Positions 1 through 64,000 of a DNA stretch of 64,000 nucleotides are shown in pieces; the first letter of the stretch is position 1, and each line of letters opens with the position of its first letter. A program made the translations under genes and the position numbers. The stretch is from Polyangiaceae bacterium. Its GTDB lineage: Bacteria > Myxococcota_A > Polyangia > Polyangiales > Polyangiaceae. Below the pieces are notes generated by a model, which saw only the letters and a list, made by a program, of their open reading frames with translations, did no database searches and was not told where the DNA came from. The DNA is taken from NCBI GenBank assembly GCA_020848455.1, contig JADLAB010000351.1, forward strand, positions 1 through 64,000, read 5' to 3'.

Positions 1-201
1 TACATCGTGCAGCTCGAGGTCGACGCGTGGGGCGCGAAGCTCGACGCGGCGAAGCTACCCGCCGACGCCATCCCGGTCTTCTACGAGCTCTCGGCCGACG
101 ACGGCCGGCCGACCGGGCGCAAGATCGACGGCGGCGCCTGGGGCGACAACGTCCCGGCGAACATGGCGCCGCCGCTCGACCGGTTCTTTCACCCGGGTTG
201 A
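1..201 (+). CDS. Thioredoxin-like protein, C-terminal fragment (5' end outside window)
   Basis: The frame is open from base 1 and ends at the TGA at 199-201, giving the last 66 residues of a longer protein. The segment IPVFYELSADDGRPTGRKID followed by GGAW and NVPANMAPPL resembles the C-terminal half of thioredoxin-fold proteins, where a Pro precedes a strand and a glycine-rich turn. The CxxC part would lie upstream and is not visible, so redox activity cannot be judged. The gene converges on the DsbA-family gene that starts 26 bases away on the other strand, and a GC-rich hairpin sits between the two stops. Family assignment rests only on this tail. Confidence 0.55.
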   Translation, partial: YIVQLEVDAWGAKLDAAKLPADAIPVFYELSADDGRPTGRKIDGGAWGDNVPANMAPPLDRFFHPG

Positions 202-203
202 GG

Positions 204-223
204 CGCCCGCGCCTGCGCGGGCG
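204..223. terminator. GC-rich hairpin between convergent genes
   Basis: Two 9-base arms (CGCCCGCGC and GCGCGGGCG) form a perfect inverted repeat with almost no spacer, placed between the stop of the thioredoxin-like gene and the stop of the minus-strand DsbA-family gene. There is no T-run on either side, so intrinsic termination is uncertain. The position suggests a shared transcript end. Confidence 0.4.
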
Positions 224-226
224 TGG

Positions 227-1135
227 CTACTTCGCGACGTTCTGCTTGGCGAGCGTCTCGTACACCTGCGCGATCGGCGTGCCGCTGGCGAGGAGGGCGT
301 CGGCCTTCTTGATCTCCGCCTCGACCACCGCGCCGAGGCCCTCGACGGAGCGCTGACCCTGGTAGAGCAGGCCGTTGACGAGGATGGTCGGCGTGCTGCG
401 CAGGCGCGCGTCGCGGCCGGCCTTGAGGTCGTTCTGCACCTCGGCCTTCACCTCGTCGCTGGCGAAGTCGGCCTTGAAGCGGTCGAGATCGCCGAGCCCC
501 ACCTGCTCGGCGAAACCTACCACCGTGTCGGGGCCGAGCGAGCGGGCGTTGGCGAACAGGAGCTCGCCGAGCTCCCAGCCCTTGCCCTGCCGGAGCGCCG
601 CCTGCATGGCGCGCGCCGCCGGATCGGAGCCCGGGTGATTCGGCAGCGGGAAGTGCCGCAGGTGCACCGCCACGCTGTCGCCGTACTTCTCGGACACTTG
701 CTTGAGGATCGGACCGACCCCCGCGCAGTGGGGTCACTGGAAGTCGCTGAATTCGAGGATCGTGACCTTGGCGTGCTCGGGACCGAGCCGCGGGCTCCAC
801 GCCCCGAGCGCGACGTAGGCGCCACCCTCCGCCGCGGCGGGCGGCCGCGGCCGGCCGGAGGCGTCGGCCCTGGCGGTCGCTGCGCCCGAGCTGCTCTTGC
901 CCGCGAAGTAGCCGCCTACGCCCCCGGCGGCGACGCCGACCACGAGCACGGCCGCGAGGTGGGCCCCCGTGAAGCGGCGCGCCTCGGGCGCCGGCTCGGG
1001 CGCGGGGCGCGGCGCCGCCGCGGAGGCGGCGCGCGGGCCTCGATCACCGCCCGCGGCGCGCGGACGCCTGCCTGCTTTGCGGGGGCGTGCCTCCGGGCGC
1101 GGCCCGTCGCCTGGCTCGTCGCTGTCGTCGACCAT
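227..1135 (-). CDS. Membrane-anchored DsbA-family selenoprotein (Sec134 encoded by in-frame TGA at 734-736)
   Basis: Read through the TGA at 734-736, the gene encodes 302 residues: a basic, Pro/Ala-rich cytoplasmic N-terminus, one membrane segment (about residues 57-78, ending GGVGGYFAGK), then a DsbA/thioredoxin_4 domain from about 105. The domain has TILEFSDFQ-U-PHC, where family members have FSDFQCPxC, so TGA falls exactly on the first active-site Cys (UxxC). The cis-Pro motif STPTILVNG follows near residue 260. Codon use and family similarity continue without break on both sides of the TGA, and a SECIS-like stem-loop lies just downstream. The likely role is periplasmic thiol-disulfide exchange or reduction. 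The final stop is TAG. No Shine-Dalgarno is seen at the ATG (1135). The alternative is a nonsense mutation of a Cys codon, which is less likely given the hairpin. Confidence 0.78.
704..722 (-). promoter_or_regulatory. Candidate bacterial SECIS element for Sec134
   Basis: In the minus-strand mRNA, 11 bases after the UGA triplet, GGGGGUC pairs with GAUCCUC (7 bp, two G-U pairs) around a 5-base loop GGUCC. The loop begins 18 bases after the UGA and starts with GG, matching the known bacterial SECIS pattern (an apical stem-loop with one or more G at the loop start, at about 16-37 bases). The loop resembles the GGUCU of E. coli fdhF. A competing stem (GACCCC of the UGA context with GGGGUC) is also possible. 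SelB binding is inferred, not shown. Confidence 0.68.
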
Positions 1136-1192
1136 GGAGGACCGTTAGAGCAGGCGCCCGGGCCGCGGTCAAGGTCGTCGTCGAGCGAGCGG

Positions 1193-1295
1193 AACCACGG
1201 AGTCACGGAAGCACGGAGCGTGACACGGAGGAAGGAGGAGCCTCTGAACCCTGCCGGCTCCGTGCAGCCCTCCGTGTCTCCGCGTCTCCGTGGTT
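1193..1295. repeat. Palindromic repeat element, copy 1 (103 bp)
   Basis: The element begins AACCACGGAG and ends CTCCGTGGTT, a perfect terminal inverted repeat. Inside are several short repeats of the type CACGGA and, in the right half, TCCGTG. It sits between the stop of the M23-like gene (1309) and the start of the DsbA-family gene (1135), and shares its core (GAACCCTGCCGGCTCCGTGC) with a second copy at 20033-20128. It contains no coding sequence. Palindromic repeats built from CACAGAG/CACGGAG-like words occur in many bacterial genomes; function unknown. Confidence 0.75.
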
Positions 1296-1308
1296 GTCTC
1301 TTGGGGCG

Positions 1309-2010
1309 TCACCAGCGGCAGAGGTCCGAGACCGCAGCGCCGGCGCCCGCGCCGGCGCCCGCGCTCGCCGCCGACCCGAGCGTCGCTCCTGCCGCCGCCG
1401 CCGTCGCGCTCGTCGCGAGCGGTCGCGTCCCGGCCGGGGTGCAGTCGCGCGCGTCGAAGGTCTTCTTCTCGAGGTCGAGGAGCTTCTGGGTCGGGTCGAC
1501 GAGGAGCTTATTGCGCTTGAACTTGCCGCTGCCCGAGAGGCTCTGGCCGCGCGCCGCCTCGTCGTAGAGCTCGAAGTGGAGCATGGACATCTTGAGGCTC
1601 GCGAGCCGGCCGACCGCGGCGATGAGCTCGCCCTCCGTCACCTTCGTGCCGGCCTTCAGCGCGGGCGCCGCGATGGCCGCGGAGGCGGCGGCGAGCCCCG
1701 CCTTCTCGCGCCCGGCCGCGAGCGACTTCTGCCACGACTTGTAGTGGCCGGGCGGCAAGATCTCCCCGTAGCGGACCACGCCGAAGCCCGGGTGGTGCAC
1801 CTCGAGCGCGTAGGTGTCGTCGTAGAAGAGGTAGGGCGCGAGGATGACCGTACCGTCGGCGACGGCGACGATCGGCGTGCCGACGGGGCCGTAGAGGTCG
1901 CAGCCGGCGTGGAGGCGCCCCTTGGAGCGCGCCGAGCCGAAGCGGCGCATGCCGCCGTTCGGGCCGGAGTAGGGTTCGGTGGGCCGCACGCGGAAGGGGA
2001 ATCGCGCCAT
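1309..2010 (-). CDS. M23-like (LytM) peptidase-fold protein, candidate T6SS effector
   Basis: This 233-residue protein has the LytM/M23 barrel: HAGCD (H34, D38) gives the first two zinc ligands and MLHFELYD (H145) the third. The position two before H145, normally the catalytic His of HxH, is Met143, so the fold may be a weak or inactive peptidase, or a variant that works differently. There is no signal peptide. The C-terminal 40 residues are an Ala/Gly-rich tail. It is divergent from vgrG with 51 bases between the starts, which suggests a T6SS-delivered murein-targeting effector or spike-associated protein. That role is inference from context; a cytoplasmic or phage-like role is possible. Confidence 0.65.
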   Translation of the reverse strand: MARFPFRVRPTEPYSGPNGGMRRFGSARSKGRLHAGCDLYGPVGTPIVAVADGTVILAPYLFYDDTYALEVHHPGFGVVRYGEILPPGHYKSWQKSLAAGREKAGLAAASAAIAAPALKAGTKVTEGELIAAVGRLASLKMSMLHFELYDEAARGQSLSGSGKFKRNKLLVDPTQKLLDLEKKTFDARDCTPAGTRPLATSATAAAAGATLGSAASAGAGAGAGAAVSDLCRW

Positions 2011-2011
2011 G

Positions 2012-2037
2012 GCCCGGGCATGATACCGTGCCGGGGC
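2012..2037. promoter_or_regulatory. Inverted repeat in the M23/vgrG divergent spacer
   Basis: The 51-base spacer between the two divergent starts holds arms GCCCGGGCA and TGCCGGGGC (one mismatch, 8-base centre). Both promoters must be in or near this spacer, so the site is placed to control both genes. No clear -10/-35 boxes could be assigned. Confidence 0.3.
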
Positions 2038-2061
2038 TCTTCACGACACAGGCGAGGGATC

Positions 2062-4215
2062 ATGCCGCTCTTGGAGCTCAGCGTCGCTTCCGGCGATGCC
2101 CTGTCGGTTCGGCGTTTCACCATCGAGGAGCGCATGAGCGCGCTCTTCTCGGTCGGCATCTGGGCGCGCTCGCCGAACGAGGACATCGACCTCGAGGCGG
2201 TGGTCGGTCGCGAGGCGAGCTTCCGCGTCGCCTCCGGCCTCAAGTTCGCGCAGGCGGGTGAGCGGCGCTTCACGGGCCTCTGCGCCACGATGGAGCTCCT
2301 GCACGTCGAGCCGAGCGGGCTGTCGACCTACCACCTCGTGCTCGTGCCGCGCCTGTGGCTGCTCGGAGAGCGCCGGAACCACCGGCTCTTCCAGCACCTC
2401 TCGGTGCCCGACATCGTGAAGAAGCTGTGCGACGAGTGGCAGGTGGCGCACCGCTTCCAGCTCGATCAGGCGCACCCGGTGCTCGAGCTCCGCACCCAGT
2501 ACGGCGAGAGCGATCTCGCCTTCCTGTCGCGCCTCTGCGAGGAGGCGGGCATCGCGTTCCGCTTCGCCGAGGACGACGAGGCGGGCAGCGTCGTCGTGTT
2601 CGACGATGCGCCGCAGGGGCGCGACCCGCGCGCGGCTTCGCTCGGCTACGTCGATCAGCCGAACGAGTCGGCCGAGCTCGAGTTCGCGACGGCGGTGCGG
2701 CTCGGTCAACAGGTGCGCTCGGGGCGCTTCGGGGTCCGCGACCACGACTTTCGCAGGAGCCCGAGGTACGAGCTCCTCGGCGCGACGCCGCGCACCGAGT
2801 CCGTCGAGGGCTCGCTCGAGCAGTACCAGTTCGCGCCGGGTGCGTCGGTCGTCGAGCGCTCGGGCGAGGCCGGCGGGGCAGCGCTCGTGGGCGACGACCA
2901 GGGGGTCGCCCGCCACGACGACAAGGCCGCCCTCGCGCGCGCCACGCGCCGGCTCGAGGCCGCAGCGGTGCGGCGCCGCGTCGTGTCCTTCCAGACGAAC
3001 GCGCTCGATCTCGCGCCCGGCGTCGTCTTGACGCTCGCCAAGCACCCGCGCAGCGATCTCGCCGACGCGCGCCTGCTCGTCACCGAGGTCCTGCTCGAGG
3101 GCTCGCCCGACGGGGCGTGGAGCCAGGCGGTGCAGGCCGCGTTCGCGACGCTGCCGTTCCGCCCGCGCGGCGCGCCGGCGCGGCCCGACGTGCAGGGCCT
3201 GCAGAGCGCGGTCGTCGTCGGGCCCCCGGGGGAAGAGATCTACACCGACGAGCTCGGGCGCGTGCGCGTCCAGTTCCACTGGGATCGCGAGGGGCGCTAC
3301 GACGACCGCTCGAGCTGCTTCATGCGCGTCAACCAGGGCTGGGCGGGCTCGGGCTTCGGCATGGTGACGATCCCGCGCGTGGGCCAGGAGGTTCTCGTCG
3401 CGTTCCTCGAGGGCAACCCGGACCAGCCGGTGGTCGTCGGGCGCCTCTACAACGCGACGGCCGTCCCGCCGTACCCCCTGCCGGAGCAGAAGACGAAGAG
3501 CGGCTGGCGCACGGACTCGTCGCCCGGCTCGGGCGGCTTCAACGAGCTCATGTTCGAGGATCTCAAGGGCCAGGAGCTCGTCTACGTCCAGGCCGAGCGC
3601 AACCTCGAGAAGCTCGTGAAGCTCGACGAGAGCGAGTCGACGGGGCGCGACCGCACGGTGAGCGTGCAGCAGAACCGCACGAGCTCGGTCGGCGGCGTCG
3701 ACGCGCTCACCGTCGGGGGCAAGTACGGCGTCACGATGGTGGCGCGCAACGGCGGCCCGGCGACCTCCGTCGAGATGGTCGATCAGCGCATCTGCCTCAC
3801 GACCGGGCAGGCGAGCATCGTGCTCGAGGGGCCGAACGTCACCATCGCTGCCCTCGGCACCATCAAGGTGAAGTCGAGCGGCGGCGACGTCGAGCTCGAG
3901 GGCGGCCCCTGGGTGAAGCTCAACTGCGGCACCGAGGCCTCGCCCGAGGCGCAGACCTTCACGATGCACCACGTCTCGGGCGTGCTTCGCGATCAGGACG
4001 GGGCACCGATCGCCGGCCAGACCGTGGTCGTGACCGGGAGCGACGGCGTCGCGCAGGCGGTCACGACCGATGCGAACGGCAGCTACGTCGCGCTCGTCGC
4101 GCCGGGACCGGCCGAGGTGAAGCTCCCCGAGGGCCTGCACTACGGCACGGGACCGGGTGCCGCCGAGGCGAGCACCGGGCCGGCGGCGGTCGAGGGGCAG
4201 GGGCCCGTCGTCTAG
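2062..4215 (+). CDS. vgrG: Type VI secretion tip protein VgrG with C-terminal TTR-like tail
   Basis: The 717-residue protein follows the VgrG plan. A gp27-like N-terminal region (residues about 1-380) contains the typical LSVPDIVKKLCDEW and YGESDLAFLSRLCEEAGIAF stretches. A gp5-like OB fold starts near residue 393 (IYTDELGRVRVQFHWDREG), followed by the beta-helix spike (NELMFEDLKGQELVYVQAER). From about residue 635 there is an extra small domain (SGVLRDQDGAPIAGQTVVV, TTDANGSYVALV) of the carboxypeptidase-regulatory/transthyretin-like type. In known T6SSs such tails on VgrG recruit effectors. The ATG at 2062 is preceded by a weak GGCGAGGG. It heads a cassette with a small unknown protein, PAAR and an M15 peptidase. 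Confidence 0.93.
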   Translation: MPLLELSVASGDALSVRRFTIEERMSALFSVGIWARSPNEDIDLEAVVGREASFRVASGLKFAQAGERRFTGLCATMELLHVEPSGLSTYHLVLVPRLWLLGERRNHRLFQHLSVPDIVKKLCDEWQVAHRFQLDQAHPVLELRTQYGESDLAFLSRLCEEAGIAFRFAEDDEAGSVVVFDDAPQGRDPRAASLGYVDQPNESAELEFATAVRLGQQVRSGRFGVRDHDFRRSPRYELLGATPRTESVEGSLEQYQFAPGASVVERSGEAGGAALVGDDQGVARHDDKAALARATRRLEAAAVRRRVVSFQTNALDLAPGVVLTLAKHPRSDLADARLLVTEVLLEGSPDGAWSQAVQAAFATLPFRPRGAPARPDVQGLQSAVVVGPPGEEIYTDELGRVRVQFHWDREGRYDDRSSCFMRVNQGWAGSGFGMVTIPRVGQEVLVAFLEGNPDQPVVVGRLYNATAVPPYPLPEQKTKSGWRTDSSPGSGGFNELMFEDLKGQELVYVQAERNLEKLVKLDESESTGRDRTVSVQQNRTSSVGGVDALTVGGKYGVTMVARNGGPATSVEMVDQRICLTTGQASIVLEGPNVTIAALGTIKVKSSGGDVELEGGPWVKLNCGTEASPEAQTFTMHHVSGVLRDQDGAPIAGQTVVVTGSDGVAQAVTTDANGSYVALVAPGPAEVKLPEGLHYGTGPGAAEASTGPAAVEGQGPVV

Positions 4216-4230
4216 AGGAGGAGCCGACCC

Positions 4231-4677
4231 TTGGCCGACATCTTCGTCCAGCTCCGCATGAAGAAGTGCTGCCGCGAGGCCCTCGCGCGGCTCGACGCCG
4301 CGCGCCGCCCGCTCCGCGCCGACGCGGCGGTCGGCAAGGTCGCCGTGCTCGAAGAGGAGCTCGGAGCGCAGCCCCTGCCGGTGGGCGCCGAGCGCCTCCG
4401 GGCCGAGCGCGCCGGCAGCGCGGGCGGGCGGCTCCCGAGCGAGCTCGAGGCGCGCGTCCACCGCCTCTGCATCGCGGCCTCGGACGAGCACGCGCTCGCG
4501 CACCACGAGGCGGGCGAGGTCGGCGAGGCCGCGTTCTGGCAACAGGTGAGCGCGCTCCTCGCCGATTTCGTCGCGGGCAAGCTGCCCGCCACCGGGGCCG
4601 CGGACGCGAGCGCTCCGGCGCTGCTCATCCCGGCCCGGGCGGGCACCGCGGGCGCCGGCGGGCGCGGCAGGAGCTGA
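4231..4677 (+). CDS. Small unknown protein of the VgrG cassette (possible adaptor)
   Basis: No family was recognised in this 148-residue protein. The TTG start is supported by a strong GAGGAGGAG at 4215-4223, seven bases upstream, partly formed by the end of vgrG. The sequence is alpha-helical and Ala/Glu/Arg-rich, with a Lys-Cys-Cys near the N-terminus (MKKCCREAL) and an Ala/Gly-rich tail; there is no signal peptide or membrane segment. It lies 15 bases after vgrG and one base before the PAAR gene, so it is surely co-translated with the spike. Size and position fit an effector adaptor/chaperone, but that is only inferred. Confidence 0.7.
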   Translation: MADIFVQLRMKKCCREALARLDAARRPLRADAAVGKVAVLEEELGAQPLPVGAERLRAERAGSAGGRLPSELEARVHRLCIAASDEHALAHHEAGEVGEAAFWQQVSALLADFVAGKLPATGAADASAPALLIPARAGTAGAGGRGRS

Positions 4678-4678
4678 C

Positions 4679-5182
4679 ATGGGCGGACGCGATCCACGGC
4701 GACCGGCACGCCTCGGCGACACCACCCGTCACGGTGGCGTCACCGGGCGCTTCGTGCAGGCCTCGGCCGACGTGCTCATCCACGGCATCCGCGCGGTGCG
4801 CGTGGGCGACGAGGCGCGCCTCGACGACGGCAAGATCTCCGTCGCGGCCGCGACGAGCCCGACCGTGCTCGTGAACCGGCGGCGCATCCAGCGCGTGACC
4901 GATCCGCTCGACGGCCCGAGCGGCAACTCGGTGCAGGGCGGCAACTTCGTCCTCGTCGGGGGCCCGCCGCCGGGCGGCGCCGAAGAGCACTACGAGGGCG
5001 GCTTCCGCGTGGTCGACGAGGCGGGCAGCCCCCTCGCGCGCGTGCGCTACTGCATCCGCTCGCCGAGCGGCGTCGAGACGTGGGGTCGCACCGACGAGGA
5101 CGGCCACACCGACACCGTGTACTCGGCCGAGCCAGAGGAGCTCGAGCTCGAGGTCTTCTCGGACGGCCCCTGCTGCAGCTGA
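4679..5182 (+). CDS. PAAR-domain spike-tip protein with C-terminal TTR-like extension
   Basis: The 167-residue protein starts with a PAAR repeat domain: ARLGDTTRHGG, ADVLIHGIRAVRVGDEARLD, SPTVLVNRRRIQRVTD, and SVQGGNFVLVGG close the cone seen in PAAR proteins, which cap the VgrG needle. From about residue 105 an extension (YEGGFRVVDEAGSPLARVRY, TDEDGHTDTVYSAEPEELEL) forms a small beta-domain of the kind often fused to PAAR and VgrG proteins, similar in style to the VgrG tail upstream. It is separated by one base from the preceding gene and eight bases from the M15 effector gene, so delivery of that effector by this tip is likely. Confidence 0.88.
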   Translation: MGGRDPRRPARLGDTTRHGGVTGRFVQASADVLIHGIRAVRVGDEARLDDGKISVAAATSPTVLVNRRRIQRVTDPLDGPSGNSVQGGNFVLVGGPPPGGAEEHYEGGFRVVDEAGSPLARVRYCIRSPSGVETWGRTDEDGHTDTVYSAEPEELELEVFSDGPCCS

Positions 5183-5190
5183 CGCGATCC

Positions 5191-5967
5191 ATGACCACCG
5201 CGACGCACAAGTCGAAGCAGAAGACCGCCAAGAAGGGCGCCGGCAAGGCGGCCCACAAGGTCGTCAAGCCCGAGGAGGACAAGCCGGACCCCGCCAAGCC
5301 GGCCAACCTCAGCTACCAGGCGCTCGACAAGGACGCGACCTACGGCAAGGAGTTCGCGTACACCTGGGAGCTCGGCAGCGCGATCAACGCCAAGGCCAAG
5401 CAGTACCACGTCAAGATCACGACCAAGGACTGGGCCGCGGACTACATCGTCGCCATCAGCGTCCCCGAGGTCCCGAAGGTGTCGGGCCAGCGCCTGCACC
5501 GGCGCATCGCGGCGCAGTTCATCGGCTTCTACAAGGCCGCGGCGAAGAAGAGCCTCACGAGCCACTTCGTGTCGAACGACGGCGCGTTCTACCCGCGCAC
5601 CATCACCGGCAACAGCGGCAAGCTCTCGAACCACGCCATCGGCACGGCCGTCGATCTCAACGCGTCCACGAACGGCTACGGCGCCGTGCCGGCGAAGCGC
5701 GGCAAGGACGGCAGCGTGCGCGAGCTCGCCGACTTCTGCGGCGACTTCGGGCTCTACTGGGGCGGCTGGTACGGCAAGCACAAGGACGGCATGCACTTCG
5801 AGGCCGTCAAGGTGCTGGACGAGGCGGCCCTCAAGACCGCCTGCACGACCCACGGCGTCACCTACGAGTCGACCTGGGTCCCGGCCGCGCCGCCGAAGCC
5901 CGCGCCGAAGCCACCCGCGCCGAAGCCCGGCGCCGGCGCGAAGGCCAAGGCTCCCGCGAAGAAGTGA
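5191..5967 (+). CDS. M15-family peptidoglycan peptidase, likely T6SS effector
   Basis: The 258-residue protein carries the M15 zinc site: SNHAIGTAVDLN (H148, D155) and KDGMHFEA (D199, H202). Asp at the D-x-x-H position matches the M15C group (phage Ply500-like L-alanyl-D-glutamate or D-Ala peptidases). The core (about residues 60-215) is flanked by a Lys-rich N-terminus (HKSKQKTAKKGAGK) and a Pro/Lys-rich tail. There is no signal peptide, as expected for a protein injected into a target periplasm. It is the last gene of the vgrG-PAAR cassette, eight bases after PAAR. No candidate periplasmic immunity gene follows; the next genes are a toxin-antitoxin pair. The start is the ATG just after the PAAR stop, without a clear Shine-Dalgarno. 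Confidence 0.83.
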   Translation: MTTATHKSKQKTAKKGAGKAAHKVVKPEEDKPDPAKPANLSYQALDKDATYGKEFAYTWELGSAINAKAKQYHVKITTKDWAADYIVAISVPEVPKVSGQRLHRRIAAQFIGFYKAAAKKSLTSHFVSNDGAFYPRTITGNSGKLSNHAIGTAVDLNASTNGYGAVPAKRGKDGSVRELADFCGDFGLYWGGWYGKHKDGMHFEAVKVLDEAALKTACTTHGVTYESTWVPAAPPKPAPKPPAPKPGAGAKAKAPAKK

Positions 5968-6095
5968 GGGGCCGCCCTGCTGCTGCGCAGCCAGGCCCGT
6001 TGCACCGGGACGTGGGCCCCCGTGCTGCCGCGGCCGCGACGTGTAGTCCCCGACGCTCGGCTCCACCCCCTGCTGCGAAACCGGTCGCACACCGC

Positions 6096-6127
6096 TTGAT
6101 ATGACCATGAAGTTGGTCTACTAGTAG
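6096..6127 (+). promoter_or_regulatory. Promoter and operator of the toxin-antitoxin pair
   Basis: TTGATA (6096-6101), a 17-base spacer and TACTAG (6119-6124) fit a sigma-70-type promoter. A perfect 10-base palindrome CTACTAGTAG (6118-6127) overlaps the -10 box, and GACCA/TGGTC (6103-6107 and 6114-6118) forms a second short inverted repeat within the spacer. The antitoxin ATG is at 6131, so the transcript would be nearly leaderless. Autorepression by the Phd-type antitoxin, known for the family, would act here. This patch is more AT-rich than its surroundings. Confidence 0.5.
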
Positions 6128-6130
6128 TAC

Positions 6131-6385
6131 ATGTTGAAGCTCAACGTGCACGAGGCGAAAGCGCAACTCTCGCGCGTGCTCGAGCGCGTCGAGAAGGGCG
6201 AGACCGTGATCCTGTGCCGTCGCAACGTCCCCGTCGCGGAGATCCACCGCATCGTGCCGGCGTCGAGCACGCCACGCGAGGTCGGATGGGCGAGGGAGGC
6301 GTGGGCGGGATGGACTCTGCCCGACAGCTTCTTCGAGCCGCTGCCCGACGCTCTGCTCGACGCCTTCGAAGGTCGCGGCGGGTGA
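6131..6385 (+). CDS. Phd/YefM-family antitoxin
   Basis: The 84-residue protein begins MLKLNVHEAKAQLSRVLERV, followed by EKGETVILCRRNVPVAEIHRI, the standard Phd/YefM fold that binds the operator as a dimer. The C-terminal 40 residues, with WTLPDSFFEPLPDALLDAF, match the usual toxin-wrapping tail. It overlaps the PIN toxin gene by four bases (GTGA), the normal antitoxin-first order. No Shine-Dalgarno precedes the ATG, consistent with a very short leader. Confidence 0.88.
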   Translation: MLKLNVHEAKAQLSRVLERVEKGETVILCRRNVPVAEIHRIVPASSTPREVGWAREAWAGWTLPDSFFEPLPDALLDAFEGRGG

Positions 6386-6768
6386 AGCTCCTGCTCGACA
6401 CCTGCGCGGCCATCTGGCTGGCCGCAGGCGACGCGCGTCTGTCTGCCACCGCTCGCGCGGCCTTCCGCGATGCGGACAACACCGTGGCCTTGAGCGCGGC
6501 GTCCGCGTGGGAGATCGCGGTCAAGCACCGTCTGGGACGATTGCCGTTGCCCGAACCACCGGACGCCTTCGTGCGCCGCCTGCGGGAAACGCACGCCATC
6601 GACTCGCTCCCCATCGACGAGCTGTCGGCCCTCGGTGCGAGTCGACTGCCGGACATCCATCGCGATCCATTCGACCGGATCATCGTGTGCCAGGCCATCG
6701 CCCACGGCTTCGTTCTCGTCACCGACGACGCGGCGATCCGGCAGTATCCCGTTCGCACGCTGTGGTGA
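6382..6768 (+). CDS. VapC-family PIN-domain toxin
   Basis: The 128-residue protein is a PIN-domain ribonuclease. Acidic residues of the metal site are visible in LLLDTCAAIW, SAASAWEIAVK, DPFDRIIVCQA and VTDDAAI. Such toxins cleave tRNA or rRNA and are held inactive by the partner antitoxin. The GTG start lies inside the antitoxin stop (4-base overlap), so synthesis is coupled to the antitoxin. The ending YPVRTLW is typical of this PIN subgroup. Together with its antitoxin it forms an isolated stabilising or stress module beside the T6SS cassette. Confidence 0.9.
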   Translation: MKLLLDTCAAIWLAAGDARLSATARAAFRDADNTVALSAASAWEIAVKHRLGRLPLPEPPDAFVRRLRETHAIDSLPIDELSALGASRLPDIHRDPFDRIIVCQAIAHGFVLVTDDAAIRQYPVRTLW

Positions 6769-6844
6769 GCACGGCGGGCCCAGCGGCGTGGGGGGCCGGC
6801 GTCTCGGCACGGCCGCGGCCGTGGGTGCTCTGCGTGGCGGCTCG

Positions 6845-9151
6845 TCAGCGCGTCATGTCCACGAGCACCTGCAGCGCCTCGGCCACCCACGGGTCGCGCG
6901 CCAGCTCCTCGCCCCAGCGGTCGAGACGACTCGGCGCCGGCTTGTCGCCGGGCCGCGTCGGTCGCGGGGGCGTCGCGACGGCGCCGACCGGCGTCACCTC
7001 GAAGCGGGTCGGGCCCTCGGAGAGCTTGGGCAGCGCGGCCTTCAGGGCCTCGGTGTTGCGCTTGCGCTCGGCGAGCCACGCGTCCTTGGCGAGCGGCTCG
7101 AGCGTCACGTCGCGCTGCGCCTTCAGGAGCTTCGCGTAGGCGTCGATCTTGCCGAAGATGGGCTCCGCGGCCTGGCGCGCCGCGCTCGCCGTCGCGAGGC
7201 TGGCGCCGTCCCAGCGGGGCCGGACGGGCACGAAGGGCACGGGGTCGATGCGATTCCACGGGATGGCGTGCTCGAGGAAGCGCTCGCCGCTCTCGATGTA
7301 CGCCGCCGGGTCGGGGAGCAGGACGTCCGGCGTCACGCCGCGGACCTGCGTCGATTCGCCGTTCACGCGGTAGAACTGCTGGATGGTCACCTTGAAGACG
7401 CCGAGCGAAGGCCCGGCGGCGCCGGCGCGAAGCCGGTCGAGGTCGAAGACCGTCTGGACCGTGCCCTTGCCGTGGGTCGGGCTCGTGCCCACGAGGACCG
7501 CGCGGCGGTAGTCCTGCAGGGCGGCGGCGAGGATCTCGGACGCCGAGGCGCTGAACTTGTCGATCAGCACGACGACCTCGCCCGTGAAGCTCACCCCGGG
7601 CTCCTTGTCCGCGAGCGTCTTGTGCTCGCCGTCCGGCGAGCGCGTCTGCACGACGGGCCCCTCGTCGATGAGCAGGCCGGTGATGCCGCGCGCGTGCTCG
7701 AGCAGGCCGCCCCCGTTGCCGCGGAGGTCGATGATGACGCCCGGCACCTTCTGCCGCTCGAGCTCCTCGAGGAGCTTCCTCACGTCGTCGGTGGCATTGC
7801 GCTCGTCCGGATTGGCGCCCGGCCGGGCGCGGAGCTCGCCGTAGAAGCCGGGCAGCTGGATGTAGCCGAGCGCGGGATGCTGGGCGCCGCCGGCGGCCTT
7901 CTTCGCGCCGAGCAGGGCGCCCCGCGCGTAGGAGGCCTCGATCTTCACGATGTCGCGCGTGATCGCGATGGCGACGATGCGTCCGTCGGGCTTCTTGACC
8001 GTGAGCGTGACGAGGGTGCCCTTCGGGCCGCGGATCATGGCCACGACCTTCTTGATGGGCATGTCCGTGACGTCGACCCTGGGCTTGCCCTCCTGCGCCA
8101 CGGCGAGGATGAGGTCGCCCACCTCGAGCTCGCCCTGCTGCCAGCTCGCGCTGCCGGGGATGATCTCGCGGACGGCGATGTAGTGGTTCTCCTCGCCGAG
8201 CGCGGCGCCGATGCCCTGGAGCGAGCCCGTGATCTGGATGTCGAAGTCCTCCTCCTCGGCGGGCGGCATGTAGACCGAGTGCGGGTCGTAGACGCTCGCG
8301 ATCGAGTTGAGGAAGCGCTCGGACGGATCGAGCGGATCGGGCGTCGCGAGGCGCACGAAGCGCGTCGCGTAGCTCGTGGCGACGTCCGCGCGCGCCTTCG
8401 CCTCGCGCCCCTCGAAGGTCGGCGGAATGGGCTCGGGGGGCTTGCCGGACGGCTCGGCGCTCGCCTCGGGCTCGACCGGCGCCTGGGGCGCGCTCGAGCC
8501 CGCGGGGGGCGGCGGCTCGTTGCGCTTGGCGAGCGCCTCGGCGGTCTCCTGCATCTGGGCCACCCGCTCGAGCACCTGCAGCTTCAGGACCCTGCGCCAG
8601 CGGTCGCGAAGCTCGGCCTCGCTCGCGGCGAAGCTCACCTTCTTCGGGTCCGTCTCGAGCTGCTCCTCGACGGCGTAGTCGAAGGGCGCCGCGCAGAGCT
8701 CGGCGATGACCTTGCCCACGACCTCGCGCCGGCGCGCCAGAAGAGCCGCACCCTTGCGCCCGAGCAAGAGATCGCCGTCGCGGATCTCGTCGTCCATGAG
8801 GTCGGCGAAGCCCGCGAGTGCGGCCACGTGCTCCTTCAGGAGGAAGAGCTTGCCGCCGTCGAGCGCGGCCACGTAGTTCTCGAAGGCCGCGGTGGACACG
8901 GCGTCGTCCACCGCCTTCTGGCTCAGGTGGTCGTGCTGCAGCAGGTACTCGACGCCCTTCGCGAGCAGCTCCTCGCGCGGATCCGGCGGGATGTCCTCGA
9001 GCGCCTGGGCGGCGGGCGGCAGGTTGAGCACGGGGGGCGCGCCCGAGGGCAGACGCGCGCCGGCGGTGCCGTCGACGCGGGGAGTCCCCGGAGTCGAGCT
9101 GCAGCCGACGAGGAGCAGGAGGACGAGCGCGAGGCGGCGATGGCGAGGCAC
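6845..9151 (-). CDS. S41 C-terminal processing protease (Prc/CtpA-like), lipoprotein
   Basis: This 768-residue exported protease starts with a lipoprotein signal (LALVLLLLVGC, Cys17). An N-terminal helical Tsp-type domain (EYLLQHDHLS to RVAQMQETAEAL) is followed by a Pro/Glu-rich linker, a PDZ domain (GSLQGIGAALG, IPGSASWQQGELEVGDLILA) and the S41 catalytic domain. The catalytic Ser is in FSASASEIL and the Lys is in HGKGTVQ. A PDZ-gated Ser-Lys protease of this type trims or degrades envelope proteins from their C-termini. The GTG at 9151 is chosen because it directly precedes the signal peptide; upstream reading gives no signal. It ends near the convergent VapC gene. Confidence 0.9.
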   Translation of the reverse strand: MPRHRRLALVLLLLVGCSSTPGTPRVDGTAGARLPSGAPPVLNLPPAAQALEDIPPDPREELLAKGVEYLLQHDHLSQKAVDDAVSTAAFENYVAALDGGKLFLLKEHVAALAGFADLMDDEIRDGDLLLGRKGAALLARRREVVGKVIAELCAAPFDYAVEEQLETDPKKVSFAASEAELRDRWRRVLKLQVLERVAQMQETAEALAKRNEPPPPAGSSAPQAPVEPEASAEPSGKPPEPIPPTFEGREAKARADVATSYATRFVRLATPDPLDPSERFLNSIASVYDPHSVYMPPAEEEDFDIQITGSLQGIGAALGEENHYIAVREIIPGSASWQQGELEVGDLILAVAQEGKPRVDVTDMPIKKVVAMIRGPKGTLVTLTVKKPDGRIVAIAITRDIVKIEASYARGALLGAKKAAGGAQHPALGYIQLPGFYGELRARPGANPDERNATDDVRKLLEELERQKVPGVIIDLRGNGGGLLEHARGITGLLIDEGPVVQTRSPDGEHKTLADKEPGVSFTGEVVVLIDKFSASASEILAAALQDYRRAVLVGTSPTHGKGTVQTVFDLDRLRAGAAGPSLGVFKVTIQQFYRVNGESTQVRGVTPDVLLPDPAAYIESGERFLEHAIPWNRIDPVPFVPVRPRWDGASLATASAARQAAEPIFGKIDAYAKLLKAQRDVTLEPLAKDAWLAERKRNTEALKAALPKLSEGPTRFEVTPVGAVATPPRPTRPGDKPAPSRLDRWGEELARDPWVAEALQVLVDMTR

Positions 9152-9195
9152 GGTCCGGGGAGCATAGCCCGCCCCGGGCACAAAGGCTCCGGGGG

Positions 9196-11745
9196 TCAGC
9201 TGCGAGGCAAGATCCTTCCGATCCCGAGCGCCACCACGCACGCGGCGCTCGTCTCGTACTGGTCCTCCCGCGGGTGGAGCTCGCCGAACAGACGCGCCTG
9301 GAAGCTCTTGAAGAGCGGCAGCTCCGGTGCGAGGGCGTCGGGCAGGTAGATCGGCACGCCGTGCGGCAAGAGCACGGCGCGGACCCAGGTCGCGCCGAAG
9401 ACCGAGCGGCGCTTGTAGTGGCGGCCCTCGAGCAGGATGCGCGCGGCCTGCTCGTCGAGGTAGTCGGGCGGGAGCTTCGTCTTGGCCTGGGCGAAGGCCT
9501 CCTGGAGGTTGCGCACGAGCGCGGGTGCGACCGAGCCCCCGGCGCCGGGCTTGCTCGCCTCGAGCAGCGCCGCGGCGGCCTCGAGCGCGTCCTTGAGCTT
9601 GCGGTCGGCGGGCCCGAAGGGCAGCACCGCGAGCCATGCGGCGCGGAGCGTCTCGAGCTCGTCGAAGGGCAAGGCGAGCTCACCCTCGAGGCAGAGCACG
9701 GGCGGCGTGTAGCCGCCGAGGTCGTCGACGGCGGCGCTCGCCGCGGCGCCGAGCGCATCCGGGGCGACGGGCCGCGCGAGCGCGAGCAGCTCGAGGGCCT
9801 CGCGCCGGGCGCGGGCGGGCGAGGCGGCGTCGCCCGGGGTCTCCCCGGCCTCGAGGGCGCGCAGCTCCGTCTCCGCCACGAGCTCGAGGTAGCGCGGATC
9901 GGCCTGCAGGCGCGCCGGGAGATCCGCGTGGAACCAGAGGAGCTTCAGCGCGGGTCGAGGCGGCGGGCCGGGCTCGGGAACGCTCGGCGGGCGGGGGCGC
10001 GCCTCGCCGTTCGAACGGGCCGTGGGCTCGGCCTTCGGCTCCGGCGCGGGCCCTTGCGCGGCGTTCGAGGCCTCGAGGACGCCGGGGGCGCGCAGCGGGA
10101 CGCCGGCGACCCCGCTCGTGACCTCCGGTGCGATGCCGCCGCCCTCGCGCGCCGCGATGCGGCCGGCCCACGGGCTCGACAGGGGCGGAGGCGGCGGCTT
10201 CGGCGCGTTGTACCAGCCCATCGACGAGGGCGGCGGATCGGAGGGCGGGCGGCGCCCGCCGCCCCAGGTCTCGGGCGGGAGGATCGGCGGCGGTGGGGGC
10301 GGCACCGGCACTGGCGCGTGCGGTGCCACCCAGGAGCGCGGGGGCATCGGCGGCATCGGCGGCGGAGCCGGGGGCGGCGGGGCGGGCGGAGCTGCCTCGG
10401 ACGGGCGGGAGCCGACCTCGCTCGGGGTCGGCAGGGCGTGGAGCGACGAGAGCGAGCCGAGCGAGGGGCGCTGGAACGGCAGCACGGGACCCATGAACGA
10501 GTCGGGCTCGTCGGGCATGCCGGGGTACGTGTCCTCGCGCACGCTCTCGAGCGCGGCGCGGGCCTCGGGCGCGCGCTGGGCGCCGCGGCTCGGCGCCGCG
10601 TCGGGGCCGAGGGCGTCGAGCGCGGCCGTGACGTCGGCGACCCCGGGCATGGGCCGCGGGCTCGAGACGGAGGTCACCGGATCGTGCCCGAGCTCGCGCG
10701 CGGCGTCGGCGTCGAACACGGGGTGCAGATCGGCGGTCCGAGCGGCGCTGCGCCGCCGGCCGCTCTCGAGCGTGAGCGTGAGCACGAGCTCCTCGTCGCG
10801 CGAGCCGAGCGCCACGCCGGCGCGCCAGGTCAGGGTCGCGAGCGCGCGCTCGGTGTCGATCCACAAGAGCTCGGCGAAGAGCGGGACCTCGCTGACGCCG
10901 CCGTGTCGCTGGCACAGGAGGCGCGGCTCGACGTGCCCGAGGCGCGTCTCGAAGCGCGCGTGGCGCGGGTGCAGGTGCTCGAGCAGCAGCCGCTCGTCGC
11001 CGCGCAGCACTTCGCAGCCCTGGTCGTCGGGGGCGCAGTTGAAGTACGCGGCGTCGAAGTCGGGCGGGTACGGCCCCTCGAGCGGAGGGGGGGCTGCGTC
11101 ACCCAGGCGCGCGCGCCGCGGGGGGGCGTCCGGTGCGATCGGGCCGAAACCGACGGCCGGCACCTCGGTCGCCGGGGACGCGAGGGCGAAGCCCACGGGC
11201 ACCTGACTCGGCGCCGGAGCGGCGCCGGGCGGCAGTCCCGGGTAGCTCACGCCGAGCTGGCGCAGCGCCGCGAGCGCGGCCCCACACGGGATGCCGGCCG
11301 GGTTGGCGCGCGTGGGCCCGGTCGACGCGCGCTCCCAGCCGAGGGGCAGCCGTGCCGCCGGGGCGGGGGTCACGAGCCTGCCGTCGCGCGTCCAGTGGCG
11401 CGGAGCGCAGATCTCGAGCGCCTTGTCGACCCCTGCCATGGCGAGGCGCGCCACGAGTCGCTCGACCGGGCGGCCCGCCGGCGCGAAGGCGCTCCCGACC
11501 ACGACGATCTCGGGGCGCGCGCGCACCGGCACGAGCTCCCGGGGCAGGAACGAGGAGCCGCCGGTGGCGGCCGGGTCGCGGAACAGGTCGGCGTCGCGGA
11601 CCTCCTCCTGTTCGTCGTAGAGCGGCGAGACCTCGGTCTCGAGCTGGAAGGTGGCCTTGCACACCACGCTCGCGCGATACCCGCCGGAGGCGTGCTGCCA
11701 GCGCAGCTCCGCCATCCGCAGCGGACAGAGCGACTCGAGCACCAC
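9196..11745 (-). CDS. DUF2169 domain protein with proline-rich middle
   Basis: The 849-residue protein begins ESLCPLRMAELRWQ and ASVVCKATFQLE, the signature start of DUF2169 proteins, with the domain covering roughly residues 1-320 (AYFNCAPDDQ, LFAELLWIDTERALATLTWR). DUF2169 genes commonly accompany VgrG/PAAR genes in T6SS clusters and are thought to help assemble or load spikes. Residues about 400-560 are a low-complexity Pro/Gly stretch. The C-terminal 280 residues (LKLLWFHADLPARLQADPRY onwards) look like a separate conserved domain with no recognised function. Two adjacent GTGs (11745, 11742) precede the motif and the ATG at 11715 would cut into it, so the first GTG is chosen. It is 3 kb from the vgrG cassette. 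Confidence 0.72.
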   Translation of the reverse strand: MVLESLCPLRMAELRWQHASGGYRASVVCKATFQLETEVSPLYDEQEEVRDADLFRDPAATGGSSFLPRELVPVRARPEIVVVGSAFAPAGRPVERLVARLAMAGVDKALEICAPRHWTRDGRLVTPAPAARLPLGWERASTGPTRANPAGIPCGAALAALRQLGVSYPGLPPGAAPAPSQVPVGFALASPATEVPAVGFGPIAPDAPPRRARLGDAAPPPLEGPYPPDFDAAYFNCAPDDQGCEVLRGDERLLLEHLHPRHARFETRLGHVEPRLLCQRHGGVSEVPLFAELLWIDTERALATLTWRAGVALGSRDEELVLTLTLESGRRRSAARTADLHPVFDADAARELGHDPVTSVSSPRPMPGVADVTAALDALGPDAAPSRGAQRAPEARAALESVREDTYPGMPDEPDSFMGPVLPFQRPSLGSLSSLHALPTPSEVGSRPSEAAPPAPPPPAPPPMPPMPPRSWVAPHAPVPVPPPPPPILPPETWGGGRRPPSDPPPSSMGWYNAPKPPPPPLSSPWAGRIAAREGGGIAPEVTSGVAGVPLRAPGVLEASNAAQGPAPEPKAEPTARSNGEARPRPPSVPEPGPPPRPALKLLWFHADLPARLQADPRYLELVAETELRALEAGETPGDAASPARARREALELLALARPVAPDALGAAASAAVDDLGGYTPPVLCLEGELALPFDELETLRAAWLAVLPFGPADRKLKDALEAAAALLEASKPGAGGSVAPALVRNLQEAFAQAKTKLPPDYLDEQAARILLEGRHYKRRSVFGATWVRAVLLPHGVPIYLPDALAPELPLFKSFQARLFGELHPREDQYETSAACVVALGIGRILPRS

Positions 11746-11798
11746 GGCGGCGAGCCTAGCACGCGACCGGCTCCGGCCGCGGGGCTTGCCGCGCGCCG

Positions 11799-12509
11799 CT
11801 ACTTCGGCCCGTCGACCTCGAGGCGGTAGCCGATGCCGCGCACGGCCGCGATGCGGAAGGGCGAGCGCTCGTCCCACCCGAGCTTCTTGCGCAGACTGGA
11901 GACGAAGTTGTCGACCGTGCGCGGCTCGACCACGACCTCCCACGCCTCGGCGAGCAGCTCCTCGCGCCGCAGGGCGCGGCCCCGGTGGCGCACGAGGCAG
12001 GCCAGTAGATCGAACTCGGTGCGCGTGAGCTCGACGCGCGCCCCGCCGGGCCCACGGCACAGGCGTGCGACCGGGTCGAGCACGAAGCCTGCGAAGCCGA
12101 GCGGCGCCTCGGGCGCGGCGGGCTCCGGGGCGGCGCGCCGGCGCAGCAGGGCGCGCACCCGGGCGAGCAGCTCCCGCAGCCGGTAGGGCTTCGCGAGGTA
12201 GTCGTCGGCGCCGGCGTCGAAGCCCTGGACGACGTCTTGCTCGAGGGTGCGCGCCGTGAGCATGAGGACGGGCAGCGTGAGCCCCCGGGCGCGCAGGCGC
12301 CGGCAGAGCTCGTAGCCGTCGCCGTCCGGGAGCATGATGTCGAGGATGGCGAGATCGAAGCGCCGCTCGGTGAGCAGCGCCTCGGCGGCGGCGAGGCTCG
12401 CGGCCGCGCGCACCTCGTAGCCCTCGTCGACGAGGTTGTCCTCGAGGCCGACGCGCAGGTTCTCGTCGTCCTCGACGACCAGGATGGCCGCTTGGTCGGG
12501 CTCGCTCAT
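11799..12509 (-). CDS. OmpR/PhoB-family response regulator
   Basis: The 236-residue regulator has an N-terminal receiver domain with DD at residues 14-15 (VVEDDENL), phosphoacceptor Asp57 (LAILDIMLPDG) and Lys107 (YLAKPYR). A C-terminal winged-helix DNA-binding domain follows (VELTRTEFDLLACLVRHRGR, RTVDNFVSSLRKKLG, IAAVRGIGYRLE). It overlaps the histidine kinase gene by four bases (ATGA), so the two form one translationally coupled two-component system. It is the last gene of the VWA-kinase-regulator operon. A likely binding target is the palindrome upstream of the operon, but that is inferred. Confidence 0.93.
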   Translation of the reverse strand: MSEPDQAAILVVEDDENLRVGLEDNLVDEGYEVRAAASLAAAEALLTERRFDLAILDIMLPDGDGYELCRRLRARGLTLPVLMLTARTLEQDVVQGFDAGADDYLAKPYRLRELLARVRALLRRRAAPEPAAPEAPLGFAGFVLDPVARLCRGPGGARVELTRTEFDLLACLVRHRGRALRREELLAEAWEVVVEPRTVDNFVSSLRKKLGWDERSPFRIAAVRGIGYRLEVDGPK

Positions 12510-14446
12510 GGCTTCGGCGCGCCCGCGGCTCGCCGGCGTCGGCGCGGGTGCGCGGGCAGGGGAGAGTCTAGCGGAAAGACGAGCTCGAAGGTGGTGCCTT
12601 CGGGGCCGGTGCGGGCGACGGTGATGCGGCCGCCGTGCGCCTCCATCACCTTCCTGCAGATGGCGAGGCCGAGGCCGCTGCCGCGCCCCCCGGTCGGCCG
12701 CCGCTTGCCGCGGTAGAAGTCCTCGAAGACGCGCTCCTCGTCGCCGGGCTCGAGCCCGACGCCGTTGTCGCGGAACGACAGGAGCCAGCCGTGGGCCGGG
12801 GCGGGCAGGGGCCGCGCCCGCAGGGCGAGCTCGATGGGCTCGCGCTCGCAGTACTGGCAGGCGTTCTTGGCCAGGTTCGCGAGCACGAGCTCCACGAGGT
12901 CCGCGTCGGCCCGGAGCACCACGTCGTCGCAGCCCTCGGTCGTGAGCTCGAGGCGGCGCGGCGCGGCCCGCTCGACGCCCGGGCGCACGCGCTCGACGAG
13001 CTCCGCGAGGCGCACCTCGGCGAGGCGCGGCGCGAAGCCGCGCTCGAGGCGCTGCCACGACAGGATGTTCTCCACGAGGCGCGACAGCCCCTCGACGTCG
13101 CGCACGATGCGGCTCGGGTAGTCGCGCGCCGCGGGCACGCCATCGAGGCGTCGCTCGAGCGTCTCGGCCATGAGCTGGATTGAGGCGAGCGGCGTGCGGA
13201 GCTCGTGCGACACGGAGGCCACGAACTCGCTCTTCAGCGCCAGGAAGCGCTGGCGCCGGCGCTGCAGGAGCAGCGTGAGGCCGACCACGCCGAAGGCGAG
13301 GACGCCGACCGTGACGACGAGGGCGGTCTTGAGGTCGAAGCGCTCCTCGGCCGCGACGAGCGCGTGCCCGAAGCTCGGGGCGTCCACGCCGACGGCGAGC
13401 TCGCGGAGCGCGGTGGGCCCCTCCGGGGGCTCCGCGTCGACGGCCCGCGGCCCGTGCCGGAAGCCCACCGTGGCGTCGCTGCCCACGAGGCCGAGCGTGC
13501 GCATGTGGCTCGCGATCTCGCTGAGCAGCGCCGTCACGTCGACGCGCACACCGCGCACGCCACCCTCGGCGGTCGGCGTCGCGATCCAGCGGGCGCGCTC
13601 GAGCAGGGTCGTCTCGGCGAGCGTCGCGGGCAGCGGCAGGAGCGGCGCCGGTCCCTCGGCGGCGCGCGCCGCGAAGTCGTCGCAGGGGACGCCGTTGCGG
13701 CGCGCGACTTCGACGAGCTTCTCGGCGAGGAAGGCGAAGTCGGCGGCGCTCAGCCGATCGCGGCGGCGCAGCAGCGCGCGCTCGAGCCCCTCGAGGGCCA
13801 GGGTGGAGCCGGCCGTGAGCCCGTCGCGCAGGAGCAGCGCCACGAGCGAGGGCGCCGGCTCGGCATGGCGCTCGAGCTCGGCGAGCAGGGCGAGCACGAA
13901 GGGCGCGTCCTGCCGGATCGGCAGGACGAAGCGCGCGCGGTGGGCGAGCACCTCGCGCACGGCGCGCTCGACCGCGCCGCGGTCGCGGGCGAGCAGCGCG
14001 CCCACCGTGCGGTCGTAGAGCTCGAGCCGCTCGCTCCAGGGCGAGTCGGGCTCCGCCGGCACGAGCCGGCGCCCGAGCAAGGACTCGTGGAGCGCGCGCG
14101 CCGGCGTCGCGTCGTCGGGGGGCACGCGCCAGGTGCGCGGCAGGAGCTGCCCGTCGAGGTCGCGCACGTAGAGGTCGCCCGCCGGTACGAGCGGGTCGGA
14201 CAGGGCCCGCTCGCTCTCGCGACCCGCGTCGCGGAGGCGCTCCTCGAGCGCCTCCGACAAGCTCTTGCGCGCGTACTCGGCGAGCGCCTCGCGCCGCGCC
14301 TCGATCTCCGCCGTGGCCGCGGCGCGCTCCGCGACGAAGATCGCCTCGAGGCGCCACGACCCCCACACGAGCGCCGCGGACACGAGCGAAAGGACGCCCA
14401 CGCGCGCCCACGTACCGCGGCGGAGCCAGGCGAGGCGTCGCTTCAC
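12506..14446 (-). CDS. Membrane histidine kinase with large periplasmic sensor region
   Basis: The 646-residue sensor kinase has a first membrane segment near residues 17-35 (VGVLSLVSAALVW), a long periplasmic region rich in Arg/Glu/Ala (to about residue 370), and a second membrane segment (ALVVTVGVLAFGVVGLTLLL). The HisKA motif SHELRTPLASIQLMAETL follows with phospho-acceptor His414. The ATPase domain shows the N box (NLAKNACQYC), G1 (DNGVGLEPGDEERVFEDF) and G2 (GSGLGLAICRKVMEAHGG). The GTG start at 14446 is 11 bases after the VWA gene and the stop overlaps the regulator start. The sensed signal is unknown; the operon suggests an envelope stimulus linked to the VWA lipoprotein. Confidence 0.9.
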   Translation of the reverse strand: MKRRLAWLRRGTWARVGVLSLVSAALVWGSWRLEAIFVAERAAATAEIEARREALAEYARKSLSEALEERLRDAGRESERALSDPLVPAGDLYVRDLDGQLLPRTWRVPPDDATPARALHESLLGRRLVPAEPDSPWSERLELYDRTVGALLARDRGAVERAVREVLAHRARFVLPIRQDAPFVLALLAELERHAEPAPSLVALLLRDGLTAGSTLALEGLERALLRRRDRLSAADFAFLAEKLVEVARRNGVPCDDFAARAAEGPAPLLPLPATLAETTLLERARWIATPTAEGGVRGVRVDVTALLSEIASHMRTLGLVGSDATVGFRHGPRAVDAEPPEGPTALRELAVGVDAPSFGHALVAAEERFDLKTALVVTVGVLAFGVVGLTLLLQRRRQRFLALKSEFVASVSHELRTPLASIQLMAETLERRLDGVPAARDYPSRIVRDVEGLSRLVENILSWQRLERGFAPRLAEVRLAELVERVRPGVERAAPRRLELTTEGCDDVVLRADADLVELVLANLAKNACQYCEREPIELALRARPLPAPAHGWLLSFRDNGVGLEPGDEERVFEDFYRGKRRPTGGRGSGLGLAICRKVMEAHGGRITVARTGPEGTTFELVFPLDSPLPAHPRRRRRAAGAPKP

Positions 14447-14457
14447 GCCGCGGGACG

Positions 14458-16233
14458 CTACTTCAGAACCGGAATGCGATCGAAATCCATCTTGGCGATG
14501 GGCAGCTCGGGCTCGAACCTGTCGCCGCGCTGATCGAGCTCGCGCGCGCGCTTGATGAGCGTGCCGAGCTCGGCGACCTCCGGGCGGGCGCGCAGGCTCG
14601 GGTCGATGCGCTCGAACTCGGCCGCGAGCGTGTCGTAGCCGAGGTTCCGGGCCCAGTACGAGCCGCGGAGCTTCTCGGCGAAGCCCGCCGCGACGAGCGA
14701 CAGGCGCGCCGGGGCCGTGATGTCGGCGAGCGAGCCGCGCACGATGTCGTGCGACAGCTCGCGCAGGATGAGCTGGCTCTCGCTGCCCTCGGGCGGCTTG
14801 AAGCGGATGCGGAGCTTGCCGAGCGAGCCCGCCTCGCTCGCGAGCTTCACCTCGTAGAGGGCCGTGACGGCGTGACCGGCGCCGATCTCGCCGGCGTCCA
14901 CGCGGTCGTTGTCGAAGTCGCGCTTCTCGAGGCCGCGGTTCTCGTAGCCGAGGAGGCGGTAGCGCTGGACCGAGCGCGGGTCGAACTCGACCTGGATCTT
15001 CACGTCCTTGGCGATGACCTGGAGCGTGCCGGTCAGGTTCTCGACGAACACGCGCCGCGCCTCGTCGAGCTTGTCGACGTAGTGGTAGTTGCCGTTGCCC
15101 TTGTCGGCGAGCTGCTCGAGCAGCACGTCGTTGTAGTTGCCCATGCCGAAGCCGACGGTCGCGATGGTGATGCCGCGGTCGGCCTGCTCCTTGACCGCCG
15201 CGAGGATCTGGGCCGCGCTCGTGGCGCCGGTGTTGGCGACGCCGTCGGTGCAGAGGATGAGGCGGTTCACGCCGCCCGGGCGCAGGTGCGACGCCGCCAT
15301 CTGGTAGCCCACGCGCAGCCCCGCCTCCGCGTTGGTCGAGCCCTCCGTCTGGAGGCCCTCGATGGCGCCGAGGATGGCGTCCTTGCGGTCGGCGGAGGTC
15401 GGCTCGAGCACGACGCGCGCCGTCGTGCCGTAGGCCACGATGCCGACGCTGTCGCCCTCGCCGAGCTCGCCGACGAGCAGGCGCAGGCTCTTCTTCACGA
15501 GGCCGAGCCGGTTCTCCATCGCCATCGAGCCCGACACGTCGATCACGAACACGAGGTTCGCGGGCTTGCGCGCGGCGGCGCTCACGTCCATCCCGCGCAG
15601 GCCGATGTGAAGGACGTGGTAGCCCTTCCTGTTCGGCGACGGGAACGCCTCGGCCTGCACGCTGAAGGCGGCGTCCGCCGGCGGCTCGTAGCCGTAGTCG
15701 AAGGCGTTGACGATCTCCTCGACGCGCACCGCCTCGTCGGGGGGCATCGCGCCGCGCTCGAGGTACGAGCGGACGAGGCTGTAGCTCGCCGTGTCGACGT
15801 CGATGCCGAAGGTCGAGAAGGCCTCCTCGGCGGTGTCGATCGTGGGGTTCACTCCGTAGTGCTTGAAGAACATGTCGTCGAAGCGGGCCCCGTTCGGAGC
15901 CTTGAGGGGCGGCGCGCCCTGGTCGCCGTCGGACACACCGGCGCGTGGGGGTGCCTGCGGGGCGCCCGCCGCCGAGGCGTAGCCGGTCGCGGCCGGGGAG
16001 GGCGAGGCGCTCGCGAGCGGCGCGTCGTGGGCGCCGAACGCGCCCTCCTCGCCCTTGGCGCGCTCGCCCGTGCGCGCCTCCTGCTCGCTGGCGGCCGCCG
16101 CCGTGGCCGTCGCCCCCGCGCGGGCGCTGCTCTCTGCCGCGCCCTCTCCTGCGGCGGTACACCCCACGGCATTCGTTCCGACCACGGTGGCGAGCAGCAC
16201 GGGAGCCCAACGACGAACGAGTGTGCGATGCAT
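14458..16233 (-). CDS. VWA-domain lipoprotein with YfbK-like N- and C-terminal domains
   Basis: The 591-residue protein has a lipobox (AVGC, Cys25), an Ala-rich linker, a conserved N-terminal region (FGIDVDTASYSLVRSYLERG), then a von Willebrand A domain. The intact MIDAS motif is DVSGSM (D232, S234, S236), with the further loop CTDGVANTG. The C-terminal part (LSLVAAGFAEKLRGSYWARN) matches the DUF3520 region of YfbK-type proteins. A metal-dependent protein-binding role on the periplasmic side is expected. The ATG is preceded by AAGGAG nine bases upstream. It is the first gene of an operon with the histidine kinase and response regulator. Confidence 0.88.
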   Translation of the reverse strand: MHRTLVRRWAPVLLATVVGTNAVGCTAAGEGAAESSARAGATATAAAASEQEARTGERAKGEEGAFGAHDAPLASASPSPAATGYASAAGAPQAPPRAGVSDGDQGAPPLKAPNGARFDDMFFKHYGVNPTIDTAEEAFSTFGIDVDTASYSLVRSYLERGAMPPDEAVRVEEIVNAFDYGYEPPADAAFSVQAEAFPSPNRKGYHVLHIGLRGMDVSAAARKPANLVFVIDVSGSMAMENRLGLVKKSLRLLVGELGEGDSVGIVAYGTTARVVLEPTSADRKDAILGAIEGLQTEGSTNAEAGLRVGYQMAASHLRPGGVNRLILCTDGVANTGATSAAQILAAVKEQADRGITIATVGFGMGNYNDVLLEQLADKGNGNYHYVDKLDEARRVFVENLTGTLQVIAKDVKIQVEFDPRSVQRYRLLGYENRGLEKRDFDNDRVDAGEIGAGHAVTALYEVKLASEAGSLGKLRIRFKPPEGSESQLILRELSHDIVRGSLADITAPARLSLVAAGFAEKLRGSYWARNLGYDTLAAEFERIDPSLRARPEVAELGTLIKRARELDQRGDRFEPELPIAKMDFDRIPVLK

Positions 16234-16280
16234 GGCGGCGATCTCCTTTGCCCATCAGACGCCCGCCGAGCGCAAAGGTG

Positions 16281-16298
16281 CGTGATCGTTCGGTCACG
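16281..16298. promoter_or_regulatory. Imperfect palindrome upstream of the VWA operon
   Basis: CGTGATCGTTCGGTCACG is an 18-base near-palindrome (one mismatched pair) about 50 bases upstream of the VWA gene start, in the 225-base spacer shared with the divergent glutamate-cysteine ligase gene. It could be an operator for the operon's own OmpR-family regulator or for another repressor. No firm promoter boxes are visible. Confidence 0.35.
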
Positions 16299-16458
16299 TT
16301 GGGGTGCCGAGGCGCCGCCGATTGTGGAGGATCGGTCATGGCGCGCCGCCGCCGAGCACGAAAAGGCTTGCCGACCCAGGTCGAAGGAAGGACCTTGTGG
16401 CGACGCGGGACGCGGAAGCGGGCCATCTGGGGGCCCGGGGAGTCGACAGAGCGGCATC

Positions 16459-17823
16459 ATGGCTGGGTATTCCAAGGCGGGCGAGCGCCCGATCGAGCGC
16501 TACGAGGAGCTGTTCGCGCCCTTCGAGCAGGCGATGAAGCCGGAGGCCCAGCACCGGATCGGCACGGAGACCGAGAAGTTCGGGGTCTTCGAGTCGAGCG
16601 GTGCGCCGCTCGGTTACGACGGCCCGGACGGGGTCGTCGGGATCTTGCACGCCCTCTGCGCGCAGTTCGGCTGGCGCGAGCAGCGCGAGACCGAGCACGG
16701 GCCGCTCCTCGCTCTCGGGCGCGGCGACGCGTCGATCACGCTCGAGCCGGGCGCGCAGCTCGAGCTGTCGGGCGCGCCCCTCGGCGATCTTCACGCCGTC
16801 GCGGCCGAGCTCCGCGAGCACTTCGGCGAGCTCGAGCGCGTCTGCGAGGGGCGGGGCATCGCGTGGCTCGCCACGGGGTTCCACCCGCTGGCGCACCCGA
16901 GCGAGCTGCCCTGGGTGCCGAAGGACCGCTACGGCGTGATGCGCGAGTACTTTCCGACGCGTGGCGGCCGGGGTCTCGACATGATGCGGCGGACGGCGAC
17001 GGTGCAGGCGAACTTCGACTACGTCGACGAAGAGGACGCGCTGCGCAAGCTGCGGGTCGGCCTCAAGCTCGCGCCCGTCACGACGGCCATGTTCGCGAGC
17101 TCGCCGCTCTACGAGGGCGAGCTCACCGGCAAGAAGACCCTGCGCGCCGAGGTGTGGCTCGACGTCGATCCGGATCGCACGGGCCTTCTGCCGGTGCTCT
17201 TGCGGCCCGAGGCCCGCATCGCCGACTACGTGGAGTGGGCGCTCGACGTGCCGATGTACCTCTTCAAGCGCCGCGGCAAGCCGATCGTGAACATCGGCCA
17301 GACCTTCCGCGAGTTCTGGAAGCACGGCTTCGAGGGCGAGCGCCCGTGGCCGACCGACTGGGAGGTGCACCTCAACACGCTCTTTCCGGAGGTGCGCCTC
17401 AAGCGCACGCTCGAGGTGCGCGGCGCCGACTCGGTGCCGCGCGAGCTCGCTGCGGCGCTGCCGGCGCTGTGGACCGGCCTCTGGTACGACGCTCGCGCGC
17501 TCGCCGCGGCCGAGGCGCTCACCGAGCCGCTCGACGCGGCCGCGCTCGCCGCGTGCCGGCCGTCGATCCCGGTCCTCGGGCTCGGCGCGCCGCTCGCGGG
17601 GCGCAAGGTACAGCACTTCGCCGAGGCGGCGCTCACGATCGCGCGCGGCGGGCTCGAGCGGCGCGCGCGCCGCGATGCCGAAGGGCGTGACGAGGCCCGC
17701 TACCTCGAGCCGCTCGAGCGGCTCGTCGGCGCGGGGCGCTCGCCGGCGGACGACATCGTGGCGGCCCTCGAGCGCTCGGGTGGTACGGCGATCGCGGCCA
17801 TCGTCGCGGCCACGCGCGGCTGA
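16459..17823 (+). CDS. gshA: Glutamate-cysteine ligase, plant type
   Basis: The 454-residue enzyme joins glutamate and cysteine using ATP, the first step of glutathione synthesis. Family landmarks of the plant/alphaproteobacterial type are visible: RIGTETEKFGVF near the N-terminus, EPGAQLELSGAPL, HPLAHPSELPWVPKDRYGVM, the MRRTATVQANFDY stretch and FREFWKHGF. Length agrees with this family. It is divergent from the VWA operon. A glutathione synthetase is not in the window; the next gene is an unrelated pseudokinase 43 bases downstream. The ATG at 16459 starts immediately before the conserved region. Confidence 0.93.
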   Translation: MAGYSKAGERPIERYEELFAPFEQAMKPEAQHRIGTETEKFGVFESSGAPLGYDGPDGVVGILHALCAQFGWREQRETEHGPLLALGRGDASITLEPGAQLELSGAPLGDLHAVAAELREHFGELERVCEGRGIAWLATGFHPLAHPSELPWVPKDRYGVMREYFPTRGGRGLDMMRRTATVQANFDYVDEEDALRKLRVGLKLAPVTTAMFASSPLYEGELTGKKTLRAEVWLDVDPDRTGLLPVLLRPEARIADYVEWALDVPMYLFKRRGKPIVNIGQTFREFWKHGFEGERPWPTDWEVHLNTLFPEVRLKRTLEVRGADSVPRELAAALPALWTGLWYDARALAAAEALTEPLDAAALAACRPSIPVLGLGAPLAGRKVQHFAEAALTIARGGLERRARRDAEGRDEARYLEPLERLVGAGRSPADDIVAALERSGGTAIAAIVAATRG

Positions 17824-17866
17824 GACTCTGGACGAGCCCGGGGCGCCGGCCTAAGCTCGGCGACCC

Positions 17867-19993
17867 TTGGACACGCTCGCGGAGCTCGTGAGGAAGAGCG
17901 GCCGGCTGCCGACCGAAGAGGCCGTGGGCTGGGCGATCCGGCTCGCCAAGCGCATCGAGGAGCTCCATCGCCTCGGCGTCGCGCACGGGGGGCTGTCGGC
18001 GGACTGCGTGCTCGTGGCCGGGCCCTCGGCCGCGGGGCAGGGGTTCTTCGCCGACGTGCGCCAGAGCGCGCCCCGCTTCGAGTACCACTCGCCGGAGCGC
18101 CATCAGGGCCGTGGCATCTCCCAGGCCGACGACACCTGGGCCGTCGCGGTCACGCTGTACTTCGCGGCCACCGGGGCGCTGCCGTGGCCAGGCGCGAACG
18201 CCGCCGAGGTCAAGCGCAAGCTCTCGGCCGCGGCCGCCGCGCCGCTCGCCGTCTACGACATCGACGACGAGGAGCTCGAGCGGGTCTTCGAGTCGTTCCT
18301 GGCGCGGAACATGTCGCAGCGCGTGGTGCGCATCTCGGCCCTGCGCGAGGCGCTCGAGAAGTGGCACGACCGTCCGGGGCTGCGCGAGCTCTACTCGCTC
18401 GACGATCTCGACGAGGGGCCAGGGGAGACGACCGAGTCCGGCGACGACGAGGACGACGAGGACGTCAAGACGGTGATGCGCGACTTCAGCGAGGTGCGCA
18501 AGCAGCTGAAGCAGCTCGGGGTGGGTCCCGCCGTCGCGGCGGCGCCCAAGGCCGCTGCGCCCGTCGCCGTCGCCCCGCCGACGCCCGCAGCCACCGCGCC
18601 CCGTCATCCCGCGGCTCCCGCGGCTCCCGCGCCCGGCGCGCCTGCACCACGACCGCCCGCGGCCGGGGCCCCGGTCCCGGAGCGTCCAGGGTTCGCGCCC
18701 GACGGATCGTCCGCCGGCAGGGGACCTCGGGTGGCCCCCTCGGCGCCGAGCCCCTTCAAGTCGACGGCGCTCGGCCTCGGCCTCGCGGAGGCTGCGGCCG
18801 CCGCACGTTCGGCTGCCGGGGGACGAGCCGGCGCCATCGGCACCACGATGCCCATGCCCGCGATGCCCGCTGCCCGGCCGCCTGCGCCTGGACCGGGGCC
18901 GCCCGCCGGCCGGCCGGCCGCACCCGCGCCGGCCGCTCGTCCTGCCGGAGCTCCCGTCCCCGCCGTCGGACCGGGTGGCACCCTGCGTCCGGCGCTTCCT
19001 CAGCGCCCACCGGGCGCGCCCGCCGCACCGGCCGCTGCCCCGCCCCGTGCCGCGGCGGCGGGTCCCGTGATCCACGTGCCCGCGACCGGCGTGGGCGCCG
19101 TCGCTCCTGGCTTGCCTTCGCTCGCGGCAGACGACTCGCAGGACGGCGTCAGCACGATGCTGATGGACCAGGAAGGGCACATGCCGGCGGGTGTCGCCGA
19201 CGCCATCAACCGCGCGCGCGTCGAGGCGGGGCTGGCCCCCGTCGCGACCTCGCACGATCGCGCGACCCCGCCTCCGGTGTCCCCCGCGCGGCCACCCGCG
19301 TTCGGGGGCCCGCCCTTCGAGCCCTCGCCGCGCGAGGGCCCCGCTCCGGCGCACCTCGAGGCCGCGAGCCTCGGCCCGGCGCCGCGCCACACGCCTTCGG
19401 GCCCGTTCGTCCCGCCCCCGGGGCAGCCGGCGCTCGGGCCGCACACGCCGTCGGGCCAGCACGTCGCTCCGGCCCCGTTCGGGCCCCAACCGTCGGCGGC
19501 GCAGTACGGCCCGCCGCCGCCGCTCGGGCCGCAGACGCCCTCGGGCCAGTACGTGCCGCCGCCGCTCGGGCCGCAGACGCCCTCGGGCCAGTACGTGCCG
19601 CCGTCGCCCGGCCCGCAGACGCCCTCCGGCCAGTACGTGCCGCCGTCGCCCGGCCCGCAGACGCCCTCGGGCCAGTACGTGCCGCCGTCGCCCGGCCCGC
19701 AGACGCCCTCGGGCCAGTACGTGCCGCCGTCGCCCGGGCAGGCGCCGCTCGGCCCTGCCGTGCAGGCGCAGCTCGCGCAACCGCCGCAGCAGCCGGTGGT
19801 GCAGGCTCCCTTGGGGGCGCCGATCCCCGGAGCCGTGGGCTCGCCGCTTCACACGGTCATGGGCCCGATGGCGCGCCAGCCCGAGCCGAACCCGCTGCGC
19901 CGCTGGCTCATCATCCTGCTCGTCGTCTTCGCGCTCGTGCTCGCGGCGACGATCGTGCTCGCGCTGCGCTACGCCGGCGTCCTCGCCTTCTAG
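17867..19993 (+). CDS. Tail-anchored kinase-like protein lacking the N-lobe, with Pro-rich repeats
   Basis: The 708-residue protein begins (TTG start) inside what would be a serine/threonine-kinase C-lobe: LAKRIEELHRLGVAHGGLSADCVLV, YHSPERHQGR, TWAVAVTLYFAATGALPWPG. The catalytic loop reads HGGLSADC instead of HRDLKPxN, and no glycine loop or catalytic Lys is present, so it cannot be a normal kinase. An acidic stretch (SGDDEDDEDV) is followed by about 400 residues rich in Pro/Ala, including five tandem 14-residue units (GPQTPSGQYVPPSP type). The C-terminus has a single membrane segment (WLIILLVVFALVLAATIVLA) with about six residues after it, making it tail-anchored. A scaffold role is plausible. 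An upstream kinase N-lobe was not found. Confidence 0.75.
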   Translation: MDTLAELVRKSGRLPTEEAVGWAIRLAKRIEELHRLGVAHGGLSADCVLVAGPSAAGQGFFADVRQSAPRFEYHSPERHQGRGISQADDTWAVAVTLYFAATGALPWPGANAAEVKRKLSAAAAAPLAVYDIDDEELERVFESFLARNMSQRVVRISALREALEKWHDRPGLRELYSLDDLDEGPGETTESGDDEDDEDVKTVMRDFSEVRKQLKQLGVGPAVAAAPKAAAPVAVAPPTPAATAPRHPAAPAAPAPGAPAPRPPAAGAPVPERPGFAPDGSSAGRGPRVAPSAPSPFKSTALGLGLAEAAAAARSAAGGRAGAIGTTMPMPAMPAARPPAPGPGPPAGRPAAPAPAARPAGAPVPAVGPGGTLRPALPQRPPGAPAAPAAAPPRAAAAGPVIHVPATGVGAVAPGLPSLAADDSQDGVSTMLMDQEGHMPAGVADAINRARVEAGLAPVATSHDRATPPPVSPARPPAFGGPPFEPSPREGPAPAHLEAASLGPAPRHTPSGPFVPPPGQPALGPHTPSGQHVAPAPFGPQPSAAQYGPPPPLGPQTPSGQYVPPPLGPQTPSGQYVPPSPGPQTPSGQYVPPSPGPQTPSGQYVPPSPGPQTPSGQYVPPSPGQAPLGPAVQAQLAQPPQQPVVQAPLGAPIPGAVGSPLHTVMGPMARQPEPNPLRRWLIILLVVFALVLAATIVLALRYAGVLAF
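19526..19735 (+). repeat. Five tandem 42-bp coding repeats
   Basis: Five in-frame copies of a 42-base unit encode GPQTPSGQYVPPSP; the first copy ends in PPPL. The last four are nearly identical at DNA level, which suggests recent expansion or copy-number variation. More diverged units (GPHTPSGQHVAPAP) precede them. The block lies in the linker of the tail-anchored pseudokinase. Confidence 0.92.
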
Positions 19994-20032
19994 AGCGCAC
20001 GCGCACGGCTCGGGCCGGGGCCGAGCGAGGCG

Positions 20033-20128
20033 AACCACGGAGCCACCGAGCCACCGAGCGTGACGCGGAGAGAGTCTCCGAACCCTGCCGGCTCCGTGCA
20101 GCTATCCGTGCCCCCGTGTCTCGGTGGT
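20033..20128. repeat. Palindromic repeat element, copy 2 (96 bp)
   Basis: This is the second copy of the element at 1193-1295, with the same layout and the shared core GAACCCTGCCGGCTCCGTGC. Here the arms are built from CCACCGAG on the left and CTCGGTGG on the right, whereas copy 1 has CACGGAG and CTCCGTG, so pairing is kept by compensatory changes. It lies between two convergent genes (pseudokinase and aldehyde dehydrogenase), where the RNA hairpin could act as a bidirectional transcript end. Confidence 0.75.
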
Positions 20129-20169
20129 GTGCTCTTCCGGCTCCTGGTGGCGAGGTCCAGAGGACTCTC

Positions 20170-21723
20170 TCAGCCGCCCTTCGGCGCGACCAGCGCGTCG
20201 AGCAGGGCGCGATCGCCCTGGATCGCGAGCCGCTGGCTGTACGCCGCGAGGCCCCGGACGCCGCCGAGCTCCTCGCCGCCGCCCGCGCGCCCGGGTCCGC
20301 CGTGCACGAGCTCCGGCATCACCATGCCCGGACCAGGGGCCTGGGCCGCGACCTTCGTCGACCCCCAGGCGATGCGGCCGTGGTAGGGGCCCGCGGCCCC
20401 GATGAAGCTCGCCGCGAAGCGCCGGTCGTCGGTGTAGAGCGCGCACACGAGCGCACCGCGCCCGCGCGCGACGAGCTCGGCCACGGCCTCCGGATCGTCG
20501 GGCGCCTCGAACAGCGTCGCGACGGGCCCGAACACCTCGAGCTCGTGCGCCACGGCCGCGCCGGCTGCGGCGCTCGCGAAGAGCGAGGGCGCCACGAAGT
20601 AGCCCCGGCCCGGGACCCCGCCCACCGGCACCAAGGCCTCGTCGCCGAGGAGGCGCCGCGCCTCGGTCGCGAGGCGGGCCGTACCCGCACGCACCTCGGC
20701 GAGCTGCGCCGCGCTCGCGAGCGGGCCCATCTTCACCCGCTCGTCGCGCGGATCGCCGACGACGACGTCGCGCAGGCGCGCCACGAGCTCTTCGCCGAGC
20801 GTTGCCGCGAGCGCGCTCGAGGCGAAGATGCGCCGCACGGCGGTGCACTTCTGCCCCGTCTTCTGGGTCATCTCGCGCACGATGTCGCGGACGGCGAGCT
20901 CGTAGGTCTCGCTGCCCGGCAGCACGTCCGGTCCGAGCACGGCGGCGTTCAGGCTGTCGGCCTCGACGTTGAGGCGCACCGAGGCGTCCGCCACGCGGGG
21001 CAGGGCGCGCAGCCGCGCCGCGGTGCCGCTCGAGCCGGTGAAGGCGATGACGTCCTGGTCGCGGAGCAGGCCGGGCAGGGCGTGCGCCGAGCCGCACACG
21101 AAGCTGAGCACGCCGGGCGGCAGCGCCGGGGCGAGCACCTCGGCCATGCGGTGCGCCACGAGCGCCGTGGCGGTCGCTGGCTTCGACACGACCGGCATGC
21201 CCGCGAGCCACGCCGTCGCCGCCTTCTCCGCGAGCCCCCACGCCGGGAAGTTGAAGGCGTTGACGTGGAGGGCGACGCCCCGCCGCGGCAGCCACAGGTG
21301 CCGCCCGGCGTAGCGTGGCGAGCGGCCGAGCTGCACGCTCTCGCCGTCCTCGAGCAGCCGACGCTCGCCGAGCGCGGCACCGAGCGACGCGTAGTGCGCG
21401 AACGTCGCGGCCGCTCCGTCGACGTCGAACTTCGCGTCCGAGCGCGTGTTGCCGCCGTTCGCCATGCCGAGCTCCAAGAGCTCGTCGCGGTGCTGGTGCA
21501 GCAGGCGTGCGGCCGCGTCGCAGAGCTTGCCGCGCCCGGCTAAGTCGAGCGCGCGCAGCGCCTGCCCGCCCTCGCGGCGCGCGAAGTCGAGCCCCTGCTC
21601 GAGGGGCAGCCCGTCCGAGCAGACCTCGGCGACGGGCGCCTCGGTCGCGGGGTCGACGAGGATCTGGGGGGCACCGCTGCCGCTCACCCATTGTCCGCAC
21701 AGATGGCTCCGGAGGCTCAGCAT
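20170..21723 (-). CDS. boxD: 3,4-dehydroadipyl-CoA semialdehyde dehydrogenase-like ALDH
   Basis: The 517-residue aldehyde dehydrogenase resembles BoxD and the ALDH half of PaaZ. Landmarks include [30 protein letters not shown], the cofactor-loop [22 protein letters not shown], catalytic Cys in [11 protein letters not shown] and [14 protein letters not shown]. It would oxidise the semialdehyde formed after ring cleavage of benzoyl-CoA (box pathway) or a related CoA-linked aldehyde. No other box or paa gene is in the window, so the gene is isolated and the exact substrate is uncertain. The ATG at 21723 ([15 protein letters not shown]) matches the usual N-terminus. Confidence 0.82.
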
Positions 21724-21766
21724 GACAGCGCAAGCTAGTCTCGACGCCTTCGCCTGGCCACGTCGT

Positions 21767-22453
21767 TCAGCCCGACGGGGCGCGCGTGTGGCGGCGCTTG
21801 CGGCTCCGGCGGCGCGCCGGCTCCTCGGGCCCCCCGGAGGCCGTGCGGGTCGCGGCCGCCGGGCCCTCGCGACGGGCCAGACCGGCGACGAAGCGCCCGA
21901 GCGCGCGGCGCTCGGCGTTCGGGGCGCTGCGCAGCACCGGCGCGAGCAGGTGCCGGGCGCGTCGCGCCTTGCCGTCGCGCGCGAGCGCGTGCGCCAGGCT
22001 GCACACGATCTCCGGCTCGTGCGGCAGGCGGCGCCAGGCGCGCTCGAGCAGCGGCACCGCGAGCTCCGGGCGCCCGACGGCCACGTCGTAGAGGTGGCCG
22101 AGGTTGTGGGCGTAGTAGGGGTTGTCGGGCGCGAGCGCGAGGGCCCGCCGGTAGGCACGCACCGCGAAGCGCAGGTGGCCGAGCAGCGACTGCGCGAGCC
22201 CGAGGATGGCCCAGGCGCCGTCGTCGTGGGCCCAGACGGCGACGACCCGCCGCGCCAAGAGAGACGCGCGCCACGGATCCTCGGCGGCGCAGAGCTCCGC
22301 GATGTGGCGCTGGGCGTAGAGCCAGCCGTGACTGCGCGGCGCGGCCGCCCGGGCGAGGCGGATCAGCACCTCGAGGCGCCGCTCGGGATCCGCCTGCTCG
22401 CGGCGCGCCTGCTCGGCCTCCGCGAGCAGCGCCTCGACTTCCGAGTGGGCCAT
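21767..22453 (-). CDS. TPR-repeat protein
   Basis: The 228-residue cytoplasmic protein has two to three tetratricopeptide-like repeats, the clearest being HLRFAVRAYRRALALAPDNPYYAHNLGHLYDVAVGR shown as its two halves AYRRALALAPDN and AHNLGHLYDVAVG, then PELAVPLLERAWRRLPHEP. The C-terminus is a basic tail (RRRSRKRRHTR). There is no signal peptide. Such proteins mediate protein-protein contacts; the partner is unknown. It lies between the helicase gene upstream and the aldehyde dehydrogenase downstream on the same strand. Confidence 0.7.
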   Translation of the reverse strand: MAHSEVEALLAEAEQARREQADPERRLEVLIRLARAAAPRSHGWLYAQRHIAELCAAEDPWRASLLARRVVAVWAHDDGAWAILGLAQSLLGHLRFAVRAYRRALALAPDNPYYAHNLGHLYDVAVGRPELAVPLLERAWRRLPHEPEIVCSLAHALARDGKARRARHLLAPVLRSAPNAERRALGRFVAGLARREGPAAATRTASGGPEEPARRRSRKRRHTRAPSG

Positions 22454-22508
22454 CCCCGAACAGATACGACCTTCGCGCCGGCTTCGCCAGCGCGAGATCG
22501 CGGCGTCC

Positions 22509-25049
22509 TCAGCCCTCCGAGTCGGACTTGCGCGCGGTCGAGCGCTGCGACAGCTGGGCCCGCACCGTGCGTCCGGCCAGCTCGCGCCCCGCGAGCGCCG
22601 TCAGGGCTGCCTGCGCGTGGAGGTCGACGACCTCGACGAAGGTGTAGCGGTCGCGCATGCGCACCCCGCGCACGGCGCCGGGCGGCAGACTCGCGAGGGC
22701 GTCCTTGACGTCGCGGACCTTCAGCCCGTCGCGTCGGCCGACGTTGACGTGCAGCTCGGACGAGCGGCCCTCGATGCGGTGCGTCGTGGCGGCATCGTCG
22801 TCGTCGTCGAGGTCGTCCTCGTCGTCCATGTCGAGCCGCGCGATGGGCGGCGGCTGCGGTGCAGGCAGCGGCGGCCGCCGCTGCTGCCCGGCCCCACGCG
22901 GCACCGTGACCGGCTCGACGTCGGCGCTGGCGGTCTCGACGGCGATCTCGCGTGCGGCGGTGATCGGCGGGCCGGCCGGCACGGGGGAGATCTGGACCGT
23001 GACCGTCTCGTCGTGGTCGTGCGCGGGCCCGCGCACGCTGCGGCGCTCGAGCACGCGGTAGCGCACCTGCTCGGTCGGCCCGCCGGGCGGCGCGGCGGGC
23101 GCCGTGCGGCGGGTTGCGAGTGGCTCCGCCTGCGCGCGGGTCGCCGGCGCGGCGACCGGCGGCACCGGTGCGGCGACCGGCGGCACCGGTGCGGCGACCG
23201 GCGGCTCCTCGGCGGCGACGGGCGGCACCGGCGCGGCGACCGGCGCGGCGACCGGCGGGCGCGGGACGGCGGCCGGCGTCGTCACCACCGCCTCGGCCTG
23301 GGCCGAGGGCGTCGCGGGGGCCGGCTCGGGGCCGGGCATGGCCTCGTCCCCGCCGGGGCCGCCGCGCGAGCGTCCCCGCCCCGGTCCGCCCTCGCGCGGG
23401 CCCCGGTCGCGGTCGCCGCGGTCGCGGCGACCCTCTCGACCAGCCTCGCCGCGGACCGGTGCGCGCTCGCGCCGCTCGCCCTCGCGCGCCCCGGATCGAG
23501 CGGCCTCGGGCTCGCGGCGCGGGCCGGGCCGGGCAGGCTCCTCCGGCTCGGCCGCGGGCGGGGGGGGCGTCTCGCGCCTGCGGCGCGCAGCCTCGTCGGG
23601 GAGCTCCGGGCGCGCAGCCAGGTGCTCGTGCAGGATGCCGGCGAGGATCGCCTCGCAGTCGTCGTGGGTGAGCAGACGGCGCGCGAGCGCCCGGTATTCG
23701 GGGTCGCGTCCGCGGGGCGCGAAGGTCGCGCTCAGGCTCTCGACGATGTCGGCCTCGCCGCGCGTGCGCTGCTCGGTCATCGTGGGCAGGCGCCGCTCGA
23801 TCGGGCGGATCTTGTACGTGAGCCGCACGAGGTAGAGCGCACCGATGTCCTGCGGGTTGACGAGCGACACCGCCGTGCCGGTGCGGCCCGCGCGGCCGGT
23901 GCGGCCGGTGCGATGCACGTAGGCCTCGGCGTCCTGCGGGAAGTCGTAGTTGATGACGTGGGTGAGGTGCGAGATGTCGATGCCCCGCGCGGCCACGTCC
24001 GTGGCGACGAGGTAGCGCAGGCGGCCCTCGCGCGCGGCGCGCATCGTCTTCTCGCGGTCGCTCTGGGGCAGATCGCCGTTGAGCCAGTCGGCGTCGTAGC
24101 CGAGCCGGCACAGGCCCTGCGCCAGGCGCTCGGTGGCCTCGCGCGTGTTGCAGAAGATGAGCGCGCCCTCGGGGTTCTCGACCTCGAGGATCGCGGCCAG
24201 GGCGGCGAGCTTGTCGCCGCTCACGAAGTAGATGAAGTGCTGGATCTCGAGCGCGCCGATGTGGTCGCCCGACAGGGTGATGAACTCTGGCTTGCGCAGC
24301 TTGGTGCGCGCCATGCGCTCGATGTCGGGCGGGAGCGTGGCGCTGAAGAGCAGCGTCTGCCGGTTCTCGGGGAGGCGCTCCATGATGGCGTTGAGCTCGC
24401 GCTCGAAGCCCATGCTGAGCATCTCGTCGGCCTCGTCGAGCACGAGGGTGCGGATGTTGCTCGGGTCGAGCGTGCGGCGCCGCAGGTGGTCGAGCATGCG
24501 CCCGGGCGTGGCGACGACGATCTGCGCGCCGTTGGCGATGGCCTGGACCTGCGGCGGCATCGGGGCGCCGCCGTAGATGGCGACGGGCTCGATCTCGCGG
24601 TGCTTGCCGAGCAGGGCGATCTCGCGCGACACCTGGACCGCGAGCTCGCGGGTGGGGCACAGCACGAGGGCCTGGGGCACCTTCTGCGAACGACGCACCA
24701 GGCGATCGACCATCGGCAGACCGAAGGCCGCCGTCTTGCCCGTTCCGGTGCGCGCCTGCACCACGCAGTCGGTGCCCGAGCAGGCGGGCTGCCACACGGC
24801 GAGCTGCACCGGCGTGGGCGTGACGTAGCCCATCTCGCGGAGCGACTCGCGCAGCTCGGCGGACAGCGGCAGCGCGTCGAAAGTGGGCGGAGCAGGGGCC
24901 TCGCCCGGATCGGCGGCGGCGCTCGCCGCGGGGCTGTCCAGGCGCTCTTTGCCCGGCGTGTTGTCTGTCACCATGGGGGTCTCGATGTTCGTGCCCGCCG
25001 CTGCCGCGCGGGGGCGCGGGGGCGGTCCTCGGGCTCGGGCCACGGGCAT
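22509..25049 (-). CDS. DEAD-box RNA helicase with C-terminal DbpA-type RNA-binding domain
   Basis: The helicase core (about residues 55-430) shows the Q motif (FDALPLSAELRESLREMGY), ARTGTGKT, PTRELAVQ, LVLDEADEML, FSATLPPD, IFCNTREATERLA, ATDVAARGID and HRTGRTGRAGRTG. It is followed by a long Pro/Ala/Arg/Glu linker containing repeats of PVPPVAA and an Arg/Glu/Gly stretch, and ends with a DbpA-like RNA-recognition fold (LHVNVGRRDGLKVRDV, VRGVRMRDRYTFVEV). The protein of 846 residues is of the DeaD/CsdA type and would remodel ribosomal or mRNA structures. The ATG at 25049 is used, but the in-frame ATG at 24974 (MVTDNTPGKERL) is equally plausible because the first 25 residues are low-complexity. 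Confidence 0.92.
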   Translation of the reverse strand: MPVARARGPPPRPRAAAAGTNIETPMVTDNTPGKERLDSPAASAAADPGEAPAPPTFDALPLSAELRESLREMGYVTPTPVQLAVWQPACSGTDCVVQARTGTGKTAAFGLPMVDRLVRRSQKVPQALVLCPTRELAVQVSREIALLGKHREIEPVAIYGGAPMPPQVQAIANGAQIVVATPGRMLDHLRRRTLDPSNIRTLVLDEADEMLSMGFERELNAIMERLPENRQTLLFSATLPPDIERMARTKLRKPEFITLSGDHIGALEIQHFIYFVSGDKLAALAAILEVENPEGALIFCNTREATERLAQGLCRLGYDADWLNGDLPQSDREKTMRAAREGRLRYLVATDVAARGIDISHLTHVINYDFPQDAEAYVHRTGRTGRAGRTGTAVSLVNPQDIGALYLVRLTYKIRPIERRLPTMTEQRTRGEADIVESLSATFAPRGRDPEYRALARRLLTHDDCEAILAGILHEHLAARPELPDEAARRRRETPPPPAAEPEEPARPGPRREPEAARSGAREGERRERAPVRGEAGREGRRDRGDRDRGPREGGPGRGRSRGGPGGDEAMPGPEPAPATPSAQAEAVVTTPAAVPRPPVAAPVAAPVPPVAAEEPPVAAPVPPVAAPVPPVAAPATRAQAEPLATRRTAPAAPPGGPTEQVRYRVLERRSVRGPAHDHDETVTVQISPVPAGPPITAAREIAVETASADVEPVTVPRGAGQQRRPPLPAPQPPPIARLDMDDEDDLDDDDDAATTHRIEGRSSELHVNVGRRDGLKVRDVKDALASLPPGAVRGVRMRDRYTFVEVVDLHAQAALTALAGRELAGRTVRAQLSQRSTARKSDSEG

Positions 25050-25106
25050 TTAGCTCGCGCCCGGCCCGAGCGATAGGCTTTCCTTCGCAGCCCGCGCGAC
25101 GACCCG

Positions 25107-25688
25107 TCAGCGCGCGGGCGGGTCGTGGGCCGGCAGCGCGTCGCCGAGCACCTCGTCGACGAGGTTCTGAGCCTGGCGGCGCAGGGTCGCGAGCTCCACG
25201 GCGGCGCTCCTCACCCCGTGCTCCTCGGCGTAGCGCAGCCTCTCGACGAGCGTGAGCGCTCCCTCCTCGACCTCGCCGCGCCCGCGGCACAGGTCGCGGA
25301 CGGCGTCGAGGTACTGCCAGTCGAGCGCGACGGCCTCCCGGAAGCGCACGAGCGCCGCCTCGTCGGCGGTCGAGACGACCGCGTCGTCGGCCTCCGCGCG
25401 GCCGCGCTGGATCGCGACGTACAGGGCGCGCACCCCGTGCCGACAGTCGGGGTACGGGGCCTCGCCGTGCGGGCCGTGGAAGAACACCTGCGTCGTGAGC
25501 TGCACGGTCGCCGCGAGGCCCACGGCGCCGCAGATGGCGAGGTGGACGGCCCGACCCACGCGCCGCCCGGTGCGCTCCGCGCCGGTCGCGCCCGGTGCGG
25601 GGGCGGGGCCCGCGGGGGTCGGCACGGCACCCCCCGGGGTGTCCGGGGGCGGCGGCGGTCGGGAACGGGAGGTCACCGGGCGCCCCAC
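25107..25688 (-). CDS. Hypothetical protein with one membrane segment
   Basis: No family was recognised in this 193-residue protein. It has a Pro-rich basic N-terminus, one probable membrane segment (residues about 46-69, LAICGAVGLAATVQLTTQVFF) and an outer or periplasmic domain. That domain has two cysteines (PDCRHG, DLCRG) that could pair and a helical C-terminus (LTLVERLRYAEEHG, LATLRRQAQNLVDEVL). The GTG at 25688 is used; the in-frame GTG at 25676 is an alternative. It lies 57 bases upstream of the helicase start on the same strand, and 123 bases below the beta-barrel gene. Confidence 0.6.
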   Translation of the reverse strand: MGRPVTSRSRPPPPPDTPGGAVPTPAGPAPAPGATGAERTGRRVGRAVHLAICGAVGLAATVQLTTQVFFHGPHGEAPYPDCRHGVRALYVAIQRGRAEADDAVVSTADEAALVRFREAVALDWQYLDAVRDLCRGRGEVEEGALTLVERLRYAEEHGVRSAAVELATLRRQAQNLVDEVLGDALPAHDPPAR

Positions 25689-25811
25689 CCGGGTGGGACC
25701 CGCGCCGGGCCCGCTCGATCGTGGGAGCTCGTCGGCAACATGGTGTCCCTGCCCGTATATCGAACGGGGGCTCGCCGCACAACGTCCGCCGAGCCCGAGG
25801 CGCCCGCTCGC

Positions 25812-27329
25812 TCAGTGCCACACCCCGACCCCGAGCCCGAAGCTCTGGTACCGCGGCGCCAGATCCGCGTACGCCCCGAGCTTGTAGGTGATGGGGGGAA
25901 CGAGATCCCAGAACGTCGTGGAGAAGAGGCGCACGTCGGCGCCGAAGGTCAAGTGGAGGCGGCCCGGGCCGGGGGTACAGCTCTCCGGCTCGTAGCGGAA
26001 GCGGTTCGCCTCGAGGTAGCTGCCGAAGCGCATCTGCAGCCACTGCGGGACGGGCTCGGTCTCGACGCCCACGCGGGGCGAGAAGGTGGCGCGCTCGCCG
26101 GACGCCACGGCCCGGCACGGGCTTGCCGTTCCGGCGGGGGCGACCGTGGCGGACCCGGCGCCCTGGCCGAGGAACCCCTCGATGTGCACGGCGTCGGGCC
26201 CCGCGCCGGTCACCAGGAGCTCGAGCAACAGCAGCAGGTGCTCGCGCGGCCAGTTGTCGGCGCGCGCGCGGCGCTCGGCCGCGAGGTCCTCGCGGTCGCG
26301 CTCGAGATCGACGGCGTCGGCGGCCGCGCGCTCCGCCTCGTCGGCGAGCAGGGTGCGGCGCAGGGCGTCCCGGCTCGCCGGGTCCGCGACGAAAGCGAGC
26401 TGGCGCTCGATCGCTGCCCGTCGTGCGGCGCGCCGGGTCGCGTAGCGGGCCTCGAGCGCGCGCTCGTCGGCGCCGGGATCGACCCACGAGGGGTTGAGCG
26501 GGCGGGGGCCGACCTGCAGCGCGGCCCCGACCTCGACCTCCCAGGGGAGCACGAAGCGCTGGGGCAGGACGAGCCCCGCGGCGCGGGCGGTGCCGTGCTC
26601 GTCGACGGACGCGCCGGGCCCGACCGAGGCGCTCGTCGCCACGCCGTTGCGGTACGTGGCTCCGATGCGGAAGGGCGCCCAGCTCGGGCGCACCAGGATC
26701 CCGACCTCCGGGGCCGCGCCGAGCATGGTGAGCGCGGTGTCCGCCGCCCCGATGCCGAGCGTGGTCGCCCGGGCGCCGCCGCCGAGCGTGAGCTGCCCCT
26801 CGAGCAGCGTCCACGCGAGCAGCAGGTGGTAGCGCCCGAGGGTGACGTCGGTCGCGCGCCCGCCCATGTCGAGGCCGTAGCGCAGCAGATCGCCGAAGAA
26901 GCCGACGCCGAACGACCCGATCTGCAGGATGGCGCCGGCCTCGAGGTAAAGGAAATCCGAGTAGTCGGTGTCGACCGAGCCGCTGTTGGCGAAGTCGTTC
27001 TTGCCGAAGAGCGCCACCGGCTTCGACAGCGATGCGTCGAGGTCGACGTCGACGAAGCGCACCGCCGACGGCGAACGGACCGCGGGGGTGGCGGCGTTCG
27101 TCACGAGCCCCGCGATGCCCTCGGCGAGCCCCGCGTAGGCGCCCCCGAGCCCGGTCACCCGCACCGGTGCGAGCAGGGGGCCCTGGGTGACGTCGACCAC
27201 GTACGGCGGGACGAGGTCGTACCCACCGTCGGGCGGCGCCGCGAGGGCCGCGCGGGGCGCGGTGGCTGCGAGCGCCAAGATGGTGCAGGCGCCGAGCCCG
27301 GTCGCGCGCCTCGCCCGCGCACCCGTCAC
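25812..27329 (-). CDS. Outer-membrane beta-barrel protein, OMPP1/FadL-like
   Basis: The 505-residue protein has a signal peptide (TGLGACTILALAATAPRAALA) and then VRVTGLGGAYAGLAEGIAGL, the characteristic N-terminal pattern of FadL/OMPP1-type barrels and related myxobacterial proteins. Alternating strands follow (FGVGFFGDLLRYGLDMGG, RFVLPWEVEVGAALQVG) and it ends YQSFGLGVGVWH with aromatic residues, suited to outer-membrane insertion. An unusual charged helical insertion (about residues 285-355, Ala/Arg/Glu/Asp-rich) interrupts the barrel and probably forms a plug or external domain. The GTG start overlaps the TamB/AsmA-like gene stop by four bases, so the two are coupled. Confidence 0.72.
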   Translation of the reverse strand: MTGARARRATGLGACTILALAATAPRAALAAPPDGGYDLVPPYVVDVTQGPLLAPVRVTGLGGAYAGLAEGIAGLVTNAATPAVRSPSAVRFVDVDLDASLSKPVALFGKNDFANSGSVDTDYSDFLYLEAGAILQIGSFGVGFFGDLLRYGLDMGGRATDVTLGRYHLLLAWTLLEGQLTLGGGARATTLGIGAADTALTMLGAAPEVGILVRPSWAPFRIGATYRNGVATSASVGPGASVDEHGTARAAGLVLPQRFVLPWEVEVGAALQVGPRPLNPSWVDPGADERALEARYATRRAARRAAIERQLAFVADPASRDALRRTLLADEAERAAADAVDLERDREDLAAERRARADNWPREHLLLLLELLVTGAGPDAVHIEGFLGQGAGSATVAPAGTASPCRAVASGERATFSPRVGVETEPVPQWLQMRFGSYLEANRFRYEPESCTPGPGRLHLTFGADVRLFSTTFWDLVPPITYKLGAYADLAPRYQSFGLGVGVWH

Positions 27330-30300
27330 GGTGGCTCCGCGCCGCCGCGCAGCAGCAGGGCGACGAGCGCCGCGAAGCTGTCGACCTTCTGGCCCTCGAG
27401 CTCCCCCGACAGGCTGAGCGCCGGTCCCTCGCCGCCCGCAAGGAGGGTCGCGAGCTCGCCGGAGAGCGACGTCGCGAGCGTGCCCACGCGCCGCTCGCCG
27501 CGCGAGAAGCTGCCCTCGCCGGTGCCCTTGCCGTGCTCGTAGCTGCCCGCGAAGCGCACATCGAGCGGCGCTGCGAGCAGGGCGCCGGTCGGACCGTCCG
27601 CGCTCACCAGGCGCAGCTGCGAGGCGTGGAGCTCGAGCGTGGCCCGCGGCGCGACGAAGGAGCCGGTGATGGCGGCGGCCGCGTCGAGCTCGCCCTCGAG
27701 CGGAGGCAGCGCGCTGCGCCACGCCGGGGACAGGGCCGCGACCGCCGCCGCCTGCTGGGTGCCCGTGCGCAGCGCGATCGCGAGCGGCGCGTGCCGGAGC
27801 AGCTCGAGCGCCGTGGCGCCCCCGGCGAACAGGCGCTCGAGCGCCAGGGTGCCGTGCGCCTCGAGCCGTGCCAGAGGTGCCTTCGACCCGGACCGGGCCC
27901 GGGCCTCGAGCGCGAGGGCGTAGGCTCCGTCGGCCGCGAGCGCCCCGTCGAGGGCGAGGTCGAGCCGGTCGCTCGCCGCGATGTCCCCGCGGTCGTCGTC
28001 GCCGACGTCGACGTCGAGGTCCTCCGTGTGGAGCGAAAGGTGCGGCGCGTGCGGGTAGCGAGCGCCGCGTGGGCGCGCGAGCTCGAGCGCGGCGCTCAGC
28101 CGACCGGCGAGCCGGCGCACCGGCAGCGCGAGCGCCGCGACCGTCTCGAAGCACCGGAGCTCGAGCCCGTCGAGCCCGACCGAGCCGGCGAGCGGCACGT
28201 CGCGGTAGCTCGCCGGGTCGAGCAGCGGGCCGCCGAGCGTCGCGCGGACATCCGCGACCCGGACGGCGCCGATGGACTTGCCGCAGGGGTCGTCCGGGTT
28301 GCGGCTCGGCGGCCCGAGCGTCAGGCGTCCCTCGGCGCGCACCTCGTCGCCGGTGCGCGTGACGTCGAGCCCACCCTCGAGGCCCGAGAGCACGAGCACG
28401 CTCCCGCCCGCGACGCCGACGTGCAGGCGCGCCGCCCGCGCGGCGTCGAACACGGCATCGGCGCTCACGAGGCCGCGCAGGGTCTGCGGGCTCCCGAGGA
28501 GCTTGCCGAGGGGACCGAGGTCGAGGTCCTTGGCGGCGAGGCGCCCGCGCGGCTCGCCGTCGGCGATGGAGAGCGAGCCCGTGATGGTGCCGCGCCCGAG
28601 CCCGGCGAGGTCCAGACCGTCGAGCCGCACGCCGCGGCCGGCGGGCGCGACCCGGTCGATGCGGCCGGCGAGCTCCGCATCGAAGCGCCGCAAGCGCACC
28701 CGCAGGCCGCGGGCGGCGAGCTCCGCGGGCACGAGCGTGCCGCTCACGTCGAAGCGCCGCTCGTCGCCGTCGTCGCCGTGGAGGGCGAAGCGGAGCTCCG
28801 CGGCCGAGCCCTCGGCGCTCGCCCAGAGGTTGCGGAGCGACACGGGGCCGGCGCTCGCGCCGGCGAGGGCGAGGGTGGCCCGGCCGCGCGCCTCTGCGAG
28901 CGGCACGTCAGCCGGCTTGTCGAAGGTCGCGTCGAGCTTGCCGCCGAAGGCCGAGAGGGGGCCCCGCGCCAGCTCTGCCACGTCGACGCGTGCCTCGGCG
29001 TGGAGCGCGCCGGCCCGCAGGGTGGCGCGGGCCCGGGCGCGCGCCCGCCCGCGCAGGCCCGGATCGACGCCGGGCACCAGCGCCGCGAGCGCCTCGATGC
29101 GGGGCACGTCGCAGAGGGCGCGCGCCTCGAGCGCCCCGTCGCGGAGCGCGAGGACGGCCGTGCCCTGGAGCGGCGGGGCGCCGCGGGCGCCGTCGTCGCC
29201 GGGGGTGACGAAGCGCACGCGCGCGGTCACCTCGCGGCCGCTCAGGTGGACCTCGCCCTCGGTGCCCGGCAACGGCAGACCGGCGAGGCGCGACGGGGCG
29301 GTGCGCACGGCGACCTCGATGTCGCCGCCGACCGTGCCGCGTGCCTGGGCAGACGCGGCGAGGTCCGTCTCCGGCAGGCCGGGCTCGACGGCGCGCGCGT
29401 CGAAATGGCTGACGGCGGCGCGCAGCTCGAAGGTCGGCTCGGCGCCGAGGTCGACGGCGCCCGCGACGGTCGCCACCGACGGCGCGCGGTCCCCGAGGCC
29501 GGCCAGGCTCGCACGGCCGTCGAGCCAAAGCCGCCGCGCGGTGCCGCGGAGATCGACCGACGCGCTGGCGAGCGCGAAGCGCGGGACGGACGGCAGGAAG
29601 GGCTCGAAGGCGCTCGGCTCGATGCGCGGCGCGCGCACGGCGAGCCAGACGCTCTCGCCCTCCACGCGACCGTGAGCGGCGAAGGCGAGCGTACCGACGC
29701 TGCCCTCGACGTCTCCTTCCACGACGAGCGGGGGCGCGCGCAGGCTGCCGGCGAGGTTCGCGGCGATCGCGGCCGGGAGCAGGCGGTGCTCGAACAGCGC
29801 GGCGTGCTCGAGCTCGACGGCGACCGCACCGCCCCGGAAGCGCGCGGACAGGGTCACGTCGGAGAGCCGCGCTGCGACGGCGGCTCCCGCCGGGAGCGTG
29901 CCGTCGAGGCGCAGCTCGGCCACGGTCACGCGCTCGAGCGCGACGGAGAACGGGCGCGTCGGCGGCTCCTCGGGCTCGGTCGGCTCCGGCTCGGGCTCCG
30001 CCTCGGGCGGCGCGAAGGCCGCGCCGAGCAAGAGCTCACCGTCGGCGTCGCGCTCGAGCGAGACGCGCGCGCTCTCGATGCGCAGCGCCGGGACACGGAG
30101 CTCTCCCTGCTGCAGCTCGCGCACCGTCTGGCGGAGCTCCTCGAGCTCGACCTCCACGCCGTCGAGGTGCAGGACCTCCGTCCCGTCGGGGGCGCGCGCC
30201 GTGAGCCGGCCGAAACGTGCGCCGCCGAAGGACAGGAGCTCGAGGTCGTGGACCTCGACCTGTCCCGCGAAGCTCTGCGCGAGCGCGGCGTTGACCCCCG

Positions 30301-30448
30301 CCGTGGCGAGGCGGCGCGTGGCGGCGAGCCCGAGGTGCAGGATCGCCCCCACGGCGAGCGCCACGACGAACACGACCCCGAGCCCGAGCGCGCGAAGCAC
30401 GCCGCTGGCGTGGCGTCGCAGGCGCGACGTGGGCTGTTCGGCGCTCAC
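27326..30448 (-). CDS. AsmA/TamB-like inner-membrane-anchored envelope protein
   Basis: The 1040-residue protein has an N-terminal membrane anchor (about residues 18-42) and a long, repetitive beta-rich periplasmic region typical of AsmA/TamB (repeating-beta-groove) proteins, which bridge the envelope and move lipid or help assemble outer-membrane proteins. Examples are FGRLTARAPDGTEVLHLDGV, LVVEGDVEGSVGTLAFAAH, LSIADGEPRGRLAAKDLDLG and TLELHASQLRLVSADG. It is shorter than E. coli TamB. Its stop overlaps the barrel gene start (GTGA), supporting a joint outer-membrane role. Low sequence complexity prevents naming a subfamily. Confidence 0.72.
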   Translation of the reverse strand: MSAEQPTSRLRRHASGVLRALGLGVVFVVALAVGAILHLGLAATRRLATAGVNAALAQSFAGQVEVHDLELLSFGGARFGRLTARAPDGTEVLHLDGVEVELEELRQTVRELQQGELRVPALRIESARVSLERDADGELLLGAAFAPPEAEPEPEPTEPEEPPTRPFSVALERVTVAELRLDGTLPAGAAVAARLSDVTLSARFRGGAVAVELEHAALFEHRLLPAAIAANLAGSLRAPPLVVEGDVEGSVGTLAFAAHGRVEGESVWLAVRAPRIEPSAFEPFLPSVPRFALASASVDLRGTARRLWLDGRASLAGLGDRAPSVATVAGAVDLGAEPTFELRAAVSHFDARAVEPGLPETDLAASAQARGTVGGDIEVAVRTAPSRLAGLPLPGTEGEVHLSGREVTARVRFVTPGDDGARGAPPLQGTAVLALRDGALEARALCDVPRIEALAALVPGVDPGLRGRARARARATLRAGALHAEARVDVAELARGPLSAFGGKLDATFDKPADVPLAEARGRATLALAGASAGPVSLRNLWASAEGSAAELRFALHGDDGDERRFDVSGTLVPAELAARGLRVRLRRFDAELAGRIDRVAPAGRGVRLDGLDLAGLGRGTITGSLSIADGEPRGRLAAKDLDLGPLGKLLGSPQTLRGLVSADAVFDAARAARLHVGVAGGSVLVLSGLEGGLDVTRTGDEVRAEGRLTLGPPSRNPDDPCGKSIGAVRVADVRATLGGPLLDPASYRDVPLAGSVGLDGLELRCFETVAALALPVRRLAGRLSAALELARPRGARYPHAPHLSLHTEDLDVDVGDDDRGDIAASDRLDLALDGALAADGAYALALEARARSGSKAPLARLEAHGTLALERLFAGGATALELLRHAPLAIALRTGTQQAAAVAALSPAWRSALPPLEGELDAAAAITGSFVAPRATLELHASQLRLVSADGPTGALLAAPLDVRFAGSYEHGKGTGEGSFSRGERRVGTLATSLSGELATLLAGGEGPALSLSGELEGQKVDSFAALVALLLRGGAEPP

Positions 30449-30524
30449 GCCCGCAGTGTAGCAGCGCCGGCGGGGCGTGCGGCCCGTGCCTGCGGCCCGC
30501 CGGTCTCGCGCCCGGCGCCGCGGC

Positions 30525-32234
30525 TCACTTCGGCAGTTGCTGCAGCTCGCGGAAGCACTGCCCGAGCTCCGGCTTGCTGCGCAGCGGCGCCGAGAACCGC
30601 GTCGCGAGCTGCACCAGCTCCGGCTCGATCTCGTCGGCCTTGAGGCCGAGCCCGCCCAGCTCCTCGGCCGCGCTGTCGATCTCCTGGGTCACGTTCGACT
30701 CGTGCACGCGCAGCGCCGCGCGCAGCTCCTCGAGCTGCACGCCGAGCTCGGAGAACTGCTGGTCGTGCTTGGCGGCGTCCGTCTCGCACGCGAGCTGCGC
30801 CGACCGCACCCCCCACCACTTCTCGACGAGGTCGGCCATGCCACGGTAGGCGTCGGCGAGCTCCTTGTACGGCTCGGTGAAGCCCGAGCGGCCCTCCCAG
30901 CGCACGAGCTCCTTGTGGAGCTCGAGCAGCAGGGGCTTGAAGGTGGCGGACTTCGCCGCGTGCTTCTCGGCGGCGAGCTTGAGCGGCGCGAGCTCGGCGC
31001 GCACCTCGCGCGCCTGGGTGTTGACCTCGGCCATCTGGGCGGCGAGGCGCTCGCGACCGTCGCGCGCGCGCTCGAGGGCGTCCTCGAGGTTGCCGAGGTG
31101 GAAGCTGCCCTGCTTGGCGATCTCGTTCAGCGACTCGAGCTTGCCGGCGAGCGTCGCGAGCGTGCTCTGCAGGTCGGGCGGGGGGCCGTTCGGGAAGCCG
31201 ATCTGGGCCATCTTGCGGAACAGCCCGAGGTACCTGCCCCAGCGGGCGAAGGTCGGGTCGAGCTCGGGGGCGGGCCGCGGCGGTCGCTCCTCGATCTCGA
31301 GCCGCGGTCGCGGCGGCGGCGGCACCGTGACGCCGAGCTCCTCGCACAGCGCCCCGAGCTCGTCGAGGGCGTGCTGGGTCTGGGGGCGGTTCTGCGGGAA
31401 GCGCTCGCACAGCGCGGCCACGAACGCCGTCACGCGCGGCGGCTTGTCGCCGAGGGCGCCCCGCGTGGTGTCGGCGGTCAGCCCGGTGAGCTTGCTCCGG
31501 AGCTCGCGCACGTCGGCGGCCTCGGCGGGAAGCTTCTTCGTCAGCATCTGGAAGAGCAGCGCCCCGAGCGCGAAGAGATCCGCCTCGGCGCTCGCGCGCT
31601 TCTCGGGCGAGAGCTCGGGGGCGAGGTAGCGCTGGGCGGGGAACGACTGCCCGTCCTCCTCCCAGGGCTCGCGCAGCGCACAGCGACCGAGCGCCGCCTC
31701 GAGGAGCGTCACACGCCCGTCCGGTCCGACGAGCACGTTGCTCGGCCGGAGGTCGCCGTGGGCGCCGCCGAAGTCGTGCACGTGGCCGAGCGCCCGCAGG
31801 ATCTGCAGCGCCGTGCCGAGCGCCCGCGCGAGCTCGAGCGGTCCCTTGCGCACCTGCTCGGTGAGCGGGCGCCCCTCGAGCGGCGGGTACGCGGCGAACG
31901 GGCGCCCGTCGCTCGCGATGCCACCGCCGATGACCTCGGCGACGAGGCCCGGCATGCCGACCCGTCGCGCCGTGCCGAGCGCCTCGTTGAAGCGTCGGCG
32001 CGCCGGCTCGGCGAGCGGCGCCTTCCACACCTTGAGCAGGCACTGGCTGGTCGTCAGCCGGTAGCGCGCCCGGGAGATCCGCGCCCACGGGCTCTCGCCC
32101 ACGGGCTCGATCGCGCGGTACAGCCCGGCCACCGAGTCTCCGGCGTCGTCGGTCGCCACGAGCGTCGCCCCGTCGATGAAGCAGAAGGTGCTGTCGCTCG
32201 GATAGGCCAGGTTGCACTGCGGGCAGTTCTTCAT
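30525..32234 (-). CDS. Zinc-ribbon pseudokinase with helical C-terminus
   Basis: The 569-residue protein starts with a zinc-ribbon-like motif MKNCPQCNLAYPSDSTFCFI (C4, C7, C18), common in front of myxobacterial kinases. A kinase fold follows: the VAIK-type Lys is present (Lys69, CLLKVW), the catalytic loop is HGDLRPSN (D161, N166) and ESP-like motifs follow, but the DFG motif reads EAA (residues 179-181) and the glycine loop is degenerate (VGESPWARIS). Catalysis is therefore doubtful. After residue 300 a long helical region (KLESLNEIAKQGSF to RVHESNVTQEIDSAAEEL) looks coiled-coil. The start at 32234 is chosen because the zinc ribbon begins there; an upstream start would add 28 Arg-rich residues. 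Confidence 0.78.
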   Translation of the reverse strand: MKNCPQCNLAYPSDSTFCFIDGATLVATDDAGDSVAGLYRAIEPVGESPWARISRARYRLTTSQCLLKVWKAPLAEPARRRFNEALGTARRVGMPGLVAEVIGGGIASDGRPFAAYPPLEGRPLTEQVRKGPLELARALGTALQILRALGHVHDFGGAHGDLRPSNVLVGPDGRVTLLEAALGRCALREPWEEDGQSFPAQRYLAPELSPEKRASAEADLFALGALLFQMLTKKLPAEAADVRELRSKLTGLTADTTRGALGDKPPRVTAFVAALCERFPQNRPQTQHALDELGALCEELGVTVPPPPRPRLEIEERPPRPAPELDPTFARWGRYLGLFRKMAQIGFPNGPPPDLQSTLATLAGKLESLNEIAKQGSFHLGNLEDALERARDGRERLAAQMAEVNTQAREVRAELAPLKLAAEKHAAKSATFKPLLLELHKELVRWEGRSGFTEPYKELADAYRGMADLVEKWWGVRSAQLACETDAAKHDQQFSELGVQLEELRAALRVHESNVTQEIDSAAEELGGLGLKADEIEPELVQLATRFSAPLRSKPELGQCFRELQQLPK

Positions 32235-32361
32235 GCGTGTGGCTCGGTCCCCGTCGTGGGCGTCCGCGCGCGAGCGGCGCGCGAGACGACGCAGCCCCCG
32301 CGCGGACAGCCCGCGCATCGTAGTACCGAGCGCCGCGGTCGGGAAGTCGCCCCTCCGGCTC

Positions 32362-33825
32362 TCAGCCGGTGCGCCCGGGCGGTGGCGGCGCGGGGCCGTC
32401 CGCGGCCGCAGCCGGCGCCGCGCTCGGCGTGTCGCTGCCCGGCAGCGGTGGCAGGTCCTTGTCGGGGTCCGTGCCGGGCCCGACCAGGAACTCCTCGTCG
32501 CTCGGCGGGTAGATGTCCTTCGTCTCCTCGTCCCGGTCGCCGTCGCGCCGCTTGATGTGGCGCACCTTCTTCACGACGAGACCGCGGATGCCCTTCTTCT
32601 TCTGGACGACCTTGCCGGCCTCGAGGCCGGGCGCCTCGGTCACCTTGCGCTTGTAGGACATCGTGCGCACGGTGGCCGACTCGAAGCTCACCTCGGCCGG
32701 GCGCTCGCGGCCCCAGAGCTCGAAGGTGAGCTTGCCTTGCTCGGCGCGGGCGCGCACCACGATGGGGAAGTCGAAGCCGTTGCGCAGCTTGAGGTCGATG
32801 TGCGGGTACGCCACTGTCGCGTCGAGGCCGGCGGGCAGGTAGCCGATCGGCCGCGAGTGCGGGCTGCGCGCCACGATGTCGAGGCCCGCCAGGTAGGCGG
32901 TGCTGTAGAGCGTGCTGGCGACCTGGCAGGTGCCGCCGCCGACGCCGGTACGCATCTCGCCGCGGTAGATCTCGCCAGCGAGCGCGAAGCCGTTCTCGAG
33001 GCTGCGCGGACCGACGAGCTCGTTGAACGACACGACCTCGCCGGGCATGAGCACGGCCCCGTCGACGCCGCGCGCGGCGCGGGCGACGTTCTGCGCGCGC
33101 CCGGCCTGGCTGCCGCCGAATCCGAACACGGTCTCGCGCCGCGAGAGCAGCGTGCTCTGCACGACGCTCGCCACGGCGTCGCGCGTGGCGGCGGGCGGCA
33201 GGTGCGCGAAGGGCAGCTCGACGCGCAGCGGCCCGTCCGGGTCGGCCGCCGGTGCGCTGGCGACGGCGCGCTCGATCGCCTCGGCCGCCGCGAAGGCGTC
33301 GGCGAGCGCGGCATCGCGGTGCTCGGTCGCGACGCCCCGGCCGAAGTCCCAGCGCGAGGGCACGGCGGGCTCGTCGCGCTCCGCCTTGTACTCGGTCAGG
33401 GTCGCGGCGAGCACGTCGACGGGAAGGCGCAGCTGGAGCGCGACCGCGACGCGGCCGGCGCGCGCCTCGGCGGCCTCGTCGAGGCGGCGGAGCACCGAGC
33501 CCTCGTGGGCGACGGCGCCGACCGCCGCGCGCAACGCCTCGGTGTCGACCGCGCCGCCCAGCTCCGCGACGGTCGCGGACCGGAGCAGGCGCGCACCGTC
33601 GTGGAGCTCGATGCGCCGCTCGAGCCGGGCCGCGACCCGGCGGGCCACGACGTCGTCCACGCGCTCGCCCGGCCCGACCGCGACGCCGTCGACGCGCAGG
33701 CCCTCGGCGACCTCGCCGTCGCGCGGCAGCTGCGCGTCGACGTAGCGATCGCCGGCGAGTGCCGCGCCCCCGACGAGCGACGCGGCCAGGATCAGACGCA
33801 GCAGGATGCGGTGGGCACGACGCAT
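32362..33825 (-). CDS. VanW-family protein
   Basis: The 487-residue exported or membrane-anchored protein starts with a hydrophobic segment (ILLRLILAASLVGGAALAGD) and has an N-terminal domain like those found before VanW (LRVDGVAVGPGERVDDV repeats). The VanW domain follows with MPGEVVSFNELVGPRSLENG, GVGGGTCQVASTLYSTAYLA and SPHSRPIGYLPAGLDATV. VanW proteins are cell-surface, peptidoglycan-associated proteins of unsettled function. The C-terminus is charged then Pro/Ala-rich (KDIYPPSDEEFLVGPGTDPD). The ATG at 33825 gives the signal segment at the very N-terminus; an upstream in-frame start would add 33 unrelated residues. Confidence 0.86.
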   Translation of the reverse strand: MRRAHRILLRLILAASLVGGAALAGDRYVDAQLPRDGEVAEGLRVDGVAVGPGERVDDVVARRVAARLERRIELHDGARLLRSATVAELGGAVDTEALRAAVGAVAHEGSVLRRLDEAAEARAGRVAVALQLRLPVDVLAATLTEYKAERDEPAVPSRWDFGRGVATEHRDAALADAFAAAEAIERAVASAPAADPDGPLRVELPFAHLPPAATRDAVASVVQSTLLSRRETVFGFGGSQAGRAQNVARAARGVDGAVLMPGEVVSFNELVGPRSLENGFALAGEIYRGEMRTGVGGGTCQVASTLYSTAYLAGLDIVARSPHSRPIGYLPAGLDATVAYPHIDLKLRNGFDFPIVVRARAEQGKLTFELWGRERPAEVSFESATVRTMSYKRKVTEAPGLEAGKVVQKKKGIRGLVVKKVRHIKRRDGDRDEETKDIYPPSDEEFLVGPGTDPDKDLPPLPGSDTPSAAPAAAADGPAPPPPGRTG

Positions 33826-33948
33826 GCGGTTGGCAGAGGCAACGCCGGAGCTACCCCGGGGACTTCCGAGCGTACCAGATCCACGGCCGCCCGCGCGCCC
33901 CGGTCGCCGGCCCGACGGGCTCACGCCAGCCTTCGACCGTCGACCTCG

Positions 33949-34848
33949 CTACAGCCCGATCGCGCTCCGGTGCACCCAGCCCTCCTTGCCCTGGAACTGG
34001 ATGCGGCACCAATCCTTCCGCCGACCGAGCAGCTTGACGCGCGTGCCGCGCACGAGCCGCGCGAGCTCCTTGCCGGTCTTCGGCTCGTCGCGGACGAGCA
34101 CGCTGTCCCAGCTCACCGTCGCCAGATCCGGGTCCACGGCCGGACCCGCCGAGGCGGAGTCGCTCGGTGCCGTCGCGGGCGTCGCGGCGGAGCCGGGTTG
34201 GGGAAATGTTATCGTGTAAATAACGCGATATTTCGCATGCTTATGAGGTATTTTCTCATGCGAAATATCCGAGATGAAGTCGGCCGTGCACGCGAGGATG
34301 CCGTTCACCGTCGGGCCGGGGAGCTCGCTCTTCTTGCCGCGGACGACCTTCACCTCGCCCTTGTCGAAGTTGAGGTCGAAGCCCACCTCGAGCTCGCCAT
34401 ACAGGCCGATCGCAGAGGGGCAGCTGACGAGCTGCTTGAGGGGCGGGACGAGGACGCGGTCGACCGGCAGGGGCCCGCACTCGTTCGGGTCGAGCTTCTC
34501 GTTCTTTTTGTTCCAGCACTGCGCGATCGTCCCCTGGCCGACGTCGACGCGCTGCTTGTGGCTCGGCGGGGCCGTGCCCGGGGCGCTCGTGCCCGCCGTG
34601 ACGAGCGCCGCGGCGGGCGGGGCGCTGGCGGAGGGCGCGGGCGCGGCGCCGGCCACGGTGCCGGCAGCCGCCACCGTCGGGTCCTTCGCGCCGGGCACCT
34701 CGGGGCCGATGCGCACCCCCGCGAGGCGCGGCCAGGCGAGCCCGATGGCGAGACCGCCCGCGACGAACAGGCCCACGCGACCCCAGCGGGGGCGATCGTG
34801 GTCCTTCGTGGGGACGGCTACTTCGAGGGGCCGGTTGCGTCGCTGCAT
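33949..34848 (-). CDS. SH3-domain membrane-anchored protein
   Basis: The 299-residue protein has a cytoplasmic start, one membrane segment (about residues 22-40, VGLFVAGGLAIGLAWP), an Ala/Pro linker, and a central domain with paired cysteines (GTIAQCWNKKNEKLDPNECG, SCPSAIGLYGELEVGFDL, GILACTADFISDIS). That central part resembles periplasmic energy-transducer-like C-terminal domains. A C-terminal bacterial SH3 fold follows (SVLVRDEPKTGKELARLVRG, WCRIQFQGKEGWVHRSAIGL), usually involved in cell-wall binding. The segment ISHEKIPHKHAKYRVIYTIT is encoded by an abrupt AT-rich patch containing a perfect palindrome. The ATG at 34848 is preferred over an upstream start. Confidence 0.68.
   Translation of the reverse strand: MQRRNRPLEVAVPTKDHDRPRWGRVGLFVAGGLAIGLAWPRLAGVRIGPEVPGAKDPTVAAAGTVAGAAPAPSASAPPAAALVTAGTSAPGTAPPSHKQRVDVGQGTIAQCWNKKNEKLDPNECGPLPVDRVLVPPLKQLVSCPSAIGLYGELEVGFDLNFDKGEVKVVRGKKSELPGPTVNGILACTADFISDISHEKIPHKHAKYRVIYTITFPQPGSAATPATAPSDSASAGPAVDPDLATVSWDSVLVRDEPKTGKELARLVRGTRVKLLGRRKDWCRIQFQGKEGWVHRSAIGL
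34227..34269. repeat. AT-rich 13-bp inverted repeat inside a coding region
   Basis: GATATTTCGCATG (34227-34239) and CATGCGAAATATC (34257-34269) are perfect reverse complements separated by 17 bases. The surrounding 75 bases (about 34200-34275) have much lower GC than the rest of the window, although the reading frame stays open. An inner pairing (ATGAG/CTCAT) is also possible. It could be a protein-binding site, an mRNA hairpin or a small in-frame insertion. Confidence 0.85.
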
Positions 34849-34914
34849 CGGTCGGAGGGCTCGCCTCGGACTAGCACCGACGGCCCCCTGCAACCAAGAA
34901 AGCTAGGTTGCCCG

Positions 34915-37143
34915 CTAGAACAGCTCGCTCAGCGGCCGCAGGCGCGATTGCGCGACGGCGAAGGTCGCGTCGAGCCCGGCCCTGCGGACGTAGAACACGC
35001 TCGTCTCGCGCCAGATCTCGCCGGCGCCCACCTCGAGGCGGAGCTTCTCGGGCGGGTCGGCGGTGCCGGACGGCGCGAGCTCGATCTCGACCGCGAGCAG
35101 CGGCGCGTCGAAGCCCTCCGCCTTTTCCTTCGGGCCGAGCCGCACGACCCCTTCGGCCATGAGCTGCCGCAGCGCGTCCTCGACCACCGCGGCGGCCGCT
35201 TCGGTCTTGTTGGGGCCGCTCCGGACCGCCAGGTGGGCACCCTTGCGCCCGAGCACGAGCACCTCGGCGCCCTTCTTCAGCGTGACGGTCGTGATGCGCG
35301 CGAGATCGACGAGCAGGCCCCCGCGGTCGAGCAGCCAGCCCTGCGCGGCCTCGCCGAGGCCCTTCGGGGCGACGAACACCGCGGGGTCGTCGTCGTGGCG
35401 GGCGAAGTAGCCGCCCTCGGTCGGCGCTCCGAGCGCCACCCGGAGCTTGCGCCAGGGTCCGTCGGGCTTGCCCTCCTCGGCCACGTCCGCCGCGATCTCG
35501 CACCAGGGTGCATCGAGTCCCATCGCGGCGTCGGCCTGCTCGGCGTTCCAGCCGACGGCGCGCAGCGAGCCGAAGCGCTCGGCGAGCTCGCTCGCGAGCC
35601 CCGGGTCGGCGCGCAGGCCCTCGAGCTTGGGCTCGAGCATCGTCCAGGCGCCGTTGACGTCGCGACGCAGCGCCTGACGCTGGGACCGGGCGCGCAGGCG
35701 CAGCCCGCGGAACCACTTGAGCTCCACGCCGTAGATCTCGAGCGCGCGCAGGGTCGCGGAGTCGGGCTGGAGCGCGCGGGCGGCGGTCGCATCGACCGAC
35801 ATGAGGGCGCCGTCCTCGACGCGCTCGAGCGCGACCTTGCCTTCGCGCTCGCTGCCCACGTTCAGGAGCTCGGTGCGCTCCTCGCCGCCGGCGCGCCCGA
35901 GCGAGATCACCCGCGCCGTGCCCGCGGGCGGCGCGAGCCCGAGCGCGGCGCGGTCGCTCGTCGCGGGCAGGAGCTCGCCCTCGAGCGCGAGGATGCGCTC
36001 GAGGCGACCATCGACCACGTCGCCCGAGAGCTGCGTGTCGATGGGGGTGCGCATGTGCCAGCCCTCCTCCCGCCGCGCGAGCTCGAGCTTGCGGCTGGCG
36101 TCGGTGAGCTTGAGCTCGAGCACGTCGTGGGCCTCGGCCCCGACGGCGTGCCGATCGACGAGCGCGTCCTCGGTGAGCTCGAGCGCGCGCGCGGCCGCCT
36201 CGCCGACGCAGGCGGCGACGGGACGCGCCCCGGTGCGCACGAGGTAGACGCCAGCGCCGCCGTCGGGGCACGCGCCCCCCACCTCGAGCCGTGCCGCGGG
36301 TCGCGCCGCGTCGCGCGGCGTCAGCGTCAGGGTGAAACGCGCCCCGGGGTTCGAGCTCGGGACGGGACCGGGTGGGAAGCGCTCGGCCTCCAGACGTCCG
36401 AGCGCGCCGAGCAGGCCGGACACGCCCTCGCGCGCGGCGCGCAGCTTGCGCCCGTCGCGCTCGAGCGCGAAGGCGACGGCGTCGCGCCCCGCCCAGCCGC
36501 CGCGCACGAGCCGCCACGCGCCGCCGGGTCCCGAGCCCGCGATGGCCTCGAGGTCGAGCGACAGGTAGGGGGTGAGCTCGTGGGCGCGCAGCGTGGGCAC
36601 GGCGTCGGTGAGCGCGGTGACGAGCTGCTTGCTCACGACGTAGCGGCTGCGCTCGCGCCCCGTCACGTCCACGGCCGCGTAGCGCGCGCCCTCGGGTGCC
36701 GGCGCTGCCGCGCCGATGACGAGTCCGAGCTCGAGCCCGCCCATGTCGACGGTCACCGAGAGGAGCACGTCGGCGAGCGCGGCGTCGGCCGCGGCGCCGC
36801 TCGCGGCGCGCTCGAAGCCCGCGAACTCGAGCGTGCCGAGCAGCGAGCCCACGGCCTGCGCGTCGGCGTCGAGGTGCTCGTCGCCCTGCGCGAGCACCCA
36901 CGAGCGCGCGCCGTCGTCGCCGGCGGGCTCGGCCACGAGCGCGAGGGTCTCGTCGCCGAGGCGCAGCTCGACGCGTCGGATGTCGTCCTCGCGCCAGGCC
37001 GGGAACAGGTTGCGCTTGCGCGCGGCGCCCTCGTCGGTCGAGACGGCGGCGCGGTCGACGAGCACGACGATGCCCGTCACCGCCGCGGCCAGGCAGAGGG
37101 CGAGGGTCGTCGCGTAGGGCCGCAGGCGCCGGAGCCGGCTCAT
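34915..37143 (-). CDS. DUF4340-type protein of the Gld-like ABC cassette
   Basis: The 742-residue protein has one N-terminal membrane segment (TTLALCLAAAVTGIVVLVD) and repeated beta-rich units typical of DUF4340: FPAWREDDIRRVELRLGDET near the N-terminus and similar blocks later (LELKLTDASRKLELARREEG, PWCEIAADVAEEGKPDGPW). DUF4340 genes characteristically follow GldG-type genes in ABC operons. The ATG overlaps the GldG gene stop by four bases (ATGA). It is the last gene of a four-gene, fully coupled cassette. It probably forms a periplasmic partner of the transporter; the transported substrate is unknown. Confidence 0.8.
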   Translation of the reverse strand: MSRLRRLRPYATTLALCLAAAVTGIVVLVDRAAVSTDEGAARKRNLFPAWREDDIRRVELRLGDETLALVAEPAGDDGARSWVLAQGDEHLDADAQAVGSLLGTLEFAGFERAASGAAADAALADVLLSVTVDMGGLELGLVIGAAAPAPEGARYAAVDVTGRERSRYVVSKQLVTALTDAVPTLRAHELTPYLSLDLEAIAGSGPGGAWRLVRGGWAGRDAVAFALERDGRKLRAAREGVSGLLGALGRLEAERFPPGPVPSSNPGARFTLTLTPRDAARPAARLEVGGACPDGGAGVYLVRTGARPVAACVGEAAARALELTEDALVDRHAVGAEAHDVLELKLTDASRKLELARREEGWHMRTPIDTQLSGDVVDGRLERILALEGELLPATSDRAALGLAPPAGTARVISLGRAGGEERTELLNVGSEREGKVALERVEDGALMSVDATAARALQPDSATLRALEIYGVELKWFRGLRLRARSQRQALRRDVNGAWTMLEPKLEGLRADPGLASELAERFGSLRAVGWNAEQADAAMGLDAPWCEIAADVAEEGKPDGPWRKLRVALGAPTEGGYFARHDDDPAVFVAPKGLGEAAQGWLLDRGGLLVDLARITTVTLKKGAEVLVLGRKGAHLAVRSGPNKTEAAAAVVEDALRQLMAEGVVRLGPKEKAEGFDAPLLAVEIELAPSGTADPPEKLRLEVGAGEIWRETSVFYVRRAGLDATFAVAQSRLRPLSELF

Positions 37144-38807
37144 GGCTTGCCCCCCGCGCCGTCGTCCGGGGGGTCGTCGCGCGCCGCGTCGACGGGTCGC
37201 GTCCCCGTGCGGCGCTCGGCGCCCGTGCCCCGACCGAGCCGCCCGGTGCGGCTGCGGCGTCGCCCCTCGGTGGCGCGGCGGCGGAGCGCGATGCCGAGGC
37301 CGAGGAGCGCGGCGCCGAGCGGGATGTAGAGCACCGTCCAGCGCAGCACGGTGCCGAGCATCTCGGGGCCCATCTTGAGCCCGGAGGCCTGGGCCGGCTT
37401 CGGCGGGATGTCGAGCGTCACCGGGGCGAAGGAGAGCCACTCGATCGCGCCCTGCACGAACGCCGCCGTGCCGCGCAGGCCGGGCACCTCCCAGTTCGGC
37501 GTGGCGAGCACCCGGCGCGACCCGATGACGACCACCCGCGGGCCGTGTCCGGCCGTGTCGCCGACCTTCGGCAGCTCCGTGGCGTAGGCGATGGTCAGGG
37601 GCCCGGCGTGATCTTCGCTGCGCTTGTCGGGCGCGCCCGCCGTGCCGAGTCCGCCGAAGTCGACGACCCCGATGGCGTCCTCGCTCGTCGTGAGCAGCGG
37701 GGTGGCGGTGGGCCCGCCCGCCGCCGGAGCGAAGGAGGTCGCGGTGTTGATGATGATCTCGATGCCCTTCGCGTCGAGCAGGGCGGCGTTGATGTCGTGG
37801 GGCTCGGGCTTGGGGGCGAAGGTCTCGCCGAGACCGCCGCGCACCGCGGCGGGATCGAGCTCGAACACGAAGTCGACCTGGTGCACGAGCCCGACGCGGG
37901 CGAAGAAGGCGTCGAGACCGGTGCGCAGCAGGCGCTCCTTGCGCGCGTCGGGCACCGCCTCCACCGCCGCGAGCACGCTGCCGCCCTTGTCGAGGTAGCG
38001 CAGGATGCGCTCCTGCTCCTCGCCCGGGAAGGCCCGGTCCGGCCCCGCGATGACGAGCAGGTGGCAGTCGGGCAGGGGGTCGCGCTCGCGCAGCTCGCGC
38101 ACCGTGGGCAAGGAGAGCGACGTGAAGTTGCTCTTCTCGAGCCACTGCTCGAGCGCGACGAGACCGCCGCCCGACTCGAGGCCGAGCTCGCCGTGGCCCT
38201 GCGTGAAGCACACCCGGCGCTCCTCGCCGCGCAGCACCTGCCGCAGGGCGCCGGTCAGTGCCTCCTCGAGCCGCGGTCGCGCCTTGCCTTCTTCGGCGTC
38301 CTCGATCTCGACGAGGTCGCTCTCCGAGATGAAGTGGTGCCGCTCGCCGCGCGCGACGATGAGCGCGGCGTCCGCCACCACGCGGCCGCCCTGGATGCGC
38401 GCCGCCGCGACGTGGTAGCGGTTCTGCAGGGCGATGAAGGCCGCGGCGTCCTTGTCGGGGTCCACGTGCTCGACGGTGAGCCGGCTCGACTCGGCGCGGT
38501 AGGCCTCGAGCAGGTGGCGCACGCTGAGCGACAGCGGGTCGGCCGCCGACAAGAGCACGTAGACCGAGACGGGCTCCTCGAGGGCGTGCAGCGTCTGCAC
38601 CGTGAGCGGGCTCAGGGTGTAGAGGCCGCTCGTCGTCCAGTCCCAGCGCCGGTAGTGGCGGGCCGACCAGACGTTGGCGAGCACGGCCACGGCCACGGCC
38701 GCGAAGAGCCCGAGGGCCGCCGACCAGCGCGCGTGGCGCGCTCCGCTCGCCGCGTCGTCGGCGCGGCGGCGGCTCGCGGGGCCGTCGTGCTCGGAGCGCC
38801 GGCTCAC
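37140..38807 (-). CDS. GldG-like ABC transporter auxiliary protein
   Basis: The 555-residue protein has an N-terminal membrane segment (LFAAVAVAVLANVWSA) and the GldG/ABC-auxiliary signature: LSPLTVQTLHALEEPVSVYVLL, LLEAYRAESSRLTVEHVDPD, FTQGHGELGLE and IAGPDRAFPGEEQERILRYL (a ThuA-like fold). A second membrane segment follows near the C-terminus (VLYIPLGAALLGLGIAL). It works with the permease and ATPase encoded just upstream. The GTG start lies within the permease stop (GTGA) and its own stop overlaps the next start. In Bacteroidetes the related GldG is needed for gliding; here the role is not known. Confidence 0.85.
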   Translation of the reverse strand: MSRRSEHDGPASRRRADDAASGARHARWSAALGLFAAVAVAVLANVWSARHYRRWDWTTSGLYTLSPLTVQTLHALEEPVSVYVLLSAADPLSLSVRHLLEAYRAESSRLTVEHVDPDKDAAAFIALQNRYHVAAARIQGGRVVADAALIVARGERHHFISESDLVEIEDAEEGKARPRLEEALTGALRQVLRGEERRVCFTQGHGELGLESGGGLVALEQWLEKSNFTSLSLPTVRELRERDPLPDCHLLVIAGPDRAFPGEEQERILRYLDKGGSVLAAVEAVPDARKERLLRTGLDAFFARVGLVHQVDFVFELDPAAVRGGLGETFAPKPEPHDINAALLDAKGIEIIINTATSFAPAAGGPTATPLLTTSEDAIGVVDFGGLGTAGAPDKRSEDHAGPLTIAYATELPKVGDTAGHGPRVVVIGSRRVLATPNWEVPGLRGTAAFVQGAIEWLSFAPVTLDIPPKPAQASGLKMGPEMLGTVLRWTVLYIPLGAALLGLGIALRRRATEGRRRSRTGRLGRGTGAERRTGTRPVDAARDDPPDDGAGGKP

Positions 38808-39550
38808 TCGTACCTCCAGCTGTCCACGGCCTTGACCGTCACGTAGAGCGGCAGCGCCACGAGCGTGAGGTCGTAGAGCAGGCGGCGCGAGTCGAGGATC
38901 CCGCGCGAGAAGTCGTTCATCTGGCCCCACACCGAGACGTAGGCGCAGAGATCGTGCGCGGGGCCGTCGGGCAGGATGAACTCGCCGATGCCGAGCACGA
39001 AGAGACCGATGCACGCCATCGCGGACAGCACGGCGGCCGACACCTGGCTGCGGGCGAGCGCGCTCGTCATCGTGCCGATGGCGAGGTAGCCCGCGCCCAC
39101 CGCGACGACGGCGAGATAGCCCGCGGCGACCACGCGCCAGTCGACCGAGCCGTGCTCGGAGGCGAGCAGCACGTAGCGCAGCGTCGGCGCCCACATGAGC
39201 GCGTAGGTGAAGAGCGCCGCGCAGTACTTGCCGAGGACGACGCCGACGGCGCCCACGGGCGCGGTCATCAGCGGCTCGATGGTGCCGCTGCGCCGCTCCT
39301 CGGCGAACAGGCGCATGGTGAGCACCGGGCAGATGATGAGCAGGGGCGGGTACAAGAGGATCGTGCCGCCGAAGAAGGCCTGCACCGGCCCGGAGTCGGC
39401 CGACAGCTCGGGCTGTGCGGCGAAGTGCGAGGCGACGAGGTAGAAGTGCAGGCCCTGGATGAGCAGGAACCCGGTCATGGTGAACCAGGCGACCGGGGTC
39501 ACGAACAGCGCGAAGAGCTCGCGCTTGAACACCGCCGTGAATCCCCTCAC
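38804..39550 (-). CDS. ABC-2 type permease (GldF-like)
   Basis: The 248-residue integral membrane protein has about six membrane segments. It starts VFKRELFALFVTPVAWFTMT and contains FAEERRSGTIEPLMTAPV, the conserved cytoplasmic motif of ABC-2 permeases of the GldF/NosY group. Other helices include WRVVAAGYLAVVAVGAGYLA and VLSAMACIGLFVLGIGEFI. The GTG start overlaps the ATPase stop and its stop overlaps the GldG-like start. With the ATPase it would form the transmembrane channel of the exporter. Confidence 0.9.
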   Translation of the reverse strand: MRGFTAVFKRELFALFVTPVAWFTMTGFLLIQGLHFYLVASHFAAQPELSADSGPVQAFFGGTILLYPPLLIICPVLTMRLFAEERRSGTIEPLMTAPVGAVGVVLGKYCAALFTYALMWAPTLRYVLLASEHGSVDWRVVAAGYLAVVAVGAGYLAIGTMTSALARSQVSAAVLSAMACIGLFVLGIGEFILPDGPAHDLCAYVSVWGQMNDFSRGILDSRRLLYDLTLVALPLYVTVKAVDSWRYE

Positions 39551-40524
39551 GCGGCGTCCTCCGCGGCGTCCGCGGCGGCCAGGGTGAGGTCGTGGAACAC
39601 CTCCTCGAGCGAGGCGACGGCGGGCGCGAGGCGTCGCAGCGGCACCCCGGCCTCGGACAGGGCCCGCGCGATGTGCTCCGCGGCCGCGACGAGCGCCGCC
39701 GGGTCGGCCGAGCGCGCGTGGACCTCGAGACAGGCGCCGCCGAGCTCGGGCGGCGGCGCGTCCCGCACCTCGCGCACGCAGTCGAGCGCGGCGAGCGCAC
39801 GGCGCGCGCGCTCGACGCCGTCGCCGAGCCACACCTCCACGACCGGCCGGCCGCCGCGGGCGCGGATCTCCGCCAGCGTGCCCGCGGCCACGAGCTCGCC
39901 CCGCGCCAGGATGAGCACGCGCGAGCAGCTCGCCTCGATCTCGCTCAGGATGTGGCTCGAGATGAGCACCGTATGCTTCGCGCCGAGCTGCTGGATGAGC
40001 GCCCGCACTTGCCGGATCTGGTTCGGGTCGAGACCGCTCGTGGGCTCGTCGAGGATGAGCAGCGGCGGGGCGCCGAGCAGGGCGTCGGCGAGCCCGACGC
40101 GCTGCCGGTAGCCCTTCGAGAGCAGCCCGATGCGGAGATCGGCGACGTCGGCGATCTGGGTCGCCTCCATGGCGGAGCCGACCTCGCCGCGCCGGCGCCC
40201 GCGCGGCACGCGCTTGAGCTCGGCCCGGTAGCGCAGGTACTCCGCGACGCGCATCTCGGGGTAGAGCGGACACGACTCGGGCATGTAGCCGACGGCCGCC
40301 CGGGCCGCGTCGCGCTCGCTCGCGACGTCGTGACCGGCGATGCGCACGCGTCCGCTGGTCGCGCCGATGAAGCCCGCGAGGATGCGCAGGGTGGTCGTCT
40401 TGCCGGCGCCGTTCGGCCCTAGAAAGCCCATCACCTCGGCCGGCTCGACCGTGAAGGACAGCTCGCGCACGGCGTCGAAATCGCCGTAGCGCTTGCACAA
40501 GCGCTCGACCTCGATCATCGCCAT
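39547..40524 (-). CDS. ABC transporter ATP-binding protein (GldA-like)
   Basis: The 325-residue ATPase has Walker A (GPNGAGKTTT), signature (LSKGYRQRVGLADAL), Walker B (LLILDEPTSGLDP) and the switch His region (TVLISSHILSEIE). The N-terminal pattern MAMIEVERLCKRYGDFDAVR, with VGYMPESCPLYPEMRV, is that of the GldA/NatA class. The C-terminal 100 residues (PVVEVWLGDGVERARRAL) are the usual regulatory extension. It is the first gene of the four-gene cassette with permease, GldG-like and DUF4340 proteins, all joined by 4-base overlaps. The promoter must lie in the 247-base spacer shared with the divergent DUF3293 gene. Confidence 0.93.
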   Translation of the reverse strand: MAMIEVERLCKRYGDFDAVRELSFTVEPAEVMGFLGPNGAGKTTTLRILAGFIGATSGRVRIAGHDVASERDAARAAVGYMPESCPLYPEMRVAEYLRYRAELKRVPRGRRRGEVGSAMEATQIADVADLRIGLLSKGYRQRVGLADALLGAPPLLILDEPTSGLDPNQIRQVRALIQQLGAKHTVLISSHILSEIEASCSRVLILARGELVAAGTLAEIRARGGRPVVEVWLGDGVERARRALAALDCVREVRDAPPPELGGACLEVHARSADPAALVAAAEHIARALSEAGVPLRRLAPAVASLEEVFHDLTLAAADAAEDAA

Positions 40525-40771
40525 CGGCAGCGGCGCTCCTGTGCGGCGGGTCGGCGTGACACCCGGCCGGAGTTAGCCCAGGCGCCGGGGCGTCGCAACC
40601 GCACCCCTCGGGCGTGCATCACACCTCGGTGCGGTCCGCGGATCGCACGCGCGAGCCCCCCGGCGCGCGGGCGCCTGCGCCATGGTCCCGCCGCGGCCGG
40701 TCTGCTACGTGTGGGCCGCGCCGTGTCGCCACGTTGGCCGCCCCGGCGCGCACACCGGACAATAGCCTGCC

Positions 40772-41242
40772 ATGGACCAGCCGCTCCTGCGCTCCTACTT
40801 CGCCACGCTCTACGAGCTGCCGACGCCGAACGGCGTGGTGCGCGTCTCGCTCGACGGCGACAGCAACCAGGACAAGACGCAGTTTCCTCCGGTCTTGCTC
40901 ACCACGTTCGCGCTGCTCACGGCCTACAACCCGCGCTCGATGCTGCTGCCGCGGCGCGTGAACGAGCAGCGCCACACGGTCATGCGCGACCTGTTGATCC
41001 TGGGCTGCTACCGGGTCGAGCCGTGCATCGGCTACGAGGCCGACAAGCAGGACAGCGTGTGGCGCGAGCCCGCATGGCTCGTGCACGGCATGCCCCGCGA
41101 CGAGGCGACGGCGTTCGGCCGCGTCTTCCGGCAGAACACCGTGATCTGCGCCGCGGGCGGGCGCCCGGACGTGATCGTGACCGATCCCACCGCCGACGAC
41201 GTCGGCACGAGCTTCCAGGGCCAGTGGCGGGTGCGCTCGTGA
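40772..41242 (+). CDS. DUF3293-family protein
   Basis: The 156-residue cytoplasmic protein carries the DUF3293 pattern LTTFALLTAYNPRSMLLPRR, VNEQRHTVMRDLLILG and WREPAWLVHGMPRDEATAFG, then RQNTVICAAGG. The function of this family is unknown. There is no signal peptide or membrane segment. The next gene, a small lipoprotein, starts inside its stop codon (GTGA), so the two are co-translated, which is the only functional hint. The 247-base upstream spacer is shared with the ABC cassette. Confidence 0.78.
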   Translation: MDQPLLRSYFATLYELPTPNGVVRVSLDGDSNQDKTQFPPVLLTTFALLTAYNPRSMLLPRRVNEQRHTVMRDLLILGCYRVEPCIGYEADKQDSVWREPAWLVHGMPRDEATAFGRVFRQNTVICAAGGRPDVIVTDPTADDVGTSFQGQWRVRS

Positions 41243-41676
41243 CGCGGTGGCTGCTCGTGGCGACGGCGGCGCTCGCGCTCGCGCCGTCGGTCGGGTGCTC
41301 CGAGCACAAGAAGGTCACCGAGTGCAACGCGCTCGTCGCCGCCATCAACAGCGGGGTCGACAAGATCCAGAAGGCCACGAGCACCGGGGCGGACGCCGGC
41401 ACCGTGTCGGCCGATCTCCGCGGCGTGGCCGAGACGATGGACGAGGTCGCGGCCGAGGCCGGCAAGATCGAGCTCACCATCCGCGACCTGCAGGACTACG
41501 CGCGCGAGTACCTCGGCCTCGTCAAGGAGGTCGGTGCGGCGGCGCGCGAGGTGGCCGAGGCTCGCGACAAGGCCGACGAGGCGCAGATGCAGAAGGCGCA
41601 GGCGCGCATGGACGCCGCGGTCAAGCGCGAGGACCCGCTCGTCGACGCGATCAACGGCTACTGCCGGAGCCCGTGA
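41239..41676 (+). CDS. Small coiled-coil lipoprotein
   Basis: The 145-residue protein has a lipobox (PSVGC, Cys20) after a short hydrophobic signal, and the rest is a long amphipathic helix (AAINSGVDKIQKATSTGADA, IELTIRDLQDYAREYLGLVK, ARDKADEAQMQKAQARMDAA), predicted to form a coiled coil. It ends near a Cys (AINGYCRSP) that could pair with the early TECNAL Cys. The GTG start overlaps the DUF3293 stop by four bases. It is probably an envelope structural or anchoring protein; no family recognised. Confidence 0.72.
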   Translation: MTRWLLVATAALALAPSVGCSEHKKVTECNALVAAINSGVDKIQKATSTGADAGTVSADLRGVAETMDEVAAEAGKIELTIRDLQDYAREYLGLVKEVGAAAREVAEARDKADEAQMQKAQARMDAAVKREDPLVDAINGYCRSP

Positions 41677-41764
41677 CGCACCGCGCCCCCTTGCGGGCGA
41701 AGGTCTCGAGGCTCCAGGCTGCCGGCTCCGGGGCTCTGGGCTGCGAGATCGAGAGATTCTGGCG

Positions 41765-41859
41765 CGGGTTGCGGCGGGAACCGCGCAACCCGAGTGCGAG
41801 ACCGAACGAAGCGCCGGAGGATACCCCACCCTCGGATGCCGGACGCGGAGGTCGGCATC
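41765..41859. other. Hairpin-rich spacer between convergent lipoprotein genes
   Basis: The 274-base spacer 41677-41950 has no credible gene. It contains a 9-bp hairpin (CGGGTTGCG at 41765-41773, CGCAACCCG at 41784-41792) and a 7-bp one (GATGCCG at 41835-41841, CGGCATC at 41853-41859), plus a repeated word ACGGCGCGCC further on. No T-runs follow. The hairpins may end transcripts arriving from both sides or be remnants of a small repeat. Confidence 0.4.
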
Positions 41860-41950
41860 GCAGGTCACTGCGGACGGTCACCGGCTCGTCCGCTCGTCGA
41901 AACGGTACGGCGCGCCGGGCTCGAGAGCACGGCGCGCCCGCCTGGAACCC

Positions 41951-42142
41951 TCAGGGCGTCGCGGACGCGCTGGGGGCCGCGGTCGCCTCGGCCGTCGGGG
42001 CCGCAGTCGCCTCGGCCGTCGGGGCCGCAGTCGCCTCGGCCGTCGGCTTGGCGGTCGTCTCGGGGTTCGCGGCGTCCTTCTTCTTGCCGCAAGCGGCGAG
42101 CGCCATGGCGGCAACACAGGTGACGATGATCATGGATCGCAT
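41951..42142 (-). CDS. Very small lipoprotein with 8-residue repeats
   Basis: This 63-residue protein has a clear lipobox signal (VAAMALAAC, Cys18) followed by GKKKDAANPE and then nearly three tandem copies of AEATAAPT, encoded by a 24-bp DNA repeat (41982 to about 42046). The mature part is only about 45 residues of extended Ala/Thr/Pro sequence. The ATG is preceded by GAGAGGG eight bases upstream. It is divergent from thymidine phosphorylase. Function unknown; it may be a spacer or surface-exposed lipid-anchored peptide. Confidence 0.68.
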   Translation of the reverse strand: MRSMIIVTCVAAMALAACGKKKDAANPETTAKPTAEATAAPTAEATAAPTAEATAAPSASATP

Positions 42143-42170
42143 CAGATACCCTCTCTAATCGGTTCGGCCT

Positions 42171-42253
42171 GTCTCCAAGCGGGAGACGGGCACTGGCCCT
42201 AGGACGCTCGGCACGGGCCGAGCGGCTCACGCCAGGGGCAAGTCCCCGTTTTT
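42171..42253 (+). ncRNA. Candidate structured leader/attenuator upstream of deoA
   Basis: On the plus strand three stems follow one another. GTCTCC/GGAGAC (42171-42176, 42182-42187) is the first. CTGGC/GCCAG (42193-42197, 42231-42235) encloses a perfect 8-bp hairpin, CGCTCGGC/GCCGAGCG (42205-42224, loop ACGG). GGGG-CAAGT-CCCC-G followed by five T's (42235-42253) is terminator-like. A second copy of GGGAGAC at 42259-42265 could compete for the GTCTCC strand. The position, 60-140 bases before the deoA ATG, fits an attenuator or riboswitch-like leader. No known class was recognised. Confidence 0.35.
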
Positions 42254-42311
42254 CTTCCGGGAGACACCCAGAAGCTTGCCGGCGCCACCGCGCCTCGCGG
42301 AAACTGCCCCC

Positions 42312-43619
42312 ATGCCAAGCCTGGTCGAACTCATAACCCGCAAGCGCGACGGGGGCGAATTGTCGTCGGACGACATCGGCGAGCTCATCACCGCCCTCGG
42401 GGAGGGCCGGCTCGCCGACTACCAGATGAGCGCCTTCTGCATGGCGGTGTTCTTCCGGGGGATGAGCGCCACCGAGACGGTCGCGCTCACGCACGCGATG
42501 CTGCGCTCCGGGTCGGTCATCGACCTCGGCGACGTGCCGCGGCCCAAGGTCGACAAGCACTCGACCGGCGGCGTGGGGGACAAGGTGTCCATCTGCCTGG
42601 CGCCGCTCGCCGCGGCGTGCGGGCTCGCGGTGCCCATGATCTCGGGTCGCGGGCTCGGCCACACCGGTGGCACGCTCGACAAGCTCGAGGCGATCCCCGG
42701 CTTCTCGGTCGACATCGACATCGAGCGCTTCCGCCGGATCGTGCGCGAGGTGGGCTGCTGCATGATCGGGCAGACGTCCGACCTCGCCCCGGCCGACAAG
42801 CGCATCTACGCCCTGCGCGACGTGACGGGCACGGTCGAGAGCATCCCGCTCATCGTGGCGAGCATCCTGTCGAAGAAGCTGGCGGCGGGCATCGACGGCC
42901 TCGTGCTCGACGTCAAGGTCGGCCGCGGCGCCTTCATGAAGACCACCGAGACCGCGCGCGAGCTCGCCCTGGCGCTCGTGCGGGTGGGCAGCGGCGCCGG
43001 CAAGCGCGTCAGCGCGCTCATCACCGACATGAGCGCCCCGCTCGGGCTCACGGTGGGCAACGCCATCGAGACCGAGGAGGCGCTCGCCGTCCTGCGTGGC
43101 GCCGGCCCCCCCGACCTCGTGGAGTGCACCCTCGAGCTCGCGGCCGAGATGCTGGTCGTGGGCGGGCTCGTGTCCGAGCCCGCGGCCGCACGGCCGCTGC
43201 TCGCTCGGGCCATCGCGTCCGGCGCCGCAGCCGAGGTGGCCGAGCGCATGATCGCCGCCCAGGGCGGGGACCCGCGCGTGGTCGCGGACCCGAGTCGCCT
43301 GCCGCATGCGCCCGTACGCGTGCCGGTCGCGGCGAGGTCCGAGGGCGTCGTCACGGGCATCGACGCGCTCGAGATCGGGCTCGCCGCCGTGGCGCTCGGA
43401 GCGGGCCGCACGCGCGCGGATCAGGCCGTCGACCCGCGGGTCGGCATCGAGCTCGCCGTGCGGCGCGGCGACCGCGTGACGGTGGGTGCGCCGCTCGGCT
43501 GGCTCCACGTCGCGAGCCAGGCCGACGCGGGCCGCGCGCTCGAGCGCGTGCACGGTGCCTTCACGCTCGGCCCCGGGCCGGTCCCGCCGCCGCCGCTCGT
43601 GCTCGACCGGGTGCGGTGA
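42312..43619 (+). CDS. deoA: Thymidine/pyrimidine-nucleoside phosphorylase
   Basis: The 435-residue enzyme splits thymidine (or other pyrimidine nucleosides) with phosphate to base and deoxyribose-1-phosphate. Landmarks: LITRKRDGGELSSDDIGELI, DYQMSAFCMAVFFRGM, DKHSTGGVGDKVSICLAPL, SGRGLGHTGGTLDKLEAIPG, DVTGTVESIPLIVASILSKK and DVKVGRGAFMKT, in the order expected for this family. Length matches typical members. The ATG at 42312 directly precedes the conserved N-terminus; an in-frame start 12 codons upstream is less likely. A structured leader precedes it. Its stop lies nine bases from a convergent lipoprotein gene. Confidence 0.94.
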   Translation: MPSLVELITRKRDGGELSSDDIGELITALGEGRLADYQMSAFCMAVFFRGMSATETVALTHAMLRSGSVIDLGDVPRPKVDKHSTGGVGDKVSICLAPLAAACGLAVPMISGRGLGHTGGTLDKLEAIPGFSVDIDIERFRRIVREVGCCMIGQTSDLAPADKRIYALRDVTGTVESIPLIVASILSKKLAAGIDGLVLDVKVGRGAFMKTTETARELALALVRVGSGAGKRVSALITDMSAPLGLTVGNAIETEEALAVLRGAGPPDLVECTLELAAEMLVVGGLVSEPAAARPLLARAIASGAAAEVAERMIAAQGGDPRVVADPSRLPHAPVRVPVAARSEGVVTGIDALEIGLAAVALGAGRTRADQAVDPRVGIELAVRRGDRVTVGAPLGWLHVASQADAGRALERVHGAFTLGPGPVPPPPLVLDRVR

Positions 43620-43628
43620 GGCGGCCGA

Positions 43629-44453
43629 CTACTTCAGGTTCTCGATCTTCCAGAGGCCGGCCTCGCGCACGAACAGGACCGTGCCCCCGGCGCCGTAGGC
43701 CATGGCCGCGCGGTCCTCGGTCTGCTCGATCTTGGCCGTGGGCAGGGCGCTCCGGATCGCCTGCACCGTCTTGTGCATGAGCTCCTTCTGCGGGCCTTCC
43801 CAGCTCTTCTTGAGCCCCGCGGCGGCGCGGCGCAGATCCTCCTCGGCCGGCGTCGGGCCGGTCTTGGCGGGCGGCGCCGCAGGGGCGGGCGGGGTGGCAG
43901 ACGCGGCCGGCTCCCCGGCCCCGCCGGCGGGCACGGGCTCGGTCGCCGCCGCCGCCGGTGCCTCGACCGCCGCCGCGGCGAGCGCGAGCTCGGCCTCGCG
44001 CTCGGCGTCGGGCATGTAGCGCACGAGGATGTCGTAGCGACCGCGCTCGAAGGCGCGCAGGAACCCGAGCAGCGCCTGCCGGGGCGTGGCCTGGCTGTAG
44101 CGGTCGATGCCCGTCCCGTCGATGCGCCACCGGCCCTGTTCGTACACGAGCACGAGCTCGTCGCCGCTCGGCGCCTGCACCGTGGCGGTGACCACGGGAT
44201 CGCTCGCCGCCCGGCTCAGGGTGCGGGCGATCTCGCTCACGTCGTCGTGGCTCTCCTTGACGATGCGGCGGAACGCCTCGAGCGAGAGCTGGCGCTTGGC
44301 GTCGTCCGAGAGCAGCTGATACGCCTCGTCGGCCCGACCCGCCTCGAGCGCCTCGGCGTAGGCGTGCAGGGCGTCCGAGGGGCCCTGGCTCGCACGCGGG
44401 CCGCACCCTGCCGCGAGGGCGACCGAGACGAGCGCGAGCCGAGTCCACTTCAC
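43629..44453 (-). CDS. Lipoprotein with tandem NTF2/DUF4878-like folds (tentative)
   Basis: The 274-residue protein has a lipobox (ALAAGC, Cys17). Its N-terminal half (HAYAEALEAGRADEAYQLLS, RIVKESHDDVSEIARTLS, ELVLVYEQGRWRIDGTG) has the shape of an NTF2-like domain such as DUF4878: helices then strands ending in W-R-I-D. An Ala/Pro-rich linker follows, and a C-terminal segment again ends in strands (VLFVREAGLWKIENLK), so two related folds may be present. The GTG at 44453 gives the lipoprotein signal at the very start; upstream in-frame reading would add an Arg-rich leader. Specific function unknown. Confidence 0.7.
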   Translation of the reverse strand: MKWTRLALVSVALAAGCGPRASQGPSDALHAYAEALEAGRADEAYQLLSDDAKRQLSLEAFRRIVKESHDDVSEIARTLSRAASDPVVTATVQAPSGDELVLVYEQGRWRIDGTGIDRYSQATPRQALLGFLRAFERGRYDILVRYMPDAEREAELALAAAAVEAPAAAATEPVPAGGAGEPAASATPPAPAAPPAKTGPTPAEEDLRRAAAGLKKSWEGPQKELMHKTVQAIRSALPTAKIEQTEDRAAMAYGAGGTVLFVREAGLWKIENLK

Positions 44454-44653
44454 GGCCCCTCGATAGCACAGGGCACCCAGCGCGGGGAGCGGCGGGGCCG
44501 TCGCCTCGTGACCCGGGCCCCGGGAACCCGCACGAGCGCCCGGGGCCCGAAGGCGCGAGCCGGGAGCCCACGTGCGGGCCAAGAACCTTGCCGCCGGATC
44601 GGGGGACGACCGACCCCATGGCTCGTGCGCGCCGCCTATACTAGGGTTGCGTC

Positions 44654-47107
<2,454 letters not shown>

Positions 47108-47157
47108 GCGAGGCGCGGCTGCTGGCGCGCCTCGGCGCGCGCGTCGGACGCGATCGC

Positions 47158-49425
47158 GTGCGCGTCGTCGGCGCGGCCGTGGTGGTCGCGCTCCACGCCG
47201 CCATCGGCTTCGTGCCGCTCTTCGACGGACCGGGCTACGAGTACGCGCTCGCGAGCGGGCTCGTCCTGCCCCTGGTCTGCGCGGTCGTCGTGGCGCTCGA
47301 TCTGTCGGCCCGGGCTCGGGACCCGTTCCACGCCTACTGCCGCGCGGTCGGCACCGGGGCGGGCTACGCGCTGCTCGGCTGGCTCGTGGCGCTCGCGCAC
47401 GGCCTGCGCGCCGGCCTGTGCGACCCCTGGGGCGGCACGCTGCTCTACGCGCTCGGGCCGGGTGTCGGGGCCGTGCTCGCCGCCGTGTGGGGCGCCGTCG
47501 CCGCCGAGCTCGCGCTTCGCCTGCGCCGGCGCCGCCTGATCGCCGTCCTTTCGGGCCTCGCGCTGCCCGTCGGGCACGTCGCCTTCGGCCTCGCCTGGTT
47601 CTACTTCACGCCGACCATCTTCGCGTACAGCCCCTTCGTCGGCCTCTTCTCGGGCTCGCTCTACGAGACCGTGATCGACTCGAGCGGCCTCGGGAGCTAC
47701 CGCGTCGCCTCGGCGGCGACGCTCTTCTCGGGCTACGTGCTCGCCCTGCACCTCGTGCGCCGCGACGGTGCGCGGCTCGGGTGGCGCTCGGTCGGCCGGC
47801 CGGGCCTGCTCGCCCTCGGGATGGCGTGCGCCGCGGCCTCGTTCGCGTCGGTGCTCTTCGGCTCGGCGCTCGGCCACTGGCAGACGGCCTCGACCATCGC
47901 GGCCGAGCTCGGCGGCCGCATCGAGGGCGAGAGCTGCGACGTCGTCCATGCGAGCACGCTCGGACGCGACGACGTGCGGCGCTTCGCGCGCGAGTGCGAG
48001 GCCTCGGTGCGCGAGGTGGCGGCCGGGCTCGGGATCGAGCCGCGCCGCATCCGCGTGTTCCTCTTCGCCGACGCGGCCCAGAAGCGCCGGCTCATGGGGG
48101 CTGGCGACGTGCTCATCGCCAAGCCGTGGCGCGACGAGATCTACCTGAACCCGGGGGGCTACCCGCACCGCGTCCTGTCGCACGAGCTCGTGCACGCTCT
48201 CGCAGCGCCGCTCGGCCGCGGGCCCTTCGCCATCGCGGGGGCGCTCGGCGGCCTGTGGCCGAGCCCCGGCCTCATCGAGGGGCTGGCCGTGGCCTTCTCG
48301 CCGCCCGAGGGCCAGCTCTCGGCGAGCGAGTGGGCCAAGGCGATGCGGGCCATCGGCATCCTGCCGTCGCTCGAGCGGCTCTTCGCGCTCGGCTTTCTCG
48401 GCGAGCACGCGGACACGGCGTACACCGCGGCGGGCGCCTTCGTCGGCTGGGTGCGGGACCGGTACGGCCTCTCGGTCGTGCAGCGCTGGTACGGCGGGGC
48501 GGACCTCGCCGAGCTCACCGGTGCCGCGCTCGCCGAGCTCGAGCGCGCCTGGCACGAGGCGCTCGACGCGCTCGCGCTCGAGCCCGAGGCGCTCGCGCAG
48601 GCGCGCGCCCGCTTCGACCAGCCCGGCGTGTTCGGCCGGACGTGCCCGCACGCGGTCGACGCGCTGCTCGGGGAGGCCGGACGGGCCAGCGGGGCGGGGG
48701 ACTGCGGTCGCGCTGTGGCCCGCTACGACGCGGTCCTCGGCCTCGACCGTGGCAACGCTCGCGCCCTCTTCGAGCGCGCGAGCTGCCGCGACGGCATCGG
48801 GCAGGGCGACGCCGCGCGCGCCGAGCTCGCGGCCCTCGCGGCGGACCCGTCGGTGCACGTGCGGCAGCGCGAGCGCGCCACGGAGCGGCTCGGCGACCTG
48901 TTTCTCCGCGACGGGGCGCCCGCCGAGGCGCGGCGGCGCTACGCCGAGCTCCGCTCGGACGGGCTCGGCGAGGATCGGCTCCGCACCCTCGACGTGAAGG
49001 AGGCCGTGGCGGACGATCCGCTCGGCCGCGACGCCGTGGTGGCCCTGCTCGTGGGCCGCGCCGGGCGCGCGCCTGACCTCGACGAGGCCATCGACTTGCT
49101 CGGTCGGTGGCGGGCCCGCTCGCCGGAGGACGGCCTGCCGGAGTATCTCATCGGCCGGCAGCACCACAACGCAGGCCGCTTCGCGCTCGCCGCCGAGCGG
49201 CTCGACGCGGCGCTCGGGCTCGGGCTCGCCCTGCCGCGCGTGCGCGTCGAGGCCCTGCGCCTGCGCCTCGAGGCCGCCTGCGCGCTCGAGGACGAGCCCG
49301 GGGTGCGCACCACCTACGCGGCCTACGTCGCCGAGCCCGGCGTGACGCCGAACCGAAAGCGCGCCGCCCACGCGCTCGTCGCGCGCTGCCTGCCCGAGGG
49401 GAGCGAACGACCGCCCGAGCCGTGA
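47158..49425 (+). CDS. Membrane HExxH metallopeptidase-like protein with TPR tail
   Basis: The 755-residue protein has about six N-terminal membrane segments (VVVALHAAIGFVPLF, ALLGWLVALAHGL, VLAAVWGAVAAELAL and others), a soluble domain with SHELVHALAA (H342, E343, H346) and the probable third ligand E374 in LIEGLAVAF. This fits a gluzincin (peptidase-MA-like) site, and a TPR-like C-terminus follows (ARYDAVLGLDRGNARALFER, LPEYLIGRQHHNAGRFALAA). It may process or monitor proteins at the membrane. It follows lon by 50 bases on the same strand. The GTG at 47158 is used; the frame is open further back into lon, so the true start is uncertain. Confidence 0.72.
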   Translation: MRVVGAAVVVALHAAIGFVPLFDGPGYEYALASGLVLPLVCAVVVALDLSARARDPFHAYCRAVGTGAGYALLGWLVALAHGLRAGLCDPWGGTLLYALGPGVGAVLAAVWGAVAAELALRLRRRRLIAVLSGLALPVGHVAFGLAWFYFTPTIFAYSPFVGLFSGSLYETVIDSSGLGSYRVASAATLFSGYVLALHLVRRDGARLGWRSVGRPGLLALGMACAAASFASVLFGSALGHWQTASTIAAELGGRIEGESCDVVHASTLGRDDVRRFARECEASVREVAAGLGIEPRRIRVFLFADAAQKRRLMGAGDVLIAKPWRDEIYLNPGGYPHRVLSHELVHALAAPLGRGPFAIAGALGGLWPSPGLIEGLAVAFSPPEGQLSASEWAKAMRAIGILPSLERLFALGFLGEHADTAYTAAGAFVGWVRDRYGLSVVQRWYGGADLAELTGAALAELERAWHEALDALALEPEALAQARARFDQPGVFGRTCPHAVDALLGEAGRASGAGDCGRAVARYDAVLGLDRGNARALFERASCRDGIGQGDAARAELAALAADPSVHVRQRERATERLGDLFLRDGAPAEARRRYAELRSDGLGEDRLRTLDVKEAVADDPLGRDAVVALLVGRAGRAPDLDEAIDLLGRWRARSPEDGLPEYLIGRQHHNAGRFALAAERLDAALGLGLALPRVRVEALRLRLEAACALEDEPGVRTTYAAYVAEPGVTPNRKRAAHALVARCLPEGSERPPEP

Positions 49426-49426
49426 G

Positions 49427-51190
49427 CTACTCGGAGAGCTGGATCGGGATGTACAGCATCCGCATCTTCGACATCGTGCCTTCGCGCGTGTAGCCGGTCA
49501 GGCCGTAGAGGATGTTCCACCAGTGGCCCTGCGGCGAGGCGCCGAACGACAGGAGCGGGAAGAAGTGCACTTCCCAGTCGGTGCCGCCCTCGACCTTCTC
49601 CTCGCGGTAGTAGGTGTTGGCGACCAGGGTCGAGACCTTGCGGTCGTCGGCGAAGCGCCAGAAGATCGGGAAGACGACGGTCGAGCGGCTCTGCGGCGAG
49701 GCGAAGTCCCACACCACGGGCGCGAGCACGAAGTGCGTCGACTGGTAGCTGCGGCCCATGAAGAAGAACGGCAACACGTCCGTCTCCCAGCCGGTGAGAT
49801 CGGTGCGGTAGCGCACGAGCGGCGAGAACCACTGCTCGTCGTAGATGCCGTGGCGCTGGAAGTGGCCGTAGAAGGGGAAGACCGCCAGGTCCTCGCTGCG
49901 CGGCGAGCTGTTGTAGTAGACGAACGGGAAGGCGACGTAGGTCTCCTGGCCGATGTCCGGGTCCGCGTAACGCCAGAACAGCGGCGTCACCATGTCGAGC
50001 TCGGTGCGACCGCGGTGCCGGGCGTAGAGGTACGTGGCGAAGGTCTCGGCGCCGTCCTCGGCGACCGCGTTCAGGAACAGCGGCGTGACGAGCAGCGACT
50101 GAGTCGGACCCTTGTAGCCGTAGTGGAACAGCGGAAAGAGCGTGGTGTGCTCCTCGTCCGGGCCGTAGTTGTGGAAGAACAGCGGCAGGACGTCGAAGAA
50201 GCCGGTGTCGCGCGACTCGCCGTACACGACCGGGCCCCACACGTTGAGCGTGGTGTCGCCGATGTCGCTGTACTCGTAGTAGTGCAAGAGCGGCGGGATG
50301 ACCTCGTACTCGCGGCGCGCGTCGCGGCCCCAGAAGTAGAAGGGGGCCACGCCGAGGTGGATGTCGTCGGCCGTGCGCGCGTCGCAGTTCGGGCCGCCCT
50401 TCCACCAGCAGAACGCGGGCCCGGCCATCTGGAAGCCGTCGTGGTCGGTGCTCTGGGCGAAGGTGAGCAGCGGCGGGATGTAGAGGTAGCTCGAGCCGTC
50501 GTCCCACGCGCCCTCGAAGAAGAGCGGCGCCACCCAGTTCTGGTGCCCGTGCGGCGACTCCGAGTGCATGACCGGCGGGATGACGGTCGTGTAGGTCTCG
50601 TCGCTGCGGAAGTGCCAGAAGAGCGGGAAGAAGACGTCCGCGTCGGCCTTCTCGCTGCGGCGCTGGTAGTAGTTGAGCCCGAAGAGCGACTCGCGATCGT
50701 CCTTCTGCTGCTTCTCCAGCCAGAACGGGAACACCATGCGGAACTGGTAGTCGCCGCTCGTCTCCTCGTAATACGGGCCGTACCAGGTGCGCTCGATCTC
50801 GGTCGTCTTGCCCTTCTCGTACTCGGGGTCCGCGTCCGTGCCGATGCGCAGCTTGAGCTCCTCGTGGATGAAGAGCGGGTTCTCGGGCAGCTCCGGCTCC
50901 TGGGTCGGGAGCTTGGCCTGCGACTCGCCGCCGGAGGCCGCGTGCGTCTCCTGACCGGTCGGCGGGGCGTTCGGCACGCCCGTCGCGGGCGGGCCGACCG
51001 GCAGCGGATCACCCGGGTCCTGCGCCCAGGCGACCGACACCGTGCCGCACGAGCACGCGAGCGCGAGCGCCGCGGCGAGCCACCACGCCGGGCGAAGCCC
51101 GGACCGCGCGCCGAGCGCACGGGCCGAGAGCCGGAGCACCCGGTCGAGGAGCCCCGCGCCGACGGCGCGCTCGCGGCGGCGAGCGCTCAT
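49427..51190 (-). CDS. Exported protein with repeated FPLFW/PPLL beta motifs
   Basis: The 587-residue protein has an N-terminal signal peptide (ALALACSCGTVSVAWAQ), a Pro-rich stretch, and then at least ten loosely repeated units of about 30-40 residues. Each has aromatic strands such as DVFFPLFWHF, TTVIPPVMH, WVAPLFFEG, LYIPPLLTF, GVAPFYFWG, TTLFPLFHYG and VVFPIFWRF. The pattern suggests a beta-barrel or propeller in the outer membrane or periplasm; no Pfam-like name could be given. The ATG overlaps the hisS stop by four bases (ATGA), so it is coupled to hisS. Its own stop is one base from the convergent metallopeptidase gene's stop. Confidence 0.65.
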   Translation of the reverse strand: MSARRRERAVGAGLLDRVLRLSARALGARSGLRPAWWLAAALALACSCGTVSVAWAQDPGDPLPVGPPATGVPNAPPTGQETHAASGGESQAKLPTQEPELPENPLFIHEELKLRIGTDADPEYEKGKTTEIERTWYGPYYEETSGDYQFRMVFPFWLEKQQKDDRESLFGLNYYQRRSEKADADVFFPLFWHFRSDETYTTVIPPVMHSESPHGHQNWVAPLFFEGAWDDGSSYLYIPPLLTFAQSTDHDGFQMAGPAFCWWKGGPNCDARTADDIHLGVAPFYFWGRDARREYEVIPPLLHYYEYSDIGDTTLNVWGPVVYGESRDTGFFDVLPLFFHNYGPDEEHTTLFPLFHYGYKGPTQSLLVTPLFLNAVAEDGAETFATYLYARHRGRTELDMVTPLFWRYADPDIGQETYVAFPFVYYNSSPRSEDLAVFPFYGHFQRHGIYDEQWFSPLVRYRTDLTGWETDVLPFFFMGRSYQSTHFVLAPVVWDFASPQSRSTVVFPIFWRFADDRKVSTLVANTYYREEKVEGGTDWEVHFFPLLSFGASPQGHWWNILYGLTGYTREGTMSKMRMLYIPIQLSE

Positions 51191-52479
51191 CCGTCTCGGC
51201 TCCCGGCACCGGCGGGCGGCGGTCCCTCGGCGAGACGCGTGCCGAGGCTGCGGGGCGCCTCCTCGAGCGACACCTCCCACTGCTCGTGACGCGCCAGGTC
51301 CTTCACCGTGACGACCCCTCGCGCGAGCTCGCCCTCGCCGAGCAAAAGGCACAGGCTCGCCCGCAGGCCGTCGGCGCGGCGCAGCTTCGCCTTGAGGCTC
51401 GCGGCGCGCGCGTCGAGCTCGACCCGCAGCCCTGCCTGGCGCAGGCGCGAGGCGAGGCGCAGGGCGGGCGCGTGGGTCGGCTCGCCGAGCGTGACGAGGT
51501 AGCAGTGCGGGCCGGCGGCCGCGGCGGCCTCGGGCATCAGCGCGAGCAGGCGCTCGAGCCCCATCGCGAAGCCGATGGCCGGCACGGCGGGGCCCCCGAG
51601 GCTCTCGACCATGCCGTCGTAGCGGCCGCCGCCGGCGAGGGCGCTCTGCGCGCCGAGCTCGTCCGTGGTCGTGCGCAGCTCGAACAGCGTGCGCGTGTAG
51701 TAGTCGAGCCCGCGCACCAGCTTCGGATCGACCACGAAGGGGAGCTCGAGGCTCTCGAGGTAGCGGCACAGGCCCTGGAAGTGCGCGGCGTCGTCGCCGT
51801 CGAGCAGCTCGGTGGCGGTCGGCGCGGCCGCGATGGCCGCCGCGTCCTCCGGGCTCTTCGAGTCGAGGATGCGCAGCGGGTTCGTCTGCAGGCGGCGGCG
51901 CGAGTCCTCGCTCAGGCTGCCGGCGATCGGGGCGAAGTGCGAGCGGAGCGCCTCGCGGTAACGCGCCTGCGCCGCCTTGCTGCCGATCGAGTTCACATGG
52001 ATCCGGTAGTCGCCGATGCCGAGCTCGCCGACCACCTCGGCCACGAGGCCGATGAGCTCGGCGTCGCACACCGGCCCCGGGTCGCCGAACAGCTCGCAGC
52101 CTGCCTGGTGGAACTGGCGCAGGCGCCCCTTGGCCGGCCGCTCGGCGCGGAACATCGGCCCGAGGTAGTACCAGCGGCTCACCGGCTCCTTGCCTTGGAC
52201 CGCGTTCTGGACGTAGGCCCGGGCCACGCCCGCCGTGCCCTCGGGACGGACCGTCAGGGCGTCGCCGTGGCGCTCGAAGGAGTACATCTCCTTCTCGACG
52301 ACGTCGGTGGACTCGCCGATCTGCCGGACGAACAGCTCCGTCGGCTCGAGCAGGGGCGTCCGCACCTCGGCGTAGCCGTGCCGCTCGGCGGCCGCACGGA
52401 AGGTGCGCTCCAGCCGGTGCCACTGCCCGACGTGCTCTGGCAGGATGTCTTTCATCCCCCGGACGGCGCGAAGGTCCAT
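51187..52479 (-). CDS. hisS: Histidyl-tRNA synthetase
   Basis: The 430-residue class II synthetase charges tRNA-His. The N-terminal motif RAVRGMKDILPEHVGQW is typical. Motif 2 is RWYYLGPMFRAERPAKGRLR with QFHQAGCELFG, the histidine-specific block VRGLDYYTRTLFE follows, and motif 3 is PAIGFAMGLERLLALM. The anticodon-binding domain is at the C-terminus (CYLVTLGEPTHAPALRLA). Length agrees with the family. The start lies 165 bases from the divergent ruvX gene; the stop overlaps the next gene (ATGA), an exported repeat protein. Confidence 0.96.
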   Translation of the reverse strand: MDLRAVRGMKDILPEHVGQWHRLERTFRAAAERHGYAEVRTPLLEPTELFVRQIGESTDVVEKEMYSFERHGDALTVRPEGTAGVARAYVQNAVQGKEPVSRWYYLGPMFRAERPAKGRLRQFHQAGCELFGDPGPVCDAELIGLVAEVVGELGIGDYRIHVNSIGSKAAQARYREALRSHFAPIAGSLSEDSRRRLQTNPLRILDSKSPEDAAAIAAAPTATELLDGDDAAHFQGLCRYLESLELPFVVDPKLVRGLDYYTRTLFELRTTTDELGAQSALAGGGRYDGMVESLGGPAVPAIGFAMGLERLLALMPEAAAAAGPHCYLVTLGEPTHAPALRLASRLRQAGLRVELDARAASLKAKLRRADGLRASLCLLLGEGELARGVVTVKDLARHEQWEVSLEEAPRSLGTRLAEGPPPAGAGSRDG

Positions 52480-52643
52480 GTCGGCTTACCGCTTCTCCCG
52501 CGTGGCGCGGTCACCTCGCTCCCGTCGAGGCTCCGCCAGTGTGTCCAAGTACGCGACGGGCTTATGGTAGGAGCGGGGCGAGGGGTCAAGCTCCGTCACC
52601 GTTGGGCCTTTCGTGCCGCGCTGGCCCGGCGTACGGAGAGCCC

Positions 52644-53105
52644 GTGGCGGAAAAAGAACGCGCGCCGGTGGGCCGGGTGGCGGCGCTCGACTGGGGCAAG
52701 GCCCGGGTCGGGCTGGCGGTGAGCGACGAGCTCGGGCTCTACGCCCACGCCCGCCCCGCCCTCGACGGGCGCGACCGCCGGGCGCTGCTCGCGGCGCTCG
52801 CGACCCTGGCGCGCGAGGAGCCGATCCGGCGCTTCCTGGTCGGGCTCCCGCTCGACATGTCCGGCCGGGACGGGCCGGCTGCGGACCGGGCGACCCGGTT
52901 CGCGGCGGCCGTGTGCCAGGCGACCGGCGTCGAGGTCGAGCTCGTCGACGAGCGCTTGACGACCGTTCAGGCCGAGCGCTCGCTCGCCGAGCAGGGGGCG
53001 AGCACGAGCGAGCGCATCGCCCGGCGCGACGGGGCCGCGGCCGCCATCCTGCTCCAGAGCTGGCTCGACGGGCGGCGCACGCGCCGGCGGTCGCCGCGGG
53101 CGTGA
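52644..53105 (+). CDS. ruvX: Putative pre-16S rRNA nuclease / Holliday-junction resolvase-like RuvX (YqgF)
   Basis: The 153-residue RNase H-fold protein starts RVAALDWGKARVGLAVSDEL, with the conserved first Asp, and contains RFLVGLPLDMSGRDGPAADR and VELVDERLTTVQAERSL, the three acidic-site stretches of YqgF. In E. coli YqgF helps finish 16S rRNA 5'-end processing. The GTG at 52644 is supported by GGAGAG at 52635-52640. The tail is basic (RRTRRRSPRA). It converges with the biotin carboxylase gene. Confidence 0.9.
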   Translation: MAEKERAPVGRVAALDWGKARVGLAVSDELGLYAHARPALDGRDRRALLAALATLAREEPIRRFLVGLPLDMSGRDGPAADRATRFAAAVCQATGVEVELVDERLTTVQAERSLAEQGASTSERIARRDGAAAAILLQSWLDGRRTRRRSPRA

Positions 53106-53144
53106 CGGCCAAGGCCTCGAGGCGTGTGGGCCGAGCTCGGGTGG

Positions 53145-54647
53145 CTAGCGCCCGAGCCGCGCGCGGTGCCCTTGGACCCAGGTCGATGGCCCCCGGCCGC
53201 CGGCGGTCACGGCGGGCTCCGGGGTCGTCGCGCGCGCTGCCGCGAGCGCCACGGCGACCGCCACGGCCTCGGCCTCGCCGTCCGGCAAGGCGCGCTCGCC
53301 GAGCAGCGCGTCCTTGTGGTCGGCGATGAAGCCCGTGTGGTAGCGCCCGGCCGCGAACTCGGGGTGCGACAGCAGCAGCTCGAGGAACGCGAGGTTGTTG
53401 CGCACGCCCGAGAGCCGGTACTCGCCGAGCGCGCGCCGCATGCGCCCGAGCGCGGCCGCGCGCGTGGGGCCCCACACGCTCAGCTTCGAGACGAGCGGAT
53501 CGTAGTGGCCGGACACCTCCGCGCCCTCGTCGTAGCCGCCGTCGTCGCGCACGAACGGGCCGGACGGCACACGCAGCGCGCGCACGACGCCGGGGCTCGG
53601 CAGAAAGCCCGCCGCCGGATCTTCGGCGTAGATGCGGCACTCGATCGAGGCGCCCCGCGCGACCACGTCCTCTTGCCCGAAGGCCAGGCGTTCGCCCGCC
53701 GCGACCCGCAGCATCTCGGCGACGAGATCGAGGCCCGTCACCCACTCGGTGATCGGGTGCTCGACCTGCAAGCGCGTGTTCATCTCGAGGAAGTAGAACC
53801 GGCCGGCCTCGTCCATCAGGAACTCGACCGTGCCGGCCGAGTAGTAGCCGACCGCGCGCGCCGCCTGGACGGCGACGGCGCCCATCTCGGCCATGAGCTC
53901 CGGCGTCGCGGCGGGCGCGGGACAGGGCGTCTCCTCGACGATCTTCTGATGCCGGCGCTGCACCGAGCAGTCGCGCTCGTGCAGGTGCACGACGGAGCCG
54001 TGCTGGTCGCCGAGGAGCTGCACCTCGACGTGGCGCGGCCGCACGATCGCGCGCTCGAGGTACACCGTGCCGTCGCCGAAGGCCGCGGCGGCCTCGCTCG
54101 AGGCGCGGTCGAAGGCGCGCTCGAGCTCGACCCGCGCGTGGCACAGCCGCATGCCCTTGCCCCCGCCGCCGAAGGCCGCCTTCAGCATCACCGGGTAGCC
54201 GATGCGCTCGGCCTCGACGAGCGCCTCGGCGAGCGAGCCCGCCCGCCCGCCGGGCACGATGGGCACCTTCGCGGCGTCCATCAGCGCGCGCGACGCGGGC
54301 TTGCTGCCCATCGCGGCGATGGCCGAGGCGGGCGGGCCGACGAACACGATGCCGGCGTCGTGACAGGCGCCCGCGAACTCGGTGTTCTCGGACAGAAAGC
54401 CGTAGCCGGGGCAGATGGCCTCGGCGCCGGTCGCGCGCGCCGCGTCGAGGATGCGCTCGGGACGGAGGTAGCTCTCGGACGCCCGCGCCGGCCCGATCCC
54501 CACGGCCTCGTCGGCGAGCCGCACGTGCAGGGCACGCCGGTCGGCGTCCGAGTAGACCGCGACCGACGCGATGCCCATCTCGCGCAGGGTGCGCAGAATG
54601 CGGACGGCGATCTCCCCCCGGTTGGCGACGAGCACCTTGCGGAACAC
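53145..54647 (-). CDS. accC: Biotin carboxylase subunit (acyl-CoA carboxylase alpha type)
   Basis: The 500-residue ATP-grasp enzyme starts MFRKVLVANRGEIAVRILRT. It contains the Gly-rich ATP loop KAAFGGGGKGM, ERAIVRPRHVEVQLLGD, HERDCSVQRRHQKIVEETPC, EMNTRLQVEHPITEWVTGLD and the C-terminal lid SGVRNNLAFLELLL. It carboxylates biotin using bicarbonate and ATP, giving carboxybiotin for acetyl- or propionyl-CoA carboxylation. No biotin-carrier or carboxyltransferase gene is in the window, so which acyl-CoA it serves is open. The protein ends in an Ala/Arg tail without a BCCP domain. Confidence 0.92.
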   Translation of the reverse strand: MFRKVLVANRGEIAVRILRTLREMGIASVAVYSDADRRALHVRLADEAVGIGPARASESYLRPERILDAARATGAEAICPGYGFLSENTEFAGACHDAGIVFVGPPASAIAAMGSKPASRALMDAAKVPIVPGGRAGSLAEALVEAERIGYPVMLKAAFGGGGKGMRLCHARVELERAFDRASSEAAAAFGDGTVYLERAIVRPRHVEVQLLGDQHGSVVHLHERDCSVQRRHQKIVEETPCPAPAATPELMAEMGAVAVQAARAVGYYSAGTVEFLMDEAGRFYFLEMNTRLQVEHPITEWVTGLDLVAEMLRVAAGERLAFGQEDVVARGASIECRIYAEDPAAGFLPSPGVVRALRVPSGPFVRDDGGYDEGAEVSGHYDPLVSKLSVWGPTRAAALGRMRRALGEYRLSGVRNNLAFLELLLSHPEFAAGRYHTGFIADHKDALLGERALPDGEAEAVAVAVALAAARATTPEPAVTAGGRGPSTWVQGHRARLGR

Positions 54648-54754
54648 GCGGCCTCCCTACCACGGCGCCGCGCCGGCTTTCACCCGCCTCGTGTCTGCGC
54701 GCGGCCGCGCGGGCAAATTGCGGCGCCGACCCCGGCGTGCGAAAAAGGGGAGCG

Positions 54755-55165
54755 ATGACCGAGCTTCCGTCCGGACCGGCACCCGCCCAGCCGAGCGTGC
54801 GCCTCGACAAGTGGCTTTGGGCGGCGCGCTTCTTCAAGTCGCGCTCGCAGGCGACCGTGGCGTGCGGCGCCGGGCACGTGAAGATCGAAGGCGTCGCGGC
54901 GAAGGCCGCGCGTGGCGTGCGCGGCGGCGAGCGCATCGAGGTGGTCACGCCGGGCGGCGTGCGGATCGTCGAGGTGCGCGCGCTCGCCGAGCGGCGCGGG
55001 CCCGCCCCCGCGGCGCGCGAGCTCTACGTCGACCACACGCCGCCTCCGGCCCCCGACGCCGACCTCTTCGCGCGCTTGCCGCCGGCCCGCGCTCGCGGGG
55101 CCGGCCGCCCCACGAAGCGCGACCGGCGCACGATCGACCGGCTGCGCGACGACGACGCTTTCTAG
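54755..55165 (+). CDS. hslR: S4-domain RNA-binding protein, Hsp15-like
   Basis: The 136-residue protein has an S4 domain (VRLDKWLWAARFFKSRSQAT, ACGAGHVKIEG, GGERIEVVTPGGVRIVEV) typical of HslR/Hsp15, which binds 50S subunits carrying stalled nascent chains. The basic C-terminal extension GRPTKRDRRTIDRLRDDD matches the family. The ATG at 54755 is preferred because GGGGAG precedes it directly; a GTG at 54737 is possible. It is divergent from the biotin carboxylase and 53 bases ahead of xseA. Confidence 0.9.
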   Translation: MTELPSGPAPAQPSVRLDKWLWAARFFKSRSQATVACGAGHVKIEGVAAKAARGVRGGERIEVVTPGGVRIVEVRALAERRGPAPAARELYVDHTPPPAPDADLFARLPPARARGAGRPTKRDRRTIDRLRDDDAF

Positions 55166-55218
55166 CCAGCAGAGTCGAAGCTCGACGTTCCCGATGTGAG
55201 CTCCTTCGAGACCCGCGC

Positions 55219-56790
55219 ATGAGCAAGCCCGCCGACCCGAAGGACCAGATGTCGCTCTTCGGCGGCGGGAGCGCCGAGGTGCCCCGCGCCCCTGCGCCGC
55301 GGCGCCGTCGCTCGACCCGACCCCCGGCGCCTCCGCCCCCGGCGCCTGCGCCTCCGCCCCCGGCGCCCGCGCCTCCGCCCCCGGTGCCGCCGGCTCCACC
55401 GCCGCCCGCCCCACCGGCGCCCGCGCAGCCACGCCCCGCCGCCGCGGCGGGCGCGGAGCCCGAGGTGCTGAGCGTCGCGGAGCTCGATCGGCGCCTCAAG
55501 CGCCTGCTCGAGACGCGCACGGCCTCGGTCCGCGTGCAGGGCGAGGTGGGCGCGCTCTCGCGCTCGGCGAGCGGGCACTCGTACTTCGCCCTCAAGGACG
55601 AGGACGAGGACGCGCTCGTCGAGGCCGTGCTCTACCGCGGTGCCTCGCCCCGCGCCGAGCGCCTGCTCGCCGACGGTGCGCGCGTGGTGTGCACGGGCCG
55701 GATCACCGTCTACGCGCCGCGCGGGCGCATGCAGTTCGTGGTCGACGCCGTCGCGCCGGTGGGCCGAGGGGCGTTGCTCGAGGCGCTCGAGGCGCTCAAG
55801 CGCAAGCTCGCCGCCGAGGGGCTCTTCGCCGCCGAGCGCAAGCGGCGCATGCCGCGCGAGGTGCGCACGGTCGCGGTCGTCACGAGCCGCGACGGGGCCG
55901 CGATCCACGACGTCGCGCGCGTGGCCTTTCGCCGCGGCCGCGTGCGGCTGGTGCTCGTGCCGACCGTCGTCCAGGGGGCGGCGGCGCCCGAGCGCATCGC
56001 CGAGGCCGTGGCGCGCGCCGGGCGCCTCCGCGGCGTCGACGTCGTGCTCGTCACGCGCGGCGGCGGCTCCGCCGAGGACATGGCGGCCTTCAACGACGAG
56101 CGCGTGGTGCGCGCGGTCGCCGCCTGCCCGATCCCGATCGTGAGCGCCGTGGGCCACGAGGTCGACACGACCCTGGCCGATCTCGCCGCCGACGCGCGGG
56201 CCGCGACCCCGTCGCAGGCGGCCGAGCTCCTCGTCGCCGAGGAGGCCGAGCAGCGCGCCCGGCTCGAGCAGCTCCGGCTGCGGCTCGGGCGGGCGATGAG
56301 CCACGCGCTCGCCGACCGGCGCGGCGAGCTCGCCCGGCTGCGGCGGCGCCTCGGGGAGCCGCGGCGGCTCGTGCTCGAGCGCGGGCAGCGCTTCGACGAG
56401 CTCGCGAGCCGCGCGGAGCGCGCGATGCGGCGGCGCCTCGCCGAGGCGCACGCGGTGAGCGACGCGCTCCGGCGTCGGCTCGAGGCGCGCCATCCGCGGG
56501 CGCTGCTCGCGACCGTCCGCGCCCGCGTCACCCCCCTCGAGGCGCGCCTGCGGGCGACGCTCCGCCAGCGCCTGGCCGTCCTCGGCAGCCGCCTCGAGGG
56601 CGAGCGCGCCCGGCTCGAGGCGCTCTCGCCGCTCGCGGTCCTCGCCCGCGGCTACGCCATCGCCACGCGCGACGACGGCCGGATCCTCTTCGATGCCGAG
56701 GACTTGCAGCAGGGGGACGGGGTGTGGGTGCGCCTCGCCCGGGGCCGGCTGCACGGGCGCGTGGACCGCGACCCCGAGCGCGGCCGCTGA
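55219..56790 (+). CDS. xseA: Exodeoxyribonuclease VII large subunit with Pro-rich N-terminal extension
   Basis: The 523-residue protein has an N-terminal extension (residues about 20-80) of Pro/Ala repeats, then the XseA OB-fold (LSVAELDRRLKRLLETRTAS, VQGEVGALSRSASGHSYFAL) and catalytic domain (AVVTSRDGAAIHDVARVAFR, VVLVTRGGGSAEDMAAFND, SAVGHEVDTTLADLAADARA). A long coiled-coil and a C-terminal barrel follow (LSPLAVLARGYAIATRDDG). ExoVII degrades single-stranded DNA with the small subunit XseB. No xseB-like gene follows; the next gene is a Bax-inhibitor-1 family protein. The typical family length is about 450, so the extension is extra. Confidence 0.93.
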   Translation: MSKPADPKDQMSLFGGGSAEVPRAPAPRRRRSTRPPAPPPPAPAPPPPAPAPPPPVPPAPPPPAPPAPAQPRPAAAAGAEPEVLSVAELDRRLKRLLETRTASVRVQGEVGALSRSASGHSYFALKDEDEDALVEAVLYRGASPRAERLLADGARVVCTGRITVYAPRGRMQFVVDAVAPVGRGALLEALEALKRKLAAEGLFAAERKRRMPREVRTVAVVTSRDGAAIHDVARVAFRRGRVRLVLVPTVVQGAAAPERIAEAVARAGRLRGVDVVLVTRGGGSAEDMAAFNDERVVRAVAACPIPIVSAVGHEVDTTLADLAADARAATPSQAAELLVAEEAEQRARLEQLRLRLGRAMSHALADRRGELARLRRRLGEPRRLVLERGQRFDELASRAERAMRRRLAEAHAVSDALRRRLEARHPRALLATVRARVTPLEARLRATLRQRLAVLGSRLEGERARLEALSPLAVLARGYAIATRDDGRILFDAEDLQQGDGVWVRLARGRLHGRVDRDPERGR

Positions 56791-56946
56791 GCCGTCGTTG
56801 GACGCGCCTTGCACGCCATCTGGACTTGGCGCGCGGGCGCGCGTCGTCATACTCTACGTGCGGCGCGCGGGGAGATCTGCCGGGGACCGGTGGTATCGTC
56901 TCCGCAACGCAAGGTCCGCGCCCGGCGCGGCGGAGGAGGCCCCGAG

Positions 56947-58083
56947 ATGAGCGGAGGATTCGAGTTCGTCGTCAGCACCGGCAATCGCGACGCCGACTGG
57001 CAGACAGCGTCCACCTACGTCCAGCAGTACTCGTCGAGCGGGATGCGGGCCGAGGTCAAGCCGTTGCCCGACGGCAGCTTCCAGGTCGTCGTGAACGGCG
57101 GCAGCGGCGGCGCGCAGGCCGCGTCGCAGGCGCCCGCTCAGCCGGCCGGTGGTGGCTGGGGTCCCTCCGCGGCGGCGCCTCCCCCCGCCGCGCAGGCCGC
57201 GGGCTGGGGCTCGTCCGGCGCGCAGCAGCGCGGGGGCGTCGATCCGTTCGCCGGGCCGGGCGGGGCGGCCGCCGCCACCGCGGGCTACGGCGCCGGTGCG
57301 ATGGCCGGGACCGGTGGCTCGCCGGGCGCGATCCTCGGCGGCGAGGCGGCGCTGCCGCTCGGCCTCGAGCGCGTGAAGTACCTCCGCAAGGTCTACGGCC
57401 TCTTGTCGGGCGCGATGCTCGTCGCCATCGCGGCCGGCTACGCGTGCCTGAGCTTCGGCGGCACGGAGCCCTGGGTCTGGGCGGGCGGCAAGCACGCCGG
57501 CCAGGAGGTGCTCGTCCCGAAGGTCGTCTCGATGATGTTCGAGAACCCGGCGCTCATGTGGATCGCCTTCGGCGCCCTCGTCGCGGCGACCTTCGTCGCG
57601 AGCTGGGTCAGCAAGGTGCGCTACGTCAACGTCGCCGCGCTGTTCCTCGTGGCCGCGATCATGGGGCTCGATCTCGCGCCGATGATCTTCTTCGCGCAGG
57701 CCAAGGCCGGCATCGGAGCGACGCTCACCACGGCACCCGTCCGCGACGCGGGCATCATGACCGCCCTCGTGTTCGTCGGCATCACCGGCTACGTGTTCGT
57801 GACGCGCAAGGATTTCTCGTACCTGAAGGCGATGCTCAACATCGGCTTCTGGGTCATCCTCGGCGGCTGCCTGCTCACCTTCGTGTTCCACAGCGAGGTG
57901 TTCGCCCTCGCGATCGCCACGGGCGGCGCCCTGCTCTCGGCGGGCTTCATCCTCTACGTGACGAGCTACATCTTCCGGAACAGCAAGATGGACGACGCCG
58001 TCGGCGACGCGCTCGCGCTCCTCGTGCAGCTCCGGAACCTGTTCATGTTCCTCCTGCGCATCTTCATGTCGGGGCGCGACTAG
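56947..58083 (+). CDS. Bax inhibitor-1/YccA-family membrane protein with N-terminal linker
   Basis: The 378-residue protein has a 130-residue soluble N-terminus (FEFVVSTGNRDADWQTASTY then Gly/Ala/Pro-rich) followed by about seven membrane segments with BI-1 family features (LRKVYGLLSGAMLVAIAAGY, VFVGITGYVFVTRKDFSYLK, IGFWVILGGCLLTFVF, FILYVTSYIFRNSKM). These proteins form calcium-leak-like channels or modulate membrane proteases such as FtsH. The ATG is preceded by GGAGGAGG (56931-56938). It is 156 bases downstream of xseA and ends before a strong terminator-like hairpin shared with metG. Confidence 0.87.
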   Translation: MSGGFEFVVSTGNRDADWQTASTYVQQYSSSGMRAEVKPLPDGSFQVVVNGGSGGAQAASQAPAQPAGGGWGPSAAAPPPAAQAAGWGSSGAQQRGGVDPFAGPGGAAAATAGYGAGAMAGTGGSPGAILGGEAALPLGLERVKYLRKVYGLLSGAMLVAIAAGYACLSFGGTEPWVWAGGKHAGQEVLVPKVVSMMFENPALMWIAFGALVAATFVASWVSKVRYVNVAALFLVAAIMGLDLAPMIFFAQAKAGIGATLTTAPVRDAGIMTALVFVGITGYVFVTRKDFSYLKAMLNIGFWVILGGCLLTFVFHSEVFALAIATGGALLSAGFILYVTSYIFRNSKMDDAVGDALALLVQLRNLFMFLLRIFMSGRD

Positions 58084-58104
58084 CCTCCGCACCGCACGCG
58101 CCGG

Positions 58105-58138
58105 AACGGGCGCCGCTCCTCGCGAGCCGGCGCCCGTT
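58105..58138. terminator. Bidirectional terminator-like hairpin
   Basis: AACGGGCGCCG (58105-58115) and CGGCGCCCGTT (58128-58138) form a perfect 11-bp stem with a 12-base loop between the convergent BI-1-family and metG genes. A short T-stretch (TTT) flanks the plus-strand end and AA the other side. Placement and stem strength support transcription termination for both genes. Confidence 0.75.
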
Positions 58139-58174
58139 TCGTCGTCTGGGGCCGCGATCGCGGCCGCGCGCCGC

Positions 58175-60271
58175 TCAGCGCACCGGCGCGCCCGGCGGCG
58201 AGGCGTCGTCGGGCGTGATCAGGCGCACGCCCGCCGGGGTATCGGAGGCGAGCAGCATGCCGTGCGACCCGAGGCCGCCGCCGAAGGGGCGCGGGGCGAG
58301 GTTCGCGACCACGACGACGCGCCGGCCGACGAGCGCCTCGGGGGCGTAGTGCGCGGCGATGCCCGCCACGATGCGCCGCGGCTCCGCCTCACCGACATCG
58401 ACCGTGAGCGAGAGCACGCGGTCCTTCTTCGGGATGCGCTCGGCCGTACGGACGACGCCGACGCGCAGATCGATCTTCGCGAACGAGTCGAAGTCGAGCA
58501 CGGCCTTAGGGGCGGCAGCCGTCGGCACGGCCGGCTCCGGCGCAGCCTCCGCGGGTGCCACCGCCGCCGCCTCGGCCGCGCGCGGTCGGCTCGGGGTCTT
58601 GACGGCGGGTGCGGCCCTTGCGGGCGACGGGCGCGTCGGCGGCGGCTCGGCCGGGTCGACTCCGGGGGGGCCGCCGCCCGGCGCCGCTGGCTCGGCGGGT
58701 GGCGCGAAGCGCGTGCGGAGCTCCGCGATGCGTTCCTTGTCGAGGCGCGGGAAGATGGGCTCGCCCGGGGCGAAGGCGTGCCCGGGGTCGCGCGCCGGCA
58801 GGTCGAGCGGCCACTGGTCCGCGCCGATGCGTGGCACGAGCGGGGCGAGGCCGAGCTGCTGGCGCAACGCGGCCGCCACGCGCGGCATGACGGGGGCGAC
58901 GAGCACGCTCGCGGCCTCGAGCGCCGCGGCGAGCGTGAGCACGATGGTGCCGAGCCGCGCCGGCGACTGCTTGCGCGCGGCCCACGGCGCCGCGCGGTCG
59001 ACGTAGCTGTTGGCCGCCGTGAGCGCGACCCAGATGGCCTCGAGCGCGCGCGTCGGTGCGCAGCCGTCGAAGGCCTCGGCGGCGGCGCGCGAGGCGACCT
59101 CGACCTGGGAGCGAAGCGCCTCCTCGAGCGGGCCGGCCGGCTCGGCGGCGGCGCGCGCCGCGGCGTCGCTCGCGAAGGGCAACAGGCGGTGCAAGAGGTT
59201 GCCGAGCGTGTTGCCGAGGTCGGCGGCGTAGCGGCCGAGCACGTCCTCGATCGAGAAGTCGCCGTCGTGGCCGAAGGAGATGCTGCGCAGGAGGCAGTAG
59301 CGGATGACGTCGACACCGAGCCACGGCGCGATGCCCTCGGCGAGCGCGAGCGGGCTCACGGTGTTGCGCAGCGACTTCGACATCTTCTGGCCGCCGTACG
59401 TGAGAAAGCCGTGCGCCAGGATCTGCCGGGGCAGGGCGTCGTCCGGGTAGCCCGCCGCCATGAGGAAGGCCGGCCAGTACACGGCGTGGAAGCGCAGGAT
59501 GTCCTTGCCGACGAGGTGCACGTTCGGCGGCCAGAAGCGCGTGTGGTCCACGGGCGCCGAGAGCGCCGTGAGGTAGTTCGACAGGGCGTCGAACCACACG
59601 TACATGACGTGGGCGTCGTCGTCGGGCACGGGGATGCCCCAGCGGAAGGTGGTGCGCGACACCGACAGATCCTGCAGGCCCTGGCGCACGAAGCTCCGCA
59701 CCTCGTTGAGGCGGCTCGGCGGCGAGACGAACTCGGGGTTCTTCTCGTAGAGCTCGAGCAGGCGCTCGCCGTAGCGCGACAGGCGGAAGAAGTAGCTCTG
59801 CTCCTTGACCGGCTCGGCGGCGGTCTTGTGGAGCGGACACACGCCGCCCGGCAGCAGCTCCTTGTCGGTGTAGTAGGCCTCGCAGCCCACGCAGTAGAGG
59901 CCCTGGTAGTCGCCGAGGTAGATGTCGCCGGCCGCGCGGATCTTGCGCCACAGCGCCTGGGCGCCGGCCACGTGGCGCGGCTCGTGCGTGCGGATGAAAT
60001 CGTCGGGTTCGCAGCCGAGCGCGGGCCAGGCCTGACGGAAGGCCGCGCTCATCTGGTCGGCGAGCACCTCGGGCGCGATACCCCGACGCTCGGCCTCGCG
60101 CTGGATCTTGAGGCCGTGCTCGTCGGTGCCCGTGAGAAAGTGCACCTCGAAGCCGCGCAGCTTGCGGTACCGCGCGATGACGTCGGCCGCGATCGTGGTG
60201 TACGCGCTGCCGAGGTGCGGCACGTCGTTGATGTAATAGATCGGCGTGGTGACGTAGTAGCGGCGTGTCAT
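58175..60271 (-). CDS. metG: Methionyl-tRNA synthetase with Trbp111 domain
   Basis: The 698-residue class I synthetase has the N-terminal HIGH-type region (TTPIYYINDVPHLGSAYTTI), a zinc-binding insert (CVGCEAYYTDKELLPGGVCP), KMSKSLRNTV and a helical anticodon domain. An Ala/Pro linker leads to a C-terminal tRNA-binding (Trbp111) domain (DFDSFAKIDLRVGVVRTAER, GLGSHGMLLAS). The extra domain raises tRNA affinity and dimerises in related enzymes. ATG 60271 directly precedes the conserved region. It lies 26 bases below the phosphatidyltransferase stop on the same strand, so it may share that transcript. Confidence 0.95.
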   Translation of the reverse strand: MTRRYYVTTPIYYINDVPHLGSAYTTIAADVIARYRKLRGFEVHFLTGTDEHGLKIQREAERRGIAPEVLADQMSAAFRQAWPALGCEPDDFIRTHEPRHVAGAQALWRKIRAAGDIYLGDYQGLYCVGCEAYYTDKELLPGGVCPLHKTAAEPVKEQSYFFRLSRYGERLLELYEKNPEFVSPPSRLNEVRSFVRQGLQDLSVSRTTFRWGIPVPDDDAHVMYVWFDALSNYLTALSAPVDHTRFWPPNVHLVGKDILRFHAVYWPAFLMAAGYPDDALPRQILAHGFLTYGGQKMSKSLRNTVSPLALAEGIAPWLGVDVIRYCLLRSISFGHDGDFSIEDVLGRYAADLGNTLGNLLHRLLPFASDAAARAAAEPAGPLEEALRSQVEVASRAAAEAFDGCAPTRALEAIWVALTAANSYVDRAAPWAARKQSPARLGTIVLTLAAALEAASVLVAPVMPRVAAALRQQLGLAPLVPRIGADQWPLDLPARDPGHAFAPGEPIFPRLDKERIAELRTRFAPPAEPAAPGGGPPGVDPAEPPPTRPSPARAAPAVKTPSRPRAAEAAAVAPAEAAPEPAVPTAAAPKAVLDFDSFAKIDLRVGVVRTAERIPKKDRVLSLTVDVGEAEPRRIVAGIAAHYAPEALVGRRVVVVANLAPRPFGGGLGSHGMLLASDTPAGVRLITPDDASPPGAPVR

Positions 60272-60297
60272 GGCAAACCCCGCGGTTCGCGGCCCTC

Positions 60298-61290
60298 TTA
60301 CCCTCGGGCTGCGCCGACCGAAAGGTCCGCGCGGAGCCGCGCGAGGTCGCGCAGGAAGCGGCGCTCGAGCACCGCGCGGCGCCACACGAGGGCGGCGCAA
60401 GCGAGGTTCATGGGTCCGACCATCACGAGCCAGCCGACGAGGATGGCGCGCGCGTCGACGGCACCGGCGACGGCGCTCGCGGTGAGCAGGGCGAGGTGCG
60501 TGCCGAGCCCGAGCCAGCGCGTGGCGCGCATGTGTCCCGCGAAGCGGCGCCGGTAGGCCGCGCGCTCGGCGTCGCAGGCGAGCGTCGGCGGCTGCCGCTC
60601 CGGGGCGCGCGGGCCGCCGCGTCGCCCGAGCTCGAGCCACAGCGCGAAGAGCCCGACGAGCGCGGTCGCGCCCCGGGCGCCGCTCGCGGCGAGCTCCCGG
60701 CGCAGGGTCGCGACCTCGGCCCCCCCCACGAGCGCCGGTCCGCCCTGGTCGAAGTCGGGGCGCGTGTGGTGCAGATACGCGTTCTTCGCGACGTCGTACT
60801 GCGTCGTGTGCCAGAGCAGGCTCGCGCCGGCGGCCCAGCCGAGGCTCCACGCGAGCGCGAACGACGTGCCGCGCCCGAGCAGGTACACGGCGAGCCCGTG
60901 GAACACCGCGAGGGGCGTCACGACGTCGACCGCGCCGTCGAGCACGCGCCCGAGCAGCGAAGCGGAGCCCCGGAGCCGCGCGAGCTGCCCGTCCGCGCAG
61001 TCGAGCACCACGCTCGCGAACAGGAGCACGGCGCCGCACGCGAGCGCGGGTGGGCCGGCCACGTGCCCGAGCGCCATGGCCGCGCCGGCGCCGAGGCCGA
61101 CGACACCCGAGGCGACCGTCACCTGGTTCGGCGTGACGGCGCGCGGCTCGAGCCGGCGCGCGAGGAGCGCCGCGAGCGGGCGGTGGAGGTACTGGTCGAC
61201 GGGCTCCTCGACGTCGCAGGGCTTGCCGCCGCGGCGCTCGTGCGCCGACGGCACGAGCGCGAGCGCGTCGGTGTCCGGTCGCGCGCTCAT
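60298..61290 (-). CDS. CDP-alcohol phosphatidyltransferase family protein
   Basis: The 330-residue membrane enzyme has the CDP-alcohol phosphatidyltransferase motif D-x2-DG-x2-AR-x8-G-x3-D-x3-D in DCADGQLARLRGSASLLG followed by RVLDGAVDVV, preceded by RAVTPNQVTVASGVVGLGAG. It has about six membrane segments. Such enzymes join a CDP-alcohol or CDP-diacylglycerol with an acceptor alcohol such as an inositol phosphate or glycerol phosphate; the specific substrate is not clear. The ATG overlaps the NDH-2 stop by four bases (ATGA), and metG follows. Confidence 0.87.
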   Translation of the reverse strand: MSARPDTDALALVPSAHERRGGKPCDVEEPVDQYLHRPLAALLARRLEPRAVTPNQVTVASGVVGLGAGAAMALGHVAGPPALACGAVLLFASVVLDCADGQLARLRGSASLLGRVLDGAVDVVTPLAVFHGLAVYLLGRGTSFALAWSLGWAAGASLLWHTTQYDVAKNAYLHHTRPDFDQGGPALVGGAEVATLRRELAASGARGATALVGLFALWLELGRRGGPRAPERQPPTLACDAERAAYRRRFAGHMRATRWLGLGTHLALLTASAVAGAVDARAILVGWLVMVGPMNLACAALVWRRAVLERRFLRDLARLRADLSVGAARG

Positions 61291-62651
61291 GGCTCCCGCG
61301 GCGGCGCCGGGCTGCGGAGCGAGCGCGGGCCCGTGTCCGAGACGACGAGGGCGCGCAGCCGTTCCTGCTCGAGCAGGCGCGGGGGTGGCGAGGACGAGAT
61401 GATGCGCACCGGTCGATCGCGCCTCACGTAGTTCCACCACCACGTCCAGAGCACCGCCAGCCGGTTGCGGAACCCGATGAGGAAGTAGATGTGCACGAGC
61501 AGCCACACGGCCCAGCCCACGAAGCCCGTGAAGGTCATGCCGCCGAGCTCCGCGACCGCCGCGTTGCGGCCGATCACGGCCATGATGCCCTTGTCCTTGT
61601 AGCGGTAGGGCCCGCGGCGCTCGGGGTCGCGACCGGCGGCGACGTCGCGCAGGTAGCGCGCGACGAAGCGGCCCTGCTGCATGGCGGGCGCGGACAGCAT
61701 CGGCAGCTCCTTGCCGTCGTCGCGCGCCCCGGCCAGATCGCCGATGGCGAAGGCGTGCGCGAGCCCGCCGACGCGCAGGTACGCGTCGACCTCGAGCCGA
61801 CCGCCGCGCGCGTGCGGCACGGGCAGGGGCTCTTCGACGTCGGCCGCCCGCACGCCCGCCGACCAGACGAGCGTGCGGCTCTCGACGCGCGTCCCGTCGG
61901 AGAGAAGGACGTGATCGTCGTGCGCCTCGGTGACGCGCACGCCGAGCTTCACCTCGACCCCCATGGCCGCGAGGCGCTCCTCGGTGTAGCGCCCGAGCTC
62001 CGGGCGGAAGGCCGCGAGCAGCCGCTCCTGCGCCTCGACGAGCACGATGCGGCCGAGCGCGCGCGGGATCGGGTACTCGCCGTCGAGCACGAGGGCCATG
62101 AGCTCGGACAGGGCGCCGGCGTACTCGACGCCGGTCGGACCGCCGCCCACGATCACGGTCGTCATGAGCCGCGCGCGCTCGGCCTCGTCCGGCTCGTGGC
62201 TCGCGGCCTCGAGGCAGGCGAGGCTGTGGTTCCGGAGCTCGAGCGCCTCGGGCAGGTTCTTGAGCCCGAGCGCGCGGGCCTCGATGCTGGCGTTGCCGAA
62301 GTAGTTGGTCGTGCTGCCGGTCGCGAGCACGAGGTAGTCGTACTCGAGCCGCTCGCCGCCCCCGAGCTCGAGCCGTCGGCGCCCGAGATCGACGGCCGTC
62401 ACCTCGGCCTGCCGGTAGCGCACGTTCGGCGTATCGCGGAACATGGCGCGCACCGGGAAGGCGATGTCGCTCGGGTTGAGGAGCGAGCTCGCCACCTGGT
62501 AGAGCAGCGGCGTGAACAGGTGGTAGTTCTGCCGGTCGACGAGCAGGACCTCGAGCGGCGCCCCCGCGAGCGCGCGCGCGAGCTGCAGCCCCCCGAAGCC
62601 CGCTCCCACGACGACGACGCGCGGCCGTCGCTCGTCCGCGATCCGGTCCAT
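61287..62651 (-). CDS. ndh: Type II NADH dehydrogenase (NDH-2)
   Basis: The 454-residue FAD enzyme passes electrons from NADH to quinone without pumping protons. The FAD Rossmann motif PRVVVVGAGFGGLQLARAL, the YHLFTPLLYQVASSLLNPSD block, the NADH motif TTVIVGGGPTGVEYAGALSE, FAIGDLAG and the family ending with a membrane-binding segment (GWAVWLLVHIYFLIGFRNRL) are all present. The start is taken as the ATG at 62651 because GGGAGG (62658-62663) is correctly spaced six bases before it; an ATG at 62669 is in frame but has no such site. It is coupled by 4-base overlap to the phosphatidyltransferase. Confidence 0.93.
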   Translation of the reverse strand: MDRIADERRPRVVVVGAGFGGLQLARALAGAPLEVLLVDRQNYHLFTPLLYQVASSLLNPSDIAFPVRAMFRDTPNVRYRQAEVTAVDLGRRRLELGGGERLEYDYLVLATGSTTNYFGNASIEARALGLKNLPEALELRNHSLACLEAASHEPDEAERARLMTTVIVGGGPTGVEYAGALSELMALVLDGEYPIPRALGRIVLVEAQERLLAAFRPELGRYTEERLAAMGVEVKLGVRVTEAHDDHVLLSDGTRVESRTLVWSAGVRAADVEEPLPVPHARGGRLEVDAYLRVGGLAHAFAIGDLAGARDDGKELPMLSAPAMQQGRFVARYLRDVAAGRDPERRGPYRYKDKGIMAVIGRNAAVAELGGMTFTGFVGWAVWLLVHIYFLIGFRNRLAVLWTWWWNYVRRDRPVRIISSSPPPRLLEQERLRALVVSDTGPRSLRSPAPPREP

Positions 62652-62772
62652 CCCGATCCTCCCAGCCATCCGTGGGCGGGAGCTTAGCCGCGTCCCGGCC
62701 CGAGCCACACCCCCCACGCACACCGGGGCGCGGCGCGCGCAAGATGCCGAGCGCCCAGCGCTCGATCCGGGC

Positions 62773-63411
62773 CTAGAGCGGCTCGAGGACCCAGCCGTCG
62801 TACTCGCCGCCGTGCAGATCCGTGCAGTGGCGCGTGGCCGCGACGATCTCGCTCGCGACCTCCGCGCGCACGAGCTCGCAGCGGTCGACGTCGTAGCGGG
62901 TGATGGCGTTGCCGATGACGAAGCGGTAGCGGTAGGTGCCGCCCATGACCTGCACCCGGTAGCGACACTGGATGTGCTGGTCGCCGTGCGAGATGCCCGA
63001 GTAGGTGCGCGCGTAGGCGGGGTCCCGCGCGAGCGTGTCCGAGAGCCTCGGCGTCATCGGCCCGGGGCCGCGGAAGCGCTCCGCCGAGAGGACCGCGCCC
63101 ACCTCCACGCGGCACCCGGCCTCGGCGAGCACGTACGGGGCAGCGGCCGGCGCCGAGCCGCCCGCGGTGCCGCTCGCCGAGGGCGCCGAGGCGGTGGACG
63201 CGCCGCTCGCAGCGGCCGCGGGGCCGCCGGTCGGGTCGCTCGCAGGGTCGGTCCCGAGCGAGCTCGCCGTCGATCCTGGCGCCGCGGCGTCAGCCGTCGC
63301 CGGTGCCCGCGAGTGCAGGCCCGGCGTGACTTCGGGGGCGGGGCCGCAGGCCGCTCCGGCGAGGCACGCGAGAGCGACCGAGGGCGTGAGGCGGGTCGGG
63401 CACCGGGGCAT
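62773..63411 (-). CDS. Lipoprotein with Ala/Ser linker and unknown C-terminal domain
   Basis: The 212-residue protein has a lipoprotein signal (ALACLAGAAC, Cys22), a long Ala/Ser/Pro linker (to about residue 85) and a C-terminal domain (AGCRVEVGAVLSAERFRGPG, SGISHGDQHIQCRYRVQVMG, RFVIGNAITRYDVDRCELVR, RHCTDLHGGEYDGW). Its several cysteines probably pair. The ATG is preceded by GAGGAAG. No family was recognised. It is divergent from the cysteine-rich lipoprotein gene at the window end; 110 bases separate the two starts. Confidence 0.72.
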   Translation of the reverse strand: MPRCPTRLTPSVALACLAGAACGPAPEVTPGLHSRAPATADAAAPGSTASSLGTDPASDPTGGPAAAASGASTASAPSASGTAGGSAPAAAPYVLAEAGCRVEVGAVLSAERFRGPGPMTPRLSDTLARDPAYARTYSGISHGDQHIQCRYRVQVMGGTYRYRFVIGNAITRYDVDRCELVRAEVASEIVAATRHCTDLHGGEYDGWVLEPL

Positions 63412-63521
63412 CGCTTCCTCGTCCCTCCTTGTACGCCCAAGCGTGGCCTCCGGTCTCGGGCCCGCGACCCGATCCGAGGCGAATCTTGCGCGGCCGAACC
63501 GCCCCTCGTACAAGGCTCTGC

Positions 63522-64000
63522 GTGGGAAGGCGCAGTGCCGAGCTCTGCTTCGCGGTCGCGCTCGCGGCGCTCGGCTGCGACGAGCGCGGGGCTGCTCGTG
63601 CGAGCGGCTCGAGCAGCGCGGGGCCGGGCAGCCCGGCGGACCGCGCGCGCCGGCAGGAGCCGCCCTGCGCGCCCACCGGGCGGGCCTGCGCCTACGAGGG
63701 GCAGTGCACGCCGGCGGCCGCGCCCTCCGTGGAGCCGGTCGGTGCCGGGAGCTCGGGCAGCGCCGCGCCGGCCGTGCCGTGCCAGGCGGCCAGCGACGAG
63801 GACTGCAAGAAGGCGCGGGTGTGTCGCGACTGGGGCGCGTGCAGCGCACGGGCGGGGGTGTGCGTCGCGACGCGCGACGAGGACTGCGAGGCGTCGTACA
63901 TCGGTCGCCGCGCCGGGCAGTGCTCGGTCGACGCGGACGCCGGGCGCTGCGTCGTCGAGAACGACGCCGACTGCAAGCGCGCCGAGGTGTGCGTGCGCGA
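63522..64000 (+). CDS. Cysteine-rich lipoprotein, N-terminal part (3' end outside window)
   Basis: The frame is open from the GTG at 63522 to the end of the window (159 complete codons). The signal ends in a lipobox (ALGC, Cys19). After an Ala/Ser linker come short repeats with regularly spaced cysteines: SDEDCKKARVCRDWGACSAR, AGVCVATRDEDCEASYIGRR, AGQCSVDADAGRCVVENDAD, DCKRAEVCVRD. This D-x-DC...C...GxC...GxC pattern recurs in many myxobacterial surface lipoproteins and predicts disulfide-stabilised modules; their function is unknown. The number of repeats beyond base 64000 cannot be seen. Confidence 0.75.
   Translation, partial: MGRRSAELCFAVALAALGCDERGAARASGSSSAGPGSPADRARRQEPPCAPTGRACAYEGQCTPAAAPSVEPVGAGSSGSAAPAVPCQAASDEDCKKARVCRDWGACSARAGVCVATRDEDCEASYIGRRAGQCSVDADAGRCVVENDADCKRAEVCVR

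What the first reader, a model, noticed from the sequence alone, without database searches (positions are those of the whole stretch)
227..1135. In-frame TGA at the first active-site Cys of a DsbA-family gene: probable selenoprotein
The two open stretches 734-1135 and 227-733 (minus strand) join across one TGA into a complete membrane-anchored DsbA-like protein. The TGA takes exactly the position of the first Cys in FSDFQCPxC, leaving U-P-H-C. Chance mutation would rarely hit this single codon while both sides stay intact.
Basis: partly seen in the sequence, partly recalled or inferred. Interest (0 to 1): 0.85.

Follow-up and report, generated by a model that had tools for sequence, protein, structure and literature searches.

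The report
Selenocysteine-containing DsbA-like protein in Myxococcota
A gene for a membrane-anchored disulfide-handling enzyme carries a 'stop' codon exactly where its key cysteine should be; the genome has the full set of genes to read that codon as selenocysteine, and relatives keep the same arrangement, so this is a genuine new example of an already known class of selenium protein.

Summary
One TGA (734-736, minus strand) interrupts a 302-residue DsbA-like gene at the first active-site Cys (FSDFQ-U-PHC), and everything else is intact. The genome encodes tRNA-Sec, SelA, SelB (next to tRNA-Sec) and a SelD that itself has Sec. The bases after the UGA form a bacterial SECIS hairpin with apical loop GGUCC, the G and U at positions 23/24 as in E. 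coli fdhF. The SelD gene uses the same loop. The TGA is conserved in a congener (92% identity), in two other genera of the family, and in 13 further Myxococcota genomes. All 17 carriers have selA and/or selC. 17 of 18 loci keep GGUC at 22-25, against 2 of 131 Cys homologues. Selection downstream of the TGA equals that upstream (dN/dS 0.20 and 0.18).

DsbA-like UxxC selenoproteins have been known from sequence since 2005, so this is a new member of a known kind. Sec incorporation and redox direction are inferred; no experiment was available. In passing: tandem DsbA-like proteins with two or three UGAs in other Myxococcota. One correction: in this 75% GC genome, TGAs open on both sides are common (155 in the window), so openness alone was weak evidence.

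The parts
227..1135 (-). Complete DsbA-like selenoprotein gene, 302 residues, ATG...TGA(Sec134)...TAG
   Evidence: searches (translation with TGA=U; Pfam DSBA and Thioredoxin_4), 92% identical orthologue with the same TGA in the congener
734..736 (-). In-frame TGA read as selenocysteine, first residue of the U-P-H-C active site
   Evidence: aligns with the first Cys of CPxC homologues
704..722 (-). SECIS hairpin, 7 pairs (8 in the minimum-energy fold), positions +15 to +33 counted from the U of the UGA
   Evidence: fits the published bSECIS constraints given in PMC13188914
711..715 (-). Apical loop GGUCC (positions 22-26); G23 and U24 in the positions reported for E. coli fdhF
   Evidence: G23/U24 positions from PMC8659212
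725..727 (-). Resolving Cys codon (C137) of U-P-H-C
   Evidence: invariant in 14 Sec proteins
905..973 (-). Hydrophobic segment near residues 55-77, likely signal anchor placing the thioredoxin domain in the periplasm
   Evidence: Read from the translation; helix 58-69 in the model but at low confidence. Inferred; no topology predictor was run
386..394 (-). T248-P249-T250, the cis-proline loop motif of thioredoxin-fold oxidoreductases
   Evidence: T248 and P249 invariant in the Sec alignment

Best explanation
The gene encodes a membrane-anchored periplasmic thiol:disulfide oxidoreductase of the DsbA family whose nucleophilic active-site residue is selenocysteine (U134-P-H-C137). During translation, SelB loaded with Sec-tRNA(Sec) binds the GGUCC-loop hairpin that starts 11 nt after the UGA and decodes the UGA as Sec instead of letting it terminate. 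The mature domain would exchange disulfides through a selenenylsulfide intermediate between U134 and C137. Shown by sequence: the gene structure, the machinery, the hairpin, and conservation of the TGA, the hairpin and the protein. Inferred: actual Sec insertion, membrane topology, and whether it acts as oxidase, isomerase or reductase. VKOR-family proteins, possible re-oxidants, are encoded in the genome, but no link to this protein was shown.
For: Single TGA exactly at the first CPxC cysteine in an otherwise intact DsbA-like gene. tRNA-Sec at 75.4 bits with TCA anticodon; selA 470 bits, selB 293 bits on the same contig right beside selC, selD 312 bits, all over curated cut-offs. SelD has its own in-frame TGA (GGGUARK) with a GGUCC-loop hairpin at spacing 26 nt, so the host has a second Sec gene with the same loop. 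Same TGA in G001, G025, G131, G050 and 12 more genomes in the wider phylum; the reversed-pattern control gave 1 hit in the order and 0 in the phylum sample. Hairpin: 18/18 Sec loci fit the bSECIS rules against 36/131 Cys homologues; GGU at 22-24 in 17/18 against 2/131; synonymous reshuffles give the strict loop in 3.6% and an equally stable hairpin in 2.4%. 94.6% of stem cells pair, with compensatory changes (4 double-change cells), above all slid registers. Gly GGT is only 9.3% of Gly codons in window genes. dN/dS against G001: 0.18 upstream, 0.20 downstream, and no non-synonymous change in the 35 codons before the TGA. Every carrier genome has selA (16/17) and/or selC (14/17), against selC in 20/59 relatives. 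AlphaFold2 model pLDDT above 90 across the site and beyond; best structural matches are ScsC, BdbD and DsbA.
Against: No experimental evidence of Sec or selenium. The congener G001 has selA but no detected selC (86% complete). The hairpin alone is only moderately unusual against dinucleotide shuffles (z -1.6, 15 of 200 as good), and 2 of 131 Cys homologues carry the same loop. The genome is a MAG in 742 contigs; selB and selC lie on a 9.8 kb contig whose assignment rests on binning. No strong Shine-Dalgarno was seen upstream of the ATG.
Confidence: 0.95

Rival explanations
1. Pseudogene: a Cys codon mutated to a stop, leaving a dead or truncated DsbA.
For: A TGC/TGT to TGA change is a single substitution; open reading on both sides of a TGA is common in this 75% GC window.
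Against: Same TGA in independent genomes across the phylum; dN/dS 0.20 downstream against 0.18 upstream; SECIS conserved with compensating stem changes; carriers all have Sec machinery genes.
Confidence: 0.02
2. Sequencing or assembly error at a TGC/TGT codon.
For: The source is a fragmented metagenome-assembled genome.
Against: The congener, assembled separately and 92% identical, has TGA there, as do G025, G131 and others.
Confidence: 0.005
3. UGA is read through as another residue (for example Trp by near-cognate suppression or a reassigned code) instead of Sec.
For: TGA is simply open in frame.
Against: Position is always the catalytic Cys; dedicated tRNA-Sec and SelB are present; SECIS conserved; genes elsewhere in the window do not show the in-frame coding-type TGA expected of a reassigned code.
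Confidence: 0.015
4. Two separate products: a deliberate short membrane peptide ending at the TGA, plus an internal start giving a soluble domain without the first Cys.
For: A GTG-started ORF exists at 227-697, and UGA termination competes with Sec insertion in general (PMC4513850 abstract reports 30-40% recoding in vivo).
Against: The internal product would lack the active site and the first strand of the fold; the conserved SECIS has no role in that reading.
Confidence: 0.01

Closest known systems
DsbA-like selenoprotein family, form 1 (PF01323, UxxC; Sargasso Sea 2005 PMC1088965; PMC1794560; PMC5029168; PMC13188914)
   Same: DSBA-domain thioredoxin fold, Sec in the first position of UxxC, SECIS immediately after the UGA.
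   Different: This one has an N-terminal polar region and putative membrane anchor and lies in Myxococcota; no detailed comparison with the catalogued sequences was possible here.
NCBIfam NF041057 Rcas_1661 family thioredoxin-like (seleno)lipoprotein (listed as DsbG-like in PMC13188914)
   Same: The only NCBIfam model that matches, over residues 117-273, and itself a Sec/Cys family.
   Different: Score 55 against a cut-off of 190, so not a member; putative anchor instead of a lipoprotein signal.
Cys-containing periplasmic oxidoreductases ScsC (Proteus, Salmonella, Caulobacter), BdbD (Bacillus), 3gyk (Silicibacter)
   Same: Closest solved structures by sequence and fold (Z 19-20 over about 170 residues; E down to 2.7e-21).
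   Different: Cys, not Sec, at the nucleophile; 21-28% identity.
E. coli fdhF SECIS
   Same: Apical loop with G23 and U24 at the same distance from the UGA.
   Different: No bulged U17 in the predicted stem; longer uninterrupted upper stem.

Membership tests
Bacterial selenoprotein (SelB/bSECIS type) | In-frame UGA aligned with Cys of homologues, with conserved sequence on both sides | tested here: met
Bacterial selenoprotein (SelB/bSECIS type) | bSECIS: loop 3-9 nt, stem 4-16 bp, G in first two loop positions, 16-37 nt from UGA, MFE at most -7.5 (rules from PMC13188914) | tested here: met
   loop GGUCC/GUC, 7-8 bp, spacing 18-19 nt, -10.7 kcal/mol for the hairpin alone
Bacterial selenoprotein (SelB/bSECIS type) | Genome encodes SelA, SelB, SelD and tRNA-Sec | tested here: met
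   all over curated cut-offs
Bacterial selenoprotein (SelB/bSECIS type) | Selenium or Sec physically present in the protein | not testable with these tools
   needs mass spectrometry or 75Se labelling
DsbA-like selenoprotein (PF01323, UxxC) | PF01323 domain above its gathering score | tested here: met
   54.3 bits against 25.6
DsbA-like selenoprotein (PF01323, UxxC) | U-x-x-C active site | tested here: met
   U134-P-H-C137
DsbA-like selenoprotein (PF01323, UxxC) | Thioredoxin fold with helical insertion and cis-Pro loop | tested here: met
   T-P-T motif; helices 170-242 inserted between strands; Z 19-20 to ScsC/BdbD (predicted model, Cys in place of Sec)
NF041057 Rcas_1661 (seleno)lipoprotein | Score above NCBIfam cut-off 190 | tested here: not met
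   55.2 bits
Classical DsbA (disulfide-introducing oxidase) | Oxidase activity, re-oxidation by DsbB or VKOR | not testable with these tools
   VKOR homologues exist in the genome, but a partnership is not shown

The most novel reading that the evidence does not exclude
Myxococcota hold a distinct, uncatalogued branch of membrane-anchored DsbA-like selenoproteins with a near-invariant GGUC SECIS loop, gained or lost more than once, from which tandem proteins with two or three Sec active sites in one chain have arisen.
Probability: 0.4. Interest if true: 0.45.

Novelty: new member of a known kind. Interest (0 to 1): 0.35.

Why it matters
Read by the standard code, this gene looks like two fragments or a pseudogene; it is a working selenoenzyme candidate. 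It places Sec in periplasmic disulfide chemistry in Myxococcota; full-text searches for selenocysteine with Myxococcota or myxobacteria found no paper on their selenoproteins (most subscription journals are not in that library). Sec-decoding machinery is patchy in its relatives (tRNA-Sec in 20 of 59), so the group allows Sec/Cys exchange to be studied between close relatives.

Tried and rejected
Rfam scan of 1-2100 at E up to 1 gave nothing; this says little about a SECIS, which was tested directly instead. A strict coding-composition scan for other TGA-interrupted genes found none and missed this gene, so it was loosened; the other three candidates then lacked a coding-like position pattern. 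Own-genome paralogue L025 with '3 TGA' is an ordinary CPYC gene whose hit range ran past its true ends. A first alignment of L021 and L033 was made on mismatched strands and regions and is uninformative. L062 and L033 carry the same protein and are taken as the same congener genome, so they are not counted as independent. The dS comparison with G025 is saturated or erratic and is not used. A tree of 21 Sec and 130 Cys domains clusters Sec strongly (6 changes against 20 in shuffles; starred branches force at least 2), but support is too weak to settle the number of origins.

Full report
What was checked. On the minus strand an open frame runs from ATG at 1135 to a TAG ending at 227, broken by one TGA at 734-736. 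Read through, it is 302 residues: a polar, proline- and arginine-rich N-terminus, a hydrophobic segment near residues 55-77, and a DSBA/thioredoxin domain (Pfam Thioredoxin_4 75 bits, DSBA 54 bits). The TGA is the first residue of U-P-H-C, where homologues have Cys.

Is it more than chance? Openness on both sides is not rare here: 155 TGAs in this 75% GC window have at least 60 open codons on each side in some frame. Four pass a loose composition filter, and only this one has the normal codon-position pattern on both sides. What makes it significant is the exact position and its conservation.

Machinery. The window's genome (9.2 Mb, 742 contigs, 96.5% complete) has tRNA-Sec at 75.4 bits with a TCA anticodon, SelA (470 bits), SelB on the same contig beside tRNA-Sec (293 bits) and SelD (312 bits). 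SelD itself has an in-frame TGA in its active-site motif (GGGUARK), followed by a strong hairpin with loop GGUCC. So the genome has at least two Sec genes with the same loop.

SECIS. Counting the U of the UGA as 1, bases 15-33 form a 7-pair stem with loop G22 G23 U24 C25 C26. PMC8659212 names U17, G23 and U24 as the fixed bases of the E. coli fdhF element; G23 and U24 are at the same positions here, while a bulged U17 is not predicted. The hairpin satisfies all four constraints of the bSECIS model quoted in PMC13188914. Against shuffles of the 45 nt the fold energy alone is only modestly unusual (z -1.6), so the case rests on position and conservation.

Relatives. A congener (Myxococcales bacterium NC_groundwater_1660, L062, same protein as G001) has a 92% identical protein with the same TGA; G025 and G131 in the same family have it too (38-53% identity over the aligned proteins), as does G050 in the order. 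A pattern for F-x-D-[FY]-[QE]-UGA-P-x-C found 5 of 184 genomes in the order and 14 of 379 in an even sample of the phylum, while the reversed pattern gave 1 and 0. In 17 of 18 of these loci the loop GGUC is at 22-25. The stem pairs in 94.6% of cells with compensatory changes, better than any slid register. In two genomes the stem slides by one base while the loop stays put.

Controls. 131 Cys homologues, with the Cys codon put in place of UGA: 36 meet the loose bSECIS rules and 2 have GGU at 22-24, against 18/18 and 17/18 for Sec loci. Synonymous recoding of the window's own sequence gives the strict loop in 3.6% of draws and an equally stable hairpin in 2.4%. GGT is only 9.3% of glycine codons in the window's genes. 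dN/dS between this gene and the congener is 0.18 before and 0.20 after the TGA, so the downstream part is under selection as protein.

Co-occurrence. Of 17 carrier genomes, 14 have tRNA-Sec, 16 have SelA, and all have at least one; among 59 relatives at large, 20 have tRNA-Sec. The congener lacks a detected tRNA-Sec but has SelA and is 86% complete.

Structure and function. The AlphaFold2 model (14 sequences, Cys in place of Sec) has pLDDT above 90 over nearly all of the domain, including the residues after the TGA. Best matches are ScsC, BdbD and DsbA proteins, Z about 19-20 over roughly 170 residues. With the likely N-terminal anchor this points to a periplasmic thiol:disulfide oxidoreductase. 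Direction is not determined; the genome has twelve further DsbA-like matches and two VKOR-family matches. The gene stands apart: an M23 peptidase gene lies upstream on the same strand, then VgrG, PAAR and M15-peptidase genes on the other, with no obvious redox partner.

Compared with what is known. DsbA-like UxxC selenoproteins were predicted in the Sargasso Sea data (9 sequences, PMC1088965), in genomes in 2006 (PMC1794560), in 41 organisms by 2016 (PMC5029168), in GOS data (PMC2398784), and are listed as 'DsbA-like protein form 1' in the 2026 review (PMC13188914). This is a new member of that kind. No paper on Myxococcota selenoproteins turned up in the open full-text library, though absence there is weak evidence. 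Tandem relatives with two or three UGAs in one chain go beyond the single-Sec entry in that review and are noted separately.

What remains inferred: that Sec is actually inserted, its efficiency, the membrane topology, and the physiological role.

Noticed in passing
L118 (G356:C11), L117 (G379:C452), L116 (G300:C213): Tandem DsbA-like proteins with three (L118) or two (L117, L116) in-frame UGAs, each at the first active-site position and each followed by a SECIS-like hairpin; the first-domain hairpins of L116 and L117 have a different loop (GUA). L118 is cut by the locus edge, so more domains may exist.
   Followed up: partly
L111 (G050:C84): Multi-domain DsbA-like protein whose first domain has UPFC and whose next two domains have CPFC: mixed Sec and Cys active sites in one chain.
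   Followed up: partly
L018:1501-2424 (G000:C11:39229-40152): SelD of this genome has an in-frame TGA in its active-site motif (GGGUARK) and a hairpin with the same GGUCC loop 26 nt downstream.
   Followed up: yes
L046 and L061: Two Cys-containing DsbA homologues keep GGUCC at 22-26 with a hairpin after the Cys codon; they could be recent Sec-to-Cys reversions.
   Followed up: no
2062-5964 (+), 1312-2010 (-): Type VI secretion VgrG gene (Phage_GPD, Gp5_trimer_C, phage base V) followed by PAAR and M15-peptidase genes, with a divergent M23-peptidase gene next to the selenoprotein gene: a likely T6SS spike and cargo cluster.
   Followed up: partly
5557-5646 (-) and 23096-23190 (+): ARAGORN calls a tRNA-Asn inside a protein-coding region and a tRNA with undetermined anticodon; both look like false positives.
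   Followed up: no
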